This document shows, one piece after another, positions 1 through 64,000 of a stretch of DNA of 64,000 nt. A program made the position numbers and the translations under genes. The stretch comes from Perlabentimonas gracilis (GTDB taxonomy: Bacteria > Bacteroidota > Bacteroidia > Bacteroidales > Tenuifilaceae). The number at the start of each line of letters is the position of its first letter. Position 1 is the stretch's first letter. The DNA is taken from contig NZ_JAANIG010000010.1 in assembly GCF_011174675.1 (NCBI RefSeq), positions 1 to 64,000 on the forward strand, read 5' to 3'. The notes under the pieces were generated by a model, which had not been told where the DNA came from, searched no databases, and worked only from the letters and a program-made list of their open reading frames with translations.

Positions 1-107
1 TTTGTGCAGTAATCAACGTTGATTTCACGAGAGAGCCGGCTTAATTCAATGTCGGGTATTTCTTTGAGGATAGCTTTGAGGCTTATTTTATGATTATATA
101 ACGACAT
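1..107 (-). CDS. probable transposase, N-terminal fragment cut by window edge
   Basis: A reading frame starts with ATG at 107 and runs off the left edge, giving about 35 residues beginning MSLYNHKISL and continuing through KEIPDIELSRLSREINVDY. From memory this resembles the N-terminus of IS4-type transposases common in Bacteroidota, which often start with a short 'lysine-glutamate-isoleucine-proline ... vdy' segment, but only the first residues are visible and no catalytic DDE residue is in view. A TAnnTTTG-type box (TACCTTTG on the minus strand, 121-128) sits just upstream, with no clear -33 partner. Alternative: an unrelated small gene. Confidence 0.4.
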   Translation of the reverse strand, partial: MSLYNHKISLKAILKEIPDIELSRLSREINVDYCT

Positions 108-436
108 CGCTTTTTTTTGACAAAGGTAACCTTAAAACAAAGACTCATAATATTGTCTACCAAATAGTTATAAACACCTGCATCGCTTTTTTGTTAATAA
201 AGCACCTATTCTTTAATTTCAACTACAATCCTGACCTTATATTTCTCAATTTCAATCTGTTAATCTTCCGAACATGACTGGGCAACGCCCCAGTATACAG
301 GTGCAAGGGTTTTAGCAGAAACGCTCGAATTTCCTTGCGCTCGACAGAGCAAATATGTTGTTCAATTATTAGGGAATCAGATGTTTATGCCTTATTCAGC
401 ATGACCTAAAATACACATTTGCAGGGCTGTTCAATG
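108..436. other. intergenic region between transposase-like start and nrdG
   Basis: There is no convincing gene here. It holds a -7-like box for the leftward gene (121-128) and a short hairpin ACTGGG...CCCAGT at about 274-291 without a T-tract. If the leftward gene belongs to an insertion sequence, one terminal repeat should lie here, but the other end is outside the window so it cannot be matched. Confidence 0.5.
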
Positions 437-1084
437 TTAACATCTGTCGGGTTCTCTTGAGCAATTGCAAATATCCCCCAGCGTACCCACATCCCGAAAC
501 TCTTGCAAACAGTAGTTCTCCTCTCCAAACATTTTTTCTAACTCAGCAATTACACTTTGGTTATGGTGATTAGGTAGTACCGTTGTGCGTAGCTGGTAGT
601 GGATTTTGCTGTGTCTTAGAATATCCAACGATTCTTTAACGCTAGCGATTAGGTTAGGTTCTGATGTGTTAGTAATTACGGCGTACATACTGGCATCAAG
701 CAACGTTTTTATATCCATAGCAACAGTGTCAACCAGTTTGCTTTCAATCAGTTCATGCAGAAGATTTGGGTTGGAGCCATTGGTGTCCAGCTTTATACTG
801 TAGCCCAATTTTTTCGCTTCATTTAAAAAGTGTTTTAGCCCTTTTTGAATGGTGGGCTCACCACCAGTTACAACCAAGCCATCGAGCCAGGAGGCTCTAT
901 CCGTTAGGTAGCGAAGAACCTCGCTTGGGTCAATGTTGGGTGTTTGGTTATAGAGAGCCGGCAACACCAGCGAAGGGTTGTGGCAGTAACCACATCGGAA
1001 GTTGCATCCCTTTGTGAATACCACCGCAACCATCTTGCTCGGCCAGTCAATCAGGCTCTGCTTTTGCAATGAGGCAATGCGCAT
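437..1084 (-). CDS. nrdG: anaerobic ribonucleotide reductase-activating protein (radical SAM)
   Basis: This 215-residue protein is the activase that makes the glycyl radical on class III ribonucleotide reductase, using a [4Fe-4S] cluster and S-adenosylmethionine in the cytoplasm. The radical SAM triad is visible as C27-x3-C31-x2-C34 (CNFRCGYC), followed by a GGEP motif at 75-78 that contacts the SAM amino group. The TKGCNFRC and CHNPSL context fits the longer NrdG type seen in Bacteroidota. It starts 2 bases after the nrdD stop codon, so both are surely co-transcribed from the riboswitch-controlled promoter upstream of nrdD. The C-terminus carries extra cysteines (CNCSREPDRC) of unknown role. 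Confidence 0.93.
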   Translation of the reverse strand: MRIASLQKQSLIDWPSKMVAVVFTKGCNFRCGYCHNPSLVLPALYNQTPNIDPSEVLRYLTDRASWLDGLVVTGGEPTIQKGLKHFLNEAKKLGYSIKLDTNGSNPNLLHELIESKLVDTVAMDIKTLLDASMYAVITNTSEPNLIASVKESLDILRHSKIHYQLRTTVLPNHHNQSVIAELEKMFGEENYCLQEFRDVGTLGDICNCSREPDRC

Positions 1085-1086
1085 AG

Positions 1087-3267
1087 CTAGGCCTCAACTT
1101 TTACTGCGCTTGGCTGGAGCGTATTTGTGGCTATGCCATTTTCAATATTAGCATATTCCTTCTCGGTGTCGAAATGTTTCCTGTCCTTATACTCCTGCTG
1201 TTTGCCGTTGTTCCATTGCTTCACTGGGCGCATATAGCCTACAATTCTGCTGTAAACCTCGCAGCTGCTCTTGCATTTGGGACAGGTGTAATGCTCGCCG
1301 TGGATGTAGCCATGCTCTGGGCAAATGCTGAATGTGGGCGAAATGGTGATGTAGGGCAAGCGGAAGTTGTTGGTAATTTTTCGCACTAGGTTCTTGGCCG
1401 ATTCGGCGGGCATATTGGCATCGCCGGTGAAGAGGTGCATTACGGTTCCGCCAGTATATAGGGTTTGCAGGTCATCTTGTAGGGATAGCACCTCAAAGAT
1501 ATCATCGGAGAACCCAACTGGCAGGTGTGTGGAGTTGGTGTAGTAGGGTGCCGCTCCCTCCGTATATGCCTTATGGTTTGCGGTAATGATATGCGGATGC
1601 TGCATCGTGTCGATCCTTGCAAATCGGTAGGCCGTGCTCTCGGCGGGGGTGGCCTCAAGGTTGTAAATGTTTCCGGTTTCGTCTTGGAAGTCGGTAAGCA
1701 CATCGCGCATGAACAGCATAATACGCTGGGCAAAGGCCTTCCCATCGGGGTGGGCAATATCAACACCAAGGTGATTCAGGCAGCACTCGTTCATTCCATT
1801 TATGCCAATGGTGGAGAAGTGATTCTTCCAGTAGCACTTATGCCTCTGGTAAACGTGCCTCAGGTAGTACTTTGAATATGGGTATAGCCCATTGTCGGTG
1901 TAGTGCTCAATGGTTTTTCGTTTAATCTCAAGGCTGTCCTTTGCAAGCATCATCAGGCTTTTTAGCCGTTGTAGCAGGTTTTCCTCTGAGGTTGCCTCGT
2001 AGCCCAGCTTGGGCAGGTTTATGGTAACAACGCCCACCGAGCCGGTTAGTGGGTTGGAGGCGAAAAGTCCACCTCCTCTCTTGTTTAGCTCACGCTTGTC
2101 GAGCCTTAGGCGGCAACACATGCTGCGCACATCGTCGGGCTTCATGTCGGAGTTTACGAAGTTGGAGAAGTACGGTATGCCATACTTAGCAGTCATCTCC
2201 CAAATACCCTCATAGTCGGGGTTCTCCCAATCGAACTCAGGGGTGATATTGTAGGTGGGTATGGGGAACGAAAAGAGACTCCCATTGGCATCGCCCTTTA
2301 TCATCACCTCTGCAAATGCTCGGTTTAGTATGGTCACCTCGGGTTGGAATTCGGCATAGGTTGCCTCTTTCACCTCGCCTGCCCACACAATGGGCTCGTT
2401 TTTCAGGAATTCAGGCACAATCAAATCCATAGTGATGTTGGTGAATGGCGTTTGAAAGCCCACCCGTGTGGGGATGTTGATGTTGAAAAGGAACTCCTGC
2501 AGGCATTGCTTCACCTGCTCGTACGTGAGGCCATCGTAGCGGATGTAGGGGGCAAGAAATGTGTCGAAGTTGGAGAAGGCTTGTGCCCCAGCAGCCTCGC
2601 CTTGCATGGTGTAGAAAAAGTTAACGATCTGTCCTAAGGCGGTGCGGAATCGCCGAGCGGGCTTGCTCTCGGTTTTTCCCAGCACCCCCTTAAAGCCAGA
2701 TAGGAGCAAGTCTTTCAGATCCCATCCAACGCAGTAAACGCTCAGAAAGCCCAAGTCGTGGATATGTATGTATCCTCTCTTGTGGGCATTGGAAACGGAA
2801 TCGGGGTATAGCTTGTTGAGCCAATACTGCGATGTGATAACAGTAGAAATGTGCTGGTTCAGCCCTTGCAGCGAGTAGGCGGAGTTGGCGCTCTCTTTTA
2901 CCCGCCAGTCGTTCATTGAGAGGTAGTCGTCCATCGTTTCAATATTGCCGAGCATCTCCTTGGCGCTGCGCGATTGTTCCCGCTGCTTTCGGTAGAGTAG
3001 GTAGGCCTTCACCAGCTCAAAGTTCTCATTTTCAAAGAGGGTTTTCTCCACCATGTCTTGCACTTGCTCCACATTAGGATTCTCCTTAAAGGTTTCGTTG
3101 GCCAGCTTTTTAACTACAAGCTCGCACAGCTCACTTGCCCTCTTGCGGTTGGGTGTGCCAACGGCACGCATGGCCTTGAAGATAGCATGCTCAATTTTTT
3201 GTGGGTTGAAGCTAACCAACTCGCCGTTACGTTTGGTAATGTTTTGGAAACGAAGTTCACCATTCAT
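1087..3267 (-). CDS. nrdD: anaerobic (class III) ribonucleoside-triphosphate reductase
   Basis: This 726-residue enzyme reduces ribonucleoside triphosphates to deoxy forms without oxygen, using a protein glycyl radical. An ATP-cone regulatory domain fills about residues 5-95 (ITKRNGELVSF). The glycyl radical site is RIVGYMRP near the C-terminus, with the radical glycine at about 677. Just before it a cysteine cluster (about C649, C662, C665, C669) matches the structural zinc site. MCCRLRLDKREL in the middle holds the active-site cysteine region. Length is normal for the family. It is followed by nrdG two bases later and preceded by a cobalamin riboswitch, suggesting it is used when B12 is scarce. 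Start ATG at 3267 gives MNGELRFQN. Confidence 0.97.
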   Translation of the reverse strand: MNGELRFQNITKRNGELVSFNPQKIEHAIFKAMRAVGTPNRKRASELCELVVKKLANETFKENPNVEQVQDMVEKTLFENENFELVKAYLLYRKQREQSRSAKEMLGNIETMDDYLSMNDWRVKESANSAYSLQGLNQHISTVITSQYWLNKLYPDSVSNAHKRGYIHIHDLGFLSVYCVGWDLKDLLLSGFKGVLGKTESKPARRFRTALGQIVNFFYTMQGEAAGAQAFSNFDTFLAPYIRYDGLTYEQVKQCLQEFLFNINIPTRVGFQTPFTNITMDLIVPEFLKNEPIVWAGEVKEATYAEFQPEVTILNRAFAEVMIKGDANGSLFSFPIPTYNITPEFDWENPDYEGIWEMTAKYGIPYFSNFVNSDMKPDDVRSMCCRLRLDKRELNKRGGGLFASNPLTGSVGVVTINLPKLGYEATSEENLLQRLKSLMMLAKDSLEIKRKTIEHYTDNGLYPYSKYYLRHVYQRHKCYWKNHFSTIGINGMNECCLNHLGVDIAHPDGKAFAQRIMLFMRDVLTDFQDETGNIYNLEATPAESTAYRFARIDTMQHPHIITANHKAYTEGAAPYYTNSTHLPVGFSDDIFEVLSLQDDLQTLYTGGTVMHLFTGDANMPAESAKNLVRKITNNFRLPYITISPTFSICPEHGYIHGEHYTCPKCKSSCEVYSRIVGYMRPVKQWNNGKQQEYKDRKHFDTEKEYANIENGIATNTLQPSAVKVEA

Positions 3268-3383
3268 TTTGTGTAGATTTAAGAAGTTAATAAATGGTAA
3301 CTCGCGGGGGATTCAAAAGAAAACCTATGGGGGTAGATATTCTTCTCGCCTTTCGCCCGAAAGCTACGAATTGTTTGTGAATT

Positions 3384-3558
3384 GGCAGGTCTTCTGACTT
3401 ACCCCAGCCCTTGGCCACCTTCCCATCCGCCAGCTGGCGGTCAGTGGTATATATGCCAAGTGCATTTGCCTATTGTGTAGGCTTAGGGATTACAGCTACG
3501 GGGATAGTTCCTGATTCTCACAGGATTCCCTTTTAATCCGATTGGAGCCAATTGCAGT
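3384..3558 (-). promoter_or_regulatory. cobalamin (B12) riboswitch upstream of nrdD-nrdG
   Basis: Read on the minus strand, the region contains the cobalamin aptamer hallmarks in order: AAAAGGGAA, a GTGAGAATCAGGAAC segment, CCCCGTAGCTGTAA, a CCACTGACC / GATGGGAAGGTGGCC module, and the closing box AGTCAGAAGACCTGCC (3384-3399). It lies in the 460-base leader of nrdD; the aptamer ends about 117 bases before the nrdD ATG. A weak -7-like box (TACTTTCG, 3561-3568) sits just upstream. No clear terminator separates aptamer and gene, so control may be at translation. B12 binding is expected to switch nrdDG off. Confidence 0.93.
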
Positions 3559-3692
3559 AACGAAAGTATCCTATTTTAGTGATGTTGGTGATTGATGTTG
3601 GGGATGTTTATGAAAAAGTTTTCAACAAAAGAACATTTGCTAGATTTTACTAAGACAAGCAGTCTGATATTATCCAAAAAAAACACAATATT

Positions 3693-3707
3693 TGCAACAT
3701 TATTGCA
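3693..3707. promoter_or_regulatory. candidate operator of the Fur-family regulator
   Basis: TGCAA-CATTA-TTGCA is a perfect inverted repeat (5-base arms, 5-base spacer) located 21 bases before the ATG of the Fur-family gene at 3728. Fur-family proteins bind short A/T-rich inverted repeats and often repress themselves, so an autoregulatory site is plausible. The arms are short and the motif was not seen before another gene here, so this is inference. Confidence 0.4.
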
Positions 3708-3727
3708 TTTGAATTGTTGTTGCATAT

Positions 3728-4138
3728 ATGAAGCCACAAGAAGTTCTATCGAGTCATAACCTTAAGCGCACGAGTTGCCGCGAGGGTATCATTGATGCCA
3801 TTATTAATGCCGAAAAAGCCCTTTCTGAGGAGGAGATTAGAGAACAACTTGCCGGACACTACGATAGAACCACTTTCTACCGCTCCTTTAAAACGCTAGA
3901 GGAGAAGAAAATAATTCACAAAATAGTTGTGGATCATGCTATAGTTAAGTATGCACTTAACAACTCAATCACCAAAAAGGGAGAGCATGCGCACTTCTAT
4001 TGCAGTGTATGTAATACCGTGCAATGTTTAGATAGTGTTCCCATAAAACAGCCTTTACTGCCTGATGGCTATCAATTATCGGAGACAGAGGTAATAATTA
4101 AAGGCATTTGCAGCTTTTGTACTAAAAAGCAGAATTAG
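3728..4138 (+). CDS. Fur-family metal-responsive transcriptional repressor
   Basis: This 136-residue protein has the Fur fold: an N-terminal winged helix (RTTFYRSFKTLEE at 47-59 is the recognition-helix region, equivalent to TVYR in Fur) and a C-terminal metal/dimer domain. HAHFYCSVC gives His87, His89, Cys92 and Cys95, and CSFC gives Cys128 and Cys131, the usual four-cysteine structural zinc site. Which metal it senses cannot be read from sequence, but the following genes (His-rich small protein, TonB receptor, His-rich lipoproteins) suggest zinc or copper rather than ferric siderophores. It is about one base ahead of the next gene, so likely the first gene of the operon. Confidence 0.85.
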   Translation: MKPQEVLSSHNLKRTSCREGIIDAIINAEKALSEEEIREQLAGHYDRTTFYRSFKTLEEKKIIHKIVVDHAIVKYALNNSITKKGEHAHFYCSVCNTVQCLDSVPIKQPLLPDGYQLSETEVIIKGICSFCTKKQN

Positions 4139-4139
4139 G

Positions 4140-4502
4140 TTGAAAAAGTTTAGCCCACATATTGCCATTTTTCTTTTTGGGGTATTCATTTTCCCCTTAG
4201 CCTTTCAATTTGTGCATATTCAGCGGCACCATTCGCATTGGCATTCAATTTCGCATTGCTGCTCCCATGGCAAAAGTTGCAATGAGGCAAATCGCTACTT
4301 AACAACTTTATCGAATTACGATTCCGATAAGCATTGCCCTATCTGCGAATACCAATTTACCAAAACAGCAATTGCTGTTGATGCATATGAGTGTTCAAAC
4401 AAGCTTCACATTATTTGTTCTTACCAAGCATCTTTTCATCTTGGTATTAGTGAGTGCCCAATATTAAGTGAATCTCCACGAGCACCTCCCTTCATAACGT
4501 AA
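4140..4502 (+). CDS. His/Cys-rich small membrane or exported protein
   Basis: This 120-residue protein of unknown function starts with TTG one base after the stop of the Fur-family gene, implying tight coupling. It has a hydrophobic segment at about residues 7-25 (signal peptide or anchor) followed by a dense metal-ligand stretch, HIQRHHSHWH and HCCSHGKSC, and later CPICEYQF. Similar small 'HCPICEFxF' proteins occur beside TonB receptors in Bacteroidota. It could bind zinc or copper in the periplasm and pass it on, but this is inference. No enzymatic motif is seen. Confidence 0.7.
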   Translation: MKKFSPHIAIFLFGVFIFPLAFQFVHIQRHHSHWHSISHCCSHGKSCNEANRYLTTLSNYDSDKHCPICEYQFTKTAIAVDAYECSNKLHIICSYQASFHLGISECPILSESPRAPPFIT

Positions 4503-4554
4503 GCATTTTTCTCTTCAATTCTTTTAAACATCATAAATTTCATTCTACACTCAA

Positions 4555-6951
4555 ATGAGCAAGTTGCTTTTATTGCTTGCTTTTTTGATCGCACCTTACT
4601 TTCTAGCGTTTTCTCAAGGAGAGTATTCGCTTACAGGTAGGGTAGTCGACGATCAAAACAAGCCATTGCCAGGGTCATCTGTTGTTTTGTATCCCATTAA
4701 GAAAGGTACTACAACAGATTCCAAGGGATATTTTACCATCGCCAGTGTCAAGGGCGGAAATTATGCCCTAGAGATTTCGTTTATGGGATATTACCCGATT
4801 ATCGATTCTGTATCAATTACCTCAAATTTAGTATACAACGCCAGGCTAAAAGCAATGCCAATAACATTGCAGGAGGTTATTGTGGTTGATCATTATGCAG
4901 AAAGGGTAAAAAGGGAGGAATCTCTTAATGTTGATATTGTTAATAGCCAGTTTATTAAGCAGTACCAATCGGGTAGTTTAATGAAAACGCTGGAGCGTAT
5001 ACCTGGTGTTAGCACAATTGATATTGGCGCAGGCCAGTCGAAACCTATTATTCGTGGATTAAGTTTTAACCGAGTAGTTGTAGTTGACAATGGGATAAAG
5101 CACGAGGGGCAGCAATGGGGTGCCGACCATGGTTTGGAAATCGACCAGTACGCTGTGAGCAGCGTTGAGGTGGTAAAGGGCCCTGCATCGCTTATGTATG
5201 GATCGGACGCAATTGGTGGGGCTATCGTTTTAAAATCGAATGGTTTACCTCAGAAGAATTCCCTCGCCGGAACGGTTGACCTATTGGGCAAAACCAACAA
5301 CAATCTTTGGGGAACGTCGGTTAATGTGTTGGGCAGGAAGAATGGCTTTTGGGGTGGTTTCCGTGCAACGGTAATGGATTATGCCGATTACAAGGTGCCA
5401 ACCGATAGCATCGATATTTACTCCTACAGAGCACCGCTTTATAAAAACCGACTGAGAAATACGGCGGGCAAGGAGAAGAATTTTCACCTTAATATAGGAT
5501 TAATTCGTTCGCATTTTACAAGCCGACTTTACCTTAGCAACCTGAGTTCCCAAAGCGGTTTCTTTGCCAATGCGCACGGCTTGGAGCCTCGGAATGTGGA
5601 TACCGTTTTGCACGATAAATCGAACAGGGATATTCTTTACCCTCGCCAAAAAGTTAATCACATTAAGGCAATTAGCAAAAGTCAATGGCAAGGTGAAACC
5701 CTCATGCTTGATATGGATTTGGGAGTTCAGCGAAATTACAGGGAGGAATGGAGCCAGTATGTAAATCACGGCTATATGCCACCCAACTTTCCCGATAACC
5801 AAACTTTCCCTGCCGATTTGGAGCGAGGGTTCGAAAAATACATCTACTCGGTAAACCTTAAAGCTACCCATTCGCAAGGCGAGAGAAGGGATTTATCACT
5901 TGGATTAAACTCGGAATATCAAGACAATAGGATTGATGGACGTGGTTTTATAATCCCTGCATTTACGCAGGCTGTATTGGGTGGATACATCTTTGCGAAG
6001 CAAAATATTTCGGCGAGTAGCATTGTAAACCTGGGCATCAGGTACGATTTTGGGCAAATTAAAACTCAACCATATTCCGATTGGTTTCAAAGTCCTAACG
6101 ATGATGAAACAGAATGGCTCTATGTGCAACGAGCCACCAGGTTAGATCGGTCTTTTTCTGCTCTTTCGTGGTCGGTTGGGTACAACTTTAACCGAGAAAT
6201 TTTTCTTTTGAAGGCGAATATCGGCAAGAGTTTTCGTATGCCCATTGCCAAGGAACTGGCTGCTAACGGGGTAAACTACCACCAGTTTAGCTACGAGGTG
6301 GGTGATGTTAATCTATCGCCCGAAGTATCCTATCAGCTCGATATGGGCGCAGAGCTTAACACTAACAGGTTTGCCATCAGCGTTAATCCCTTTGTAAACT
6401 ACTTTGCAAACTATATCTACCTAAACCCTACGCACCTACACGATAGGCTGTATGGCAATGGGAATCAAATTTTCATCTACACCGAAGCCGAAGTGTTTAG
6501 GTTTGGAGGCGAAATGCACGCTCATCTATACCTTGCCAAAAAGTTAAAACTTGGTATAATAGGCGAGTACATTTACTCCGAGCAGCTATCGGGTTCAAAG
6601 AAGGGTTTTTCCTTGCCATTCTCCCCTGCACCATCTGGTCTAATAAGCCTTAAATACCAAAGTTTGAACTTAGGGTTTGTGCAAAATGCTTACCTGTATG
6701 CAGACCTGAGAATTACTGCTATTCAAAACCAAATTGTTCCACCCGAAGAGGTTACCGATGGTTATCAGGAGCTAAACCTTGGTCTCGGAGGAGAAGTGAG
6801 AAGGGTGAGATTATCACTGCAAATTAACAACGTATTTAACAGCAAGCATTTTAACCATTCGAGCTACTACAGGCTTATTAATGTTCCCGAGCCCGGAAGG
6901 AATGTTGCTGTGAATATATCTGTTCCGTTCAATATCGATATCACTAATTAA
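4555..6951 (+). CDS. TonB-dependent outer-membrane receptor, probable metal uptake
   Basis: This 798-residue protein begins with a signal peptide (residues 1-20), then a carboxypeptidase-regulatory-like beta domain (about 25-105, LTGRVVDDQNKPLPG), a TonB plug (about 120-230, with LERIPGVS, IIRGLSFNRV and VEVVKGPASLMYGSDAIGG) and a C-terminal 22-strand barrel. The last residues (FNIDITN) do not end in phenylalanine. The plug sequence (DNGIKHEGQQWGADHG) and neighbours resemble receptors near Fur/Zur-type regulators that are thought to import zinc. There is no SusD partner, so a polysaccharide role is unlikely. The substrate is not proven; iron or copper complexes are alternatives. Confidence 0.9.
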   Translation: MSKLLLLLAFLIAPYFLAFSQGEYSLTGRVVDDQNKPLPGSSVVLYPIKKGTTTDSKGYFTIASVKGGNYALEISFMGYYPIIDSVSITSNLVYNARLKAMPITLQEVIVVDHYAERVKREESLNVDIVNSQFIKQYQSGSLMKTLERIPGVSTIDIGAGQSKPIIRGLSFNRVVVVDNGIKHEGQQWGADHGLEIDQYAVSSVEVVKGPASLMYGSDAIGGAIVLKSNGLPQKNSLAGTVDLLGKTNNNLWGTSVNVLGRKNGFWGGFRATVMDYADYKVPTDSIDIYSYRAPLYKNRLRNTAGKEKNFHLNIGLIRSHFTSRLYLSNLSSQSGFFANAHGLEPRNVDTVLHDKSNRDILYPRQKVNHIKAISKSQWQGETLMLDMDLGVQRNYREEWSQYVNHGYMPPNFPDNQTFPADLERGFEKYIYSVNLKATHSQGERRDLSLGLNSEYQDNRIDGRGFIIPAFTQAVLGGYIFAKQNISASSIVNLGIRYDFGQIKTQPYSDWFQSPNDDETEWLYVQRATRLDRSFSALSWSVGYNFNREIFLLKANIGKSFRMPIAKELAANGVNYHQFSYEVGDVNLSPEVSYQLDMGAELNTNRFAISVNPFVNYFANYIYLNPTHLHDRLYGNGNQIFIYTEAEVFRFGGEMHAHLYLAKKLKLGIIGEYIYSEQLSGSKKGFSLPFSPAPSGLISLKYQSLNLGFVQNAYLYADLRITAIQNQIVPPEEVTDGYQELNLGLGGEVRRVRLSLQINNVFNSKHFNHSSYYRLINVPEPGRNVAVNISVPFNIDITN

Positions 6952-6977
6952 ATTGATAAACCTAATTTTTTTATATT

Positions 6978-7826
6978 ATGAGAACCAAGCATTTTTTAAC
7001 AGCAATTATGCTTTTATTAGGTGTCACCTTTATGTCTTGCGAAAAGGACGAAGTGGCGAAACCCGAAATCCTAAACTTTGAGCTGGGCTATGAGAATAGC
7101 GGCATTGGCTATTTAGGCAGCGACCTGCACATTGAGGCAGAAATAATTGCCGAAGGCAAAATTGACAGAGTGATTATTGAAATACACCACGAGGGCGAGC
7201 ACGGCAAGAAAACTTTATCGATTGTACTCGATGAACACGAGTGGGAGGTTGATACGACCTACACCAAATTCTATGGTCTTAAGAATACAAATTTCCACGA
7301 GCACATCGATATTCCCCTTTGGGCAGAGGCTGGCGAATACCACTTCCATATGAAGGTGGTTGATCTTGAGGGCAATCAGACTGAAAAGGAAGCTGAGCTG
7401 GAAATAATGGCTCCCGAAGACAGTGTCCCCCCAACCATTACCATAAACAGTGCACCTAGAGAAAACCAAAGTTATACCAATGGTGAAACAATATCCATTG
7501 CGGGATCTGTGGCCGACGATAAAGCGTTGGGCGGTATATACATTGGGTTGGCTAGGATTAGCCAAAATCTTACTGATGCCGAGGTGAATGCAACCAATAC
7601 AATCACCCTGCTTCATACACACGATTTTGACAACCCCACATCGTATAGCTTCAATGCTAGCATTGTGGTTGGTGCTGCACAGGATAACAACAATACCCCC
7701 AAGCCCATTACGGGTGATATTGCCTGGCAAACGGCAGACTACTATATTGTTGTGAAGTGTAAGGACGCCTTTGGAGGAAACTGGACCTTCTCGCAACACT
7801 ATCCTATTACTATTAGTTTAGAGTAA
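6978..7826 (+). CDS. DUF4625-type lipoprotein, His-rich
   Basis: This 282-residue lipoprotein has a lipobox ending at Cys21 (TFMSC). The body has two parts: a DUF4625-like domain (about 35-145) containing IEIHHEGEHG and FHEHIDIP and YHFHMKVVD, and a second Ig-like domain (about 150-282) starting DSVPPTITINS with DFDNPTSYSF. The clustered histidines suggest metal binding on the cell surface or in the periplasm. It follows the TonB receptor by 26 bases and is probably in the same operon, so it may capture the metal for it. Function is inferred from context only. Confidence 0.8.
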   Translation: MRTKHFLTAIMLLLGVTFMSCEKDEVAKPEILNFELGYENSGIGYLGSDLHIEAEIIAEGKIDRVIIEIHHEGEHGKKTLSIVLDEHEWEVDTTYTKFYGLKNTNFHEHIDIPLWAEAGEYHFHMKVVDLEGNQTEKEAELEIMAPEDSVPPTITINSAPRENQSYTNGETISIAGSVADDKALGGIYIGLARISQNLTDAEVNATNTITLLHTHDFDNPTSYSFNASIVVGAAQDNNNTPKPITGDIAWQTADYYIVVKCKDAFGGNWTFSQHYPITISLE

Positions 7827-7832
7827 CGTATT

Positions 7833-7871
7833 GTGGCTGTCTGATCTCCGGCTTGTGGGTTGGGCAGCCAC
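7833..7871. repeat. inverted repeat between the two lipoprotein genes
   Basis: GTGGCTG (7833-7839) and CAGCCAC (7865-7871) are perfect complements around a 25-base loop in the gap between the two lipoprotein genes. No T-tract follows on the plus strand, so it is more likely a processing or stability hairpin than a terminator. Confidence 0.35.
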
Positions 7872-7889
7872 TACATAAAATTTTAAAAA

Positions 7890-8381
7890 ATGATGCGAAA
7901 AACCATTTTAATACTTACGGCAATATCCTTAATGGCAGTCTCTATTTCCTGTAACAGAGAGGAGGTAGACAAGGAGAAACCTCAGATTGATCTAACCATT
8001 TTGGGCGCATTCCCCATAAACTGCGACACGCTTTACTTTGGGGAAACATTTACGTTTAAAATGCTATTCACCGACAATATTGAGTTGGGTTCTTATAGCA
8101 TCGATATTCACCATAATTTCGATCACCACTCGCATAGTACAGAGGTTTCCGAGTGCCAACTCGACCCTGTGAAAGCACCCATTAACCCATTCGTTTTTAT
8201 TAACGACTACTCAATTCCTGATGGATTACAGGAGTATGAGACAAGCCTTGAAATAACCCTACCCGATGGTGATGCCAAGGGCCCATACGATGAGGGCGAT
8301 TACCACTTTTTTATAAGTCTAACCGATAAATCAGGCTGGTCGACACAGAAGGGGTTGAGCATTAAAATAATAAGGGAGTAG
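7890..8381 (+). CDS. second DUF4625-type lipoprotein, His-rich
   Basis: This 163-residue lipoprotein (lipobox ending SISC, Cys21) is a single-domain relative of the preceding gene. It shares the pattern DIHHNFDHHSHS, then a beta-rich end with GDYHFFISLTDKSGW matching the DUF4625 closing strand YHFHMKVVDLEGN. Six histidines lie in a 12-residue stretch, which fits a zinc or copper site. It is the last gene of the cluster. Two unequal DUF4625 proteins after one receptor suggest duplication with later divergence. Confidence 0.78.
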   Translation: MMRKTILILTAISLMAVSISCNREEVDKEKPQIDLTILGAFPINCDTLYFGETFTFKMLFTDNIELGSYSIDIHHNFDHHSHSTEVSECQLDPVKAPINPFVFINDYSIPDGLQEYETSLEITLPDGDAKGPYDEGDYHFFISLTDKSGWSTQKGLSIKIIRE

Positions 8382-9053
8382 ATGTCTGCGCAATGTAATA
8401 TTCATTAACGATCGTAAGCGATATCCCAGAGTATGCCAGATTGTTAGTTGTTGTTTTACTAGCACCATACTTATACAAATCAAATAATTATTTTGAATCC
8501 ATCGTGTGCAGGATCACATACTTCATTGTTTTCAATTGTGAAATGATTTGGATGCTAGATGGTTCAGGATTGTTTATATAGCTTAGAAATAGGCGAGCAT
8601 GGTTATTATTGCGAAAATCTTGCACATCAATCTGTTTCAGTCCCCAAAATTAACCCAGATTTAGAAAAACTAAATTTGTAAGCATTTATGATTGCAAATT
8701 TTTTAGTTTTTCTTTATCGATTTGTCATATTAACACCCATATAATCAATGCATAAACAGTGTCTTTTTCTAATGGCGGTCATTAGAAAAAGAATCGCTAA
8801 TGACAACCGGAGCGAAGCGTAGCTCAGCGTTAGCTAAATTTGGGATCAACCTTTGATTTTGCGCTAATAGCTGTTCGTGTCTCTGTCAAAACCTGATGAG
8901 AGGCACTTCGGATGCTAAAGGGTCACAAATATTGTTTGTGTAAAGGATATTCGTTATAAAGTGTCTAAATGAATAGTAACCGAGGATTTGATTTTAGCGC
9001 GATTCTATTTAATATTGCTGTTCAGGAGTTTGTTAGGGAATGGAGCTGTTGTT
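8382..9053. other. gene-poor region of about 670 bases
   Basis: I see no gene of credible length on either strand; the best frames are about 20-33 codons with no similarity I recognise. The region contains a strong inverted repeat at 8762-8792 (listed separately). It separates the plus-strand metal cluster from the minus-strand dms genes, so it lies between two convergent units. Confidence 0.6.
8762..8792. repeat. 13-base perfect inverted repeat
   Basis: TCTTTTTCTAATG (8762-8774) and CATTAGAAAAAGA (8780-8792) are exact reverse complements with a 5-base loop GCGGT. It forms a strong but A/T-rich hairpin in a gene-poor region between convergent operons. No T-tract follows on either strand beyond the stem. 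It could be a terminator-like element, a relic of a mobile element or an RNA structure. Confidence 0.7.
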
Positions 9054-9905
9054 CTACAAACCTATCCTAAAGTACGATGAGTAAAAGATAATCCGTGCCG
9101 CAAATTCTGCTATCACAAAAAATACAAACGCAAGCAGGTAAAGGCGAATGCCGGTATCGGAATCGCGTGGATTCGGGAAAACCCGTCGGATAAGCATACC
9201 TAGTCCAAGCAGCCAAGCCCATGATAGGGCATTCCAAATGGGATGATACATCCTTCCTGCAAAAGCTATGTTTTCGTTGGTTGTTGTGTCCCAGCCAACC
9301 AGTCCAGAAATAAATTTTACTGCAAGGATAGTTATTATAACAAACACGAAAACTCTTTCTACATTCTTATCTAAATTATCCTTGTGGCTATTATAGAACA
9401 AGACCGATGCAAACGAAGAGCCTAGTAGTATAGTGTTGACGTAAAAGGCTATCAGTGTACCTGGGGTGTTCCAAACTGGTATGGTCTCAATCATGTATAG
9501 CTTGGCCATGGTGAGCACCATAGTTAAGCCCAACAAACTTGAAATGGCTAGGAGAGGGATAAGAAAACTCCTTTTTCCTTTGCAGAATAGCCAGTACAAT
9601 GTGGTTGCAAAAACCGATGCGGCGTAGGCCGAAACCATCAATATCTCGCGGCTAAGCCATGACGATTTCAGGTTGGTAAGCGCAAATACCGATGATAATG
9701 GCGCCGATAGATGCAGGAACGAGATGATTAGCGCAATGCCTATGGCTCCAGTGGCGACAAGTAGTCCAACTTTTAAAAAGGATGCTTGTGCATTATCATC
9801 ACGCTTAGGTGTAATAATTGTGTATATCAGCAAAGCTGTTGTTAGCCCCGCCGAGAATTGCCCAATTAGCGTAAAAAATAGTAGCGACCATTCTGAGCTA
9901 TGCAT
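9054..9905 (-). CDS. dmsC: DmsC-type membrane anchor of molybdoenzyme
   Basis: This 283-residue protein has about eight hydrophobic segments and matches the DmsC anchor of DMSO reductase-type complexes, which oxidises menaquinol and passes electrons to DmsB. It starts MHSSEWSLLFFTLIGQ, typical of the family (short N-terminus then a first helix containing Q and G). Its ATG overlaps the dmsB stop by 8 bases, so the three genes form one operon in the order A, B, C. The final acceptor cannot be told from the anchor alone. Confidence 0.88.
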   Translation of the reverse strand: MHSSEWSLLFFTLIGQFSAGLTTALLIYTIITPKRDDNAQASFLKVGLLVATGAIGIALIISFLHLSAPLSSVFALTNLKSSWLSREILMVSAYAASVFATTLYWLFCKGKRSFLIPLLAISSLLGLTMVLTMAKLYMIETIPVWNTPGTLIAFYVNTILLGSSFASVLFYNSHKDNLDKNVERVFVFVIITILAVKFISGLVGWDTTTNENIAFAGRMYHPIWNALSWAWLLGLGMLIRRVFPNPRDSDTGIRLYLLAFVFFVIAEFAARIIFYSSYFRIGL

Positions 9906-10521
9906 CTCGTACCTCCTCCTTATTTATGATTTTCCAGTTCATCTCTTTTTTTGCGGCTTCTTTTGCTTTTATCACCAGCGATGGCTTGGTAATATGTGCG
10001 CTTGGGAGCGGGTATATATTTTCCCAATCGTCAAACTCGCTTCTTAATTCACTTAGCTCGCCAACTTTTAGCACCCGCATAGGGCACGCAGCAACGCATG
10101 AAGGCTGTTTGCCTTCGGCTAGGTAGTCGATACATAGGTCGCATTTGGTCATCTTGCCAGTTTGCTTATTCAGATGGAGTGCTCCGTATGGGCAAGCCCA
10201 CTGGCAATACTTACAGCCCATACATCGGTCGGCATCAATAAGCACAATGCCTTCCTCATTCTTATATATCGCCCCGTTGGGGCAATTCTTCATGCAGATT
10301 GGATCCTCGCAATGGTTGCACGACATGGATATGTTGTACGATTCGATGCCCGACTCCCAGTTGCTATCACCCTTTGCTTCCCAATGTCCACCAGCCACCT
10401 CGTAAACATTGCGCCAGCGCAATCCAACAGCATGATCCTGCTTATCCTTACAGGCTATTTGGCAGGTTTTGCAGCCCGAGCACTGCGACGAGTCGAAATA
10501 GAAAGCCCACTGTTTTGCCAT
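9898..10521 (-). CDS. dmsB: DmsB-type four-cluster ferredoxin subunit
   Basis: This 207-residue electron-transfer subunit carries four [4Fe-4S] clusters. Cys motifs are clear: CSGCKTCQIAC at 14-24, CNHCEDPICMKNC, CMGCKYCQWAC and CDLC...CVAAC. It links the membrane quinol oxidase DmsC with the catalytic DmsA. It has no signal peptide, as expected, because it is exported together with the Tat-signal-bearing DmsA. The order dmsA-dmsB-dmsC and the 45-base gap after dmsA support an operon. Confidence 0.93.
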   Translation of the reverse strand: MAKQWAFYFDSSQCSGCKTCQIACKDKQDHAVGLRWRNVYEVAGGHWEAKGDSNWESGIESYNISMSCNHCEDPICMKNCPNGAIYKNEEGIVLIDADRCMGCKYCQWACPYGALHLNKQTGKMTKCDLCIDYLAEGKQPSCVAACPMRVLKVGELSELRSEFDDWENIYPLPSAHITKPSLVIKAKEAAKKEMNWKIINKEEVRDA

Positions 10522-10566
10522 GGTATTTTGTTGTAGTAACTATTGTTTTATAAAAAATCCCCCCTT

Positions 10567-12996
10567 CTAAATCTTCTCAACCTCCACCATAATGGTGTGC
10601 TGCGCATTGCCGTAGGCAAGGGGTGTCCAGCGGTGCGAGGTTAGCACGTTCACGTTCCCTCTTCGGTCAATCCCGTTCTTATCGGGTTTCCACCACGCCC
10701 CCTGCGGAATATCAATTACTCCGGGCATAATCTTGGGGGTGATGCGGCACGGCATGGCTATTTTGCCCCTGTCGTTATAAATCAATATCTCATCGCCATC
10801 GTTTATGCTACGTTTTTTTGCATCAATTGGGTTGATAAATACTCGCTGAGGGAAAGCCTCCTCAAGCCAGTCAACCCCATCGTGGGTAGAGTGCACACGT
10901 GCCATATAGTGATGCCCCACGGCTTGCAGCGGGAACCTTTTGGCCTCCTCGCCAAATGGGCTTTCCCACTCCTGTATGTACTTGGGTACGGCAGGTATCG
11001 TGTTGGGCTTGCCCATATCGAAAAGAGTTTTTGAGAAGAGTTCGATTTTTCCACTTGGCGTTCGCAACGGATTCTTCTCTGGATTTGCCCTAAACTCCCT
11101 GAATGCTATGGCTGGCTTATCCACCGCCTTGGTGTATCCACCCCAGTTGTCCTTTTCCATTTTATCCAGACTGGGGATATCTGGGAAACGGGTGTTTCTG
11201 TATCGCTCCACGGCCCACTCAATCCATTCCCGCTCGCTGCGGTTCTGGGTAAACTCTTCCCTTACCCCAAAGCGTTCTGCCAGTTCGGCGCATATTTGGT
11301 AATCGCTTTTGGTCTCGTGGGGCGGTTTGGCCAGCTGGGGCATTATAATTACCTCATCGCCGTACTTCCAACCATCTTGTAAACCCCAGGTTTCCATTTG
11401 CGTGCAAACGGGCAGCACCAAATCGGCATATTTGGCCGAGGGGGTCATGAACTGATCCTGCACCGCAATGAACTCCACTAGGCTTTCATCTTTCAAGATT
11501 TTGGCCGAGCGGTTGGTGTCGGCATGCTGATTTATAAGGATATTTGAGGCAACGCACCAGATAAGCTTTAGGTTATTATCCAGCTTCTCAACACCACGAA
11601 CACCATCCTCCGAATCCATCTCCTTGCCACGCAGAATGGCCTCAGTCCAAAGGAAAACGGGTATGGTTGCCTTTACCGGATTTCTGCCCGTTGGAAAAAC
11701 GTTCCAGAATGGGCCACCGTCATCGGCCTGCAGGGCTATGCCGCCTGCCCAGCCGCCGGGAATACCCACATTGCCAGTTATGGCAGGAAGGCAGCAACCC
11801 GCAATAACCACCTGCTCGCCGTATGCCCTGCGCTGGATACCATATCCTTGGTAAAGCACCGAGGGTTTGCTGGTGGCGTACTCGCGGGCAATGCGCCTTA
11901 TTGTTTGGGCGGAAACGCTACAAATCTTTTCGGCCCACTCGGGCGTTTTGGGAATTCCATCGTGTGTTCCTAGGATGTAATCGGAGTAGCTCTCCTCGTC
12001 TTCGCAACCCTTGGGCATCTGGGTTTTGTCGAAACCTACGCAGCAGCGTTTTATGAAATCTTTATCGTGAAGATTTTCGGTGATAATGGTATAGGCCATG
12101 GCACTCATCATGGCCACATCGGTGCCGGGGCGAATGGGAATCCACTCATCGGCCAGCGCCACGGCGCTCATGCTCATGCGCGGGTCGATACACACAACCC
12201 TAGCACCCCTTTCGCGCGCCTTTTTGATGAAGAACTCGCTGTTGGTGCCATCGCGCATCTCGGCGGGGTTCCATCCCCACATAATTATGAACTTGCTATT
12301 AACCCAATCTTGTCGCTGGTTACCAGTTACCGATGTGCCATACACATATGGCGTGGCCTTCGATATGCAAGCCCAGCTGTAGCTGTTGTAAAAGCCTAAC
12401 GATCCACCTAGTAGGTTGATGAGGCGGGCTGCGGTTTGCCTGCCGTTTATCTGATTGTAGCTGCCTGTTCCGTATGGGACAAGTATTGCGGAGTTGCCGT
12501 ATTTTTCCTTAACCCGCTTAATCTCCGATGCCAGCAAGTCAAGTGCTTCATCCCATGATATTTTCTCGAATTCACCCGAACCACGCTCGCCAACCCTTTT
12601 TAGTGGGTACTTTAATCGGTCGGGATGATACTGCCTACGCCGGTATGAGCGACCACGAATACAGGCTCTTAGCTGCGGATCCTCAAGCGTATCGCCGGGG
12701 CGATCGTCGGTTTCAATGCGGGTCACAGTACCATCCTTAACGTGGAATTTTAGTATGCATCGGCCACCGCAGTTGTGCCCAGGGCATCCTGCCCTTATTA
12801 TCATGGTATCGCCTTTGGTCTCAATAATCTCGGCGGAACCATCGGATAGGTTTCCCACGCAGCCCAGTAGCCCTCCCGACAGAAAAACGCCACCTCCCAG
12901 CAGAATGCTTAGCTTAATGAAATCGCGCCTATCCATTCCCGTTGAAACTTCATCAGGTTTATTCGGCTTAGATACTTTTTTCTTCTGTTTGCCCAT
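10567..12996 (-). CDS. dmsA: DmsA-type molybdopterin oxidoreductase (Tat-exported)
   Basis: This 809-residue catalytic subunit belongs to the DMSO reductase family. It has a twin-arginine signal (RRDFIK at 23-28), a [4Fe-4S] site C71-x4-C76-x3-C80-x31-C112 (GHNCGGRC, LRACIRGRSYRR), then molybdopterin and dinucleotide-binding domains ending in the C-terminal beta barrel (NDRGKIAMPC, HRWTPLAYGNAQH). A lipobox-like LLGC ends at Cys46 after the Tat hydrophobic stretch, so lipidation is possible. Substrate (DMSO, TMAO, sulfur or selenium oxyanion) is not decided by sequence. No dmsD-type chaperone is seen next to it. Confidence 0.9.
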   Translation of the reverse strand: MGKQKKKVSKPNKPDEVSTGMDRRDFIKLSILLGGGVFLSGGLLGCVGNLSDGSAEIIETKGDTMIIRAGCPGHNCGGRCILKFHVKDGTVTRIETDDRPGDTLEDPQLRACIRGRSYRRRQYHPDRLKYPLKRVGERGSGEFEKISWDEALDLLASEIKRVKEKYGNSAILVPYGTGSYNQINGRQTAARLINLLGGSLGFYNSYSWACISKATPYVYGTSVTGNQRQDWVNSKFIIMWGWNPAEMRDGTNSEFFIKKARERGARVVCIDPRMSMSAVALADEWIPIRPGTDVAMMSAMAYTIITENLHDKDFIKRCCVGFDKTQMPKGCEDEESYSDYILGTHDGIPKTPEWAEKICSVSAQTIRRIAREYATSKPSVLYQGYGIQRRAYGEQVVIAGCCLPAITGNVGIPGGWAGGIALQADDGGPFWNVFPTGRNPVKATIPVFLWTEAILRGKEMDSEDGVRGVEKLDNNLKLIWCVASNILINQHADTNRSAKILKDESLVEFIAVQDQFMTPSAKYADLVLPVCTQMETWGLQDGWKYGDEVIIMPQLAKPPHETKSDYQICAELAERFGVREEFTQNRSEREWIEWAVERYRNTRFPDIPSLDKMEKDNWGGYTKAVDKPAIAFREFRANPEKNPLRTPSGKIELFSKTLFDMGKPNTIPAVPKYIQEWESPFGEEAKRFPLQAVGHHYMARVHSTHDGVDWLEEAFPQRVFINPIDAKKRSINDGDEILIYNDRGKIAMPCRITPKIMPGVIDIPQGAWWKPDKNGIDRRGNVNVLTSHRWTPLAYGNAQHTIMVEVEKI

Positions 12997-13038
12997 GGGA
13001 ATAAATAATGTTTGTGTTACTAAATTATCTCGAGAGTT

Positions 13039-14559
13039 TCAATACATTGTTTGAATGTTTACGATAGGGTTTAGTTTAATTAAAAAGTGTTTTCCTGTAA
13101 GCGTTTTTACAGAATCGACTTTTTGCTGATGAAAGCCGTCGAAAATTTCTGAATTGCCACTAATTGTTAGGCTCTCTCTCGAAATTGTTTTGGGTCTGTC
13201 GATGCAATCGGTGTAAACGGATTGTCCATTGTTTAGCGCTATATAAATGGCTTCAACCACATCCTCCATCTCCTTAGTTTGAGTAGCCGATATTGTATTG
13301 GTAGGGTAGTTCCCCTTGTAATAGCGTACCTGATTGTCGATGCTTGGTTTACTGAATACTACAAAAAGGGTTTGAGCTGCATCCGAATCCCCAACAGCGT
13401 TTGCAACCATTCCACTACCATCGATACTGTGCCTGCTCAGCGGGATTAATCCAAATGAAATGTTCCATACAAGCATAGCAATGGCTAGGAAACCAATAAA
13501 TCGTATCTCGTTGGAAAGAACTCTTGAGAGTATAATCGCTCCTAGAAATGGGAGCATAACCATGAACTCAGCATTACCGTGCGATAGAATGGCGAAAATT
13601 AGTTGAAGTCCAAAGGCTAAGATTATAGCTGATGTAAATGGCGATAGAATCTCTCTGACTGAGGCCGATAACCCTTTAAAATTGTATAAACCAATGGATG
13701 TTAACAGCATAAATCCAAAGACACCCAAAATATACCACCGAGAGATATCCATAAGGTTGCCAAGGTAGCCATGAGCTTGAAGGAATGTTCTAATAAAACT
13801 TATGCCCGATAGGGCGACGTGCTTAAATCCTAAACCAATGGTTGCTGAGCCAGAGTAAAAATCTCTGAGCGCAAACTGTAGAAGTGACTCAAACGAGATA
13901 CTAACATTATAGTAGAGTGCTAATACAAGAACATATGTAAGGGGAACCAGCAAGGCGGGTATTGCGTATTTCAATGCACCTAGGTAGTCACGCCTAATAA
14001 AAAGTGCCAAAGAGATTGCCAGCCACCAGAAGAAGTGAATTTGATGAACAAGGCATGCGAAGGCAGCAAAAAAACCTGCCCAAAGAATTGATGTTGAGTT
14101 TTTTTGTTTGCAATACAACAGAAAGAAATGGCTAGCAATAAGCGAAAAGATGATTGGGATAATATAGGTTTCGTTCTCGGTGGCAAACCGCATAACACCC
14201 CAAGAGCTGCCAGCAAAAAGCACCCATACTGTAGCTTTGCTATCGCCATATCCTAACCCTTTAAAAATCTTCCCCAGAATTAAAAGGGATAGCGCTGCGA
14301 ATAAGGCGTTCATTGCTTTTAGTGCTCCCAGCGTATTGCTAATCCCAATAAGCTTCAGAAGGCTAACCCATAGGTAGCCGATAAGGTTGTATAGTAGGTG
14401 GTGAGAGAGGAATAGCGATTCGGCATCCCGAATGTAGTTGGCATATCCGTATCCATCGATGGTGCTTTGCCTGCTTGGCAGAAACAGATATATGAGGAAT
14501 AGAATTAGTGCGCATAGGGCATGGCTCTTTTTTAATCCAAAAATCCATTTCTTATACAT
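13039..14559 (-). CDS. polytopic membrane protein, GT39-like
   Basis: From ATG at 14559 this is a 506-residue protein with roughly ten or more hydrophobic segments; a TTG six bases earlier would add only two residues. The first loop (SRQSTIDGYGYANYIRDAES) has the acidic, aspartate-containing periplasmic loop and the overall layout of GT-C fold glycosyltransferases such as family 39 or related mannosyl/arabinosyl transferases, but I see no diagnostic motif, so the assignment is only structural. A TATATTTG box at 14582-14589 (minus) may be its promoter. It lies 42 bases upstream of dmsA on the same strand but is probably unrelated in function. Confidence 0.7.
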   Translation of the reverse strand: MYKKWIFGLKKSHALCALILFLIYLFLPSRQSTIDGYGYANYIRDAESLFLSHHLLYNLIGYLWVSLLKLIGISNTLGALKAMNALFAALSLLILGKIFKGLGYGDSKATVWVLFAGSSWGVMRFATENETYIIPIIFSLIASHFFLLYCKQKNSTSILWAGFFAAFACLVHQIHFFWWLAISLALFIRRDYLGALKYAIPALLVPLTYVLVLALYYNVSISFESLLQFALRDFYSGSATIGLGFKHVALSGISFIRTFLQAHGYLGNLMDISRWYILGVFGFMLLTSIGLYNFKGLSASVREILSPFTSAIILAFGLQLIFAILSHGNAEFMVMLPFLGAIILSRVLSNEIRFIGFLAIAMLVWNISFGLIPLSRHSIDGSGMVANAVGDSDAAQTLFVVFSKPSIDNQVRYYKGNYPTNTISATQTKEMEDVVEAIYIALNNGQSVYTDCIDRPKTISRESLTISGNSEIFDGFHQQKVDSVKTLTGKHFLIKLNPIVNIQTMY

Positions 14560-14695
14560 GGGCAAAAGTTTTCGAATGCTTCAAATATAGCCATTATTCT
14601 ACTCTTTAGCCATAGTGAGCGGTTCGATAATTATCGCACTCAAAGCATTGGCGGTGAAATATTTTTTGTAACATTGCTTTTAAATCTGATGCGAG

Positions 14696-15202
14696 ATGAA
14701 GAAGTATACCCTGATACTAATTTGTTTGGGTTTTGGCGCTTGTGCGGTTCTTAAAACCCCGGTTGCTGTGGATGTTAAGCCTATGGATGTGAATAGCTTC
14801 ATGGCGAAGCCATTTGTTCACGGCGAGGCCATTGGGCAGTTTAAAGCCAATATGCCTGAGCGCACCAAGGTACAGAAGCTAATTAAACGAAGCCCTCGAG
14901 AGCACCAAGCGCCCGACACCATCTACAATTTCACCTATAAAAACTCAAAAATCAGCATATACAAAACTCGATTCAATCAGGAGTTTATGCTAGGGGGTAT
15001 TGTGCGCGACTCAGAGATTGAGCTGGCCAATGGGATAAGAACAGGAATGCTTCGCGATGATTTTTACCGATCGTTCACCGATTTAAGCAAAACCCCACAG
15101 GATTCAGTTGTGCTCAAGTACCAGCAGATAGACCGTACTTTTAACTTTTACTTCGATAAGAAGGGCCGATTGGATAAGTTTACCTTTACTGGCAGTAAGT
15201 AA
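14696..15202 (+). CDS. small lipoprotein of unknown function
   Basis: This 168-residue protein begins MKKYTLILICLGFGACAVL, a lipoprotein signal with a lipobox GFGAC (Cys16). The rest contains PREHQAPDTIYNFTYKNSKISIYKT and a C-terminal stretch LDKFTFTGSK, rich in alternating polar and aromatic residues, giving a beta-strand look. I do not recognise a family. It ends 3 bases before the stop of the convergent psd gene. Confidence 0.7.
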   Translation: MKKYTLILICLGFGACAVLKTPVAVDVKPMDVNSFMAKPFVHGEAIGQFKANMPERTKVQKLIKRSPREHQAPDTIYNFTYKNSKISIYKTRFNQEFMLGGIVRDSEIELANGIRTGMLRDDFYRSFTDLSKTPQDSVVLKYQQIDRTFNFYFDKKGRLDKFTFTGSK

Positions 15203-15205
15203 CCA

Positions 15206-15859
15206 CTATGGAATAACCGCAAGCACGGTTTGAGTCCCCACCACCTTTTGATTTAGCTTTACCTTAACTGCAGAGTCGATTGGGATAAAAACATCGACCC
15301 TGGAGCCAAACTTTATGAACCCCATCTCCTGGTTTTGGATCGCCGTATCGTTTGTTTTGGTGTAGCACACGATTCTACGAGCCAAAAATCCAGCAATTTG
15401 CCTGAAAAGTACTTTGGCTCCATCGGTACGTTCAATGGCAATGGTAGTGCGTTCGTTAAGTGTTGACGACTTTGGCTCCCAGGCCAACAGGAATTTCCCT
15501 GGATGGTACTTTTGGTAAAGAACCCTTCCTGCAATGGGGTACCAGTTTATATGCACGTTCCATACCGACATGAATATGGATATCTGGAGGCAACGTGTGT
15601 TAAGGAACTCGGTTTCTTCAACCTCTTCAATTACTACCACCTTGCCATCGCATGGCGAGAAAACCTTTTTTGGATCGGTAATTACGACCCGCTTGGGAAC
15701 TCGAAAAAACCTTAGGATAAAAATGAGAAATGCCAGCGATATGCCCGTGGCTATGTACAAACCAATGGTTCCTGCGAGAAGCCATACGAGGGCGCAAATA
15801 CCTACTAGTATTGTAAAAGCAACAGCTAAAATTGTAATCCCTTCCCTGTGAATGCGCAT
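15206..15859 (-). CDS. psd: phosphatidylserine decarboxylase
   Basis: This 217-residue enzyme makes phosphatidylethanolamine from phosphatidylserine at the cytoplasmic membrane. Two hydrophobic segments lie at about 8-50; FSPCDGKV at about 67 is the conserved PSD motif, and FGSRVDVF with Gly185-Ser186 is the self-cleavage site where the serine becomes the pyruvoyl group. The short length is typical of the PSD type found in Bacteroidota and alphaproteobacteria. It is the last gene of the rsfS-ftsH-DUF2007-cdsA-psd series and pairs functionally with cdsA, 57 bases upstream. Confidence 0.93.
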   Translation of the reverse strand: MRIHREGITILAVAFTILVGICALVWLLAGTIGLYIATGISLAFLIFILRFFRVPKRVVITDPKKVFSPCDGKVVVIEEVEETEFLNTRCLQISIFMSVWNVHINWYPIAGRVLYQKYHPGKFLLAWEPKSSTLNERTTIAIERTDGAKVLFRQIAGFLARRIVCYTKTNDTAIQNQEMGFIKFGSRVDVFIPIDSAVKVKLNQKVVGTQTVLAVIP

Positions 15860-15915
15860 CGAATTATACTGTTAATTGAAAAAATGGTTGAACTATTTAA
15901 ATATATTAGGTTATG

Positions 15916-16743
15916 CTAAATAAGCATCATTATCTCAAGGTAAACAAATACAATGGGTGCCGAAATCAGTACACAGTCGAACCTGTCGAGCAGCCCTCCA
16001 TGCCCTGGCATAATTTTACCAGAGTCTTTTACCCCTACGCTACGTTTAAACATCGACTCCACCAAATCGCCAAAAATGCCTGTTGTTGCAGTTATTAGAC
16101 CAATAACTGCCCAATGAAAGAACGATAACTCAATGAAAACTAGCGATAGAATCCATGAAGCCAGTACGGTAAAGAATAGTCCACCTACCAGCCCTTCCCA
16201 CGATTTTTTTGGCGATATGCGTGGAAACAGCCTGTTCTTTCCAATGCTGAGCCCCACAACATAAGCTCCCGAATCGTTGGCCCAAAGCATAATGAAGTAT
16301 CCCAGCAGGATATGAGTTTTATACCCAATATGATATGATGAGTAGCTAAGGGCAAAGTAGTTGAGCAGCGAGAATGGTATTGCCACGTAAATAATGCCTA
16401 GCAGTGTAAAGGCAATGTTGTGTATTGGCTTTTGGTGATTTCTGTATAGTTCAATTAGGAAAATGCTTAGTATTAGCGGAATAATCCCAAGAAAGATGTA
16501 ATGCCCAAGCATTCCTATGGCAAACAGGTGATTCATAATAAATATTAAGCCCCCAAGCACCATTCCGTAGAGGTACTGAGGCTTAACCCGTGCCTTAAAG
16601 GTTATGCGGAAGAACTCAAGCAACGTGAGTTCCATCAGCACAAAGAAAACAATGAAAAAGCTAAAGCGCCCTAGTATTATCCCTCCAATTATAAGGACGA
16701 TGAATAGGGCTCCGCTAATGGTTCTTTTTAGGAATGAGCTCAA
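15916..16743 (-). CDS. cdsA: phosphatidate cytidylyltransferase (CDP-diglyceride synthase)
   Basis: This 275-residue integral membrane enzyme converts phosphatidate and CTP to CDP-diacylglycerol, the precursor of all phospholipids. It has about eight hydrophobic segments and the family signature near the C-terminus (FKRSVGVKDSGKIMPGHGG, then LLDRFD). The ATG overlaps the stop of the preceding DUF2007 gene by 4 bases, so the two are translationally coupled. Confidence 0.95.
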   Translation of the reverse strand: MSSFLKRTISGALFIVLIIGGIILGRFSFFIVFFVLMELTLLEFFRITFKARVKPQYLYGMVLGGLIFIMNHLFAIGMLGHYIFLGIIPLILSIFLIELYRNHQKPIHNIAFTLLGIIYVAIPFSLLNYFALSYSSYHIGYKTHILLGYFIMLWANDSGAYVVGLSIGKNRLFPRISPKKSWEGLVGGLFFTVLASWILSLVFIELSFFHWAVIGLITATTGIFGDLVESMFKRSVGVKDSGKIMPGHGGLLDRFDCVLISAPIVFVYLEIMMLI

Positions 16744-16949
16744 AGTTCAACGTCTTCAATTAGTTTAAGGGCAATTTGTTCGCTCTCCTTTGGTACGTAA
16801 ACCTCAGCCGAGCCAAAGGTTTGGTACGATGAGTCATGCTGGTTTAGTAAAACGGCTTCAATACCATTGGTCTCAAGCATTTGTTTTACTATCTCTGCCT
16901 CTATTGGAGAGCCGCTTCTATGTACTGATACCCAGTTCTTGTCGTCCAT
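16740..16949 (-). CDS. DUF2007 small protein
   Basis: This 69-residue protein has the DUF2007 pattern: a short beta strand, then SGSPIEAEIVKQMLETNGIEAVLLN and a closing VYVPKESEQIALKLIED. Members are small ferredoxin-like folds sometimes called putative signal-transducing proteins; no function is proven. It sits between ftsH and cdsA with a 4-base overlap to cdsA, a gene order common in Bacteroidota. Confidence 0.85.
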   Translation of the reverse strand: MDDKNWVSVHRSGSPIEAEIVKQMLETNGIEAVLLNQHDSSYQTFGSAEVYVPKESEQIALKLIEDVEL

Positions 16950-16975
16950 AGGTTTGGGTTTAGTTAAGCTTTAGC

Positions 16976-19051
16976 TTATGCTTTGTTCTCTGCTTTATCT
17001 ACATTGTCCTCCTTCTTCTTTTCCTCCTCCTCAATATCTTTTACAAGCTCCTCGGAGCGGGTGTGCGATTTGCGGGGGCCAAAAATGTTCTCCAGATCCT
17101 CGCTAAAGATTACTTCACGCTCAAGAAGCAACTCGGCTAGTTTTGTAAGCCCATCCTTGTTCTTCTCAAGGGTGTCTTTGGCTCTAAGGTATGCCTGTTC
17201 TATAATTTCATTTACCTCCTTGTCGATTAGTTCGGCAGTCTTTTCGCTGTATGGTTTGCCAAATGAGAACTCGTTCTGTCCCGACGAGTCGTAAAAACTG
17301 ATATTTTTGATTCCCTTGCTCATCCCAAAGTAGGCTACCATGGCGTATGCCTGCTTGGTAACCTTCTCCAAGTCGTTTAGAGCCCCTGTTGATATTTTTC
17401 CAAAGATTAGTTCCTCGGCAGCCCTGCCTCCCAGAGCTGAGCTCATTTCGTCGAGAAGCTGCTCCGTGGTGGTGAGCTGGCGCTCTTCAGGCAGGTACCA
17501 CGCAGCACCAAGGGCTTTGCCCCTTGGGATAATGGTAACCTTAAGCAGCGGGTTGGCATGCTCGAGCAGCCAGCTAACCGTAGCGTGGCCCGATTCATGG
17601 AACGCAATGGTGCGCTTCTCTTCCATCGATATTATCTTGTTCTTTTTCTCAAGTCCACCAATAATCCTATCGATAGCATCAAGGAAATCTTGCTTCTCAA
17701 CAGCCTTCTTGTTCATACGTGCAGCAATAAGCGCCGCCTCGTTACATACGTTGGCAATATCGGCACCCGAAAACCCAGGTGTTTGCTTGGCTAGGAAGTC
17801 GATGTTGAACTTTTCTTCCAACTTCAAAGGTTTCGTGTGCACCTTAAAAATCTCTTGGCGCTCCTTGTAATCGGGTAGCTCAACGTGAATCTGCCTGTCG
17901 AAACGACCAGCGCGCATTAGGGCGCGATCCAGAATATCGGCCCGGTTGGTGGCCGCAAGGATAATAACCCCTTGGTTAGAGCCAAAACCATCCATCTCGG
18001 TAAGCAGCTGGTTAAGGGTGTTCTCGCGCTCATCGTTCGATGAGAAGTTGGCGTTCTTACCCCTTGCCCTACCTATGGCATCAATCTCATCGATAAATAC
18101 GATACACGGGGCTTTATCTTTGGCCTGCTTAAATAGGTCGCGTACCCTCGAAGCACCCACGCCAACAAACATCTCAACAAAGTCGGAACCCGACATGCTG
18201 AAGAATGGCACATTGGCTTCGCCAGCAACGGCTTTGGCCAGTAAGGTTTTGCCTGTGCCGGGAGGGCCTACAAGTAGCACGCCTTTTGGGATCTTACCCC
18301 CTAGGTTAGTGTATTTTGCTGGGCTCTTCAAAAAGTCTACAATCTCCATTATTTCAACCTTGGCTTCCTCAAGTCCCGCCACATCCTTAAAGTCAATTTT
18401 TATGTTCGACTCCTTGTCGAATAGCTGTGCCTTCGATTTACCCACGCTGAATATATTCCCAGCCCCTCCACCAGGGCCTCCGCCTTGGCTCATCCTGCGG
18501 AAAATGAATAGCCAAACACCCACCAGAATGATGATGGGAAGCAGCCAAGTAATTGCCTCGCCAAAGTAGTTATGTCTATCCTCGTAGGTTGGCGAAATGC
18601 GTTCGGAGTTTGCAACCCCTTCCTGCGCTTCTTCGAGCTGCCGTTCAAATGTGTCGATGGATCCAATAGTGAAGAAGAAGTGTGGCCCAGTTGGGTTCAC
18701 GTTCTGGGCATTCTCGCCCAATTTGCCAGGGTATTTGCTTAAACTACGTGAGTGTAGGTATACCTCAACTTTGCCTTGGTTTCGAATTACCACCAACTTG
18801 TTGATATCACCCTCATTAAGCATCTTGAACTGAACTTCGTTCCAAGTTGTTTCTACGGGGTTTTTGCTGCCGTAAAAGAATTGAAGCCCCAGTATTCCTA
18901 AAATAATGAGGATGTATATCCAGTAAACATTAAACTTTTTTCCTCCAAGGTTAATCTGACCTCCTCCTCCCTTGGGGGTATTTGGTTTCTTTGGATCTTT
19001 ATTCTCTTGTTTTTTCTCCTCTTGTTGAGGGTTCTTTTTATTCTCTTCCAT
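16976..19051 (-). CDS. ftsH: ATP-dependent zinc metalloprotease FtsH
   Basis: This 691-residue membrane protease degrades damaged membrane proteins and short-lived regulators. It has a lysine-rich cytosolic start, a first hydrophobic segment at about 45-62, a periplasmic domain, a second segment at about 165-182, then AAA+ (Walker A GPPGTGKT, Walker B CIVFIDEIDAIG, SRH ATNRADILDRALMRAGRFDR) and the zinc protease motif HESGH. The acidic/lysine-rich tail (EEEEKKKEDN) is disordered. Length is normal for a Bacteroidota FtsH. It lies between rsfS and the DUF2007/cdsA pair. Confidence 0.97.
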   Translation of the reverse strand: MEENKKNPQQEEKKQENKDPKKPNTPKGGGGQINLGGKKFNVYWIYILIILGILGLQFFYGSKNPVETTWNEVQFKMLNEGDINKLVVIRNQGKVEVYLHSRSLSKYPGKLGENAQNVNPTGPHFFFTIGSIDTFERQLEEAQEGVANSERISPTYEDRHNYFGEAITWLLPIIILVGVWLFIFRRMSQGGGPGGGAGNIFSVGKSKAQLFDKESNIKIDFKDVAGLEEAKVEIMEIVDFLKSPAKYTNLGGKIPKGVLLVGPPGTGKTLLAKAVAGEANVPFFSMSGSDFVEMFVGVGASRVRDLFKQAKDKAPCIVFIDEIDAIGRARGKNANFSSNDERENTLNQLLTEMDGFGSNQGVIILAATNRADILDRALMRAGRFDRQIHVELPDYKERQEIFKVHTKPLKLEEKFNIDFLAKQTPGFSGADIANVCNEAALIAARMNKKAVEKQDFLDAIDRIIGGLEKKNKIISMEEKRTIAFHESGHATVSWLLEHANPLLKVTIIPRGKALGAAWYLPEERQLTTTEQLLDEMSSALGGRAAEELIFGKISTGALNDLEKVTKQAYAMVAYFGMSKGIKNISFYDSSGQNEFSFGKPYSEKTAELIDKEVNEIIEQAYLRAKDTLEKNKDGLTKLAELLLEREVIFSEDLENIFGPRKSHTRSEELVKDIEEEEKKKEDNVDKAENKA

Positions 19052-19136
19052 ATTGTTTTAATACGCTAAGTATACCAAAGGAGGTAAACGGTTGTTATGC
19101 CTAAATGTTTAGCATTATACTGGTACTTGCCAATAA

Positions 19137-19502
19137 TTAGTCAAAGTTTGTTCTTTTGGCATCGGCCCATAAGTCTTCGAGCTTGTAGAACTGGCGCCAT
19201 TCGGTTTGGAAAATGTGAACAACAATATCTACATAATCGAGTACCACCCAAATGCTGTTGTCGTATCCGCCTTTTTGCCATGCTTTTTCATTCAATTCCT
19301 TTTGCACCCTCTCCTCAATGTTTTCTGCAATGGCAGCAACCTGCGTGGTGGAGTCGGCATGGCAAATGATGAAGTGCTGGCATATGGCATTGGGTAAGCT
19401 GCCAAGTTCAAGGCTAATTAGCTCGTTTCCTTTCTTCTCGTTTATTGCATCAATAATGCAGCTGTGTAGCTTGTCGGTATTCTGTTTGTTTCTCTTGGCC
19501 AT
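19137..19502 (-). CDS. rsfS: ribosome silencing factor RsfS
   Basis: This 121-residue protein binds L14 on the large subunit and blocks subunit joining when nutrients are low. The RsfS pattern is clear: ISLELGSLPNAIC-like strand, then FIICHADSTTQVAAIA and the Y-D-N-S-IWVVLDYVDIVVHIF strand and FYKLEDLWADA end. It is the first gene of the unit; a strong TAnnTTTG promoter lies upstream (19535-19565). birA is divergent on the other side. Confidence 0.95.
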   Translation of the reverse strand: MAKRNKQNTDKLHSCIIDAINEKKGNELISLELGSLPNAICQHFIICHADSTTQVAAIAENIEERVQKELNEKAWQKGGYDNSIWVVLDYVDIVVHIFQTEWRQFYKLEDLWADAKRTNFD

Positions 19503-19534
19503 TTAATGTGTATAAGTGTTTAATTGTTAAACGG

Positions 19535-19565
19535 CAAAGGTAAAATATTTTGGGGTAAAAGCAAA
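19535..19565 (-). promoter_or_regulatory. promoter of rsfS-ftsH-cdsA-psd unit
   Basis: On the minus strand TTTG (19562-19565) is followed after 19 bases by TACCTTTG (19535-19542), matching the Bacteroidota sigma consensus TTTG-N19-TAnnTTTG exactly. Transcription should begin at about 19528, giving a leader of about 25 bases before the rsfS ATG at 19502. Confidence 0.75.
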
Positions 19566-19723
19566 GGTGTCTCTTCGGTGTTAACTTAATTTATAAATCC
19601 GATGGTTACTGGTTTTTAATCAGATATGGTGACTCCTTTTGTTTAATTAATAAAAGAGCATGGGTGAATGTATGGCAATTTTGTCCTAAAGCCTTACTTT
19701 TACAACTTATAATTTAATTGGAT

Positions 19724-20470
19724 ATGAGTGTTCAGCGAATAGGCAATGAGATAGTTTGGCTCCATAAGGTTGATTCCACCAACCTGTATGCCGAGAAGTA
19801 TGTTAGCGATGACTGTGCGCACGGTGTTGTTGTGGCCACTACTAACCAAACCCAGGGCAGGGGGCAGCGTGGCAATCAGTGGGAGAGTAAGGCGGGAGAA
19901 AACTTACTATTTAGCATTGTGCTTAAGCCCTCGTTTCTGCTTGTGCACAAGCAGTTTTTAATATCTAAAATTACCGCATTGGCCATTGTCGAATTCTTAT
20001 CGAACTACACCAACGGGTTGTCAATAAAATGGCCCAACGACATCTATGTGAATAGTAGTAAGATATCGGGGGTGCTTATTGAGAATAGTTTCCACTCCGA
20101 GTATCTCGATACGACCATCGTGGGGATTGGAATCAATATAAACCAAACAGAATTCTCCGACGACCTGCCAAATCCAACCTCCTTAGCTGTCGAAAGTGGT
20201 AAGAAGTATCAACTGCAATCGTTGCTTCAGGAGTTTTGCCAAATTTTCCAGAAGCACTATGATGCATTACAGCTCGATTCTGTTGGTGAGATTTCGCATA
20301 GCTACTTCGATAAGCTATTCAGAAGCGATGGCTACAGCAACTACAATGCAAGTGGGCAAACCTTTCGGGCCAGGATTATTGGTGTGCGAGATACTGGTGA
20401 GCTGGTCCTCGAAACCGAATCGGGAGAGCGTAAGGAGTTTGCATTTAAAGAGGTATCCTTCGTTATATAG
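19724..20470 (+). CDS. birA: biotin--[acetyl-CoA-carboxylase] ligase
   Basis: From ATG at 19724 this is a 248-residue enzyme that attaches biotin to carboxyl carrier proteins. The biotinyl-AMP site GRGQRGNQWES and the catalytic-core motif KWPNDIYVNSSKISG are clear, with IGIGININ following. It lacks the N-terminal HTH of E. coli BirA, so it is a ligase but not a repressor. A TTG two codons earlier is a less likely start. It is divergent from rsfS and its stop touches the stop of the convergent SRPBCC gene with no gap. Confidence 0.93.
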   Translation: MSVQRIGNEIVWLHKVDSTNLYAEKYVSDDCAHGVVVATTNQTQGRGQRGNQWESKAGENLLFSIVLKPSFLLVHKQFLISKITALAIVEFLSNYTNGLSIKWPNDIYVNSSKISGVLIENSFHSEYLDTTIVGIGININQTEFSDDLPNPTSLAVESGKKYQLQSLLQEFCQIFQKHYDALQLDSVGEISHSYFDKLFRSDGYSNYNASGQTFRARIIGVRDTGELVLETESGERKEFAFKEVSFVI

Positions 20471-20884
20471 TTACATCTGACCGTTGAAAGCAGCAGCCAT
20501 TTGATCGGCTAGAGCATCCATCCCCGATTGCAACTTTTTCCCCACCATCATCTTAAGCATCATGTTCAGCTTGGCCTTAACGGTTATCTTCAAGCGGGTA
20601 TCGTATGGTGCCACCATTTTTAGCTGAATCCAAATAAAGAACTCGAAGGGGATCTTATCGTTACCCGTAATCTTAATGGTTTTGTAGGGCTCCTTGTCGA
20701 TAATCCTTAACCCTGCACCCTTTATTCCCTGTGCATCAAACTCGCACCAGTCCTCACCGGCTTGCCAGTTTTCCAGCTGTGCTTGTTGCGCCATGGGAGA
20801 GAAGTTTTGAAAGTTTGAAAGTATTTTGTAGATATCCTCGTCAATTCTTTTAATGCTTACTATTTTGCTTTCAACAGTGGTCAT
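20471..20884 (-). CDS. SRPBCC-family protein
   Basis: This 137-residue protein looks like a START/SRPBCC helix-grip fold: a first strand (TVESKIVSIKR), helices near DEDIYKILSNFQNF, strand pairs WCEFDAQGIKGAGLRII and TIKITG, and a long C-terminal helix (KKLQSGMDALADQMAAAF). Such proteins bind hydrophobic ligands, but the ligand is unknown. It sits downstream of pyrE on the same strand, as is common in Bacteroidota. The stop abuts that of birA. Confidence 0.75.
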   Translation of the reverse strand: MTTVESKIVSIKRIDEDIYKILSNFQNFSPMAQQAQLENWQAGEDWCEFDAQGIKGAGLRIIDKEPYKTIKITGNDKIPFEFFIWIQLKMVAPYDTRLKITVKAKLNMMLKMMVGKKLQSGMDALADQMAAAFNGQM

Positions 20885-20943
20885 TGTTTGCTGCTAATTA
20901 TTGTTGATAATTGTACGGCGAATTCAGCTTACTATGTTATTTA

Positions 20944-21567
20944 TTACTTTCCCCACTCACTGGGGTTCTCGCGCCAGCTCCTAAGTACCTCAAGTTGCGA
21001 TTGCTCCACCATGCTGATGCTTAGCGCATAGTCCATAAGTTCATGGTAGTTTGCAAGCGTAAAAAGTGGTAGGTTGTACCGTTCAAAGTTCTGCTTGGCC
21101 GTATCAAAACCGTAGGTGAATATGGCGGTCATCCCCAGGACATTGGCTTTCGCCTCGCGAAGCGCATCAACAGCCTTAAGGCTGCTTAGCCCTGTTGACA
21201 CCAAATCCTCAACCACCACAACCTTCTGGTTGGGTTTCAAATCGCCTTCAATCAGATTCTCGAGCCCATGCTTTTTGGGAGCCGAGCGAACGTAAACAAA
21301 GGGTAGGTCAAGTGCCTCGGCAACCAGAATACCGTGGGCAATGGCCCCCGTGGCCACTCCAGCTATTACCTCAACATCCTTAAAGTTTTCCCTTATGATT
21401 TCAGCAAATTTTTGGCAAACAACCTTCCGTGCCTCGGGATACGAAAGAACCTTTCGGTTGTCGCAGTAGATTGGCGATAGCCATCCCGATGCCCATGTAA
21501 ATGGGTTTGCTGGATTCAATTTTATTGCGTTAATTTCGACTAGTTTTGAAATTACTCTGTTGTCCAT
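20944..21567 (-). CDS. pyrE: orotate phosphoribosyltransferase
   Basis: From ATG at 21567 this is a 207-residue enzyme that joins orotate and PRPP to make OMP in pyrimidine synthesis. The PRPP-binding motif VVVVEDLVSTGLSS and the orotate loop region (ASGWLSPIYCDNRKV) are visible. A TTG two codons earlier is possible but weaker. The ATG lies on a CCATGG palindrome whose other strand is the start of the Nudix gene, so the two starts overlap by two bases. An imperfect -7 box (TAATCTTTG on the minus strand) lies just upstream of the ATG, leaving almost no leader. The SRPBCC gene follows on the same strand. Confidence 0.95.
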   Translation of the reverse strand: MDNRVISKLVEINAIKLNPANPFTWASGWLSPIYCDNRKVLSYPEARKVVCQKFAEIIRENFKDVEVIAGVATGAIAHGILVAEALDLPFVYVRSAPKKHGLENLIEGDLKPNQKVVVVEDLVSTGLSSLKAVDALREAKANVLGMTAIFTYGFDTAKQNFERYNLPLFTLANYHELMDYALSISMVEQSQLEVLRSWRENPSEWGK

Positions 21568-22180
21568 GGCCAAAGATTATTCAGTTTATTTTGATTTTCG
21601 TAAGATTGTTATCATGTCGGACTTTCGCAGCCACTTTGTGAGTCACAATGGGCTTTTTATTAAGTGCTCCAGCTCCGATGATGTGGCAAAAATACTCGTT
21701 TTTTTCCAAACCTCAAGGCTAAGCGAGCTATACATCATAACCGATGATGCAGATGCAACCTTTGACACTCTCTCCAAGTCTTTTTTTCCTATTGGGGCTG
21801 CTGGTGGCGTTGTTCAGAAACCCGATGGCTCCATCCTTATGATCAAGCGAAATGGTGTTTGGGATCTGCCAAAAGGAAAAATCGATCCAGGGGAGCAACC
21901 CGAGCAAACAGCACTCCGCGAGGTGGAGGAGGAGTGCGGCATTTCTCCCTTACAGCTGGGGAGCCTCATTACCATCACTTATCATACCTACAGAATAGAG
22001 GGTAAAGATATTTTGAAGCATACCTACTGGTACGAAATGGAGTACAACGCAGATGGCGAAACTATTCCTCAGCAGGAAGAAGGCATTACCGAGGTTGTGT
22101 GGATAAAACCATCGATGGCTAGCGAGTACCTTATGAACACCTATGGCTCAATAAAAGAGGTGTTCGAGAAGATACTTTAG
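21566..22180 (+). CDS. Nudix hydrolase
   Basis: From ATG at 21566 this is a 204-residue protein. The Nudix box is complete: G-x5-E-x7-REVEEECGI (GKIDPGEQPEQTALREVEEEC). About 90 residues precede the box region; MAKDYSVYFDFRKIVIMSD matches the N-terminus of a Bacteroidota Nudix subfamily, which supports this start over the later ATG at 21614. Substrate is not predictable. The start codon overlaps that of pyrE on the opposite strand; TAGTTTTG at 21541-21548, inside pyrE, is a plausible -7 box for this gene. Confidence 0.9.
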   Translation: MAKDYSVYFDFRKIVIMSDFRSHFVSHNGLFIKCSSSDDVAKILVFFQTSRLSELYIITDDADATFDTLSKSFFPIGAAGGVVQKPDGSILMIKRNGVWDLPKGKIDPGEQPEQTALREVEEECGISPLQLGSLITITYHTYRIEGKDILKHTYWYEMEYNADGETIPQQEEGITEVVWIKPSMASEYLMNTYGSIKEVFEKIL

Positions 22181-22182
22181 GC

Positions 22183-23598
22183 TTACAACTTTCCCCTGGA
22201 GCGTAGCATGTTGAAAAACTGCTGCTCAAAATTTTCCTTGGGCGATGGTGCGGGGGAGGTTATAAGTCGCCTGTCGGGGCCAATTAAGAAGTAGGTAGGG
22301 AAGGCTCTTATGTCAAAATCTCTAACAATATCGGGCTTGTTACCATAGTGCAGGAATGTCCACTCGTAGTTGGTTTGACCTAAGAAGAGTTCTAGGTCGC
22401 CTATCTCCTGGTCCACAGCTATGGTCACTATCTCCAGGTGCTTCTTGTACTTCTCGTAAATTGTTTCAAGCAGAGGGAACTCCTGTAAGCAGGTGTAGCT
22501 GGTGGTTGAGCAAAAGTTGAGGTAAACATACTTGCCCTCAAAGTCGTTCAGCTTTACTAGTTTTTCGTCAATGGTGTACAGTTCAAACGGGGCGGGAACA
22601 AAGCCTGGCAGTAATCGAGTAACCTTCGATCTGATATTCTCGGCAATTAGCAAATGTTCGGGAATAAGGGACTGGCTGTAGAGCGAATCGAGAATGGCAA
22701 GTAGGGCTCCGCGCGAGAACCTATCATCGAAAAAGCCATCATGCAAACCTTTAAGGATAACAAGTTCCAGAAGGGTATCGTTGGCCAGCACATCGTCCTG
22801 CGCCAGGGTTCTCTTGAGCTGGGAATAGCTGCGCCTGTTGGTAGCTCTATCTATATCCGAGGTGCCGGAATCCGAGTGTGCAAAAAACAGAAAGTACTTA
22901 TCGAATAGTAGGTTGAACAGCTCCATGTAGGCCGGGTTGTTGTAAAGTATGGGCTTGTTTTCGAAGTAGTTGCTCGATATGCTGCGCGATTGCTGCATTA
23001 GCGCAATTTGGCTCAGCAAGCCGTACCGGTAATTTCGGTAGCTGTCGAAAAACGGATTGTTGAACGGGCTAAACAACCCCTCCATCTTAGCTGTAAGCGA
23101 ATCGATAGGCATGGTTGGATTGCCTGAGTATGCATCCTTTACAATGTCATCGAAATGCTGGTTGAATTGAAGGTCGAAGGTGCTAATAAGATAATTCAGG
23201 TCGTTTGGCTTCATGTTGGCTATTCCAACGTGCAAATCAACCTCTCTAAAGTAGGGGTTTAACCTTTGCTGTTCGGTTTTGGGTTCATGCTCTGGCAGTA
23301 CGAGTTGGTAGTTTTTTTGCGGTTCTACAAACAGGTAAATTCGATAAATCCCAAGATGATTGAATACGTATGTAATCTCATCAACCTTTAGGTCGCATTT
23401 AAAGTTTCCCTTCTCATCAACATTGCAGCGAGCAACAACCTCTTCGGTTTGTGTAACGTAATCGGCATACTTAAAGAATACAAGCTCTTCACCAGCGTAG
23501 CTAGGTGCGTTGCCCGAGAGGGTTACCTGGGCTGCTAGGGCTAATGGAGCCAGCAAGAAGATTGTGATAAGCTGAAGGGTCTTTTTGAGAAACACCAT
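22183..23598 (-). CDS. thioredoxin-fold protein with SxxC active-site variant
   Basis: This 471-residue exported protein has a signal peptide (residues 1-22, ending LAAQ), a beta-rich N-terminal part (VTLSGNAPSYAGEELV), a helical middle, and a C-terminal AhpC/TlpA-like thioredoxin domain (about 330-471). The segment NFCSTTSYTCLQEFP aligns with the usual WATWCGPCRQEFP, but the first active-site cysteine is Ser, giving SYTC with an extra Cys upstream. Classical disulfide reductase chemistry is therefore doubtful. It lies before coaD on the same strand. Confidence 0.75.
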   Translation of the reverse strand: MVFLKKTLQLITIFLLAPLALAAQVTLSGNAPSYAGEELVFFKYADYVTQTEEVVARCNVDEKGNFKCDLKVDEITYVFNHLGIYRIYLFVEPQKNYQLVLPEHEPKTEQQRLNPYFREVDLHVGIANMKPNDLNYLISTFDLQFNQHFDDIVKDAYSGNPTMPIDSLTAKMEGLFSPFNNPFFDSYRNYRYGLLSQIALMQQSRSISSNYFENKPILYNNPAYMELFNLLFDKYFLFFAHSDSGTSDIDRATNRRSYSQLKRTLAQDDVLANDTLLELVILKGLHDGFFDDRFSRGALLAILDSLYSQSLIPEHLLIAENIRSKVTRLLPGFVPAPFELYTIDEKLVKLNDFEGKYVYLNFCSTTSYTCLQEFPLLETIYEKYKKHLEIVTIAVDQEIGDLELFLGQTNYEWTFLHYGNKPDIVRDFDIRAFPTYFLIGPDRRLITSPAPSPKENFEQQFFNMLRSRGKL

Positions 23599-23624
23599 GC
23601 GTATTCAATTATTGTTACATATGG

Positions 23625-24101
23625 TTAACGAGAAAGGTACTTGTTTATGTTAATGGCACTAGGTAAAAATTTTGAGGCATCACCCTTGTTCACCAAAATA
23701 TCTCTAACTATGGTTGAGTTTACTGGTGTATGCTCTGGGGCGGTGAGCAAGAAAATGGTTTCAATGTCGGGTCGCATGGCCTTGTTTACTTGTCCAATGG
23801 CTCTCTCGTACTCAAAGTCAGCCGCGGTTCTAAGGCCTCTAAGCAAATAGTGTGCACCAATGCTATGGCAGAAGTCAACGGTAAGGCCCTCGTAGCTAAC
23901 AATCTCAACCCTTGGCTCGCCAGCAAAAACGTCATTCACCATAGCCAATCGCTGGTCGATATCAAACAAAGTTTTTTTCGACAGGTTTTTGCCAACGGCA
24001 ATTACCACCCTGTCGAATAGTTTCAAGGCTCTTTTAACCAGCGCCTCATGGCCTACTGTAAATGGATCGAACGTGCCAGGAAATACAGCTACTTTATCCA
24101 T
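23625..24101 (-). CDS. coaD: phosphopantetheine adenylyltransferase
   Basis: This 158-residue enzyme makes dephospho-CoA from ATP and 4'-phosphopantetheine. Motifs: FPGTFDPFTVGHEALVKRA (HxGH-like nucleotidyltransferase site), LLRGLRTAADFEYE and the VNSTIVRD end. I chose ATG at 24101 (MDKVAVFPG) because it starts the domain; a longer frame from 24152 would begin inside the -7 box TACCTTTG (24131-24138). Confidence 0.95.
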   Translation of the reverse strand: MDKVAVFPGTFDPFTVGHEALVKRALKLFDRVVIAVGKNLSKKTLFDIDQRLAMVNDVFAGEPRVEIVSYEGLTVDFCHSIGAHYLLRGLRTAADFEYERAIGQVNKAMRPDIETIFLLTAPEHTPVNSTIVRDILVNKGDASKFLPSAININKYLSR

Positions 24102-24130
24102 AGCATTAAAATTTAAATGTTGAGTAAAGG

Positions 24131-24138
24131 CAAAGGTA
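24131..24138 (-). promoter_or_regulatory. -7 promoter box before coaD
   Basis: TACCTTTG on the minus strand matches the TAnnTTTG consensus; transcription should begin near 24124, just before the coaD ATG at 24101. No good -33 motif is seen at the right spacing. Confidence 0.5.
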
Positions 24139-24181
24139 GTATCTTTTTGCAATTGTTGGTTTGAGGAGCTTTGGCCGTCAG

Positions 24182-26653
24182 CTAAGTATTTTGCTTTTCT
24201 GGTATTATTTGCAGTGCGTTCTTCACCTTTTGCTGCAGTAAAACGTATTCCAGCACATCGCCAATGTTGTCGAAATATTTAAAACTAAGCCCTTTAATGT
24301 AGATGTCTTTAATCTCAGCAACGTCCTTCTCGTTCTCCTTCGAGAGGATTATCTCGGTAATGCTTGCCCTTTTGGCGGCCAGTATCTTTTCTTTAATTCC
24401 TCCCACGGGTAGCAGCTTGCCCCGAAGGGTTATCTCGCCGGTCATGGCAATGCTTTTCCGAATTTTCCGCTGGGTAAATGCCGATGCCAAGGAGGTGATC
24501 ATGGTAATACCTGCCGAAGGGCCGTCCTTTGGAATGGCTCCCTCTGGTACGTGCAGGTGCACATCCCAGCTGTCGAAAACATCAGGGGTTAGACCAAAAC
24601 GTTGCGAGTTTGATTTGATGTACTGCAGCGCAATTACCGCCGATTCCTTCATCACGTCGCCTAGGTTCCCCGTTATGGTTAGCTTGCCTTTGCCCTTGCT
24701 AAGGCTGGTCTCAATAAACAGGATTTCACCTCCAACGCTTGTCCATGCTAACCCTGTGGCTACACCGGCTAGGTCGTTACCTTGATACAAATCTTTTAAA
24801 TACTTTGGTGCCCCAAGAACTTTCTTCAGGTCAGCTAGGGTAACAGATTTGCTGTACTCCTCTCCAAACGCAATGCTTTTGGCTGCGTTACGTACAATTT
24901 TGGCTATGCGCTGGTTAAGCGAACGCACCCCGCTTTCGCGGGTATACCCCTGAATAACCTCTTGCAGTGTTTTGCTGGGTATGGTGAGCTGCTTCTTGGT
25001 AATTCCATGGTTCTCTAGCTGATCGGGTATAAGATGTTGTTTGGCAATCTCAACCTTCTCCTCCATGATGTAGCCGCTCATTTCAATCATCTCCATACGG
25101 TCACGTAGGGCAGGGTTTATGCTGCCAATGTTGTTGGCCGTGGTTATAAAGAGCACCTTCGAAAGGTCAAAGTCAACATCTAGGTAGTTGTCGTGGAATG
25201 CGTTGTTTTGCTCTGGGTCGAGCACCTCAAGTAGTGCCGATGCTGGATCGCCATGGAAATCCTTCCCAATCTTATCAATCTCATCGAGGATAAATACGGG
25301 ATTTGATGATTTTACCTTTTTCAGGTTGTGGATTATCCGGCCCGGCATGGCTCCGATATAGGTTTTCCGGTGGCCTCTAATCTCTGCCTCATCGTGCAAT
25401 CCACCAAGCGATATGCGTGCGTACTTACGGTCGAGTGCGCGGGCAACCGACTTACCCAGGGAGGTTTTACCAACGCCCGGAGGGCCATAAAGGCATATAA
25501 TAGGTGCCTTCATATCGCCTTTGAGCTTAAGCACGGCAAGGTGCTCAAGAATTCGTTCCTTTACCTGCTCCAATCCGAAGTGATCCTCATCCAGCACCTT
25601 CTTTGCCCTTTTTAGGTCGAAGTTATCCACTGTGTATTCGTTCCAAGGCAAATCGAGCATGAGTTGAACGTAGTTAAGCTGCATCGAGTAGTCGGGCGCC
25701 ATGGGGTTCATGTTGCTTAGCTTGCTTAGCTCACGTGTGAATACCTCGGCCACCTCTTTGCTCCACTTCTTGGTTTCGGCCTGCTTTTGCATGGCTTCAA
25801 TTTCCTTCTCGTTGGGGCTTCCTCCCAGCTCATCCTGTATGGTTTTCATCTGCTGATGAAGAAAATACTCGCGCTGCTGCTGGCTCATGTCGAGCTTAAC
25901 CTTCGATTGTATATCGTTCTTTATCTCAAGCAGTTGAAGTTCCCTGCCCATTAGCTCAAGCAGCAGGGTGCTGCGGCTTTTTAAGTCGTTTTGCTCTAGC
26001 AATTTCTGCTTATCGGGAGCTGGCAGCTCAATGTTAGAGCAGATGAAGTTGATAAGAAAGTAGTAGTTGTCGATATTCTTAATGGCAAAGGATGCCTCCT
26101 GTGGCATGTTGGGCGACAGGTTTATTATCTTAATTGCAAAATCTTTGATGGAGCTTATTAGCGCTTCAAACTCCTTATCCTTCTCGTTGGTTGGCTCGTC
26201 GGTTAGCGTTTGTATTGAAGCAATGAAGTACGGATCGGTAGAGATATACTCCAACACCTGAAAGCGATGTAGTCCCTGCAAGATAACGGAGGTGCTACCA
26301 TCGGGCATTTCAAGCACTTTAAGAACACGCGCAATGGTTCCCATATCAAAAAGATCCTTCACCTCGGGATCCTCAATCTTGGCATCCATTTGCGACACGG
26401 CTCCCAAAAACTTTGTTTTCTGAGTTAGATTTTTAACCAGCTTCACCGATTTCTCTCTGCCAACGGTAATGGGCAGAACCACTCCCGGGAAAAGCACTGT
26501 GTTGCGTAGCGCAAGTACAGGAAGGGTTTTGGGCATATCTTTCACATCAAAATCACCATTGTCCTCCGTGAATAATGGAATGAACTCAGAGTCTTGATCA
26601 AAGGAGTCGGAAAGTAGGGGCGTTCCTATTTTAATTTCAAAATTTTTGCTCAT
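24182..26653 (-). CDS. lon: ATP-dependent protease La (Lon)
   Basis: This 823-residue cytosolic protease degrades misfolded proteins and some regulators. It has the N-terminal substrate domain (LPVLALRNTVLFPG), AAA+ with Walker A GPPGVGKTS and Walker B (VFILDEIDKIG), and the C-terminal serine-lysine protease with PKDGPSAG (Ser713) and the catalytic Lys756 (GGIKEK), 43 residues apart as in E. coli Lon. Length fits. It is preceded by a GlmU-like gene and followed by coaD, both on the minus strand. Confidence 0.97.
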   Translation of the reverse strand: MSKNFEIKIGTPLLSDSFDQDSEFIPLFTEDNGDFDVKDMPKTLPVLALRNTVLFPGVVLPITVGREKSVKLVKNLTQKTKFLGAVSQMDAKIEDPEVKDLFDMGTIARVLKVLEMPDGSTSVILQGLHRFQVLEYISTDPYFIASIQTLTDEPTNEKDKEFEALISSIKDFAIKIINLSPNMPQEASFAIKNIDNYYFLINFICSNIELPAPDKQKLLEQNDLKSRSTLLLELMGRELQLLEIKNDIQSKVKLDMSQQQREYFLHQQMKTIQDELGGSPNEKEIEAMQKQAETKKWSKEVAEVFTRELSKLSNMNPMAPDYSMQLNYVQLMLDLPWNEYTVDNFDLKRAKKVLDEDHFGLEQVKERILEHLAVLKLKGDMKAPIICLYGPPGVGKTSLGKSVARALDRKYARISLGGLHDEAEIRGHRKTYIGAMPGRIIHNLKKVKSSNPVFILDEIDKIGKDFHGDPASALLEVLDPEQNNAFHDNYLDVDFDLSKVLFITTANNIGSINPALRDRMEMIEMSGYIMEEKVEIAKQHLIPDQLENHGITKKQLTIPSKTLQEVIQGYTRESGVRSLNQRIAKIVRNAAKSIAFGEEYSKSVTLADLKKVLGAPKYLKDLYQGNDLAGVATGLAWTSVGGEILFIETSLSKGKGKLTITGNLGDVMKESAVIALQYIKSNSQRFGLTPDVFDSWDVHLHVPEGAIPKDGPSAGITMITSLASAFTQRKIRKSIAMTGEITLRGKLLPVGGIKEKILAAKRASITEIILSKENEKDVAEIKDIYIKGLSFKYFDNIGDVLEYVLLQQKVKNALQIIPEKQNT

Positions 26654-26833
26654 ACTATTTGTTATGATATTGATTCAGTTTACGTGACATAATGGCGCAA
26701 TACTCCCTGCCCATCATGTGGGATTATAGGTACGCAATCGGTGTGCCATTTTTATGGTCGACTTCTATTGTCGCTTGTGGTTGAAGCCACTTGCCAAATC
26801 GTTGCTGATGATACAAATGCTGGTTAAGTTTGG

Positions 26834-28027
26834 CTAGTGCCTGTAACGAGCTGTTTCCTCGAATATATGCGTAAGTATATCCGCATCAACCTGCGATAGC
26901 TCTAGCCCTCTTCTGCCCATGACAATCCTGGCAGTCTCGAACGCCTTCGTTGTTTTGTAAGTTGAGAATCCTTGGGCTCCACCCCATGAGTAGCTGGGGA
27001 TGAAGTTGCGAGGGAACCCGTCGCCAAAAATATTGGCGCTAACGCCAACCACCGTGCCCGTGTTGAACATGGTGTTGATTCCACACTTGCTGTGATCGCC
27101 CATAATTAGACCGCAGAACTGAAGCCCTGTGTCTACAAACCCCCCCTTAGGATAGTTCCAAAGCTTTACGCTGGCGTAGTTGTTCTTTAGGTTCGATGTG
27201 TTGGTGTCGGCTCCCAGGTTGCACCATTCGCCTATCACCGAGTTCCCGATAAACCCGTCGTGAGCTTTGTTTGAGAATCCGAAGATAACGCAGTTGTTAA
27301 CCTCGCCTCCCACCTTTGAGTGTGGTCCAATGGTGGTTGGCCCGTAAATTTTCGCACCAAGTTTTAATGCGGAGTGCTCGCAAAGAGCAAAGGGGCCTCT
27401 AACCAATGAGCCCTCCATAACCTCGGCTCCTTTGCCAATGTAAATAGGGCCGCTGCTGGCGTTTAACACGCTGCACTCCACAACTGCACCCTCTTCAATA
27501 AATATCCTCTCTGGATTTATTGCCTTGTTACTGTTAGAGATTGGTAAGGATTTGCGCCCAGCCGTTATCAATTCGTAGTCGGCCTCAATTGCCTCTCCGT
27601 TAAGCCTAAAGATATCCCAAGGATTTCTCACCTCAAGGTAAGTGCAATCTGTATTTTTTATAGTCGAATAGTTTTTTTTATCCAGATATGATTTGCCTTG
27701 GGGCGATGCTGGCAAAATGGCAGCAATTAAGCTGGTTTTGTCAAAAATTGCTTCGCCCGATTTTAGGGACAATATCTCGCTTAACAATGATTTGGTTGGC
27801 AAAATGCCTCCGTTGATGAAAAGATACTCACCATTTGATTGGGGTAGTGGAAATTTTTTACTTAGATACTCGGGGGTGTGGAAGTGGCATTGAGCACCAA
27901 GCAGCTTTTCCCATTTCTCGGCAATGGTTAGTATACCCACCCTGAGCATTGCAACAGGCCTGGTAAATGTAAGGGGTAGCAGATTCTCCCTGCGATCATC
28001 ATCAAAAAGGATAACTGGTTTGTTCAT
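26834..28027 (-). CDS. GlmU-like sugar nucleotidyltransferase / left-handed beta-helix transferase
   Basis: This 397-residue protein has a weak nucleotidyltransferase-like N-terminal half (about 1-170, ENLLPLTFTRPVAMLRVG) and a left-handed beta-helix C-terminal half (about 180-397) with hexad repeats such as IYIGKGAEVMEGS and TTIGPHSKVGGE. This matches a GlmU-like family of Bacteroidota thought to process N-acetylglucosamine-1-phosphate, though genuine GlmU is usually separate. A TATTTTTG box (28077-28084) is a possible -7 element. Confidence 0.82.
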   Translation of the reverse strand: MNKPVILFDDDRRENLLPLTFTRPVAMLRVGILTIAEKWEKLLGAQCHFHTPEYLSKKFPLPQSNGEYLFINGGILPTKSLLSEILSLKSGEAIFDKTSLIAAILPASPQGKSYLDKKNYSTIKNTDCTYLEVRNPWDIFRLNGEAIEADYELITAGRKSLPISNSNKAINPERIFIEEGAVVECSVLNASSGPIYIGKGAEVMEGSLVRGPFALCEHSALKLGAKIYGPTTIGPHSKVGGEVNNCVIFGFSNKAHDGFIGNSVIGEWCNLGADTNTSNLKNNYASVKLWNYPKGGFVDTGLQFCGLIMGDHSKCGINTMFNTGTVVGVSANIFGDGFPRNFIPSYSWGGAQGFSTYKTTKAFETARIVMGRRGLELSQVDADILTHIFEETARYRH

Positions 28028-28090
28028 TGTAGTTCAATTTGTAGATTATGTCAAGCGAGATGGCTTGATTGTACTCCAAAAATACAAATA

Positions 28091-28118
28091 AAAAAGGAAC
28101 AACCTTTGGTTGCTCCTT
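28091..28118 (-). terminator. intrinsic terminator after rpmE2
   Basis: On the minus strand AAGGAGCAACC / AAA / GGTTGTTCCTT forms an 11-base stem (one G-U) followed by a T-run (28090-28095). It lies 48 bases after the rpmE2 stop, ahead of the GlmU-like gene. Confidence 0.75.
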
Positions 28119-28165
28119 CTATTGGCACTTAATAATGTTGTAACTACTTAGCTGAAGTACAATAG

Positions 28166-28429
28166 CTAGTTGCTTTTCTTGTCAAGATGCTTCTTGTACT
28201 TAGTCATGAACTTGTCAACGCGACCAGCGGTGTCAACCAGCTTCATCTTACCGGTGTAGAATGGGTGAGAAGTGTTCGAGATCTCAACCTTTACTAGTGG
28301 GTACTCTACGCCATCCACCTCGATGGTCTCTCTTGTGTTCACAGTCGATTTGGTGATGAAAACATGCTCGTTCGACATGTCCTTGAACGCCACCAGTCGA
28401 TAATTCTTTGGATGAATGTCCTTTTTCAT
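28166..28429 (-). CDS. rpmE2: ribosomal protein L31 type B (zinc-free)
   Basis: This 87-residue L31 paralogue begins [13 protein letters not shown] and contains [24 protein letters not shown]. It has no CxxC zinc motif, so it is the zinc-independent type B form. It has its own strong promoter (28484-28514) and terminator. In other bacteria such paralogues replace zinc-binding L31 under zinc limitation; here I see no Zur-like site in front of it. Confidence 0.95.
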
Positions 28430-28483
28430 TTTAAAGTAGATTTATCTTTTAAAAAACTCTTTACCAGCTAAAATTTAGGCCTG

Positions 28484-28514
28484 CAAAGTTATTAACTCAA
28501 ACGATAATAACAAA
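28484..28514 (-). promoter_or_regulatory. promoter of rpmE2
   Basis: On the minus strand TTTG (28511-28514), a 19-base spacer and TAACTTTG (28484-28491) match the Bacteroidota consensus exactly. Transcription should begin near 28477, leaving a 5' leader of about 48 bases before rpmE2. Confidence 0.78.
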
Positions 28515-28571
28515 ATAACCATCGTGTTTTTTGAAAAGAATTTTTAGTGCCAAGCAAAACCTTTGTGTTTA

Positions 28572-29315
28572 CTAATTCCTGCGTGCAAATTTTGATAGCA
28601 ATCGGAGGAACTCAACGTAAAGCCATATTAGGGTTACCATTAGTCCAAAGGCACCATACCACTCCATATGCTTCGGGGCTCCTTGAGCAACTCCCTTGTC
28701 TATAAAATCGAAGTCGAGGGTTAGGTTTAGCGCAGCAATTCCAATTACCACAAGGCTAATGATAATGCTAAAGGTTCCACCATCATGAATATACCCCATG
28801 CTTACTCCAAACATACCCATAATGAATGAGATGAAGTACATCAGGGCAACTGCACCGGTTGCTGCAAATACACCCATCCTGAACTTGGCTGTAACCTCAA
28901 TGGTCCCGCTACGGTAAAGCAATAGCATTAGGAAGAACGTGGCGAAGGTTAGCCCAACGGCTTGTGTAATAATTCCTAATCCGTACTGGGCAGCCATGAA
29001 CGCAGACAGTCCACCCAGTAGCAATCCCTGCAAAACAGAATAGATGGGGGCGGTAATGTGAGCACTACGAGGCGAGAACGCGGTAACAATTGCCGTAATA
29101 AAGCCTCCAATCCCACCAACCATCATCCATGTCATAACAGAGGTTGAGCCTATGGCTGCTAATCGCCAGGTGTAAACGGCTCCAAGCACAACAAGCGCAA
29201 GCATGGCTAGGGTTTTGTACTTGGTTCCTTCAAATGTCATTACCTCCGATGTGGTGGAGGCTCTTTCTTTTGCAAATATTTGCTCGCTAAGAGCGGGGTT
29301 TGATGATCTTATCAT
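28572..29315 (-). CDS. Bax inhibitor-1 / YccA-family membrane protein
   Basis: This 247-residue protein has about seven hydrophobic segments and ends KGVAQGAPKHMEWYGAFGLMVTLIWLYVEFLRLLSK, with the conserved acidic-aromatic end of the BI-1/YccA/YetJ family. Members regulate FtsH or leak calcium; the role here is unknown. No operon partner is obvious; a -7-like box TAATTTTG (29345-29352, minus) lies upstream. Confidence 0.85.
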   Translation of the reverse strand: MIRSSNPALSEQIFAKERASTTSEVMTFEGTKYKTLAMLALVVLGAVYTWRLAAIGSTSVMTWMMVGGIGGFITAIVTAFSPRSAHITAPIYSVLQGLLLGGLSAFMAAQYGLGIITQAVGLTFATFFLMLLLYRSGTIEVTAKFRMGVFAATGAVALMYFISFIMGMFGVSMGYIHDGGTFSIIISLVVIGIAALNLTLDFDFIDKGVAQGAPKHMEWYGAFGLMVTLIWLYVEFLRLLSKFARRN

Positions 29316-29433
29316 TTCTAGAAGATTATTTGTTAAATTCGTTCCAAAATTATCAATTCCTATACCATTGCTATTGTGTATGACAGTTTGCGGGGTTAAA
29401 TATGGTTAAATTGAGCCGATTAAAAAAACGTGT

Positions 29434-29832
29434 ATGATTGAACGGGATTACATAATGCGGATTTTGAAGCAGTTCTTCGATATGCTTCAAAAGTTGATCA
29501 ACAACATCGATACATCAAAGGATGAAGTTTTTGAGTTGGAGTTGAGTGGTTTGTGCGAAAAATTCCTAGGTAATAGTATCGAGTTTTACAGCAATATTGA
29601 AGATCACGATATTTTGACTGCGCTGGGGCAGGGGTCCCCGCGCGAATTGCAAGCCCGAGCCACAATGCTATCGGAGTTGCTATACCATAGGGTTGTAAGT
29701 TTGGATAATGATCAGGGGAAGGCTCGTTTGGCCAAAAAGGTACTCACCCTGCTAAACTTTATCAACGAGCATAGCAATACCTATTCCTTTGAGCGCTTGT
29801 CAAGAATTTCACAGATGGAGACGATGTTGTAG
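29434..29832 (+). CDS. small protein, DUF6483-like
   Basis: This 132-residue protein begins MIERDYIMRILKQFFDMLQKLIN, which resembles the N-terminus of DUF6483 proteins. It is mostly helical, with a Leu-rich end (LLNFINEHSNTYSFERLS), consistent with a small tetratricopeptide- or coiled-coil-like structure. Function unknown. It stops 4 bases from the convergent AlkD-like gene. Confidence 0.6.
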   Translation: MIERDYIMRILKQFFDMLQKLINNIDTSKDEVFELELSGLCEKFLGNSIEFYSNIEDHDILTALGQGSPRELQARATMLSELLYHRVVSLDNDQGKARLAKKVLTLLNFINEHSNTYSFERLSRISQMETML

Positions 29833-29835
29833 TCG

Positions 29836-30498
29836 CTATGCTTCGTCAAAGTCGAATAATAGCTGATTGCCTATCCACGCTCTATGCTCATCATCGGCGC
29901 TTGCCAACTCCTTGGCATATTCAACAACCCTGTTCTTGAAGTTGTCGTTTCTCAGGGCTATTTGGCGTAATGCAAATTCGATATTGCTCTTGTTGTTTGC
30001 AATAGACCTGTCGTCTAGGCCATCAATTATATCAAGGTAGGGTTCAAATACAACATCCTTTATGTGAGTATTACTGGCGCTTCGTGCAGCAATTATTAGC
30101 CCAGCCTTTTGCAGCAGCTCATCGTTGCTCAAGCACCACTCTATGCTTCGCGATAGGGCGCAGTCGGTTTTCCAAAGAAGGTTCGAACATACCTGCTCAA
30201 CAATTTCGGCGTTGGTGAATTTTTGGGCCCAAGCATCAATTTGTTCCCCGTTTACCTGAGTAGGGTCGTCAATTAGTGAGGCTATAATCATACATTCCCT
30301 TACATCCTGCTCGTATAGCTTAAGTGCCAGCTCATGTTTGCCCTTGTAGTCTTCGGATATTTCTTTGAGTTCAGCAATCGAGACTCCGTAGTTCACCTTG
30401 TAGTCAATTCCCCATGCCCCAAGGCTGGTTGAGCTAGGGCCATTGGCATACACCTTAACTTTGGATATAATTTCCCACACTTGTCCTTGTAGTTCCAT
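29836..30498 (-). CDS. DNA alkylation repair-like HEAT protein
   Basis: This 220-residue protein shows HEAT-like helix pairs typical of AlkD/AlkC-type DNA glycosylase relatives: YGVSIAELKEISEDYKGKHELALKLYEQDVRECMIIASLI, then WKTDCALSRSIEWCLSNDELLQKAGLIIAARSAS. The RECMIIASLI helix resembles the REARSAALWLL-like segment of such proteins. Whether it excises bases is unknown; the charged active-site residues cannot be placed without alignment. Confidence 0.7.
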   Translation of the reverse strand: MELQGQVWEIISKVKVYANGPSSTSLGAWGIDYKVNYGVSIAELKEISEDYKGKHELALKLYEQDVRECMIIASLIDDPTQVNGEQIDAWAQKFTNAEIVEQVCSNLLWKTDCALSRSIEWCLSNDELLQKAGLIIAARSASNTHIKDVVFEPYLDIIDGLDDRSIANNKSNIEFALRQIALRNDNFKNRVVEYAKELASADDEHRAWIGNQLLFDFDEA

Positions 30499-30630
30499 AG
30501 GTAAAGGTTGAGTTGGTTATTGATAATGCAAAGTTAGTGGGTTTACTCATTATTTTATGTGGATATAAGGCTAAAAGTTGATAGTATTTTTTGTTGAAAC
30601 AATTTACTTGAAAAAACTTTACCGTGGGTA

Positions 30631-30661
30631 TTGTTGTGTAAACTTTTTATTTCTAAATTTG
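30631..30661 (+). promoter_or_regulatory. promoter of tRNA-His
   Basis: TTG (30631-30633), a 20-base spacer and TAAATTTG (30654-30661) match the Bacteroidota promoter pattern. Transcription should begin about 7 bases later, at about 30668, leaving a leader of about 6 bases before the tRNA. Confidence 0.65.
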
Positions 30662-30673
30662 CATCCGCAAAAC

Positions 30674-30748
30674 GGTGGATGTAGCTCAGTAGGTTAGAGC
30701 GTCGGATTGTGGTTCCGAAGGTCGCCGGTTCGAGCCCGGTCTTCCACC
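30674..30748 (+). tRNA. tRNA-His (anticodon GTG)
   Basis: The cloverleaf is complete: acceptor GTGGATG, D-arm GCTC...GAGC, anticodon stem TCGGA/TCCGA with loop TTGTGGT (anticodon GTG at 30709-30711), T-arm GCCGG TTCGAGC CCGGT, and 3' acceptor CTTCCAC. G at 30674 (G-1) pairs with C73 at 30748, the histidine identity pair. The acceptor has one U-U mismatch. The 3' CCA is not fully encoded. Confidence 0.95.
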
Positions 30749-30751
30749 CAA

Positions 30752-30787
30752 AAGGGAACATCATGTAAAATTGATGTTCCCTTTTTT
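30752..30787 (+). terminator. intrinsic terminator after tRNA-His
   Basis: AAGGGAACATCA (30752-30763), loop TGTAAAAT, TGATGTTCCCTT (30772-30783) and a T-run to 30787 make a 12-base stem with a U-tract, 4 bases after the tRNA. Confidence 0.88.
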
Positions 30788-31024
30788 GCTTCGCCACCAT
30801 CCCTAGGCGTCGATAGTTAACCACTGCACATAGATGAATTCCTTTTAATCGCCATCGCTTTAATAGCTTGATGTGCATAGGCTGATGCTTGACTGTATGG
30901 CGCAGCAGTATAGGGTGATGGTCGGTTTCGGATAGATTAATAAGAAAAAAAGTTGCCTTGGATGTTGAAAAAAGTGTTTTTTTAACTATCTTGTGGTTAA
31001 TTTAGGAGTGAAGTTCATCTGAAA

Positions 31025-31258
31025 ATGAGAGATGCCAAAACCATACTAAGCTTTATTGGTGATAAGTATATGACTGATCATCCAAACTACTTTTATAAGC
31101 AGGTGGTGTACTTCTCTGGTAGGATATATGCTCAGCGGGTTTCGCCGTTCCTTAGTCTGTCCGATATATTTGTTGATCAGATAGACATAAAGCTAGTTGA
31201 GGAGCAATCGAATGAAAAGCCTGTGAAATCAAAGGCATGCTTCTTTTTTAAGAACTAA
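31025..31258 (+). CDS. small hypothetical protein
   Basis: This 77-residue protein (MRDAKTILSFIGDKY) has no recognised family. It has an alternating pattern of charged and aromatic residues and a C-terminal tail KSKACFFFKN. It ends 10 bases before the stop of the convergent response-regulator gene. It is probably real because the frame is clean and the only one in the gap, but weakly supported. Confidence 0.45.
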   Translation: MRDAKTILSFIGDKYMTDHPNYFYKQVVYFSGRIYAQRVSPFLSLSDIFVDQIDIKLVEEQSNEKPVKSKACFFFKN

Positions 31259-31268
31259 CCCCTTGCTT

Positions 31269-32435
31269 CTATTTGATGATCGGTTGTGCGAACGATTCAA
31301 CATCGTTAGCAGTGATCTCCTTTTCGCACAGTATTATTAGCCGCTCAATAACATTCCTGAACTCACGCACATTCCCGGTCCATGTGAAGTTTTGGAGTGT
31401 CGAAACCGCATCCTTGGTTATCTTCTTAGGTGGCATTCCATACTCCTCGCATATAAGGTCGATGAAGTGCTCTGCCAGCATCGGGATATCATCCAGTCGC
31501 TCGCTAAGAGAAGGGACTTGAATAATGATTACGCTAAGCCTATGGAAAAGGTCTTCGCGAAAGTTTCCTGCATCAATCTCTTTCTGTAAGTTTTTGTTGG
31601 TAGCGGCAATTATTCTAACGTTTACGTTAATATCCTTATCGCTACCCACGCGGGTTATTTTGTTCTCCTGGAGTGCCCGTAGCACCTTTGCCTGGGCGCT
31701 AAGGCTCATGTCTCCAATCTCATCTAGGAACAGCGTGCCACCATCGGCCTGCTCAAATTTTCCTTTCCGTTGTTTAATTGCCGATGTGAAGGCACCTTTC
31801 TCATGGCCAAATAGCTCGCTCTCAATTAGCTCGCTAGGAATAGCTGCGCAGTTAACCTCAACAAAGGGCATGTCGGCTCTGCTGCTCTTTTCATGAAGCC
31901 ATCGGGCTACAAGCTCTTTCCCTGTCCCGTTGGAGCCAGTGATTAGAACGCGAGCATCGGTGGGTGCAACGCGGTCAATAATCTCTTTTACCTTTTCAAT
32001 TGAAGCCGAATTGCCAACTATATCGTATGTTTTTGATACTTTCTTCTTTAGTACCTTGGTCTCTTTTATCAGAGTGGTTTTATCGGTGGCGTTTCTAATG
32101 GTTATTAGTATGCGGTTGAGGTCAAGTGGTTTCTCTATAAAATCGAAAGCTCCCTTTTTTATGGCCTCAACAGCAGTGTCGATATTTCCGTGCCCCGAAA
32201 TCATTATCACTGGTGTTTCGGTTGCAAGTTCCTGCATCTTGTCAAGTACTTCTATGCCGTCCATCTGTGGCATTTTGATATCGCAAAGCACCACGTCGAA
32301 ACCTCCCTTTTGGAATATTTCTAGGCCGGTTTCGCCATCTTCGGCAACTTCTACTTCGTGTTTTTCGAACTCCAGAATTTCTTTCAGCGAGTTGCGTATG
32401 GCACGCTCATCATCAATAACCAAAATTTTCGACAT
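31269..32435 (-). CDS. sigma-54-type response regulator without DNA-binding domain
   Basis: This 388-residue protein has a receiver domain (about 1-120, phospho-acceptor Asp52 in VLCDIKMPQMDG) and an NtrC-type AAA+ domain (about 140-370: Walker A GSNGTGKE 167-174, GAFTSA loop 214-219, sensor WTGNVREFRN). It ends at ANDVESFAQPIIK with no helix-turn-helix of the Fis type, while typical NtrC proteins reach about 450 residues. The stop is followed at once by the next, convergent gene, so no downstream HTH is encoded. It should bind sigma-54 and activate from solution, as FlgR of Helicobacter does. The kinase partner is not in view. Confidence 0.93.
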   Translation of the reverse strand: MSKILVIDDERAIRNSLKEILEFEKHEVEVAEDGETGLEIFQKGGFDVVLCDIKMPQMDGIEVLDKMQELATETPVIMISGHGNIDTAVEAIKKGAFDFIEKPLDLNRILITIRNATDKTTLIKETKVLKKKVSKTYDIVGNSASIEKVKEIIDRVAPTDARVLITGSNGTGKELVARWLHEKSSRADMPFVEVNCAAIPSELIESELFGHEKGAFTSAIKQRKGKFEQADGGTLFLDEIGDMSLSAQAKVLRALQENKITRVGSDKDINVNVRIIAATNKNLQKEIDAGNFREDLFHRLSVIIIQVPSLSERLDDIPMLAEHFIDLICEEYGMPPKKITKDAVSTLQNFTWTGNVREFRNVIERLIILCEKEITANDVESFAQPIIK

Positions 32436-32470
32436 ATTATTCTGTTCTTAATTTTCTTATTTATAGACTG

Positions 32471-32478
32471 CAAATATA
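32471..32478 (-). promoter_or_regulatory. -7 promoter box before the response regulator
   Basis: TATATTTG on the minus strand fits TAnnTTTG; transcription should begin near 32464, about 30 bases before the ATG at 32435. No good -33 motif is visible. Confidence 0.4.
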
Positions 32479-32497
32479 GCAATCTGCATTGTATTGT

Positions 32498-32521
32498 AAA
32501 GTTTGGCTGTCATCAAACTTT
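32498..32521 (-). repeat. short inverted repeat after the helicase gene
   Basis: AAAGTTTG (32498-32505) and CAAACTTT (32514-32521) form an 8-base stem just past the uvrD stop. It may act as a weak terminator for the helicase, but it has only a short T-run. Confidence 0.35.
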
Positions 32522-32543
32522 TGGTATTAAGCCAGAGCTAGCC

Positions 32544-34880
32544 TTAGGGCTTTCTTAGCTTTGCAAATTTAAGCAGTAGGTTCTTAACTCCGGCAGCTCT
32601 AAATTCAACGGTTGCCTTGCGATTTTGTCCCTCGCCCTCAATGTTAGTCACCTTGCCTGGCCCAAACCTGTCATGCAGTACGCCCATGCCAATTTCAATA
32701 TCATCAGGGTTAATGTAGGGCGTGCTACCGTTACTAGACGTGGCTGAGGCTGGTTTTGAGGTTGACTCGTTTATGCTTGTTAATCTCCGCTTTGGGGATT
32801 GTGCAGCCTGCCCGTGGGTTCCCCTTGAGAATGTTGATGGGTTATTCCGGATGGTTGGGCTGGAATTATTCCCGTACCCAAACGTTGAATCCTTGAACCC
32901 CTGCTCATTAGTGTCGTCGGGCGAGTCAACAAAATTAGGATCGATCTCGGCAATAAACCGACTTGGAATGCTCGAGGTTAGGTTGCCCCACTTGTAGCGT
33001 ACCTGAGCATGCGATATGGTTGCCAGCTTAGCTGCCCGTGTGAGTGCTACGTAGAATAGCCTACGCTCTTCCTCCAGCTCCTCCATCGAACCGGTTGACA
33101 TCTTCGAAGGGAATAGCTCTTCCTCAATTCCTGCCAGGAATACGTAATCGAATTCCAATCCTTTGGCTGAGTGAATGGTCATTATTGAGACCCTGTTCCT
33201 GTCTTCAGGCTTATCGGTGTCGGCATCGGTTAGAAGCGAAACGTTTTCGAGGTAATCGGCCAGGGTGGTTACCTCTGCTACACCCTCTTCCTTTTGAGCA
33301 TCGCTAAACTCTTTGATACTGTTGAGCAGCTCCTCTATGTTTTGAAGGCGGGTAATGCCTTCGATGGAACCATCGGCCTTAAACTCCTTCATAAGCCCAG
33401 CATTCATCACAATGGTTTGAGCGGCCTCGTAGGCTTCGGCGGTGTAGGCAATGGTTCCCATTTGCTTAATTAGGTTGTAGAATTGCATAACCTTACTTGC
33501 CGCGGCAGGCTTAAGCCCAGGATTGTGCTCGTTTAGCTTCTCGATGGTTACCCAAATGCTCTGGTTGTTCTCGTTGGCAGCACCCTCAAGGCGCTCCATT
33601 GTGGTTGCTCCAATGCCCCGTGTGGGAAAGTTTATAACACGCTTCAGCGCTTCGTCATCGTTGGGGTTTACTGTTAGCCTAAAGTAAGCAATGGTGTCCT
33701 TTATCTCCTTACGTTGGTAAAACGATAAGCTGCCATACACCCTGTATGGAATATTCCTTTTTCGAAGCGACTCCTCAAAAAGCCTCGACTGGGCATTGGT
33801 TCTGTATAGAATGGCAATATCTTTGAAATCGATATGATCGCGTTGGATTAGCTCCGATATGGAAGAGGCAACCATGAAGCTCTCCTCCTGATCGGTATAA
33901 GCTTTTATGATTTTAATCTTATCGCCCTCATCGTTGGCCGAGAACGAGGCCTTTTGGAGCTGTCGCTTGTTCTTTGCGATAACGCTGTTGGCAGCGTTTA
34001 CTATGGTTTGGGTTGAGCGGTAGTTCTGCTCCAGCTTAAAAAGCTTATACTCGGGGTAATCGTTACGGAAGTTGAGGATGTTCTCAATTTTTGCTCCCCG
34101 GAACGAGTAAATGCTCTGGGCGTCGTCGCCCACCACGCAAACATTCTTGTGGCTTGCGGCTAACTTTTTCACAATCAGATACTGGCTGTAGTTGGTGTCT
34201 TGGTACTCATCAACCAGAATGTACTTGAACTTTCCTTGATACTTTGCCAGTATATCAGGGAAATCGCGGAAAAGCACATTGGTGTTCAGCAGAAGATCGT
34301 CGAAGTCCATAGCCGAAGCCTTGAAGCATCGCTGGGCGTAAATAGCATAAATCTTTGCTATTTCGGGCTTTCGGGCTTGCCTGTCGTAAGCAACCAGCTG
34401 CGTATTGGCAGCGTAGGCTTGTGGGGTGATTAGGTTATTTTTTGCCGAAGATATGCGCCCGAGGACCTCATTCACCTTATATGTTTGGGTGTCGAGTTTC
34501 AACTCCTTTATTATTGATGATATTAGGCTTTTGGAGTCGGCCGTGTCGTATATGGTGAATGATTTTGCATACCCCAGCTTGTCGGCCTCGGCCCTGAGGA
34601 TACGCATAAACATGGAGTGGAAAGTGCCCATCCACAGCTGCTTGGCGGTGCTCTCGCCAACAACATGGGCAATCCTATCCTTCATCTCGCGGGCAGCCTT
34701 GTTGGTAAATGTAAGAGCCAAAATGCTCCATGGAGCAACTCCCTGCTTTAGCAGGTGAGCAATTCGGTAGGTTAGCACGCGGGTTTTTCCCGATCCTGCC
34801 CCAGCAATTATGAGCGCAGGGCCGTTGTATGTGGTCACGGCTTCGCGTTGTACTTCGCTAAGTTCGTTTAAGTATTGCAC
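32544..34880 (-). CDS. UvrD/PcrA-type DNA helicase
   Basis: This 778-residue superfamily-1 helicase unwinds DNA in repair and replication restart. Motifs: Q-motif region LNELSEVQREAV, Walker A GAGSGKTR (about 26-33), Walker B LVDEYQDTN, motif III GDDAQSIYSFRGA, motif IV NYRSTQTIVNAAN, motif V TIHSAKGLEFDYV, motif VI LFYVALTRAAK. The last ~100 residues carry a C-terminal Tudor-like segment (GMGVLHDRFGPGKVTNIEGEG) that in PcrA contacts RNA polymerase. PcrA or UvrD are equally apt names. Confidence 0.93.
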   Translation of the reverse strand: MQYLNELSEVQREAVTTYNGPALIIAGAGSGKTRVLTYRIAHLLKQGVAPWSILALTFTNKAAREMKDRIAHVVGESTAKQLWMGTFHSMFMRILRAEADKLGYAKSFTIYDTADSKSLISSIIKELKLDTQTYKVNEVLGRISSAKNNLITPQAYAANTQLVAYDRQARKPEIAKIYAIYAQRCFKASAMDFDDLLLNTNVLFRDFPDILAKYQGKFKYILVDEYQDTNYSQYLIVKKLAASHKNVCVVGDDAQSIYSFRGAKIENILNFRNDYPEYKLFKLEQNYRSTQTIVNAANSVIAKNKRQLQKASFSANDEGDKIKIIKAYTDQEESFMVASSISELIQRDHIDFKDIAILYRTNAQSRLFEESLRKRNIPYRVYGSLSFYQRKEIKDTIAYFRLTVNPNDDEALKRVINFPTRGIGATTMERLEGAANENNQSIWVTIEKLNEHNPGLKPAAASKVMQFYNLIKQMGTIAYTAEAYEAAQTIVMNAGLMKEFKADGSIEGITRLQNIEELLNSIKEFSDAQKEEGVAEVTTLADYLENVSLLTDADTDKPEDRNRVSIMTIHSAKGLEFDYVFLAGIEEELFPSKMSTGSMEELEEERRLFYVALTRAAKLATISHAQVRYKWGNLTSSIPSRFIAEIDPNFVDSPDDTNEQGFKDSTFGYGNNSSPTIRNNPSTFSRGTHGQAAQSPKRRLTSINESTSKPASATSSNGSTPYINPDDIEIGMGVLHDRFGPGKVTNIEGEGQNRKATVEFRAAGVKNLLLKFAKLRKP

Positions 34881-34915
34881 AGCTTGTAAATCTCTTTTTT
34901 GGTGATATTTGGATG

Positions 34916-34923
34916 CAAAGTTA
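34916..34923 (-). promoter_or_regulatory. -7 promoter box before the helicase
   Basis: TAACTTTG on the minus strand is a perfect TAnnTTTG box about 36 bases before the uvrD ATG at 34880; the -33 element is not obvious. Confidence 0.45.
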
Positions 34924-34983
34924 CTCTCATATGGTTAATTAGGAAAGGGGATAGGGTGATTGTGGATAACTTTTTGTAAGCAG

Positions 34984-35009
34984 CGAAGCCATCCTTGTGG
35001 ATGGCTTCG
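34984..35009. repeat. perfect 11-base hairpin
   Basis: CGAAGCCATCC (34984-34994), loop TTGT, GGATGGCTTCG (34999-35009) is a fully matched, G/C-containing stem. On the minus strand it follows the end of the Cys-rich lipoprotein gene by 29 bases, so it may terminate or stabilise that transcript. It lacks a good T-tract. Confidence 0.65.
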
Positions 35010-35037
35010 GTAGGGCATTGATGATTCTTAGGGTTGC

Positions 35038-35427
35038 TTAGCAAACGGAATTAATTCTAGCTTTGGCCATTACTTCTTTAATGTAGGAGCCAAGGAGCTT
35101 TTTCATCTCCTTAGTTTGCTCTGGCGACATCTTGGTTGTGCACTTTTCGTTTATGTAGCGATCCTCAGCATCACTACAACCATCCTTGTCGTTATCAGTT
35201 GCTAGGTCTTTGTCACAGTAGTAATTGTCGCCGTCGGGATTAATGATGTAGCAGTCGCCATCATCCATTGGGCAGCAGATGGTAGGTTCTTCGCAAGTAA
35301 GGAACTCGTCGGGTAGTTCGAAGGCCAGACAGAGATCCTCTTCCTCGCCGATTGGGTCACAGCTCCAAAGAACGATGCCAAAAATTCCGGCCAGGATTAA
35401 CGGTAGAAAGAAGATTTTCTTTTTCAT
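35038..35427 (-). CDS. Cys-rich lipoprotein with TSP3-like repeat
   Basis: This 129-residue lipoprotein has a lipobox ending at VLWSC, then a tail with nine further cysteines (DLC, LTC, TICC, GDC, YYC, DGC, EKC, SVC). DNDKDGCSDAED is a thrombospondin type-3-like calcium motif. A protein with so many cysteines outside the cytoplasm needs oxidative folding, and a DsbA-like gene lies just upstream on the same strand. Function unknown. Confidence 0.75.
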   Translation of the reverse strand: MKKKIFFLPLILAGIFGIVLWSCDPIGEEEDLCLAFELPDEFLTCEEPTICCPMDDGDCYIINPDGDNYYCDKDLATDNDKDGCSDAEDRYINEKCTTKMSPEQTKEMKKLLGSYIKEVMAKARINSVC

Positions 35428-35453
35428 AATGTAAAAGTTTAGTTAGGTGAATA

Positions 35454-36104
35454 TTACTTATTTAGATTTGTTGCGATAATCTTATCGAATTTTTCGAAAT
35501 CCTGAAAACCAGTGTATATTCTGTTTCCAACTATGAATGTTGGTGTTCCCTTTAGGTTTAAAGCGCTATAGTCAGTCAAATTCTGGTTAAGGTATTCCTC
35601 GGCCTCTCCGCCAAGTATGCATTCGGCTACAAATATATCTCGATCGATGAACTCGTTTACCATATCTCTGAACTCGTGCGTTGCAACTACCTTGCTGTCG
35701 GCGAGTAAAAGCTGGTGAAGATATTCGTAGTTTCCATATCTGTTAACACAAACGGCTGTCTTCATAGCATCTTGAACATCAGTGTTGCTAGATTTTACTG
35801 TTAATCGCATTATAAGTTTCACTTTCCCACCATCAATATATTTCTTTTTTATGAGGGGAAATACTTCGGTGAAGAATAGGGTACAGTAGGTGCAGCTGTA
35901 GCTTGAGTACATATAAATTGCAAGGTTTGCGTTGTGATCGCCAAAAACGATATCCAAAGGTCGGCTTTCGAGAACGCTACTTCCTATTGAAACCATTTCT
36001 TTGTAAGAACGATAGCTGTAAATTCTATGTCCAATAAGAACCAGTAATATAGCCGAAATGCTAATGGCAATTATGTAATTCCATTTGCTACTTGTCCTGC
36101 TCAT
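35454..36104 (-). CDS. membrane-anchored DsbA-like thiol oxidoreductase
   Basis: From ATG at 36104 this is a 216-residue protein with one hydrophobic segment at about 10-28 and a periplasmic thioredoxin-fold domain of the Thioredoxin_4/DsbA type. Active site YSSYSCTYCTLFF gives a CTYC pair. LKGTPTFIVGNRIYTG is the cis-proline loop. A TTG 11 codons earlier is less likely. It overlaps the end of the AsmA gene by 17 bases and precedes the Cys-rich lipoprotein, which may be its substrate. Confidence 0.83.
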   Translation of the reverse strand: MSRTSSKWNYIIAISISAILLVLIGHRIYSYRSYKEMVSIGSSVLESRPLDIVFGDHNANLAIYMYSSYSCTYCTLFFTEVFPLIKKKYIDGGKVKLIMRLTVKSSNTDVQDAMKTAVCVNRYGNYEYLHQLLLADSKVVATHEFRDMVNEFIDRDIFVAECILGGEAEEYLNQNLTDYSALNLKGTPTFIVGNRIYTGFQDFEKFDKIIATNLNK

Positions 36105-39100
36105 CTGCACTTTCCCTGTTTCTTTCACCTCTATCAATATTGGTATTGTAGCTTACCAACCTTGGGTTAAATATTAGGCTCAAACCTCTTTCGTTAACCC
36201 TAATGGTTGTACTCATGGTTCGCTGCAGCCTCTTGTTGTCGAATCCGTGTTTAGTGTTGCCATCGCGCTTGAGCGAAACCAGGTGAAGCCCTCTACGGTT
36301 TGAGTCATCTTCGCTACTAAAGCCATCCTGCTCCATTCCCTGCTGCTTAAGCAGCCTGTCCGATTTACCTAGGAGCACATCGCTTAAGAACAGGGTGAGG
36401 TGATACTGGTAGTCCTCTCCAAAGCTTTGCATTCCCATTGCAGAGATATCTACAGCAGTGCTAACAATGTCTGTTTTTGGAAAGTACACATTGTTGTTGT
36501 AGATAAAGATGCTGCTTTCGAGGGTTCGGAAAACTATGTTGTCGAGCTCGCGTAGGTTGGTGAATTTGGCTAGCTCCATGGCGGGCTCAAAGTTATATAT
36601 GCCACCATCCTCAAGTTTAAAGTTACCCCTCAGGTTAATCTTGTCGTAAAGTATGGTGGTATCCTGCATCTGTATGCGGCCATCCACCGAGCTGGTTAGC
36701 TTACCGCTGATGTTCTCGTGGGTAAAATCTTCCTGTCCAAAGTTTTCGCCATCAACCAGCAGCTGGTGGATATCCATACCAAATATTTCGTTCTTAAAGA
36801 AGATGCTGGTTAGGCTATCGATTCGGGTATCGTAAACTGCCGAGGTTACCATGCTGCCCCCAAAGGCGTCGAACTTAAACTTGTCGATTACGTAGAGGTA
36901 CTCATCAACCCTAAATAGGGTAGACAGGTTTTTCATCTCAATATTCTCGTACTTCACGCTATTAACCGCAATGCTTCCTCTAACTATGTATGGTGGAATA
37001 AACATTGGCTCCTCTTCGGTAGTAGGTTCCGCGTTTTCTTCTCGTCTTACTCTTTCTCCATCGGCCCTTGCCACCTGAGCATTACCTATGCTTTGCTGCG
37101 CCGATGCCTCGGGAACCTCAGTTTGAGTGGAGTCGGTTTCAACAAGGTAGGCAAACGGAGCGTAATCCAAATCGCCCAGCTTTATGTGTGTTTGCACAAT
37201 TAGGGTTTGGTCTTTTTGCTCAAGCAGGAAGGCTTTGTAGGCATTCCAAACCTCGGTAGAGTCCATCCAGAACTCTATGCCATGGGCTTCGCCGTAAAGA
37301 TTGTCAACCCGAATGGTGTCGTCGGCCATGGCAAAGTCGAGCATAAAATTATTGATACGAACCAGGGTGTCGTCGAACATCTCGAAGTTGAAATCGCGCA
37401 CCTGTGCCGATAGCTTGCTCTGCTCAAAGGCAATGGGCATTATTTGCTCCTCTATTGAGTCGAGATGGACCGTGCCATACGATATAAGGCTCATTTTGAT
37501 TTTACCCGATATATCTTCAACTAACGAGTCGGGGATAAACGGGCGTAGCTCATCTAAATCGATACTAGCGCGGGTATCGGTTTTAAAGGTTACGTTCTCG
37601 AGCCCCTTAACGTAAGTCTTCCCTTCGATAATATTGTTACCCATTTGAATATAGTAGGCGTCAAGATCCATCCCCATATTATCCATATCGCGCACATACC
37701 CTAGTATTGTTCCCGAAAGCGATGAGTTTTGCAAAGCAACTCCGTAGCCTGGCGCTTCAAGCGAAAGGTCTTTAATGCTGATGTGCTTGTTGGGCCTGTA
37801 GGCAAAGCTAACATTAAGATTCTTCACCTCATCAATGGAATCGAGGGCTGTGGAAAGGTTTTTCACCTTAATGTCTAGGCTGGTGCGCTCCAGGAAGTAG
37901 TCGGCGCTCTCCATCCCAAGATCGTCAGGTAGTACACCTCTGGTGGCAAAATTGAAAGCCAGTGTTCCTGTTAGGTACTCAACAGTGCTATCGGGGATAA
38001 AGCTACTAAACTCATCGAAATTAACGTGACCGCTAGTTTTTACGTTGTAGCTAGGTTTGTCGAGGTTCGATGCACTAAACGCCATGTCGATATAGCTGCT
38101 TTGAGTGGCTACACGCATATCTTTAAACTGTGCGCTTATGGTTGAAAAATCGTTAGGATCGATAGCTGTTACCGACCCGTCGAACGAGATATGTTTAATT
38201 TCGGGGTAGTCAGTGGTTTTTACAAATCCTCTCTTCATCGACATGTTGGCTATAACCTGGGGGAGGAGTAACGTGTCGTAAACGTATCCATTCAGCTTGG
38301 CATCGAGTTGTATTTGTCCATCTACTTCAACAACCCCAAATTCCTGAAGCATCTCTGCTGTGGCGTACTTGCTCAGCTCCTTAAGGTTAACATCGTTGAG
38401 CGCAAGGGTCATATCAACAAAAATTGAATCGCCAAGGGTGGCCAGTCCGCTAGCATTAAAGCGGGCACCATCGGTTATCAGCGAAAGCGATTCGAGGTTT
38501 AGGCGGCCGTCGTCGTAATCGAGGTTGAATCCCAGCGAAGTTTTCTCCATCAGGTGCAGGTTATAACCGTCGAACTTGGTGTCGGTTACGTAAACCATCC
38601 CCTTAACCTTACCTGCGTAGTGATCGTTAAGTATGCGGCCCGAGATTTCAAGATCTGGAATTTGAATTGTTGCCGCTGCTTTCATCTGCAAATCGGTGTA
38701 CTGTATGTTGACATTGCGAATGGTGAGATTGCTAAGCAATACATCGAGCGCTGTTGCTGTGGTATCGCTGATTGGCTCTTCAACAATTGTGGTGTCCGAT
38801 TCGGTTGCCATCAAAAAATCGATATTGGAAACCCCTGTAGAATCGACAAAATATTTGAATGAAAATCCTTCAATTTCAATGCTCTCAATTTCCACCTTGC
38901 TCTTTAGCAAGGGTTTGGTTTTTAGCGAAACAAATAGCTTGTTCAGGCTTACCAACGTGTCGCCAAACTCTAGGTTGGTTGTGTCGGCAGGGGATGCACG
39001 GTGTGTTCCCAGCCTGAACCCATCAAACTCAACGGTAGCATAAGGGAACTTTCGGAAGAGTAGTAACGATACGTTGTCTACCTTTACAGGAGCGTCAATC

Positions 39101-39249
39101 ATCTTGCTAACCTCTTTAAGCGCCAGCCGAGTAATGGTGTTCTCGGAGTGTAGGGCAATAACCACTAGTGTAATAACCAGTAGTAGTATTGAGATGATTG
39201 AGATAAGTAGTACTTTCCCTGTTTTCTTCAAAACTTTTGAGATCTTCAT
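36088..39249 (-). CDS. AsmA-family outer-membrane biogenesis protein
   Basis: This 1053-residue protein begins with a single hydrophobic anchor at about 13-33 followed by a very long beta-rich periplasmic body with repeating patterns such as VKDLSLE and DLDELRPFIPDSLVEDISG. Bacterial AsmA/TamB/YhdP relatives form lipid-transfer bridges. It is expressed with the DsbA-like gene (17-base overlap). The exact subgroup is uncertain. Confidence 0.8.
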   Translation of the reverse strand: MKISKVLKKTGKVLLISIISILLLVITLVVIALHSENTITRLALKEVSKMIDAPVKVDNVSLLLFRKFPYATVEFDGFRLGTHRASPADTTNLEFGDTLVSLNKLFVSLKTKPLLKSKVEIESIEIEGFSFKYFVDSTGVSNIDFLMATESDTTIVEEPISDTTATALDVLLSNLTIRNVNIQYTDLQMKAAATIQIPDLEISGRILNDHYAGKVKGMVYVTDTKFDGYNLHLMEKTSLGFNLDYDDGRLNLESLSLITDGARFNASGLATLGDSIFVDMTLALNDVNLKELSKYATAEMLQEFGVVEVDGQIQLDAKLNGYVYDTLLLPQVIANMSMKRGFVKTTDYPEIKHISFDGSVTAIDPNDFSTISAQFKDMRVATQSSYIDMAFSASNLDKPSYNVKTSGHVNFDEFSSFIPDSTVEYLTGTLAFNFATRGVLPDDLGMESADYFLERTSLDIKVKNLSTALDSIDEVKNLNVSFAYRPNKHISIKDLSLEAPGYGVALQNSSLSGTILGYVRDMDNMGMDLDAYYIQMGNNIIEGKTYVKGLENVTFKTDTRASIDLDELRPFIPDSLVEDISGKIKMSLISYGTVHLDSIEEQIMPIAFEQSKLSAQVRDFNFEMFDDTLVRINNFMLDFAMADDTIRVDNLYGEAHGIEFWMDSTEVWNAYKAFLLEQKDQTLIVQTHIKLGDLDYAPFAYLVETDSTQTEVPEASAQQSIGNAQVARADGERVRREENAEPTTEEEPMFIPPYIVRGSIAVNSVKYENIEMKNLSTLFRVDEYLYVIDKFKFDAFGGSMVTSAVYDTRIDSLTSIFFKNEIFGMDIHQLLVDGENFGQEDFTHENISGKLTSSVDGRIQMQDTTILYDKINLRGNFKLEDGGIYNFEPAMELAKFTNLRELDNIVFRTLESSIFIYNNNVYFPKTDIVSTAVDISAMGMQSFGEDYQYHLTLFLSDVLLGKSDRLLKQQGMEQDGFSSEDDSNRRGLHLVSLKRDGNTKHGFDNKRLQRTMSTTIRVNERGLSLIFNPRLVSYNTNIDRGERNRESADEQDK

Positions 39250-39300
39250 TGGGTAAAAGATGTTAGCGTTTCTATTTTAATCTTACTTATCGATGCCAGT

Positions 39301-39834
39301 TTATCTCCATAAACTCCTGAACCAGCTCGATTTTAATTTTTTAAGCGTAGCATCAAGCTTATCGCCTCGGAGGTTAACTTCAATAATTACGCCGTCTCCG
39401 TCAACAAGGAAGCTGGCCGGAATCATCCGCACACCATAGTCTTTGGCGGGTGTGCTGCGCCACCCTTTTAAGTCGCTCACGTTGGTTGGCCACTCAAGTT
39501 TATCGTCGGCAATGGCTTTAAGCCATGAATCGCGATTGGTGTCGAGTGAAACGCTCAGCACAGTGAACCCATTCCCGTTTTCAAACTCTGTATCCTTGTA
39601 TTCATGGTAAGCGGCTACAATATGAGGATTTTCCCTACGGCAGGGAGCACACCATGATGCCCAAAAATCGACAAGAACCATTTGCCCTCTTAGGTCAGAT
39701 AGTTTAACCTCTTTGCCTTCGGGGGTGCTTAGTACAATGTCCTTAGCAACCTCACCAATTGTAAAGTTTTGAGCCATCGTTACACTGGCAACTAAAAGAA
39801 TTGCAAAAGGAAGTGCGTGTCGTATGGTTTTCAT
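39301..39834 (-). CDS. TlpA-type exported thioredoxin
   Basis: From ATG at 39834 this is a 177-residue protein: signal peptide (1-20, ending VTMAQ) and a single thioredoxin domain with WASWCAPCRRENPH (CAPC). A longer frame from 39930 adds 32 residues not found in the family. The final residues are basic-aromatic (SSWFRSLWR). It may help reduce disulfides or apo-cytochrome c. Confidence 0.85.
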   Translation of the reverse strand: MKTIRHALPFAILLVASVTMAQNFTIGEVAKDIVLSTPEGKEVKLSDLRGQMVLVDFWASWCAPCRRENPHIVAAYHEYKDTEFENGNGFTVLSVSLDTNRDSWLKAIADDKLEWPTNVSDLKGWRSTPAKDYGVRMIPASFLVDGDGVIIEVNLRGDKLDATLKKLKSSWFRSLWR

Positions 39835-40171
39835 AACTAAATAGTTGCTTTGTTTTTGTTGGCTTTTATCTCCCAACGTATTAGGGATGTTAAACATAGA
39901 CAAAAAAATGATAATCTCCACCGTGTTCAATCAAAAACTTGGCCATTTTCAATAAGTATTGTTGCTGTTGATATAGTTTTTTGAAAACAATTTTTTTATT
40001 CCGATGTACTTAGCTGATGATTAATACAAAACTCCTAGATGCTTGTATGGCTAAACTAGTTAGCTAGGCAATAGCATGGAGGGGTTTTCGTTTCTTTTTA
40101 TGATGAGTGAAATATGGTTTCCTCAAAAAATACTAATATTGTAGTCGATATATTTACCTAACTTATAGCCC
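39835..40171. other. intergenic region between TlpA and type IX cargo genes
   Basis: I find no gene here. It is A/T-rich and separates two divergent genes; a TATATTTA box (about 40149-40156) near the plus-strand gene differs from consensus by one base. No RNA gene is seen. Confidence 0.5.
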
Positions 40172-41578
40172 ATGCCTAGGAATTTATCCTCCATATTTTT
40201 AACACTATTCCTTGTTGTTACAGTTGTTGATGTTAATGCACAAATGTTTGCTCCTGATAGAGATTGGGCTTCAGCAACTAACTATGTTGGGCCTGTTGAT
40301 CAGGATTCCATTTTTGTATTCTTTAGCCAGAATAGCCCTGCTTTAAGGGCTCAATTTTCCGATTCTTCTGCAGCAACTTACACTTGGTATAAGTACGATC
40401 AGCAGTACTCATATCAAGATAGATTTAGGTTAATGGAAGGCCTTTCCGATTCTGTTACCACCAATTTAGGTAGAGGTGGGTATAGGGTAGAGGTTGTTCG
40501 TATTGAGGACGATAGTACAGAAGTGTATACCGCCTGGGTAATGATAGATGATGTGGAGGTATTGGGCTTAAACGTTGTGCGTAATACGTGCACAGGTTTA
40601 GAGTTAGTCCTTAACACGATGCCCAATTTTTTTGATGTTAACTCCCTGTTTGCTTACAACGATCTATCTCTGGAAACCCACCAGGAGCGTAATGCGTTGG
40701 GCACCCAAGGATACTTTGCTAATCATCAATTCGAGTCTACCTCTTCCGATGTGGCTGTAAACGACAAGATTTATTCTCTCCCATTTATATACATTGAGTA
40801 TGAGAACCAAATAAGCGGGAGGTTTCATGGTCCGCTTTTCTCTTCGGCATATCGCTTTACACTGCAAAACCCTTTTGGTAGAGGAGCAGTAGAAGTGGCA
40901 ACCGATGACGTTGAAGCGGTATCGACCAAGGCAGATTTTGAAATTAGGTTTTGGGATAACGACACGCAGAGCTTTGGTGGTGCAGAAAGTGGTGACGTAC
41001 CTTCGGGTGAGGCATTGCTTGAGATGGAGCTCAAGAGCCTTTCGCTTAACTCCGATTCGTTGTACTGGCGAATTCATAACGATAAGCTACGAATAGCAAA
41101 GGGTGGCGACAGCCTCATTTGGCGCGATAGCTCCCTGTTCGACCAAAGGGTTGAGTCGTACCCCGAAAAGAAAAGGTTAATTCCAGGGTTTTACAATATT
41201 GAGCACACCTCGGTTAAAAAAACTAGTAACTTAATTTGTAGAGATACGTTGACTAAAACCGTTGAGGTAGACACATCCTTCATCCAGAACATTCCCAACG
41301 TGTTCACTCCAGGCGGTATGTACTCTCATTTTAAAATTTCCGAAGACGATTTACGTTCGCTAAAGTCCTTTAAAATTGTTATCCTAAGCCGTAGCGGGAG
41401 GCAGGTGTATCGCTATGTTGGCGACCCAAAGGAGTGGGAGGGATGGAATGGTAAAATTGATGGTACCAAAGGAGATGCACCCACCGGGGTGTACTACTAT
41501 GTGATTGATGCTGTTGGTTGGGATGGTGTTAGGTATCGTAACGGGCAGTACAAGGGGTTTCTGCACCTTTACCGATGA
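40172..41578 (+). CDS. secreted protein with type IX (gliding-type) C-terminal sorting domain
   Basis: This 468-residue protein has a signal peptide (1-23, ending VNAQ), a long beta-rich body with no enzyme motif I recognise, and a C-terminal domain beginning FIQNIPNVFTPGGMYSHF and ending GVRYRNGQYKGFLHLYR. This matches the T9SS type B sorting domain (gliding-motility-associated C-terminus, with the usual FTPxG start and a WDG-like strand GWDGVRYRNGQY). The protein should be exported to the cell surface. Confidence 0.85.
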   Translation: MPRNLSSIFLTLFLVVTVVDVNAQMFAPDRDWASATNYVGPVDQDSIFVFFSQNSPALRAQFSDSSAATYTWYKYDQQYSYQDRFRLMEGLSDSVTTNLGRGGYRVEVVRIEDDSTEVYTAWVMIDDVEVLGLNVVRNTCTGLELVLNTMPNFFDVNSLFAYNDLSLETHQERNALGTQGYFANHQFESTSSDVAVNDKIYSLPFIYIEYENQISGRFHGPLFSSAYRFTLQNPFGRGAVEVATDDVEAVSTKADFEIRFWDNDTQSFGGAESGDVPSGEALLEMELKSLSLNSDSLYWRIHNDKLRIAKGGDSLIWRDSSLFDQRVESYPEKKRLIPGFYNIEHTSVKKTSNLICRDTLTKTVEVDTSFIQNIPNVFTPGGMYSHFKISEDDLRSLKSFKIVILSRSGRQVYRYVGDPKEWEGWNGKIDGTKGDAPTGVYYYVIDAVGWDGVRYRNGQYKGFLHLYR

Positions 41579-41724
41579 TTCTTGCAAAATCATTATAGAA
41601 ATACACTGCCTCGTAACATTAAGATAAACAGGCGAATACCCTCTAATAATCGAGAAACAACATCGATCAGATGATGTTATATGTAAAAGTTTCATAAATT
41701 TGAATGGGACTAAATCATACAATT

Positions 41725-43371
41725 ATGCTAAAAGAAACAGTAAGTCAGTATCTTGAAGATAGTATCAAGAGCAATTGGGACAACCAAGCACTTTCCGATT
41801 ATAAAGGTGATAGCTTTGCATTTAAAGATGTTGCATGCACAATGCAGAGGCTTCATAAGTTTTTCGATGCGCTAGGGATACAACCTGGCGATAAGATAGC
41901 CCTAGTTGGGAAAAACTCGGCTCGTTGGGGTGTCATTTACCTGTCGGTTGTATCGTATGGAGCGGTTATAGTTCCCATTCTTCCCGATTTCAAGCCTGGC
42001 GATATACATGAAATTGTAAACCATTCCGACTCCATTCTCCTGTTTACAGAGCAGAGTCTGTTTGATACATTGGATTTTGATAAGATGCCTAACCTGTTGG
42101 GTTCGCTCCGTATAACGGGCTTTACCATTCAGGCACAACGGTCGGAAAAGTTATTAAAAGCGTGGGAAAACTCCGAGATTGATAGGGCCATTGGACAAGA
42201 TTGCTCAAAATCCGACAGTTTTAGCCTACCCAAAATAGAGAACGATAAGCTCGCTGTTATTAGTTACACTTCAGGAACAACAGGGTTTGCAAAAGGTGTA
42301 ATGATTCCCCACAACAGCTTGGCTGCCAATATTCGATATGCCCAGCGCAATATGCCCCTAAACCCAGGCGATAGAATCGTTTCTTTCCTACCGCTGGCTC
42401 ATACGTTTGGCTGTGCTTTCGAGTTTTTATTCCCATTTACCCTGGGTTGCCATATCACCATTCTAACTAAAACCCCATCACCTCAAATTATTCTTCAGGC
42501 ATTTGGCGAGGTTAAGCCATCGCTCATACTCTCTGTACCGCTGGTTATTGAGAAGATATACAAAAAGCAGGTGTTGCCAGCTATATCTAAACCAGCCATG
42601 AAGGTTATTCTTCGAATCCCCGGAATCAACAAACTGATTCTTAAGAAAATTAGGGTAAAACTCGAGGCTGCCTTTGGTGGGAATTTCAGGGAGTTGGTTT
42701 TGGGCGGAGCACCCTTTAATCAGGAAACTGAGAATTTCTTTAAAAAGATGAAGTTCCCATTTACGGTTGGATATGGGATGACCGAATGTGGCCCTCTAAT
42801 AAGCTATATTAACTGGCGCGAGAATCCCAAGGGAGCCTCAGGTCAGATTGTGGATACCCTGGAGCTGAAAATCGATTCGCCCGATCCCATAAAGGTAGCT
42901 GGTGAGATAATGGTGAAAGGTGAGAATGTGATGTATGGTTACTACAAGAATAAGCAGGCTACCGATGAGGTTCTTGATGACGATGGATGGTTACATACTG
43001 GCGATCTTGGGCTAGTTGACAAGAAGGGTAACATCTTTATCAAGGGGCGAATAAAAAGCATGCTTCTTGGAGCTAGTGGTAAGAACATATATCCAGAAGA
43101 AATTGAATCGTTGTTTAATAATAAGTTTGGCGTTGGCGAAACAGTAGTTGTTCAGCGTAACGACAAGCTGGTTGCACTAATTTACCCCGATCAGGAGTAT
43201 GTACAGAAGGAGAAGATAACCGAAGAGAACCTAAAATTGCTTTTCGATGAGTATAAGAAGGAGATCAACGAGCAGCTCCCTGGGTACATGAATGTATCGC
43301 AGGTTATAATTCAGTCTGAAGAGTTTGCCAAAACGCCTAAGCGTAGCATAAAAAGGTTTTTGTACAGTTAG
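41725..43371 (+). CDS. AMP-forming long-chain acyl-CoA synthetase
   Basis: This enzyme activates fatty acids through acyl-AMP. The adenylation motif YTSGTTGFAKG, the GYGMTECGP motif and the hinge DLGLVDKKGNIFIKGR are clear. I prefer ATG at 41725 (MLKETVSQYLED, 548 residues) over the ATG at 41704 because a TAAATTTG box at 41695-41702 would start transcription after the upstream ATG. A fatty-acid substrate is inferred from overall similarity. Confidence 0.88.
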   Translation: MLKETVSQYLEDSIKSNWDNQALSDYKGDSFAFKDVACTMQRLHKFFDALGIQPGDKIALVGKNSARWGVIYLSVVSYGAVIVPILPDFKPGDIHEIVNHSDSILLFTEQSLFDTLDFDKMPNLLGSLRITGFTIQAQRSEKLLKAWENSEIDRAIGQDCSKSDSFSLPKIENDKLAVISYTSGTTGFAKGVMIPHNSLAANIRYAQRNMPLNPGDRIVSFLPLAHTFGCAFEFLFPFTLGCHITILTKTPSPQIILQAFGEVKPSLILSVPLVIEKIYKKQVLPAISKPAMKVILRIPGINKLILKKIRVKLEAAFGGNFRELVLGGAPFNQETENFFKKMKFPFTVGYGMTECGPLISYINWRENPKGASGQIVDTLELKIDSPDPIKVAGEIMVKGENVMYGYYKNKQATDEVLDDDGWLHTGDLGLVDKKGNIFIKGRIKSMLLGASGKNIYPEEIESLFNNKFGVGETVVVQRNDKLVALIYPDQEYVQKEKITEENLKLLFDEYKKEINEQLPGYMNVSQVIIQSEEFAKTPKRSIKRFLYS

Positions 43372-43394
43372 GTGATAGGATAACGTCCAAACCC

Positions 43395-43424
43395 AAAAGA
43401 GCCTCGAATTTCGGGGCTCTTTTT
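43395..43424. terminator. bidirectional terminator
   Basis: AAAAGAGCC, inner CGAA/TTCG and GGCTCTTTT form a stem with A-run and T-run at opposite ends, between the acyl-CoA synthetase and the convergent cyclophilin. It can terminate both. Confidence 0.85.
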
Positions 43425-43450
43425 AGTTTGGATACTATAAGGTTATGGAT

Positions 43451-43909
43451 TTACTCCTCAATCACCACAATCTTTTCAATTTTATCACCTTGCCTTATAT
43501 TGTCAATAACCTCAACGCCCTCGTATACCTTACCAAAGCAGGTGTGGTTTCCATCTAAATGGCTGGTGTTGTCGCGGCTATGGCAAATGAAAAACTGAGA
43601 GCCACCAGTGTTCCTGCCAGCATGTGCCATCGATAGTACACCTTTGTCGTGGTATTGGTTGTTGCCTTTTAGCTCGCAGTCAATGGAGTAGCCTGGGCCA
43701 CCTGTCCCTACTCGCCTGTCGCTCATATCCTTTGAAAATGGGCAACCACCCTGAATTACAAAGTTTGGGATAACCCGGTGGAAGGCTAATCCATCGTAAT
43801 AGCCCGACTCGGCAAGCTTTATGAAGTTTGCAACGGTGTTGGGGGCATCCTCTGTGTAAAAGTCTACTTTCATCACACCTTTGGGGGTGTGTATCTCTGC
43901 CTTTTTCAT
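43451..43909 (-). CDS. cyclophilin-type peptidyl-prolyl isomerase
   Basis: This 152-residue cytosolic enzyme isomerises X-Pro bonds. [15 protein letters not shown] (active-site Arg and Phe) and GSQFFICH are diagnostic. No signal peptide. It ends facing the acyl-CoA synthetase; the shared terminator is between them. Confidence 0.95.
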
Positions 43910-43994
43910 GCTTTTTAATTTTAATGATTATAATTTCACAGCCAGAGCCGCTAGGCTCCAACTCTAAGACCATGCGAAGGTAGCAAAATTGGCG

Positions 43995-44681
43995 CTAAAA
44001 AAGCGAACGCTCTTTGGCTAGGCTGTAAATTTGCTCAACAATCTCTTCGGTAGATAATCGTGATCGATTAAGCATCAGATCAAACAGCTCGTTGTCGGGT
44101 TTGTTCCCGCGGAAAAACTCCATGAACGTATCACGACGCTTATCGGTTTCGTTAACAAGTGAAGTTGCCTCAGTGGTAGTTAGATTAAACCGCTTTTTTA
44201 TTACGTTAACTCTCCAGCTATGAGGGGCTATTAGGCGAATATGAATCGATTTTTTAATGTGCCTGGCGATGACGCATCCTGCCCGTCCAACAATAATGGC
44301 GTTACCTTGCTCCGAGTATGAGCGCACAATTTGGGCAATGGTTCTTTTGATTTGTATATCGCTAATGTACTTATCCTTGGAGAAAAGCGATACTAGGTCG
44401 CCCAGCATAGTTTTTTGCTCTGCTCCAAAAATGTGTGATATTTCGTTAGGCTTTGTCTCTAGCGCTTCGGAGGCATCATGCAGCACCTGATGGCTGACAA
44501 ATACCCATTCGTCATTTGGCGTATGACCTGCATTAATTCTCTCAGCAAGTTTTTCACCTATTTCGCTACCATAGCATCCGTATTCTCTCGATATGGTGAT
44601 AACTGGTCCAGGTTCAGGTTGCGAGTGCTCCTCTTCTCTTCGAACCCGTTCATGCATGTAGTGTAGGAATAGATTCTCCAT
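43995..44681 (-). CDS. cytidylate kinase-like protein
   Basis: This 228-residue protein matches the cytidylate-kinase-like family (PF13189-type): ISREYGCYGSEIGEKLAERI near the start, VGRAGCVIARH in the middle and a basic loop KRRDTFMEFF. The family is kin to Cmk but its substrates are unknown. It is upstream of the cyclophilin gene on the same strand and downstream of fusA2. Confidence 0.8.
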   Translation of the reverse strand: MENLFLHYMHERVRREEEHSQPEPGPVITISREYGCYGSEIGEKLAERINAGHTPNDEWVFVSHQVLHDASEALETKPNEISHIFGAEQKTMLGDLVSLFSKDKYISDIQIKRTIAQIVRSYSEQGNAIIVGRAGCVIARHIKKSIHIRLIAPHSWRVNVIKKRFNLTTTEATSLVNETDKRRDTFMEFFRGNKPDNELFDLMLNRSRLSTEEIVEQIYSLAKERSLF

Positions 44682-44788
44682 ATTTTTCTTTTAAATTTAC
44701 AACAAAAATCATTGGTGTTGGTTCTTTGTGACCATTTTTTTGTTGATTTTCCCCGGAGACATACCCTTAGGTGGTTGGATATGAGGCT

Positions 44789-44825
44789 AAAAAAAGACCC
44801 GCAAAAAAAGTTGCAGGTCCTTTTT
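44789..44825 (-). terminator. intrinsic terminator of fusA2
   Basis: On the minus strand GACCTGC / AACTTTTTTT / GCGGGTC (one G-U) is followed by seven Ts. It begins about 20 bases after the fusA2 stop. Confidence 0.82.
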
Positions 44826-44845
44826 AGTGTATTATGGTTGTTAAT

Positions 44846-47002
44846 CTATTCCTCTTCCGACTCCTCTTCGTAAGCTTTCAGAAGTTTATCCTGAACATCA
44901 GCTGGCACCTGCTCGTAGTTCGAGAACTTCATGTCGTAGGTGGCACGTCCGCTGGTTAGCGATGATAGTGCAGTTGAGTATTTTCCTAGCTCCGCAAGGG
45001 GTACTCGGGCGTTTAGCTTTTCGAATCCTTTAACGCTGTCCATACCAAGTATTATTGCACGGCGGTTCTGAAGGTCACTCATCACATCGCCCATTTTATC
45101 ACTAGGTACAAGTACCTCCACCTCGTAAATTGGCTCCATAATTTTTGGCCCAGCATTTTTAAAGGCAGTCCTAAAGGCGTTTCTTCCAGCGAGTTTAAAC
45201 GAAATTTCGTTTGAATCAACGGGGTGCATCTTTCCGTCGTAAACGGCAACGCGAATATCTCGGGCGTATGAACCGGTAAGTGGGCCTTCCTCCATCTTTT
45301 CCATAATTCCTTTAAGAATGGCGGGTAGGAAGCGTGCATCGATAGCACCACCAACAATACAGTTGTAGAACACCAATTTTCCGCCCCAATCAAGTTTCAC
45401 TTCTTCCTTGCCACGAACGCTAACGTTAATCTCCTTGCCGTTCACCTTGTACTTCACGGGATCTGGCGCCCCTTCTACGTGGGGCTCTATAACCATGTGT
45501 ACCTCGCCAAATTGTCCTGCTCCACCGCTTTGCTTCTTGTGGCGATAATCGGCCTGAGCAATCTTAGTTATGGTTTCGCGGTATGGGATTCGAGTGGGTA
45601 GGAAATCAACATCAATCTTATAGAGGTTAAGCAGCTGCCATTTTAAGATGTTCAGGTGGTGCTCACCCTGTCCGTAAAGAATGATTTGTTTTAGCTCCTT
45701 CGAGTACTCAATTACTATTGTTGGATCTTCCTGATGAGCGCGAGTAAGGTATTCGCCCATCTTCTCAGTATCCGATTCGTTCTTGGCTTTAATAGCTGTT
45801 CTAAACTTTGAATTTGGGAATGTGAGTGGTTCAAACTCGATATTCTTACCAGGGGCACAAAGCGTGTGGTTCGTTTTGGTGTTCTTAAGCTTAACGGCTG
45901 CACCTATGTCGCCTGCCACGAGCTCTGTAACCTTCTCCCTTTTCTTTCCAGCTACAGCAAATAGTTGCGATAGCCTTTCCTTGCCATCGTTGGTGCTGTT
46001 TACTAGATCCATCCCTTCGGTAATCTTCCCCGACATCACCTTGAAGTAGTTAATCTCTCCAATATGCGATTCAACAGCTGTTTTGAATACAAAAACCGAA
46101 GTGGGGTCAGTAGCTTGGCATTTCACCTCTTTGCCATCCTTAGTTTTTGAGCCAGGTAAATGGGCTGGACTTGGGCAAACATTTATGACGAATTCCATTA
46201 AGCGCTTAACACCAATGTTTCGTTTACCCGAAACACAGAATACTGGGAACAATCCGCGGGATAAAAGTCCGGCACGAATTCCAGCACGCATCTCATCTTC
46301 CGAAAGAGTACCTTGGTCGAAAAATTTCTCCATAAGGCTCTCGTCGTTCTCCGCTGCAGCCTCAATTAGCGCGTTTTGTAACTCAGAGGCCTTGTCCATT
46401 TCCTCAGCGGGAATGTCTAACTCCTCACGCTCACCTGTATCGCCCTTAAAACGGTACATCTTCATCATGAGCACATCTATAAATGAGTCGAAATCGCTAC
46501 CTGCATTCACAGGGTACTGTACAATGGCAATTTTGCTTCCAAAGCTCACCCTAAGCGACTCTATGGTTTGTTCGAAGTTAGCCTTGTCATGGTCTAGCTG
46601 ATTAACAGCAAAAAGCATTGGTTTTTCAAGCCTTTCGGTATGACGACCAAAAATTTCGGTCCCCACCTCAACGCCGTACTGCGAGTTAATAACCATTACG
46701 CCAACATCGGCTGGTCGCAACGATGATATTACGGCACCAACAAAATCGTCGGAGCCTGGGGTGTCAATAATATTAAGCTTGTGGTCTTTAAACTCGGTGT
46801 ATAAAACCGTTGAGAAAATTGAGCGCTGATTCTGTTGTTCAATTTCGGAGTAGTCCGATACGGTGCTCTTTCCCTCAATTGTTCCTCTGCGATCAATTAC
46901 TTTCCCTTCAAACATCATGCTCTCAGCTAGGATCGTTTTACCTACGCCAGTGTTACCCAAGAGGGCGATGTTTCTAATGTGTTCTGATTGATAGGTTTTC
47001 AT
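44846..47002 (-). CDS. fusA2: EF-G paralogue (EF-G2-like), GTPase site altered
   Basis: From ATG at 47002 this is a 718-residue EF-G-like protein. The P-loop is GNTGVGKT (16-23). In switch II the usual DTPGHVDF is DTPGSDDF (80-87), so the catalytic His is Ser84; in switch I the conserved RGIT is NQRS. The DTPGS change predicts loss of GTP hydrolysis, as known for Bacteroides thetaiotaomicron EF-G2, which supports translation in starvation without GTP hydrolysis. It is divergent from rpsL-rpsG-fusA. A longer frame to 47098 is rejected because it overlaps the promoter at 47096-47103. Confidence 0.93.
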   Translation of the reverse strand: MKTYQSEHIRNIALLGNTGVGKTILAESMMFEGKVIDRRGTIEGKSTVSDYSEIEQQNQRSIFSTVLYTEFKDHKLNIIDTPGSDDFVGAVISSLRPADVGVMVINSQYGVEVGTEIFGRHTERLEKPMLFAVNQLDHDKANFEQTIESLRVSFGSKIAIVQYPVNAGSDFDSFIDVLMMKMYRFKGDTGEREELDIPAEEMDKASELQNALIEAAAENDESLMEKFFDQGTLSEDEMRAGIRAGLLSRGLFPVFCVSGKRNIGVKRLMEFVINVCPSPAHLPGSKTKDGKEVKCQATDPTSVFVFKTAVESHIGEINYFKVMSGKITEGMDLVNSTNDGKERLSQLFAVAGKKREKVTELVAGDIGAAVKLKNTKTNHTLCAPGKNIEFEPLTFPNSKFRTAIKAKNESDTEKMGEYLTRAHQEDPTIVIEYSKELKQIILYGQGEHHLNILKWQLLNLYKIDVDFLPTRIPYRETITKIAQADYRHKKQSGGAGQFGEVHMVIEPHVEGAPDPVKYKVNGKEINVSVRGKEEVKLDWGGKLVFYNCIVGGAIDARFLPAILKGIMEKMEEGPLTGSYARDIRVAVYDGKMHPVDSNEISFKLAGRNAFRTAFKNAGPKIMEPIYEVEVLVPSDKMGDVMSDLQNRRAIILGMDSVKGFEKLNARVPLAELGKYSTALSSLTSGRATYDMKFSNYEQVPADVQDKLLKAYEEESEEE

Positions 47003-47065
47003 GTAAACTTGCTTTTCTGCTGTTTGACAATATGGTGAATTAACTTTTCCTGAAAGTTTAAAGAC

Positions 47066-47081
47066 TTTAAGGCGCCTTAAA
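47066..47081. promoter_or_regulatory. 16-base perfect palindrome in fusA2 leader
   Basis: TTTAAGGC-GCCTTAAA is a perfect palindrome about 8-23 bases after the predicted fusA2 transcription start. It could be a repressor site or form a hairpin near the 5' end of the mRNA. Confidence 0.5.
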
Positions 47082-47095
47082 TAAATTAAAGCTCC

Positions 47096-47125
47096 CAAAA
47101 ATAGTAAAAATTTGGTATAAACAAA
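47096..47125 (-). promoter_or_regulatory. promoter of fusA2
   Basis: On the minus strand TTTG (47122-47125), 18 bases, TATTTTTG (47096-47103) match the Bacteroidota consensus. Transcription should begin near 47089, giving a leader of about 87 bases that contains the palindrome. Confidence 0.72.
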
Positions 47126-47355
47126 TATATAACCCCTATATCGTTAAGTTTTGATAAGACAAGCAGAAGTTGAAGGTGTGAATGCTGAAACATTTCCTAG
47201 AAACTCCTTTTTGATAATCAGCATTTAAGCGTACCTCTCGAATTTCAGTTGGTTGTGTTTGTTGAAAGTTGTGCAATGTAGTTAGGGCAGTGTAAACTAT
47301 CTTTGAATCAAAAGGTTTTCATAATAATTAATTTGTAAATAATTGGTTTAAAGCC

Positions 47356-47386
47356 TTGGTGTTTTGGAAATAAGCTTCTACCTTTG
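47356..47386 (+). promoter_or_regulatory. promoter P1 of the rpsL operon
   Basis: TTG (47356-47358), 20 bases, TACCTTTG (47379-47386). A small stem GAGAG...CTCTC (47402-47417) follows the predicted start at about 47393. Confidence 0.7.
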
Positions 47387-47443
47387 CGCCCGCAATTTCA
47401 GGAGAGTGAAAGCTCTCGGAGTAAATAAATTGGGTCAAAAAGT

Positions 47444-47473
47444 TTTGGTTTTCAATAAAAAAGAATACCTTTG
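47444..47473 (+). promoter_or_regulatory. promoter P2 of the rpsL operon
   Basis: TTTG (47444-47447), 18 bases, TACCTTTG (47466-47473) is a perfect Bacteroidota promoter; transcription should begin near 47480, about 40 bases before rpsL. Confidence 0.78.
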
Positions 47474-47519
47474 CAACCCATTTTTACAGAGAACTTTTTA
47501 ATTTAATCAAGATGTATAT

Positions 47520-47900
47520 ATGCCTACTATTCAGCAACTAGTAAGAAAAGGAAGGACAACCATCGTAGAGAAGAGCAAGTCTCCAGCGCTCGATGCATGT
47601 CCTCAGCGTCGTGGGGTATGTGTACGCGTGTACACCACTACTCCCAAGAAGCCTAACTCAGCGATGAGAAAGGTTGCCAGGGTAAGGCTTACCAACGGTA
47701 AGGAGGTAAACGCTTACATTCCTGGCGAAGGGCACAACCTTCAGGAGCACTCAATCGTGCTTATCCGAGGCGGTAGGGTAAAAGACCTACCCGGTGTTCG
47801 TTATCACCTAATCAGGGGCACCCTTGATGCATCTGGAGTTGAAGGTCGCAATCAGCGCCGCTCCAAGTATGGAACCAAGAGGCCTAAGAAAAAAAGTTAA
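47520..47900 (+). CDS. rpsL: ribosomal protein S12
   Basis: 126 residues of the decoding-centre protein S12. [10 protein letters not shown] starts it; [15 protein letters not shown] and the [11 protein letters not shown] loop are normal; Lys in KKPNSA and KDLPGVRYH are the positions changed in streptomycin-resistant mutants and look wild-type. First gene of the operon, preceded by tandem promoters. Confidence 0.98.
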
Positions 47901-47927
47901 TTAACAATTAAACAGGTTGTTTAAGAA

Positions 47928-48404
47928 ATGAGAAAATCAAAACCAAAGAAGAGGATACTTTTACCCGATCCTAAGTTTCAAGACGTTGAAGTAACACGTT
48001 TTGTAAACAATATGATGTACAGCGGGAAGAAGAGTATCGCGTTCAACATCTTTTACGATGCGCTAGATATCGTTGAGAAGAAGATGAAGGATGCAGAGAA
48101 GAGCCCTCTAGAGATATGGAAGAAGGCCCTTGAGAACATCACCCCTCAGGTTGAGGTAAAAAGTCGTCGCGTAGGTGGAGCAACTTTCCAAGTTCCTATG
48201 GAGGTTCGCCCCGATCGTAAAGTTTCCATTTCCATGAAGAATATGATTCTTTTCTCGCGTAAGCGTTCTGGAAAGGGAATGAGCGAAAAACTAGCTGCTG
48301 AAATCATGGCGGCTTTCAACGAGGAAGGTGCAGCTTACAAGCGTAAGGAGGATATGCACCGCATGGCAGAAGCAAACAAGGCCTTTGCACATTTCAGGTT
48401 TTAA
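47928..48404 (+). CDS. rpsG: ribosomal protein S7
   Basis: 158 residues; primary 16S rRNA binder of the 3' head domain. MRKSKPKKR start and [24 protein letters not shown] and [14 protein letters not shown] end are diagnostic. 27 bases after rpsL. Confidence 0.98.
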
Positions 48405-48443
48405 TTTATAGTATACCTTAATAATATAGAGGCAGAGAATTAG

Positions 48444-50561
48444 ATGAGCAGAGATTTAAATTTTACCCGTAACATTGGGATTATGGCCCATATCGACGCC
48501 GGTAAAACAACAACTACCGAGCGTATCTTGTACTATACGGGTAAAACCCATAAGATAGGCGAGACACATGACGGTGCTTCTACCATGGACTGGATGGTTC
48601 AGGAGCAAGAGAGGGGGATTACAATCACCTCTGCAGCAACAACAACCTTTTGGAACTACAACGAGAAGCAGTATCAAATCAATATCATTGATACTCCGGG
48701 TCACGTTGACTTTACCGTTGAGGTGGAGCGTTCGCTTCGCGTACTCGATGGTGCCGTAGCCGTATTCTGTGCCGTTGGTGGTGTTGAGCCCCAAAGCGAA
48801 ACAGTGTGGCGTCAGGCCGATAAGTACCGTGTTCCCCGCTTGGCTTTCGTTAACAAAATGGATAGGACTGGTGCCGATTTCCTTTCTGTGGTTACCCAGA
48901 TTAAGGAGATGCTCGGTGCAAAAGCAATTCCTATGCAGCTACCCATTGGAGCCGAAGAAAACTTCACGGGTGTAGTTGATCTAATTGAAAATAGGGCGAT
49001 CGTTTGGTATGACGATCCCAAAACGAAATCAACCGAGTACCGCCTTGAGGATGTACCCGCGGATATGGTTGAAGAGGTTAACGAATGGCGTGAAAAGCTC
49101 ATCGAGGCTGTGGCTGAGTACAACGATGATCTACTCGAACGCTTTTTCGATGATCCCGACTCCATAACCAAGGAGGAAATCCTTGAAACTATCCGCAAAG
49201 CCACCATCGATTTGTCGATTGTACCCGTGCTTTGTGGCGCATCATTCAAAAACAAAGGTATTCAGCGCTTGTTGGATGCCGTAGTGGGCTTTATGCCCAG
49301 CCCCCTCGATATTGGGGCTGTGCACGGCACACACCCCGATTCAGGCAAGGAGCTAGTACGTAACCCCGACTCGAAAGAGCCTTTCTGCGGATTGGCCTTC
49401 AAGATTGCCACCGATCCCTACGTGGGTAGGTTGGCGTTCATCAGGGTTTACTCCGGACAGCTAAACAGCGGAAGCTATATTTTTAACACCCGTAGCGGTA
49501 AAAAGGAGCGTATCAGCCGCCTTTACCAAATGCACTCCAACAAGCAAAATCCTATCGATCTTTGTGATGCAGGAGATATCTGCGCAGCAGTTGGGTTTAA
49601 AGATCTTAGAACCGGCGACACTGTTTGTGACGAGAAGCACCAGATTGCCCTTGAATCAATGACCTTCCCCGAACCTGTGATTGGGCTAGCAGTTGAACCC
49701 AAAACTCAGGCAGACCTTGACAAGCTTGGGGTTGCGCTAGGCAAGCTTGCTGAGGAGGATCCAACGTTCCAGGTTCGTAGTGACGAGGAGAGTGGCCAAA
49801 CCGTGATTAGCGGTATGGGCGAGCTACACCTTGAAATTATTGTAGATAGATTGAAGAGAGAGTTTAAGGTTGACATCAACCAGGGAGCTCCTCAGGTAGC
49901 CTACAGAGAGGCTATCACCCAGCTTGCTGAGCACCGCGAAGTGTTCAAAAAGCAGTCAGGTGGTCGGGGTAAATTCGCCGATATCATCGTTGAGATTGGA
50001 CCAGCCGACGAAGGCGTTACAGGTCTGCAGTTCAAAGATGAGGTTAAGGGCGGAAATATTCCCAAGGAATACATCCCATCTGTACAGAAGGGCTTCGAGT
50101 TAGCTATGAAGAACGGTGTTCTAGCAGGTTTTGCCTTACCTAACCTTAAGGTAACCCTAAAAGATGGATCGTTCCACGCAGTTGACTCCGATTCGCTCTC
50201 ATTTGAAATTGCGGCACGCCAAGCGTTTCGCCATGCTGCACCCAAAGCCAAGCCCGTATTGCTTGAGCCCATTATGACTGTGGAGGTAGTAACCCCCGAG
50301 GAGTATATGGGTGATGTAATTGGCGATTTTAATAAGCGCAGGGGGCAAGTAATAAGCATGGACACAAAAGGCGGAGCCCGTGTAATTAAAGCCAAGGTTC
50401 CATTGTCCGAACAATTCGGATATGTTACCGTACTACGGACACTCTCTTCCGGAAGAGCTACCTCATCAATGGAGTTTTCTCACTATGCTGAGGTTCCTGC
50501 TAACATTGCGAAGGAAGTGATTGAAAAGTCCAGTGGTAAAATAAGTAAAGAAGTCGATTAA
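48444..50561 (+). CDS. fusA: elongation factor G (main copy)
   Basis: This 705-residue translocase has a complete GTPase site: [17 protein letters not shown] in switch I and DTPGHVDF in switch II, NKMD and the five-domain layout ending with SFSHYAEVP-type C-terminal residues. It is intact, unlike fusA2 next door. tuf does not follow; S10 comes next. Confidence 0.98.
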
Positions 50562-50582
50562 TCATTTACCATTTGTTGTAAA

Positions 50583-50888
50583 ATGAGCCAGAAGATCAGA
50601 ATTAAGCTGAAATCTTATGACCACAATCTAGTGGATAAATCGGCCGAGAAGATCGTTAAAACCGTAAAATCAACCGGTGCCGTAGTGAATGGGCCAATAC
50701 CCCTTCCTACTCATAAGCGTATCTTCACTGTGAACCGTTCCACGTTTGTGAATAAGAAATCGAGAGAGCAGTTTCAACTCAGCTCTTTCAAGAGACTACT
50801 CGACATCTACAGCTCCACGCCAAAAACAATCGATGCCCTAATGAAGCTCGAGTTGCCTAGTGGAGTCGAAGTAGAAATTAAAGTATGA
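50583..50888 (+). CDS. rpsJ: ribosomal protein S10
   Basis: 101 residues; head protein of the small subunit and NusB partner in antitermination. Starts [30 protein letters not shown] is the extended loop. First gene of the S10 cluster, directly following fusA. Confidence 0.98.
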
Positions 50889-50914
50889 GTGTGATTAATT
50901 AACCAGTTATTACA

Positions 50915-51532
50915 ATGTCAGGATTAATTGGAAGAAAAATCGGAATGACTTCCGTATTCAGTGCCGAGGGTAAAAACATACCATGCACTGTTATTGAAGC
51001 TGGTCCCTGCGTTGTTACACAGGTGAAAACTGTAGAGCAAGATGGATATTCAGCGCTACAGATCGCCTTTGACGATAAAAAGGAGAAGCATACCAGCAAG
51101 CCTATGCTTGGTCACTTCCAGAAGGCTAAAACCGCGCCTAAGCGCAAGGTGGCAGAACTTCAGGAATGGGATAAAGAGTACCAGCTAGGCGATGTGATTA
51201 CCTCAGAGATTTTCCTTGAGGAGAAATGGGTAGACGTAACAGGTATATCTAAGGGTAAAGGATTCCAAGGCGTTGTTAAGCGCCACGGATTCAGAGGAGT
51301 TGGCGACCAGACTCACGGTCAGCACAACCGTTTACGCGCCCCCGGATCGCTTGGTGCCAGTTCTTACCCAAGCCGAGTATTTAAAGGCCTTAGGATGGCT
51401 GGAAGAACTGGAGGCGAGACCGTTAAGGTAATAAACCTAGTGGTGCTAAAGGTTATTCCTGAGAACAACCTGCTAATAGTAAAAGGCTCAATCCCCGGCC
51501 CCAAAGGTTCATATTTAATCATTGAGAAGTAA
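50915..51532 (+). CDS. rplC: ribosomal protein L3
   Basis: 205 residues; large-subunit assembly initiator. [10 protein letters not shown] start, [14 protein letters not shown] and [21 protein letters not shown] near the peptidyl transferase centre. Its stop overlaps the rplD ATG by one base. Confidence 0.98.
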
Positions 51533-52164
51533 TGGAAATCAACGTACTTAACACAACAGGACAGGATACCGGACGAAAAGTTGAACTCAATGATCAAATT
51601 TTTGGTATCCAGCCTAACGATCACGCCATCTACCTCGATGTAAAGCAGTACTTAGCAAACCAAAGGCAAGGTACGCACAAGTCGAAGGAACGTAATGAGG
51701 TGGCTGGTAGCACTAAGAAGATTAAGCGCCAAAAGGGCACAGGAACTGCTAGAGCAGGATCCATTAAGTCGCCCCTTTTCCGTGGAGGAGGTCGTGTATT
51801 TGGGCCAACCCCACGCGATTACAGCTTTAAGCTAAACAAGAAGCTTAAGCAGCTAGCACGTAAGAGCGCACTATCTTACAAGATGCAACAGAACTCTATT
51901 ATGGTGTTGGAAGATTTCAATTTCGAACAACCCAAGACCAAGGAATTTATAAACATCTGCAAGAATCTCAACTTAACCGACAAAAAGTCTGTATTTGTGA
52001 TGGGCGAATCAAATAATAATATATATTTGTCGTCCAGAAATTTACAGAAACAAAAAGTGGTATCTGCCTCAAGTATAAATACATACGAAATAATGAATGC
52101 AGGCACTTTGGTTCTGGTTGAGAGTTCAATTGATGTTTTGAACAAGATGTTTAAAATAGCATAA
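51532..52164 (+). CDS. rplD: ribosomal protein L4
   Basis: 210 residues. [20 protein letters not shown] start; [30 protein letters not shown] is the loop that lines the exit tunnel. It overlaps rplC by one base, so translation is coupled. Confidence 0.98.
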
Positions 52165-52175
52165 TCCCTGTAGCC

Positions 52176-52466
52176 ATGAATATTATTATAAGGCCTGTGG
52201 TAACCGAAAAGATGGAGCGGCTTGGTGAGAAGCTAAATCGCTACGGTTTTATCGTAGAGAAGACCGCCAACCGCTTGGAGGTGAAGAAGGCTGTTGAAGA
52301 ACTTTATGGAGTAACTGTAAAGGATGTGAATACAATGCGTTACGGCGGCAAGCGCAAGTCGCGCTACACACGTACTGGTGTAATTGCCGGGAAAACCGCT
52401 AGCTTCAAGAAAGCTATTGTAACGTTGAATGAAGGTGAACAGATTGACTTTTTTAGCAACATTTAA
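52176..52466 (+). CDS. rplW: ribosomal protein L23
   Basis: 96 residues; tunnel-exit protein that docks trigger factor and [16 protein letters not shown] and [20 protein letters not shown] are typical; [11 protein letters not shown] is the basic loop. Confidence 0.97.
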
Positions 52467-52471
52467 TTAAA

Positions 52472-53296
52472 ATGGCTGTAAGAAAACTAAAACCTGTTAC
52501 CCCAGGTCAGAGACATAAAATTATAGGTGTATTTGACGACATTACAACCTCTACACCTGAGAAATCCTTGTTGGCCCCCCTTAAAAAGTCAGGCGGACGG
52601 AACAACTCCGGCCGTATGACAATGCGTTATATGGGAGGTGGGCACAAGCGTCGTTACAGGATAATTGACTTTGCGCGCGATCGCGACGGTGTGGCTGCTG
52701 TTGTGAAGACCATTGAGTACGATCCCAATCGTTCTGCTCGCATTGCATTGGTTGTATATGCCGATGGCGAAAAACGCTACATCATTGCACCCGCTGGCCT
52801 CCAGGTAGGCCAGACCATTATGTCGGGTAAAGACGTTGCCCCTGAATTAGGCAACACATTGTACTTGTCGGATATACCCCTTGGTACCCTAGTTCATAAC
52901 ATTGAACTAAAGCCAGGGCAAGGAGGTATTATGGCTCGTAGTGCAGGCTCCTATGCTCAGCTCCTAGCACGCGAAGGTAAGTATGCCGTTCTAAAGCTGC
53001 CCAGCAGTGAAATTAGAATGGTGCTAACCTCTTGCAAGGCGACTGTAGGTACGGTATCCAACTCGGATCATGCCCTTACCCGCTCGGGTAAAGCTGGTCG
53101 TTCGCGCTGGTTAGGCCGTCGTCCTCGCGTTCGTGGTGTTGTTATGAACCCTGTCGATCACCCAATGGGTGGTGGTGAAGGACGTTCATCAGGAGGACAT
53201 CCACGCTCACGCAAAGGTATCCCAGCGAAGGGTTATAAAACTCGCTCCAAGAAAAATCAGTCGAGCAAGTTTATCGTTGAACGTAGGAAAAAGTAA
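52472..53296 (+). CDS. rplB: ribosomal protein L2
   Basis: 274 residues; subunit association and peptidyl transferase support. [24 protein letters not shown] and the [19 protein letters not shown] end (conserved His region) are clear. Confidence 0.98.
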
Positions 53297-53314
53297 CTTG
53301 AAAAGCGTTAAACT

Positions 53315-53584
53315 ATGAGTCGTTCATTAAAAAAAGGTCCATACATAGAGTACAAGTTGGAAAAGCGTATCACAGATTTGAACGCATCCAGCAAGAAGCA
53401 GGTTGTTAAAACCTGGTCTAGAGCATCTATGATATCGCCGGACTTTGTAGGCCACACAGTAGCCGTACACAACGGGAATAAGTTTATCCCTGTATATGTT
53501 ACCGAGAATATGGTTGGGCACAAGCTAGGTGAGTTTGCCCCCACCCGCACATTCCGTGGCCATGCCGGCAATAAGAAGAAATAG
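53315..53584 (+). CDS. rpsS: ribosomal protein S19
   Basis: 89 residues; head protein near the A site. [13 protein letters not shown] and [37 protein letters not shown] pattern are diagnostic, here cited in parts only. Confidence 0.97.
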
Positions 53585-53609
53585 TAATTAGATCTTAAAC
53601 CAAGAAATA

Positions 53610-54032
53610 ATGGGTGCAAGAAAACGTATAAGAGCAGAAAAAATCAAGGAGGAGAAAAGGAATAAAGCTTACGCCATCCTGCGTAACAACCCTACATCTC
53701 CTCGCAAGATGCGCTTAGTTGTTGATTTGGTTAGGGGAAAGCAGGTTAACAATGCTCTCGATATCCTTCGGTTTACCCCCAAGGAGTCTGCACACAAAGT
53801 TGAGAAGTTAATCCTCTCGGCTGTGGCTAACTGGCAGGCAAAGAACGAGGGCGTTCGTATCGAAGACGCCAACCTATTCGTTAAGGAAATTTTTGTTGAC
53901 GAAGGTAAGATGCTGAAGCGAATCAGAACCGCTCCCCAAGGGCGTGCCCACAGAATCAGGAAGCGTTCAAACCATGTTACCGTTGTACTAGACAGCGCAG
54001 TTACTAACGATACTCAAAACACACAGAGCTAA
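53610..54032 (+). CDS. rplV: ribosomal protein L22
   Basis: 140 residues; tunnel-lining protein. SPRKMRLVVDLVRGK and the beta hairpin KRIRTAPQGRAHRIRKRSNH are the usual macrolide-related loop. The next ATG (rpsC) starts at the base after the stop. Confidence 0.97.
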   Translation: MGARKRIRAEKIKEEKRNKAYAILRNNPTSPRKMRLVVDLVRGKQVNNALDILRFTPKESAHKVEKLILSAVANWQAKNEGVRIEDANLFVKEIFVDEGKMLKRIRTAPQGRAHRIRKRSNHVTVVLDSAVTNDTQNTQS

Positions 54033-54758
54033 ATGGGACAGAAAGTTAATCCAATAGGCAACAGGTTAGGAATCATCAAGGGATGGGATTCTAACTGGTA
54101 CGGCGGAAACCATTATGCTCAAAAGCTAATGGAGGACAGCAAGATACGCGAGTACCTTAATGCTCGTTTAGCCAAGGCAAGTGTATCTAAGATCGTAATT
54201 GAGCGTACGCTCAAGCTGATTACCGTTACCGTACATACAGCTCGTCCCGGTATTATTATCGGAAAAGGCGGACAAGAGGTAGACAAGCTTAAGGAAGAGC
54301 TTAAGAATATCACCAATAAGGAGATACAGATCAATATCTTTGAGATTAAGCGCCCAGAGCTTGATGCTAACATCGTGGCTGGCAACATTGCCCGCCAGGT
54401 TGAAGGACGCATCTCGTATCGCCGAGCTATTAAGATGGCAATTGCGTCTACCATTCGTATGGGAGCAGAGGGCATTAAAGTGCAAATCTCCGGCCGTTTG
54501 GGCGGCGCTGAAATGGCACGCTCCGAGACCTATAAGGAGGGCAGAATCCCTCTACACACGTTCCGTGCTGACATTGACTATGCACTAGGCGAGGCATTAA
54601 CCAAGGTAGGTTTGATTGGCATTAAGGTTTGGATTTGCAATGGTGAGGTTTACGGGAAGCCTGATCTGTCGCCAAACGTAGGGAAAAGCGCACCTAGTGC
54701 ACCTCCCCGTGGCAACAGACCACCCCATGGTGCCAACACTCGCAAGAAAAAGAAGTAG
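54033..54758 (+). CDS. rpsC: ribosomal protein S3
   Basis: 241 residues; mRNA entry and helicase protein. [18 protein letters not shown] start; KH-type core with [11 protein letters not shown]-like segment ([14 protein letters not shown]); [12 protein letters not shown] end. A Pro/Gly-rich tail [14 protein letters not shown] extends the C-terminus. Confidence 0.98.
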
Positions 54759-54785
54759 TTAATAGCATTTAATAGATTGTAGAAA

Positions 54786-55214
54786 ATGTTACAGCCAAAG
54801 AAAACTAAATTTAGAAGGCAGCAGAAAGGCCGCATGAAGGGCAATGCTCAGCGCGGAAATCAGCTTGCATTCGGTTCCTTTGGAATCAAGTCACTTGAAA
54901 CCATGTGGATCACTGGAAGGCAAATTGAAGCTGCCCGTCAGGCCGTGACACGTTACATGAAACGTGAAGGCCAGATTTGGATACGCATTTTCCCCGATAA
55001 GCCCATTACCAAAAAACCCGCCGAAGTGCGTATGGGTAAAGGTAAAGGTGCTCCAGAGGGATTTGTAGCTCCTGTAACTCCCGGCCGCATCATCATTGAA
55101 GCCGAGGGAGTTCCTTACGAGGTAGCCAAGGAGGCTCTACGCCTTGCAGCGCAGAAACTGCCTGTTACTACCAAGTTTATTGTACGCCGTGATTTTACCG
55201 AAACTGAAAACTAG
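54786..55214 (+). CDS. rplP: ribosomal protein L16
   Basis: 142 residues; near the tRNA acceptor stem. [16 protein letters not shown] start, [24 protein letters not shown] and [12 protein letters not shown] are the family pattern. Confidence 0.97.
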
Positions 55215-55221
55215 TTGAGAA

Positions 55222-55419
55222 ATGAAAGCAACTGAGATAAGAGAACTTACAGTTAAGGAGATAGAAGAGCGCATTGAGACCTTCGAAGCTCAACTACAGA
55301 AGTTGAGAATGAACCATGCGGTTTCACCCCTCGATAATCCTATGAAGATTAACGAGATGCGTAAAACTATCGCTAGAATGAAAACCATTCTCACCGAGCG
55401 TACTAGTCAGAAACAGTAA
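55222..55419 (+). CDS. rpmC: ribosomal protein L29
   Basis: 65 residues, two long helices: MKATEIRELTVKEIEERIE and MRKTIARMKTILTER. Lies between rplP and rpsQ with small gaps. Confidence 0.96.
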   Translation: MKATEIRELTVKEIEERIETFEAQLQKLRMNHAVSPLDNPMKINEMRKTIARMKTILTERTSQKQ

Positions 55420-55434
55420 AGCCATCTTTCAACA

Positions 55435-55695
55435 ATGGAAAATAATCGAAACTTAAGAAAAGAAAGGATTGGGCTAGTGGTTAGCAACAAGATGGAGAAA
55501 TCAATTGTTGTAGCCGTAAAGCGCAAGGTTAAGCACCCAATCTATGGCAAGTTTGTGAATAGAACCACCAAGTTCTATGCCCACGATGAGCAAAACACTT
55601 GCAACGTTGGCGATACCGTTCGGATAATGGAGACCCGGCCCTTGAGCAAAACCAAGTGCTGGAGGTTAGTAGAAATCATTGAAAGAGCTAAATAG
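55435..55695 (+). CDS. rpsQ: ribosomal protein S17
   Basis: 86 residues, OB-fold: [31 protein letters not shown] in part, with [23 protein letters not shown] end. Two bases separate it from rplN. Confidence 0.97.
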
Positions 55696-55697
55696 CC

Positions 55698-56063
55698 ATG
55701 ATACAGCAAGAAAGTAGACTACTAGTAGCCGATAATAGCGGTGCCAAAGAGGTTCTTTGCATCCGCGTGCTCGGCGGAACCGGCAAGCGCTACGCTCGCA
55801 TTGGCGACAAGATTGTTGTTACCGTGAAAAGCGCGCTGCCTAGCGGAGAAGTTAAGAAGGGTACCGTAACCAAAGCCGTTATTGTTAGAACCAAGAAGGA
55901 GATTAGACGTGCCGACGGAAGTTACATTCGTTTCGACGATAACGCCTGCGTACTCTTGAACAATCAGGGTGAGATTCGCGGAACCCGTATATTTGGCCCC
56001 GTGGCAAGAGAACTTCGTGACAAGTACATGAAGATCGTATCCTTGGCACCCGAAGTATTGTAA
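55698..56063 (+). CDS. rplN: ribosomal protein L14
   Basis: 121 residues; binds RsfS and forms an inter-subunit bridge. [25 protein letters not shown] and [14 protein letters not shown] are diagnostic. The RsfS gene in this window makes the L14 partner. Confidence 0.98.
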
Positions 56064-56084
56064 TCTGATTAAATCGTTATCACG

Positions 56085-56408
56085 ATGAATAGGAAATTAC
56101 ACGTAAAGAAAGGGGATATGGTATTCGTTAATGCTGGCGAATACAAAGGCAAGCAAGGTAAGGTGTTAGAGGTGCTCGTAAAGCAAGAGCGTGCCATCGT
56201 TGAGGGGGTGAATATCATCTCTCGCCACACCAAACCCAACGCCAAGCATCCTCAGGGAGGAATCATTAAGAAGGAAGCTCCCGTCCACATCTCAAACCTA
56301 ATGCTGGTTGATCCTGCCTCAGGCAAGCCCACAAGGATAGGACGCCGCGAGAACGAGAGTGGTAAACTAGTTCGTTACTCTAAAAAATCAGGGGAGGAGA
56401 TTAAGTAA
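56085..56408 (+). CDS. rplX: ribosomal protein L24
   Basis: 107 residues, KOW domain: [22 protein letters not shown]. It initiates large-subunit assembly. Its stop overlaps the rplE ATG by one base. Confidence 0.97.
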
Positions 56409-56965
56409 TGGAATACGTACCAAACCTCAAGAAAAAATACCACGAGGAGATCATCCCTAACCTAACCAAAGAGTTTGGTTACAAAACCGTAATGCAGGTT
56501 CCAAAGCTGCAGAAGATTGTAATCAACCAGGGTGTAGGACAGGCTGTGGCCGACAAAAAGCTTATCGAGCAAGCTCAAGAAGAGCTTACCATAATAGCTG
56601 GTCAGAAGGCAATGCAAACCGTTTCGCGCAAGGACATCAGTAACTTTAAACTACGTAAGATGATGCCCATCGGAACCAAGGTTACCCTTCGCCGTGAAAG
56701 GATGTATGAATTTCTCGAAAGGCTAATCTCTGTTTCACTGCCTCGTATCCGCGACTTCAAAGGAGTTAACGATAAGTTCGATGGCCGTGGAAACTATAGC
56801 CTTGGAATCCAGGAGCATATCATCTTCCCTGAGATCGATATTGACAAGATCAACAAGATCCTCGGGTTAGAGATAACCTTTGTTACTTCATCGAATACCG
56901 ATGAGGAGGCCTACGCGCTACTTCGTGAGTTCGGTATTCCGTTTAAAAACGCTAAAAAGAACTAG
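56408..56965 (+). CDS. rplE: ribosomal protein L5
   Basis: 185 residues; 5S rRNA and P-site tRNA contact. [23 protein letters not shown] start; [27 protein letters not shown] and [18 protein letters not shown] in part are clear. Confidence 0.98.
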
Positions 56966-56968
56966 GGT

Positions 56969-57238
56969 ATGGCAAAAGAATCAATGAAAGCCAGAGAGGT
57001 AAAGCGTGCTAGAATGGCCGCTAAGTACGCTGAGAAGCGTGCAAAGCTCAAAGCCGATGGCGACTGGGAAGCGCTGCAGAAATTGCCCCGCAATGCAAAT
57101 CCAATCCGTCAGCGTAACCGCTGCTCGGTTACTGGTCGCCCCCGTGGCTATATGCGTCAATTCGGCATTAGCCGTATTACCTTTAGAGAGTTGGCTTCGA
57201 AAGGGCTAATCCCCGGTGTAAAGAAAGCTAGTTGGTAA
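56969..57238 (+). CDS. rpsN: ribosomal protein S14 (zinc-free form)
   Basis: 89 residues, the longer form without the CxxC...CxxC zinc ribbon. [21 protein letters not shown] start, [27 protein letters not shown] end. Only one Cys, so no zinc site. Confidence 0.97.
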
Positions 57239-57259
57239 TTACATAAACACAACACAGAA

Positions 57260-57658
57260 ATGGTTACTGATCCCATTGCAGATTATTTGACCCGAATTAG
57301 AAATGCCGCCATGGCAAATCATCGGATCGTTGAAATACCTGCCTCTAAGGTTAAGTTGGAGATGACCAAGATCCTTTTCGATAAAGGCTACATCCTTAAC
57401 TACAAACTGGAGGAGGACGACAAGCAGGGTATTATCAAGATAGCACTTAAGTATCACCCCGAGAGCAAGAAGAATGCCATTAAGCACCTCGAGCGCATTA
57501 GCCGTCCAGGCCTTCGTAAATACGTTGGTGTAGAGGAGTTACCCCGAGTACTTAACGGACTGGGTATAGCCATTCTATCAACCTCAAAGGGAGTTATGAG
57601 CGATAAAGAAGCCCGTGTCCAGAAGGTTGGAGGCGAAGTGCTTTGCTACGTTTACTAA
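57260..57658 (+). CDS. rpsH: ribosomal protein S8
   Basis: 132 residues; central-domain 16S binder and translational repressor in some bacteria. [19 protein letters not shown] start; [20 protein letters not shown] end pattern. Confidence 0.98.
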
Positions 57659-57676
57659 TTAATTAATTCAATTGAA

Positions 57677-58231
57677 ATGTCTAGGATTGGAAAAAAACCT
57701 GTAAACTTACCCAAGGGAGTAACGCTAAGCGTTGGCTCCGACAATGTGGTGAGCGTGAAAGGCCCTCTAGGCGAGCTGAGTCAGGCCATTGACCCTGATA
57801 TCACCGTTAATGTGGAGGGAGACACAGTTACCCTAACTAGGCCAACCGATCAGAAACGCCACCGCTCAATGCACGGCCTGTACCGTTCGTTGATCAACAA
57901 TATGGTGGTAGGTGTATCGGAAGGTTGGTCCGTACAGCAAGAGCTGGTTGGGGTTGGCTTTAAGGCTGAGGCAAAGGGGCAAGTACTCGAGCTTAGCCTT
58001 GGATTCTCACACGATATTCATTTTATGCTCCCCAAGGAGGTTTCTGTTGAGACCAAGTCGGAGCGTAGAAGCAACCCAATTATAACCCTAAAGAGTGCCG
58101 ACAAGCAACTTTTAGGTGTTGTAGCTGCCAAGATCCGTTCGTTACGTAAGCCCGAACCATACAAAGGCAAAGGTATTCGCTTTGTGGGTGAAGTGGTACG
58201 CAAGAAGTCTGGTAAGTCAGCTAGTGTATAA
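57677..58231 (+). CDS. rplF: ribosomal protein L6
   Basis: 184 residues; factor-binding site protein. SRIGKKPVNLPKGVTLSV start; internal repeat; EPYKGKGIRFVGEVVRKKSGK end. Confidence 0.98.
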   Translation: MSRIGKKPVNLPKGVTLSVGSDNVVSVKGPLGELSQAIDPDITVNVEGDTVTLTRPTDQKRHRSMHGLYRSLINNMVVGVSEGWSVQQELVGVGFKAEAKGQVLELSLGFSHDIHFMLPKEVSVETKSERRSNPIITLKSADKQLLGVVAAKIRSLRKPEPYKGKGIRFVGEVVRKKSGKSASV

Positions 58232-58252
58232 CCTGTTAATAGTTAATGTAGT

Positions 58253-58612
58253 ATGGCTCTAAAGAAACAAGAGAGAAGGCTCAAAATAAAGATGAGGATA
58301 CGTAAGCGTGTCCACGGTACTCCTGAAAAACCCAGGATGTCCGTTTATCGGAGCAATAAGCAGATTAGCGTGCAGGTTATCGACGACGTCAACGGCGTTA
58401 CCCTAGCCTCTGCTTCCTCACGAGTGAAAGAAATTGCTGAAAAAGCAAACATTACAAAAACCGAACAAGCCCGCCTTGTAGGCAAACTGGCCGCAGAGAA
58501 AGCCATCGAAAAGGGTGTTAGCGCTGTTGTGTTCGATCGCAACGGATACCTTTACCATGGCCGCGTTAAAGCGTTGGCCGATGCTGCAAGAGAAGGAGGT
58601 CTTAAATTCTAA
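58253..58612 (+). CDS. rplR: ribosomal protein L18
   Basis: 119 residues; 5S rRNA binder. [28 protein letters not shown] in part; [26 protein letters not shown] end. Confidence 0.97.
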
Positions 58613-58618
58613 GAAGCG

Positions 58619-59140
58619 ATGTCAACAAATACAAGTATTCGTAAAGTAAAGACTGCTGACCTTGAGCTAAAAGATAGGTTGGTTTCAATACAGCGCGTAA
58701 CCAAGGTTACCAAGGGGGGTAGAACCTTCAGCTTCTCTGCCATCGTGGTGGTTGGAGACGAGAATGGTATCGTAGGTTTTGGGCTAGGAAAAGCTGGTGA
58801 GGTGACCTCAGCTATCTCCAAAGGGATTGAGGATGCCAAGAAGAACCTAGTTAAAGTTCCTATCTTCAAGGGCACCATTCCTCATGAGCAATCGGCTAAG
58901 TATGGTGGCGCTCGCGTATTCATGAAGCCAGCATCACACGGTACAGGAGTTGTAGCAGGTGGTGCGATGAGGGCAGTGCTAGAGAGCGTTGGGGTAACCG
59001 ACGTACTTGCCAAGTCCAAAGGATCATCAAACCCCCACAACTTGGTGAAAGCTACTGTAGCCGCATTGCTTGAGATGCGTGATGCCTATGCCGTTGCTGC
59101 TGTTCGTGGAGTTGATTTGAATAAAGTGTTTAACGGTTAG
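58619..59140 (+). CDS. rpsE: ribosomal protein S5
   Basis: 173 residues; fidelity protein. [23 protein letters not shown] in part; [21 protein letters not shown] and [15 protein letters not shown] are diagnostic. Confidence 0.98.
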
Positions 59141-59151
59141 ATTTCGGAGTT

Positions 59152-59328
59152 ATGGCAAAAGTAAAAATCACACAGATTAAGAGCAAGATTGGCTCGTCGA
59201 AGCGTCAGAAGGCATGCCTTGAGTCGCTTGGACTACGAAGGATCAACCACAGCGTTGAACGCGAAGGCACCCCTGAAACACTTGGGATGATTGAAAAAGT
59301 TAAACACCTTGTTCGAGTAGAACAATAG
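59152..59328 (+). CDS. rpmD: ribosomal protein L30
   Basis: 58 residues, starting MAKVKITQIKSKIGSSKRQK and ending EKVKHLVRVEQ. The L30 ferredoxin-like pattern (KSKIGSSKRQKACLESLGLRR) is clear. It lies 11 bases after rpsE and 31 bases before rplO. Confidence 0.96.
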   Translation: MAKVKITQIKSKIGSSKRQKACLESLGLRRINHSVEREGTPETLGMIEKVKHLVRVEQ

Positions 59329-59359
59329 TGATTTAGAAACCTAATAATGGTTATAAGAT

Positions 59360-59806
59360 ATGGAATTGCATAATCTAAAGCCCGCCAAAGGAGCAACCCA
59401 CAAGGAAAAACGCATTGGGCGTGGAACCGGATCTGGCCACGGCGGCACCTCAACAAGGGGGCACAAGGGCGCCAAGTCGCGCTCGGGTTACTCCAAAAAG
59501 ATTGGATTTGAAGGTGGACAGATGCCACTACAGCGTCGTTTGCCCAAATTTGGTTTCAAAAATCCGTTCCGCAAAGAGTATAAAGCAATCAATATTGATG
59601 TTTTACAAACACTGGCCGACAAGCACAATATTACTTCAATCGATGTTCAAACCCTTATCGAAGCAGGTCTGATTGCCAAAAAAGACCTAGTAAAGATCTT
59701 GGGTAACGGAACCCTAACCTCTAAGCTTGAGGTGAAAGCTCACGCTTTCTCTAAGAAAGCCGTTGAGGCAATTGAAGCAGTGCAAGGAACAGCCGTAAAA
59801 CTATAA
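59360..59806 (+). CDS. rplO: ribosomal protein L15
   Basis: 148 residues: LHNLKPAKGATHKEKRIGRGTGSGHGGTSTRGHKG in part, the Gly-rich N-terminal arm, then the globular part with GFEGGQMPLQRRLPKFGF. Immediately upstream of secY. Confidence 0.98.
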   Translation: MELHNLKPAKGATHKEKRIGRGTGSGHGGTSTRGHKGAKSRSGYSKKIGFEGGQMPLQRRLPKFGFKNPFRKEYKAINIDVLQTLADKHNITSIDVQTLIEAGLIAKKDLVKILGNGTLTSKLEVKAHAFSKKAVEAIEAVQGTAVKL

Positions 59807-59810
59807 CTTG

Positions 59811-61136
59811 ATGAAATCTTTTTTTGAAACTTTAAAAAATATCTTTAAGATAGAGGATCTGAGAAATCGAATCCTCTATACTCTTGGGATATTATTAATT
59901 TATCGTTTGGGAAGTTATGTTGTGCTTCCAGGAATTGATCCTGCCCAATTAGGCGCATTGCAAAACCAAACTGCCGATGGCATTATGGGGCTGCTCGATA
60001 TGTTCTCAGGTGGATCATTCAGCAGGGCATCAATATTTGCCTTGGGGATTATGCCATACATCTCGGCATCAATCGTTGTACAGCTGCTGGGTATAGCCAT
60101 TCCTTACTTTCAGCGTTTGCAGAAAGAAGGGGAGAGTGGTCGTCGTAAAATTAACCAAATTACACGTTACCTAACTGTAATCATTTTGGTTCTTCAAGCG
60201 CCTACCTATTTGGCTAACCTACACGCGCAGCTTCCCGCTTCAGCATTTGCACTTAAAGGTGTTTATTTTACCATCTCCTCAACTATTATTCTTATTGCTG
60301 GTACTATGTTCGTCATGTGGCTTGGTGAAAAGATTACTGACAAAGGAATAGGGAATGGTATCTCGTTGATAATTATGGTTGGTATTATCGCTAGGCTTCC
60401 TTTCGCCTTGGTGGCTGAGTTTTTCCAGCGTTCCGAAGAGATGGCTGGAGGTCTTGTAATGTTCTTGGTGGAAATGATCATCCTGTTTATCGTATTCATG
60501 TTCTCTATTTTACTGGTACAAGGAACAAGAAAGATTCCCGTTCAGTACGCCAAGCGTATTGTGGGCAACAAGCAGTATGGTGGAGTAAGGCAGTATATCC
60601 CCCTAAAAGTTAACTCGGCTGGGGTAATGCCTATCATTTTTGCACAAGCCCTAATGTTTCTTCCAATGATGTTGGCAAGCTTCGACACTGAAACCACAAC
60701 TGGTATAGCGGCTGCTTTTTCAGATTTTACCGGGTTTTGGTACAATTTCACGTTTGCCCTGCTAATCATTGCTTTCACTTACTTTTATACTGCTGTTACC
60801 ATTAATCCGAACCAAATGGCAGAGGATATGAAGAAGAATGGCGGGTTTATACCTGGAGTAAAGCCTGGAAAGAAAACAGTTGAATTCCTCGACTCTATCA
60901 TGTCGAAAATTACGCTGCCAGGTTCCATATTCCTTGCCCTAATCGCAATTCTTCCTGCCTTTGCAATGATTCTTGGTGTTAACAATCAGATGGCTCAGTT
61001 CTTCGGAGGGACATCACTGCTCATCATGGTGGGCGTTGTGCTTGATACCCTTCAGCAAGTTGAAAGCCACTTGCTTATGCGCCATTACGATGGTTTGATG
61101 AAAACCGGTAGAATAAAAGGTAAATCAGGGATGTAG
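59811..61136 (+). CDS. secY: preprotein translocase subunit SecY
   Basis: From ATG at 59811 this is a 441-residue channel protein with ten membrane helices that exports unfolded proteins. LRNRILYTLGILLIYRLGSYV, QRLQKEGESGRRKINQITRYLT in part and FGGTSLLIMVGVVLDTLQQVESHL in part are family motifs. TTG one codon earlier is less likely. It lies 4 bases after rplO. Confidence 0.97.
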   Translation: MKSFFETLKNIFKIEDLRNRILYTLGILLIYRLGSYVVLPGIDPAQLGALQNQTADGIMGLLDMFSGGSFSRASIFALGIMPYISASIVVQLLGIAIPYFQRLQKEGESGRRKINQITRYLTVIILVLQAPTYLANLHAQLPASAFALKGVYFTISSTIILIAGTMFVMWLGEKITDKGIGNGISLIIMVGIIARLPFALVAEFFQRSEEMAGGLVMFLVEMIILFIVFMFSILLVQGTRKIPVQYAKRIVGNKQYGGVRQYIPLKVNSAGVMPIIFAQALMFLPMMLASFDTETTTGIAAAFSDFTGFWYNFTFALLIIAFTYFYTAVTINPNQMAEDMKKNGGFIPGVKPGKKTVEFLDSIMSKITLPGSIFLALIAILPAFAMILGVNNQMAQFFGGTSLLIMVGVVLDTLQQVESHLLMRHYDGLMKTGRIKGKSGM

Positions 61137-61162
61137 AACCTGTTGTAAACGTTCTTTACAGA

Positions 61163-61936
61163 ATGGCAATTACTAGAACGGAAGAGGAAATTGAGCTGCT
61201 ACGGATTAATGCCGACTTGGTTTCGCTAACATTAGCAGAGGTAGCCAAACAGGTTAAACCTGGGGTTACTACCTTGGCTCTCGATAAGGTGGCAGAGGAA
61301 TTTATCCGTGATCACGGAGCAGAACCCGGATTCCTAGGGTATAACGGTTTTCCTAATACCCTATGCACCTCAGTTAACGATGCCGTGGTGCATGGAATTC
61401 CATCCAATGCGGAGCTTAAGGATGGCGATATTGTTTCGGTAGATTGTGGTACGAAGTACCAAGGCTTTTATGGAGATTCAGCCTACACATTTGCTGTAGG
61501 AGAGGTATCAGCCGAAGTTAAGAAGTTGCTGCAAGTAACCGAGCAAAGCCTCTTCAAGGGCATCAATGAAGCAATTCATGGAAACCGAATTGGAGACATT
61601 TCAAGTGCCGTTCAGATGCATGCTGAGAATAATGGATTCTCAGTTGTTCGTGAGCTCGTTGGCCATGGATTAGGTCGAAATATGCACGAGAAGCCTGAGG
61701 TGCCGAACTACGGTAGCAGAGGGCGCGGTTCAAAGCTAGTTGAAGGTATGGTAATTTGTATTGAGCCCATGGTGAACATTGGCACCAAGCATATCTATCA
61801 GGAGGACGATGGCTGGACCATAAAGACATACGACCATAAGCCCTCGGCCCATTACGAGCTTACAGTAGTAATTCGCAAGGGAGAGCCTCAAGTGCTCTCA
61901 ACCTTTAAATACATAGAGGAAGTTTACAAGTTATAA
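61163..61936 (+). CDS. map: methionine aminopeptidase, type I
   Basis: 257 residues; removes N-terminal Met from nascent chains using two metal ions. DAVVHGIP (His), VDCGTKYQGFYGDSAYTF (Asp, Asp), VGHGLGRNMHEKP (His), GMVICIEPMVNIG (Glu) and the final Glu-containing HYELTVVI give the metal ligands. Normal length. Confidence 0.97.
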   Translation: MAITRTEEEIELLRINADLVSLTLAEVAKQVKPGVTTLALDKVAEEFIRDHGAEPGFLGYNGFPNTLCTSVNDAVVHGIPSNAELKDGDIVSVDCGTKYQGFYGDSAYTFAVGEVSAEVKKLLQVTEQSLFKGINEAIHGNRIGDISSAVQMHAENNGFSVVRELVGHGLGRNMHEKPEVPNYGSRGRGSKLVEGMVICIEPMVNIGTKHIYQEDDGWTIKTYDHKPSAHYELTVVIRKGEPQVLSTFKYIEEVYKL

Positions 61937-61953
61937 CAAACTTAAATTGAATT

Positions 61954-62172
61954 ATGGCCAAACAACCTGCCATAGAGAAAGACGGAACAATTATAGAAGC
62001 CCTATCGAACGCAATGTTTCGGGTAGAGTTAGATAATGGACACGTAATTACTGCCCATATCTCGGGTAAAATGCGTATGCATTACATCAAAATTCTACCG
62101 GGCGATAAGGTTAAGGTTGAGATGTCACCCTACGATTTATCGAAGGGGCGCATAACGTTCCGGTATAAGTAA
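61954..62172 (+). CDS. infA: translation initiation factor IF-1
   Basis: 72 residues, OB-fold: [35 protein letters not shown] in part and [19 protein letters not shown] end. It binds the A site of 30S. Confidence 0.98.
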
Positions 62173-62197
62173 TTTTAACCGATAATAAGTAATTGCG

Positions 62198-62314
62198 ATG
62201 AAAGTAAGAGCTTCAGTTAAAAAACGCAGCGACGATTGCAAAATCGTTAAGCGTAAAGGGCGTTTGTACGTGATTAACAAAAAAAATCCGAAGTTTAAAC
62301 AACGCCAAGGATAA
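62198..62314 (+). CDS. rpmJ: ribosomal protein L36 (zinc-free form)
   Basis: 38 residues, [22 protein letters not shown] ... [12 protein letters not shown]. Only one cysteine is present instead of the CxxC-C-H ribbon, so this is the zinc-independent form. Easily missed because of its size. Confidence 0.95.
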
Positions 62315-62319
62315 TTTAT

Positions 62320-62327
62320 TAACTTTG
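62320..62327 (+). promoter_or_regulatory. candidate internal promoter box before rpsM
   Basis: TAACTTTG matches the -7 consensus in the gap before rpsM; -33 is only a loose TTTA at 62294-62297. A good Shine-Dalgarno AAGGAG (62343-62348) precedes the rpsM ATG by 5 bases, unusual for this phylum. Confidence 0.4.
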
Positions 62328-62353
62328 TACCCTAATTTTTTTAAGGAGATAAT

Positions 62354-62731
62354 ATGGCACGTATAGTAGGTGTTGATTTACCCAAAAACAAGCGAGGCGA
62401 AGTAGCGCTAACCTATATCTATGGTATTGGGCGAAGCAGTGCACGCAAAATCCTTGAGAGCGCAGGCGTTGATGCCAATGCCCATGTAAAGGATTGGACA
62501 GATGATAACATAAACAGTATCCGCGCAATACTTAACGAGAAGTATAAAGTGGAAGGTGAGCTGCGTTCAATGGTTCAGCTTAATATTAAACGGTTAATGG
62601 ACATTGGTTGCTACCGCGGTATTCGCCACCGTATCGGTTTACCTGTTAGAGGTCAAAGCACCAAGAACAACGCTAGAACCCGCAAGGGAAGAAAGAAAAC
62701 CGTTGCCAACAAGAAGAAAGCGACTAAATAG
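62354..62731 (+). CDS. rpsM: ribosomal protein S13
   Basis: 125 residues; head protein contacting P-site t[31 protein letters not shown] start, then [21 protein letters not shown] and a Lys-rich tail [10 protein letters not shown]. Preceded by a good AAGGAG ribosome-binding site. Confidence 0.98.
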
Positions 62732-62741
62732 ATCATAGGTT

Positions 62742-63131
62742 ATGGCAAAGAAAACAGGATCAGCTAAGAAAAGAATTGTTAAGGTTGAAGCAGTAGGACA
62801 GGCACACGTTCACTCCTCGTTCAACAATATCATTGTTACCCTTACCAACAGCACGGGACAAGTTATTTCTTGGTCATCGGCTGGTAAAATGGGATTTAGG
62901 GGTTCTAAAAAGAACACCCCTTACGCAGCGCAAACCGCAGCTGGCGATTGCGCCAAAGTGGCTTACGATTTAGGACTTCGCAAGGTGAAGGTGTACGTTA
63001 AAGGACCTGGCTCAGGCCGTGAGTCTGCTATTCGTACCATTCACTCCGCTGGAATTGAGGTAACTGAAATAGTTGATGTTACTCCACTACCACATAACGG
63101 TTGTCGTCCTCCCAAAAGGCGCAGAGTATAA
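62742..63131 (+). CDS. rpsK: ribosomal protein S11
   Basis: 129 residues; platform protein by the Shine-Dalgarno groove. [37 protein letters not shown] and [16 protein letters not shown] end are diagnostic. Confidence 0.98.
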
Positions 63132-63171
63132 TAATTTTGGTAGTAATATAGAATTTTAAAACTATTGAGGA

Positions 63172-63780
63172 ATGGCAAGATATACTGGACCAACCACTAA
63201 GATTGCAAGAAAATTTGGGGAACCCATTTTTGGGCCAGATAAAGTTCTTGAAAAGAAGAACTACCCCCCTGGAATGCATGGCATCAACAAGAAACGTAAG
63301 AAAGTATCCGAATACGGCGTTCAGCTTCAAGAAAAGCAAAAAGCTAAATTCACCTACGGTGTGCTAGAGAAGCAATTTGCCAACACCTTCAAAAAGGCAT
63401 CGAATATGCCTGGTGTAACTGGTGAAATTCTCCTTCAGCTACTTGAGTCTAGGCTCGATAATGTGGTGTACCGTTTAGGAATCGCCCCAACCCGTGCAGG
63501 AGCTCGTCAGCTAGTTTCGCATAGGCACATCACAGTGAATGGCAAGGTGGTTAACATCCCCTCGTACTCTCTTAAGCCTGGCGATTTAGTTGGTGTTCGT
63601 GAGAAATCAAAATCACTCGAAGTAGTAACAGAATCGTTAACTACCAACCGTTCATCAAAGTACTCATGGCTTGAGTGGGATGGTGATCAGCTCGTTGGTA
63701 AATTTATGAGCAATCCCGAGCGTTCGGATATTCCTGAGAATATTAAGGAACAGCTAATTGTTGAACTATACTCCAAGTAA
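63172..63780 (+). CDS. rpsD: ribosomal protein S4 (zinc-free form)
   Basis: 202 residues; body-domain primary binder and fidelity protein. [19 protein letters not shown] start has no Cys, so no N-terminal zinc knuckle. The S4 domain [33 protein letters not shown] is clear in part. Confidence 0.98.
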
Positions 63781-63792
63781 AAACTAAACCGA

Positions 63793-64000
63793 ATGGCAAT
63801 TCTGGCATTTCAAAAACCCGATAAGGTAATTATGCTTGAATCTACCGATACTCTAGGTAGGTTTGAGTTTCGTCCTCTAGAGCCAGGCTATGGAATAACT
63901 GTAGGGAATTCCCTTAGACGAATACTTCTTTCGTCACTCGAGGGATTCGCCATCACATCCATCAAGATTTCTGGTGTAGACCACGAGTTTTCCGTTATAC
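63793..64000 (+). CDS. rpoA: RNA polymerase alpha subunit, N-terminal part
   Basis: The start (ATG 63793) and the first 69 residues are in the window: [12 protein letters not shown], then [30 protein letters not shown] in part, the dimerisation region. It is cut by the right edge; rplQ is expected next. Confidence 0.97.

Follow-up and report, generated by a model that had tools for sequence, protein, structure and literature searches.

A recurrent Bacteroidota operon joining a Zur-like regulator, a TonB-dependent receptor and DUF4625 lipoproteins is a probable zinc-starvation system

What is the role of a gene cluster that joins a Fur-family regulator to a TonB-dependent receptor (TBDR) and lipoproteins of DUF4625, a Pfam family of unknown function? 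The cluster lies in a 64,000-nucleotide stretch of Perlabentimonas gracilis DNA (the window). The original prediction described five plus-strand genes separated by small gaps and read them as a zinc-type uptake locus. The genes for the regulator, a small His/Cys protein, the TBDR and the DUF4625 lipoproteins D1 and D2 are co-directional and close-packed, with gaps of 1, 52, 26 and 63 bp, the small-protein gene starting 1 bp past the fur stop codon (Table 1). Base 3693, with which the predicted locus began, is the first base of a palindromic operator. A cobalamin riboswitch is located just upstream on the opposite strand and reads away from the locus. Scans for sigma-70 promoters and terminators gave yields about equal to those from shuffled sequence.

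Table 1. Features of the Perlabentimonas gracilis locus (window positions)
Feature	Position	Strand	Remarks
Palindromic operator TGCAACATTATTGCA (candidate Zur box)	3693..3707		35 bp 5′ of fur start codon
Degenerate second operator half-site TGAATTGTTGTTGCA	3710..3724		17 bp downstream of first; matrix score
Candidate -7 promoter box AATATTTG	3687..3694	+	Overlaps operator's left end
Fur-family regulator, Zur-like branch, 136 aa	3728..4138	+	PF01475, E = 7.9e-11; tree
Small His/Cys protein, membrane-anchored or exported, 120 aa	4140..4502	+	TTG start, CxxC, C-terminal RAPP
ZnuD-like TonB-dependent receptor, 798 aa	4555..6951	+	PF07715, PF00593, PF13715
DUF4625 lipoprotein D1, 282 aa, two DUF4625 domains	6978..7826	+	PF15418, E = 4.8e-30
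DUF4625 lipoprotein D2, 163 aa, one domain	7890..8381	+	PF15418, E = 1.3e-37

The palindrome TGCAACATTATTGCA is the sole zero-mismatch match to TGCAAYAWTRTTGCA in the whole genome, and at 22.9 of 26.5 it has the window's highest matrix score; the half-site TGAATTGTTGTTGCA is third-best with a score of 10.5. Of 62 relatives, 49 have near copies of the palindrome 5′ of the first gene, where shuffling expects 0.22, and the upstream regions of the other 13 contain no site at two or fewer mismatches. Within the same loci, 66 sites fall in 19,220 upstream bases versus 42 in 1,073,349 bases elsewhere. In the upstream alignment, many relatives feature a half-site resembling TGAATTGTTGTTGCA at the same position, and many carry TAYATTTG at the position of the -7 box. 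The Bacteroidota -7 promoter consensus is TAnnTTTG, and AATATTTG agrees with five of its six fixed bases.

The palindrome is most likely a zinc operator, because elsewhere in the phylum it stands 5′ of fur-znuACB, ZigA-type, ZIP, AztD-homologue and merC genes. In locus L191 it precedes fur-znuA-znuC-znuB (PF01297, E = 5.9e-52), for which the best NCBIfam matches are AztC, AztA and AztB, each below its cut-off. Further copies lie 5′ of an AztD homologue (L180), of a ZIP transporter gene (L272, E = 7.5e-35) and of three genes for COG0523 GTPases, one of them ZigA-type (L283, 539 of 600 bits for ZigA) and two assigned by their similarity to it (L279, L284). The palindrome is also located 5′ of merC in L181, L235, L245, L259 and L260, and 5′ of merC-folE in L122. 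In the P. gracilis genome itself there was no other clear operator target among the matches listed (two or fewer mismatches), so the zinc link comes from relatives. There was no operator site near the ZIP gene of this genome or in its ZnuA stretch, which covered the 200 bases before znuA. A one-mismatch site on contig C33 is unconvincing as an operator; judged by eye, it sits between genes of a CusA-like efflux operon. The same search returned a site at window position 19446, and among the places read no additional operator was convincing.

Pfam assigns the regulator a single significant domain, FUR (42.6 bits against a cut-off of 23.1). Among the NCBIfam models, Fur and PerR outscore Zur (PRK11639.1, 18.5 of 167 bits), and all Fur-family models remain below their cut-offs. 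In a tree with only two named references and long branches, the regulator joins E. coli Zur with a support of 0.971, apart from E. coli Fur and from two further Fur-family proteins of the same genome, which score better than the locus regulator. The four cysteines of the Cys4 structural zinc site (two CxxC) are kept in 38/38 regulators of DUF4625 operons, including that of the window. We take the glutamate in the sensory site of E. coli Zur to be Glu111. In E. coli numbering, all 38 regulators possess His77 and a cysteine at the Glu111 position, and Cys88 occurs in 0/38. The E. coli sensory site consists of the hinge His77, Cys88, one histidine and one glutamate, and mutation of Cys88 abolishes the zinc response (PMC6103462). 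The sensor cysteine of the locus regulator seems to have moved relative to E. coli Zur, with the cysteine at the glutamate position presumed to substitute for Cys88 across the operon regulators. Hence, since Cys88 is missing and a cysteine replaces Glu111, the protein is termed Zur-like and not a classical Zur.

The receptor contains a TBDR plug (E = 1.3e-19) and barrel (E = 8e-21), preceded by an N-terminal CarboxypepD_reg domain. Its best match among solved structures in a sequence search is ZnuD (4rdr, E = 3.2e-15). The Asp-His pair of ZnuD, high-affinity zinc ligands (PMC4557270), aligns with D191-H192 of the receptor; the pair is taken as Asp99-His100, with a numbering offset of 14 inferred from chain length. 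D191 is conserved in 62/67 and H192 in 66/67 sequences. H576 is two residues off the column taken as ZnuD His499, and Glu340 falls outside the alignment. The score against the NCBIfam ZnuD model (118.5 of 950 bits) is far under the cut-off and slightly below that against TonB-hemin (127.1 of 316.85 bits). A second receptor (L089), likewise with an operator at the start, has no plug histidine.

Both lipoproteins belong to DUF4625, with 105 bits for D1 and 129.4 bits for D2 at a cut-off of 27. Two divergent DUF4625 proteins had been predicted and both were found, but D1 is itself a tandem: Pfam and the genome search found a weak second domain, which brings the locus total to three. The histidine runs pointed out beforehand all exist but differ in weight. 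In the run HHNFDHHSHS of D2, H74, H80 and H82 are invariant (67/67) and D78 is kept in 66/67, giving a loop H74-x-N-F-D-H-H-x-H82; H139 is invariant in the same alignment of 67. The run HHEGEHG of D1 is present, with H70 conserved in 30/31 and E72 in 31/31 sequences, but residues 76–86 are modelled with a pLDDT below 50. The predicted models, with pLDDT values of 89.2 (D1) and 94.4 (D2), are Ig-like β-sandwiches, for which fold searches gave generic matches at low TM-scores. A sequence search revealed no DUF4625 relative among solved structures. D1 and D2 carry the surface-export signals CEKDEV and CNREEV, respectively, and that of D1 agrees with the optimal signal C-X-K-(D/E)2-X (PMC5080379). 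Viral contigs yielded no match to DUF4625 (D2), and a literature search on DUF4625 found no paper.

The small His/Cys protein has no Pfam match at E ≤ 1, including DUF2946 (PF11162). H26, both cysteines of the CxxC motif and R-x-PP are invariant in 13/13 sequences; the run HHSHWH, stressed in the original prediction, is present but not conserved. Some relatives of the protein resemble DUF2946, a family that occurs in copper loci, and a similar small protein 5′ of another receptor (L253) matches it with 27.2 bits (cut-off 23.7).

The locus represents an operon that recurs in Bacteroidota and consists of a Fur-family regulator, a small His/Cys protein, a TBDR and DUF4625 lipoproteins. Among the 59 named relatives whose upstream sequence spans 4.5 kb or more, a same-strand TBDR lies within 5.5 kb of DUF4625 in 58 and a second DUF4625 gene is present in 56; the named locus L091 has no TBDR. 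Cultured carriers include Flavobacterium tyrosinilyticum KCTC 42726, Mariniphaga anaerophila DSM 26910, Maribellus luteus and Chitinophaga japonensis DSM 13484. In an independent phylum sample, a TBDR is adjacent to DUF4625 in 16 of the 20 stretches read and missing from 4. The anticipated association with a Fur-type regulator was also found: of the 57 relatives that combine a full receptor with 1500 bp or more of upstream sequence, 32 have a Fur-family gene directly upstream on the same strand, 3 have one elsewhere in the stretch and 22 have none in the stretch. An AztD homologue adjoins the receptor in 8/80 named loci, all from Flavobacterium (PDB AztD, E = 2.3e-21; NCBIfam AztD, 81 of 400 bits).

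The shared operator, the Flavobacterium AztD homologue and the ZnuD ligands in the receptor support the zinc-type uptake originally proposed. The locus is probably a zinc-starvation operon under Zur-type control, providing ZnuD-like surface zinc uptake with DUF4625 proteins as capture lipoproteins. From the gene order, the conserved operator shared with zinc genes of relatives, the ZnuD-type residues, the export signals and the histidine loop, we infer the following course, with zinc as both co-repressor and cargo. When zinc is plentiful, the Zur-like protein would occupy the palindrome, overlapping the likely -7 element, and through this overlap would silence its own gene and the four genes downstream. 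When zinc is scarce, the repressor would be released and both lipoproteins would be exported to the cell surface. Their Ig-like domains, with the conserved His/Asp loop, would capture zinc or a zinc complex and hand zinc over to the ZnuD-like receptor, with which they may form a complex. The receptor would accept zinc via the Asp-His site of its plug loop and move it into the periplasm, where the small His/Cys protein would probably be a periplasmic-side helper. Import would be completed by ZnuABC or a ZIP transporter, whose genes lie in other parts of the genome. More tentatively, and with rather less confidence than the operon assignment, the DUF4625 lipoproteins can be proposed as surface zinc-catching partners of the receptor in a SusD/HmuY-like manner, possibly stripping zinc from chelators or zinc proteins, and the regulator as an undescribed Bacteroidota Zur lineage with its sensor thiolate shifted from Cys88 to the Glu111 position and its own box TGCAACATTGTTGCA.

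A haem or iron uptake operon, with an iron-responsive Fur, a receptor for haem and haemophore-like lipoproteins, appears very unlikely. TonB-hemin does give the receptor its highest NCBIfam score, and haem might be bound by the conserved plug His192 and His576; haem receptors likewise use plug and loop-6 histidines (PMC4557270). Among solved structures, however, the receptor matches ZnuD best, and other genomes have the operator in front of znuACB, ZigA, ZIP and AztD-type genes as well. The FUR-only domain content of the regulator and the lead of the Fur and PerR models over Zur would suit an iron sensor; however, the genome has two better-scoring Fur-family genes, and in the tree the regulator sits beside E. 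coli Zur, separate from both.

It is also improbable that the cargo is a different metal (cobalt, nickel, copper or manganese) or a complex of metal and chelator, taken up under a regulator that is of zinc type or has been re-tuned through the change in its sensor site. Such a role would fit the sensor site unlike that of E. coli Zur, the DUF2946-like relatives of the small protein and the P-type ATPase genes found behind related regulators with operator-like sites, and His/Asp/Cys sites can bind several metals. The neighbouring and co-regulated genes of relatives are, however, mostly of zinc families, and the names of AztD and ZigA refer to zinc; the cobalamin riboswitch just upstream would likewise fit another metal, but its strand reads away from the locus. 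The lipoproteins may instead be outer-membrane structural partners, or buffers against excess metal, and not capture proteins for the receptor. This is unlikely, since DUF4625 adjoins the receptor in nearly all named loci behind the same operator and the D2 histidine loop is invariant, although the Ig-like fold has no structural relative that is specific and two stand-alone DUF4625 genes (L066, L067) have no receptor in their stretches.

The receptor resembles ZnuD, the zinc TBDR of Neisseria, in its plug Asp-His pair and its position behind a zinc-type operator. It differs in remaining under the NCBIfam ZnuD cut-off, in its CarboxypepD_reg domain and in being accompanied by the DUF4625 lipoproteins and the small His/Cys protein, neither of which we know from ZnuD loci. 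Likeness to AztABCD, the Paracoccus zinc importer with the chaperone AztD, lies in the AztD homologue of Flavobacterium loci and in the AztABC-like transporter that one relative (L191) has behind this operator, whereas the locus of the window has neither AztD nor an ABC transporter, and DUF4625 and AztD are separate families in the searches run. The regulator shares with Zur the FUR domain, two CxxC motifs, the tree position and, in relatives, the kinds of gene that follow the operator; it differs in the sensor cysteine and in the palindrome TGCAACATTGTTGCA. SusC-SusD and HmuR-HmuY are Bacteroidota receptor–lipoprotein pairs, and the TBDR is likewise paired with surface-signalled lipoproteins, although the DUF4625 models are Ig-like sandwiches and there was no SusD or HmuY entry among the matches listed.

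A literature search on AztD with Bacteroidetes found no paper, and for Zur with Bacteroidetes, Bacteroides, Bacteroidota or Flavobacterium, the titles and abstract starts among the matches listed describe no such system; the searched text of a 2018 Zur review has zero words beginning with "bacteroid" or "flavobacter". The present reading offers a testable function for DUF4625, and it gives Bacteroidota a candidate zinc operator together with a set of genes. Microbial communities are shaped by competition for zinc, and a phylum-wide surface zinc system would help to forecast the winners under scarcity. The apparently moved cysteine would be a natural experiment in metal-sensor rewiring.

Recurring Flavobacterium sites TGCATTAATATTGCA/TGCATCAATATTGCA were rejected as operators: seven of the eight examined (L183, L184, L186–L190) lie inside one conserved coding sequence, which we take to be glycyl-tRNA synthetase. 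Many asymmetric matches of the phylum scan are intragenic and probably due to chance. With gene labels derived in part from the sites themselves, which makes the contrast partly circular, a labelled gene adjoins 12/18 symmetric and 10/38 asymmetric sites, compared with 5.1% of positions drawn at random from these loci.

The cluster of five plus-strand genes was confirmed at 3728-8381, with intergenic gaps of 1, 52, 26 and 63 bp. Pfam matched FUR in the first product, plug, barrel and CarboxypepD_reg domains in the TonB-dependent receptor (TBDR) and DUF4625 (PF15418) in both lipoproteins, D1 and D2; the small second protein had no Pfam match. The original prediction of two DUF4625 proteins stands for the proteins, but the domains number three, D1 having two according to Pfam and the genome search. 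Judged from sequence, the parts of the locus are consistent with an operon for zinc starvation that captures the metal at the cell surface.

Features of the cluster, its surroundings and operator-bearing stretches of other genomes (L-numbers)
Feature	Position	Strand	Remarks
Fur-family gene	3728-4138	plus	
Small His/Cys protein gene	4140-4502	plus	
TBDR gene	4555-6951	plus	
D1 gene	6978-7826	plus	
D2 gene	7890-8381	plus	
Operator, 15-bp palindrome	3693-3707		35 bp ahead of fur start
Weaker operator half-site	3710-3724		17 bp downstream of operator
Operator-like site TGCATCAATAATGCA	19446-19460		second-best in window, matrix score 17.9
Cobalamin riboswitch (RF00174)	3367-3567	minus	91.3 bits
Putative anaerobic ribonucleotide reductase genes	1087-3267 and 437-1084	minus	named by reading the sequence, without family search
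Putative DMSO-reductase-type molybdopterin oxidoreductase, including iron-sulfur and membrane-anchor subunits	9054-12996	minus	named by eye
Two operators 38 bp apart, Balneolaceae genome	L065:3972-4024 (= L131:15337-15389)		
Second lipoprotein family	L232:3388-3951	minus	
Second lipoprotein family	L233:4011-4625	plus	
Second lipoprotein family	L236:3416-4021	minus	

DUF4625 was found in 22 of 395 genomes sampled phylum-wide, 18 of them exceeding the curated cut-off. The D2 profile matched 20 of 99 near relatives and, in the other sampled genomes, 0/4 of the same genus and 1/22 of the same family; the distribution among relatives is therefore patchy. A GTDB contig scan yielded at least 590 stretches, at least 539 of them coding for D2 relatives; the named loci are the best 80 of these stretches and hence biased to close relatives. 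Among the 59 named loci with at least 4.5 kb ahead of D2, a same-strand TBDR lies within 5.5 kb in 58 (the exception is L091) and a second DUF4625 gene is present in 56; a looser count, admitting shorter stretches already showing the gene, gave 73/74 and 75/78, respectively. The predicted association with a Fur-type regulator is supported. In 57 loci the receptor is complete and 1500 bp or more of upstream sequence is available; a Fur-family gene lies directly upstream on the same strand in 32 of them and elsewhere in the stretch in 3. The counterpart of the small second protein, recognised by an RxPP/CxxC pattern rule, occurs in 39 of the 57. In the less biased phylum sample, read in 20 stretches with four weak-match genomes left out, TBDR and DUF4625 occur together in 16 and the pairing is absent from L066, L067, L069 and L070. 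Flavobacterium shows variant orders, among them small protein-D1-D2-TBDR-AztD homologue, as well as D2-TBDR-D1 with a gene of the AztD-homologue kind behind it.

The operator was sought between 250 bp upstream and 60 bp downstream of the point where the first gene is called to start, a region available in 62 of the 80 named loci (18 yielded none). With at most two mismatches it was found in 49 of the 62, against 0.22 expected from base-shuffled regions. Its density was 66 sites per 19,220 upstream bases versus 42 per 1,073,349 bases in the rest of these loci; of the 42, several sit before further FUR, MerC or TBDR genes. Column counts over 50 sites, the window's own among them, gave a consensus of approximately TAYATTTGCAWCATTGTTGCATTTRAA. 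The Bacteroidota −7 promoter box is TAnnTTTG; the TAYATTTG part of the operator-region consensus matches it and extends into the operator, an arrangement that suggests promoter occlusion as the mode of repression. Paired full sites at a spacing of 38 bp occur in other loci.

A tree was built from 63 Fur-family proteins. E. coli Zur and the 59 that come from DUF4625 loci or from operator sites formed one group in it (support 0.971), leaving outside E. coli Fur and the two other Fur-family proteins of the window genome. The operon regulators retain both CxxC motifs, and hinge His77 is present in 38/38. Unlike classical Zur, the window regulator lacks the sensor Cys88, which is absent from all 38 and, as a Zur review states, is required for the zinc response in E. 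coli (PMC6103462). The set of 38 omits four regulators that have DUF4625 as well as folE/merC in their vicinity; L051 and L131 have Cys88, whereas L120 and L122 do not; in the comparison set including these four, Cys88 occurs in 16 of 21. All 38 carry Cys in a column where the E. coli Zur sequence has Glu, which we take to be position 111, as do 20/21 of the other set. Since Cys88 is absent while this Cys is present, the regulator is named Zur-like; its mode of action is probably that of Zur, with the thiolate ligand in a different position.

The exact degenerate operator pattern was present in 15 of 25 DUF4625-bearing genomes (control pattern, 0). It precedes fur-znuA-znuC-znuB in L191 (ZnuA, E 5.9e-52; ABC-3 permease, E 8e-70), where the best NCBIfam names of the transporter genes are AztC, AztA and AztB, each below cut-off. 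L180 has two sites where the gene for an AztD homologue begins (66 of 400 bits), and others are ahead of merC (L181) and of a thioredoxin-reductase-like gene with merC (L182); further sites of this search fall within genes or next to unrelated genes. Across the 395 genomes, the exact pattern occurred in 53 and the control in 9, as counted from the listing. Of 67 places listed, 56 were read, the other 11 being already covered or in the window. Behind these sites are three COG0523 GTPases (L283, ZigA, 539 of 600 bits; L279 and L284, recognised by their similarity to L283), one ZIP transporter (E 7.5e-35) divergent from a FUR gene, and genes for FUR, MerC, TBDR, thioredoxin-reductase-like proteins and P-type ATPases. 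No labelled gene adjoins 34 of the 56 sites. Cyclobacterium L122 has the operator at both its DUF4625 operon and a merC-folE cluster. Zur-regulated genes listed in the review include znuABC, TonB receptors, COG0523, zupT and folE2 (PMC6103462), and we take the palindrome to be a zinc box of Zur-like regulators in Bacteroidota.

Operator-like sites also precede heavy-metal P-type ATPase genes with an adjoining Zur-like gene (L251, L274, L275, L277, L278). A zinc box would not be expected to control an exporter; the ATPases may therefore be importers or differently regulated. The paired operators of the Balneolaceae genome lie ahead of a SaoD/DsrE-family gene (NCBIfam, 189.7 bits). The second lipoprotein family behind the operator (~190-200 aa, motif NEEELITT...DGDGG; no Pfam or NCBIfam match for the two members tested) has a Fur-family gene nearby in two of three cases and a receptor in one, and is possibly another partner lipoprotein.

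The best solved-structure relative of the TBDR is ZnuD (E 3.2e-15), followed by PhuR (9.5e-10). Residues D191-H192 align with an Asp-His pair of ZnuD, which we infer from a 14-residue chain-length offset to be Asp99-His100; the zinc ligands described for ZnuD are Asp99, His100, Glu340 and His499 (PMC4557270). H192 is kept in 66/67 receptors of DUF4625 loci. Of 11 other receptors compared, five have an operator that lies at, or close to, the start of the receptor gene or its gene group; H192 occurs in four of these (L237, L241, L253 and L280, not the second receptor of L089) versus 0/6 without an operator. The alignment has nine near-invariant histidines, and H576 is two residues from the column taken as His499. 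The TBDR scores below the NCBIfam ZnuD cut-off, and haem receptors are described as likewise using plug and loop histidines (PMC4557270); the receptor by itself would therefore not decide.

The D1 N-terminus, C-E-K-D-E-V, conforms to C-X-K-(D/E)2-X, reported as the optimal signal for surface export in Capnocytophaga (PMC5080379); in that of D2, C-N-R-E-E-V, two acidic residues come after a positive one. Among proteins with a lipobox by our own rule, at least two acidic residues at C+2 to C+5 were counted in 58/71 D1 and 44/74 D2 sequences versus 47/163 other lipobox-like proteins of the same loci. Searches of solved structures and folds returned no specific relative of either lipoprotein; from generic matches to the predicted models (pLDDT 89.2 for D1 and 94.4 for D2, the latter of high confidence and mainly beta) we read an Ig-like fold. 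The D2 model carries a loop H74-x-N-F-D78-H79-H80-x-H82. H74, H80, H82 and H139 are invariant in 67/67 aligned sequences, and C45 and C89 are kept in 66; the set comprises the window's D2 and those from 66 of the 80 loci, retained by filters for length and similarity. Many D1 relatives are short and single-domain; in the two-domain length class (31 sequences, the window and 30 of 76), H51, E72, H107 and H109 are invariant.

Zinc starvation would switch on the operon, the DUF4625 lipoproteins would capture the metal at the surface and pass it to the ZnuD-like receptor, and ZnuABC or ZIP would import it across the inner membrane; both are encoded elsewhere in the window genome, the ABC subunits beside znuA being recognised by eye. 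Zur-controlled TonB zinc uptake is already known as a general kind. New, as far as the searched open-licence literature shows, are the proposed DUF4625 role, the Bacteroidota operator together with the genes behind it, and the change in the sensor site, parts of which may be known in RegPrecise or subscription literature. The searched text of the Zur review (PMC6103462) contains no word beginning 'bacteroid'; nor does that of a COG0523 paper (PMC2770081), which names Cytophaga once.

On the minus strand, the cobalamin riboswitch directly precedes the putative anaerobic ribonucleotide reductase genes, with transcription away from the zinc locus. The putative DMSO-reductase-type genes come after the locus, on the opposite strand.
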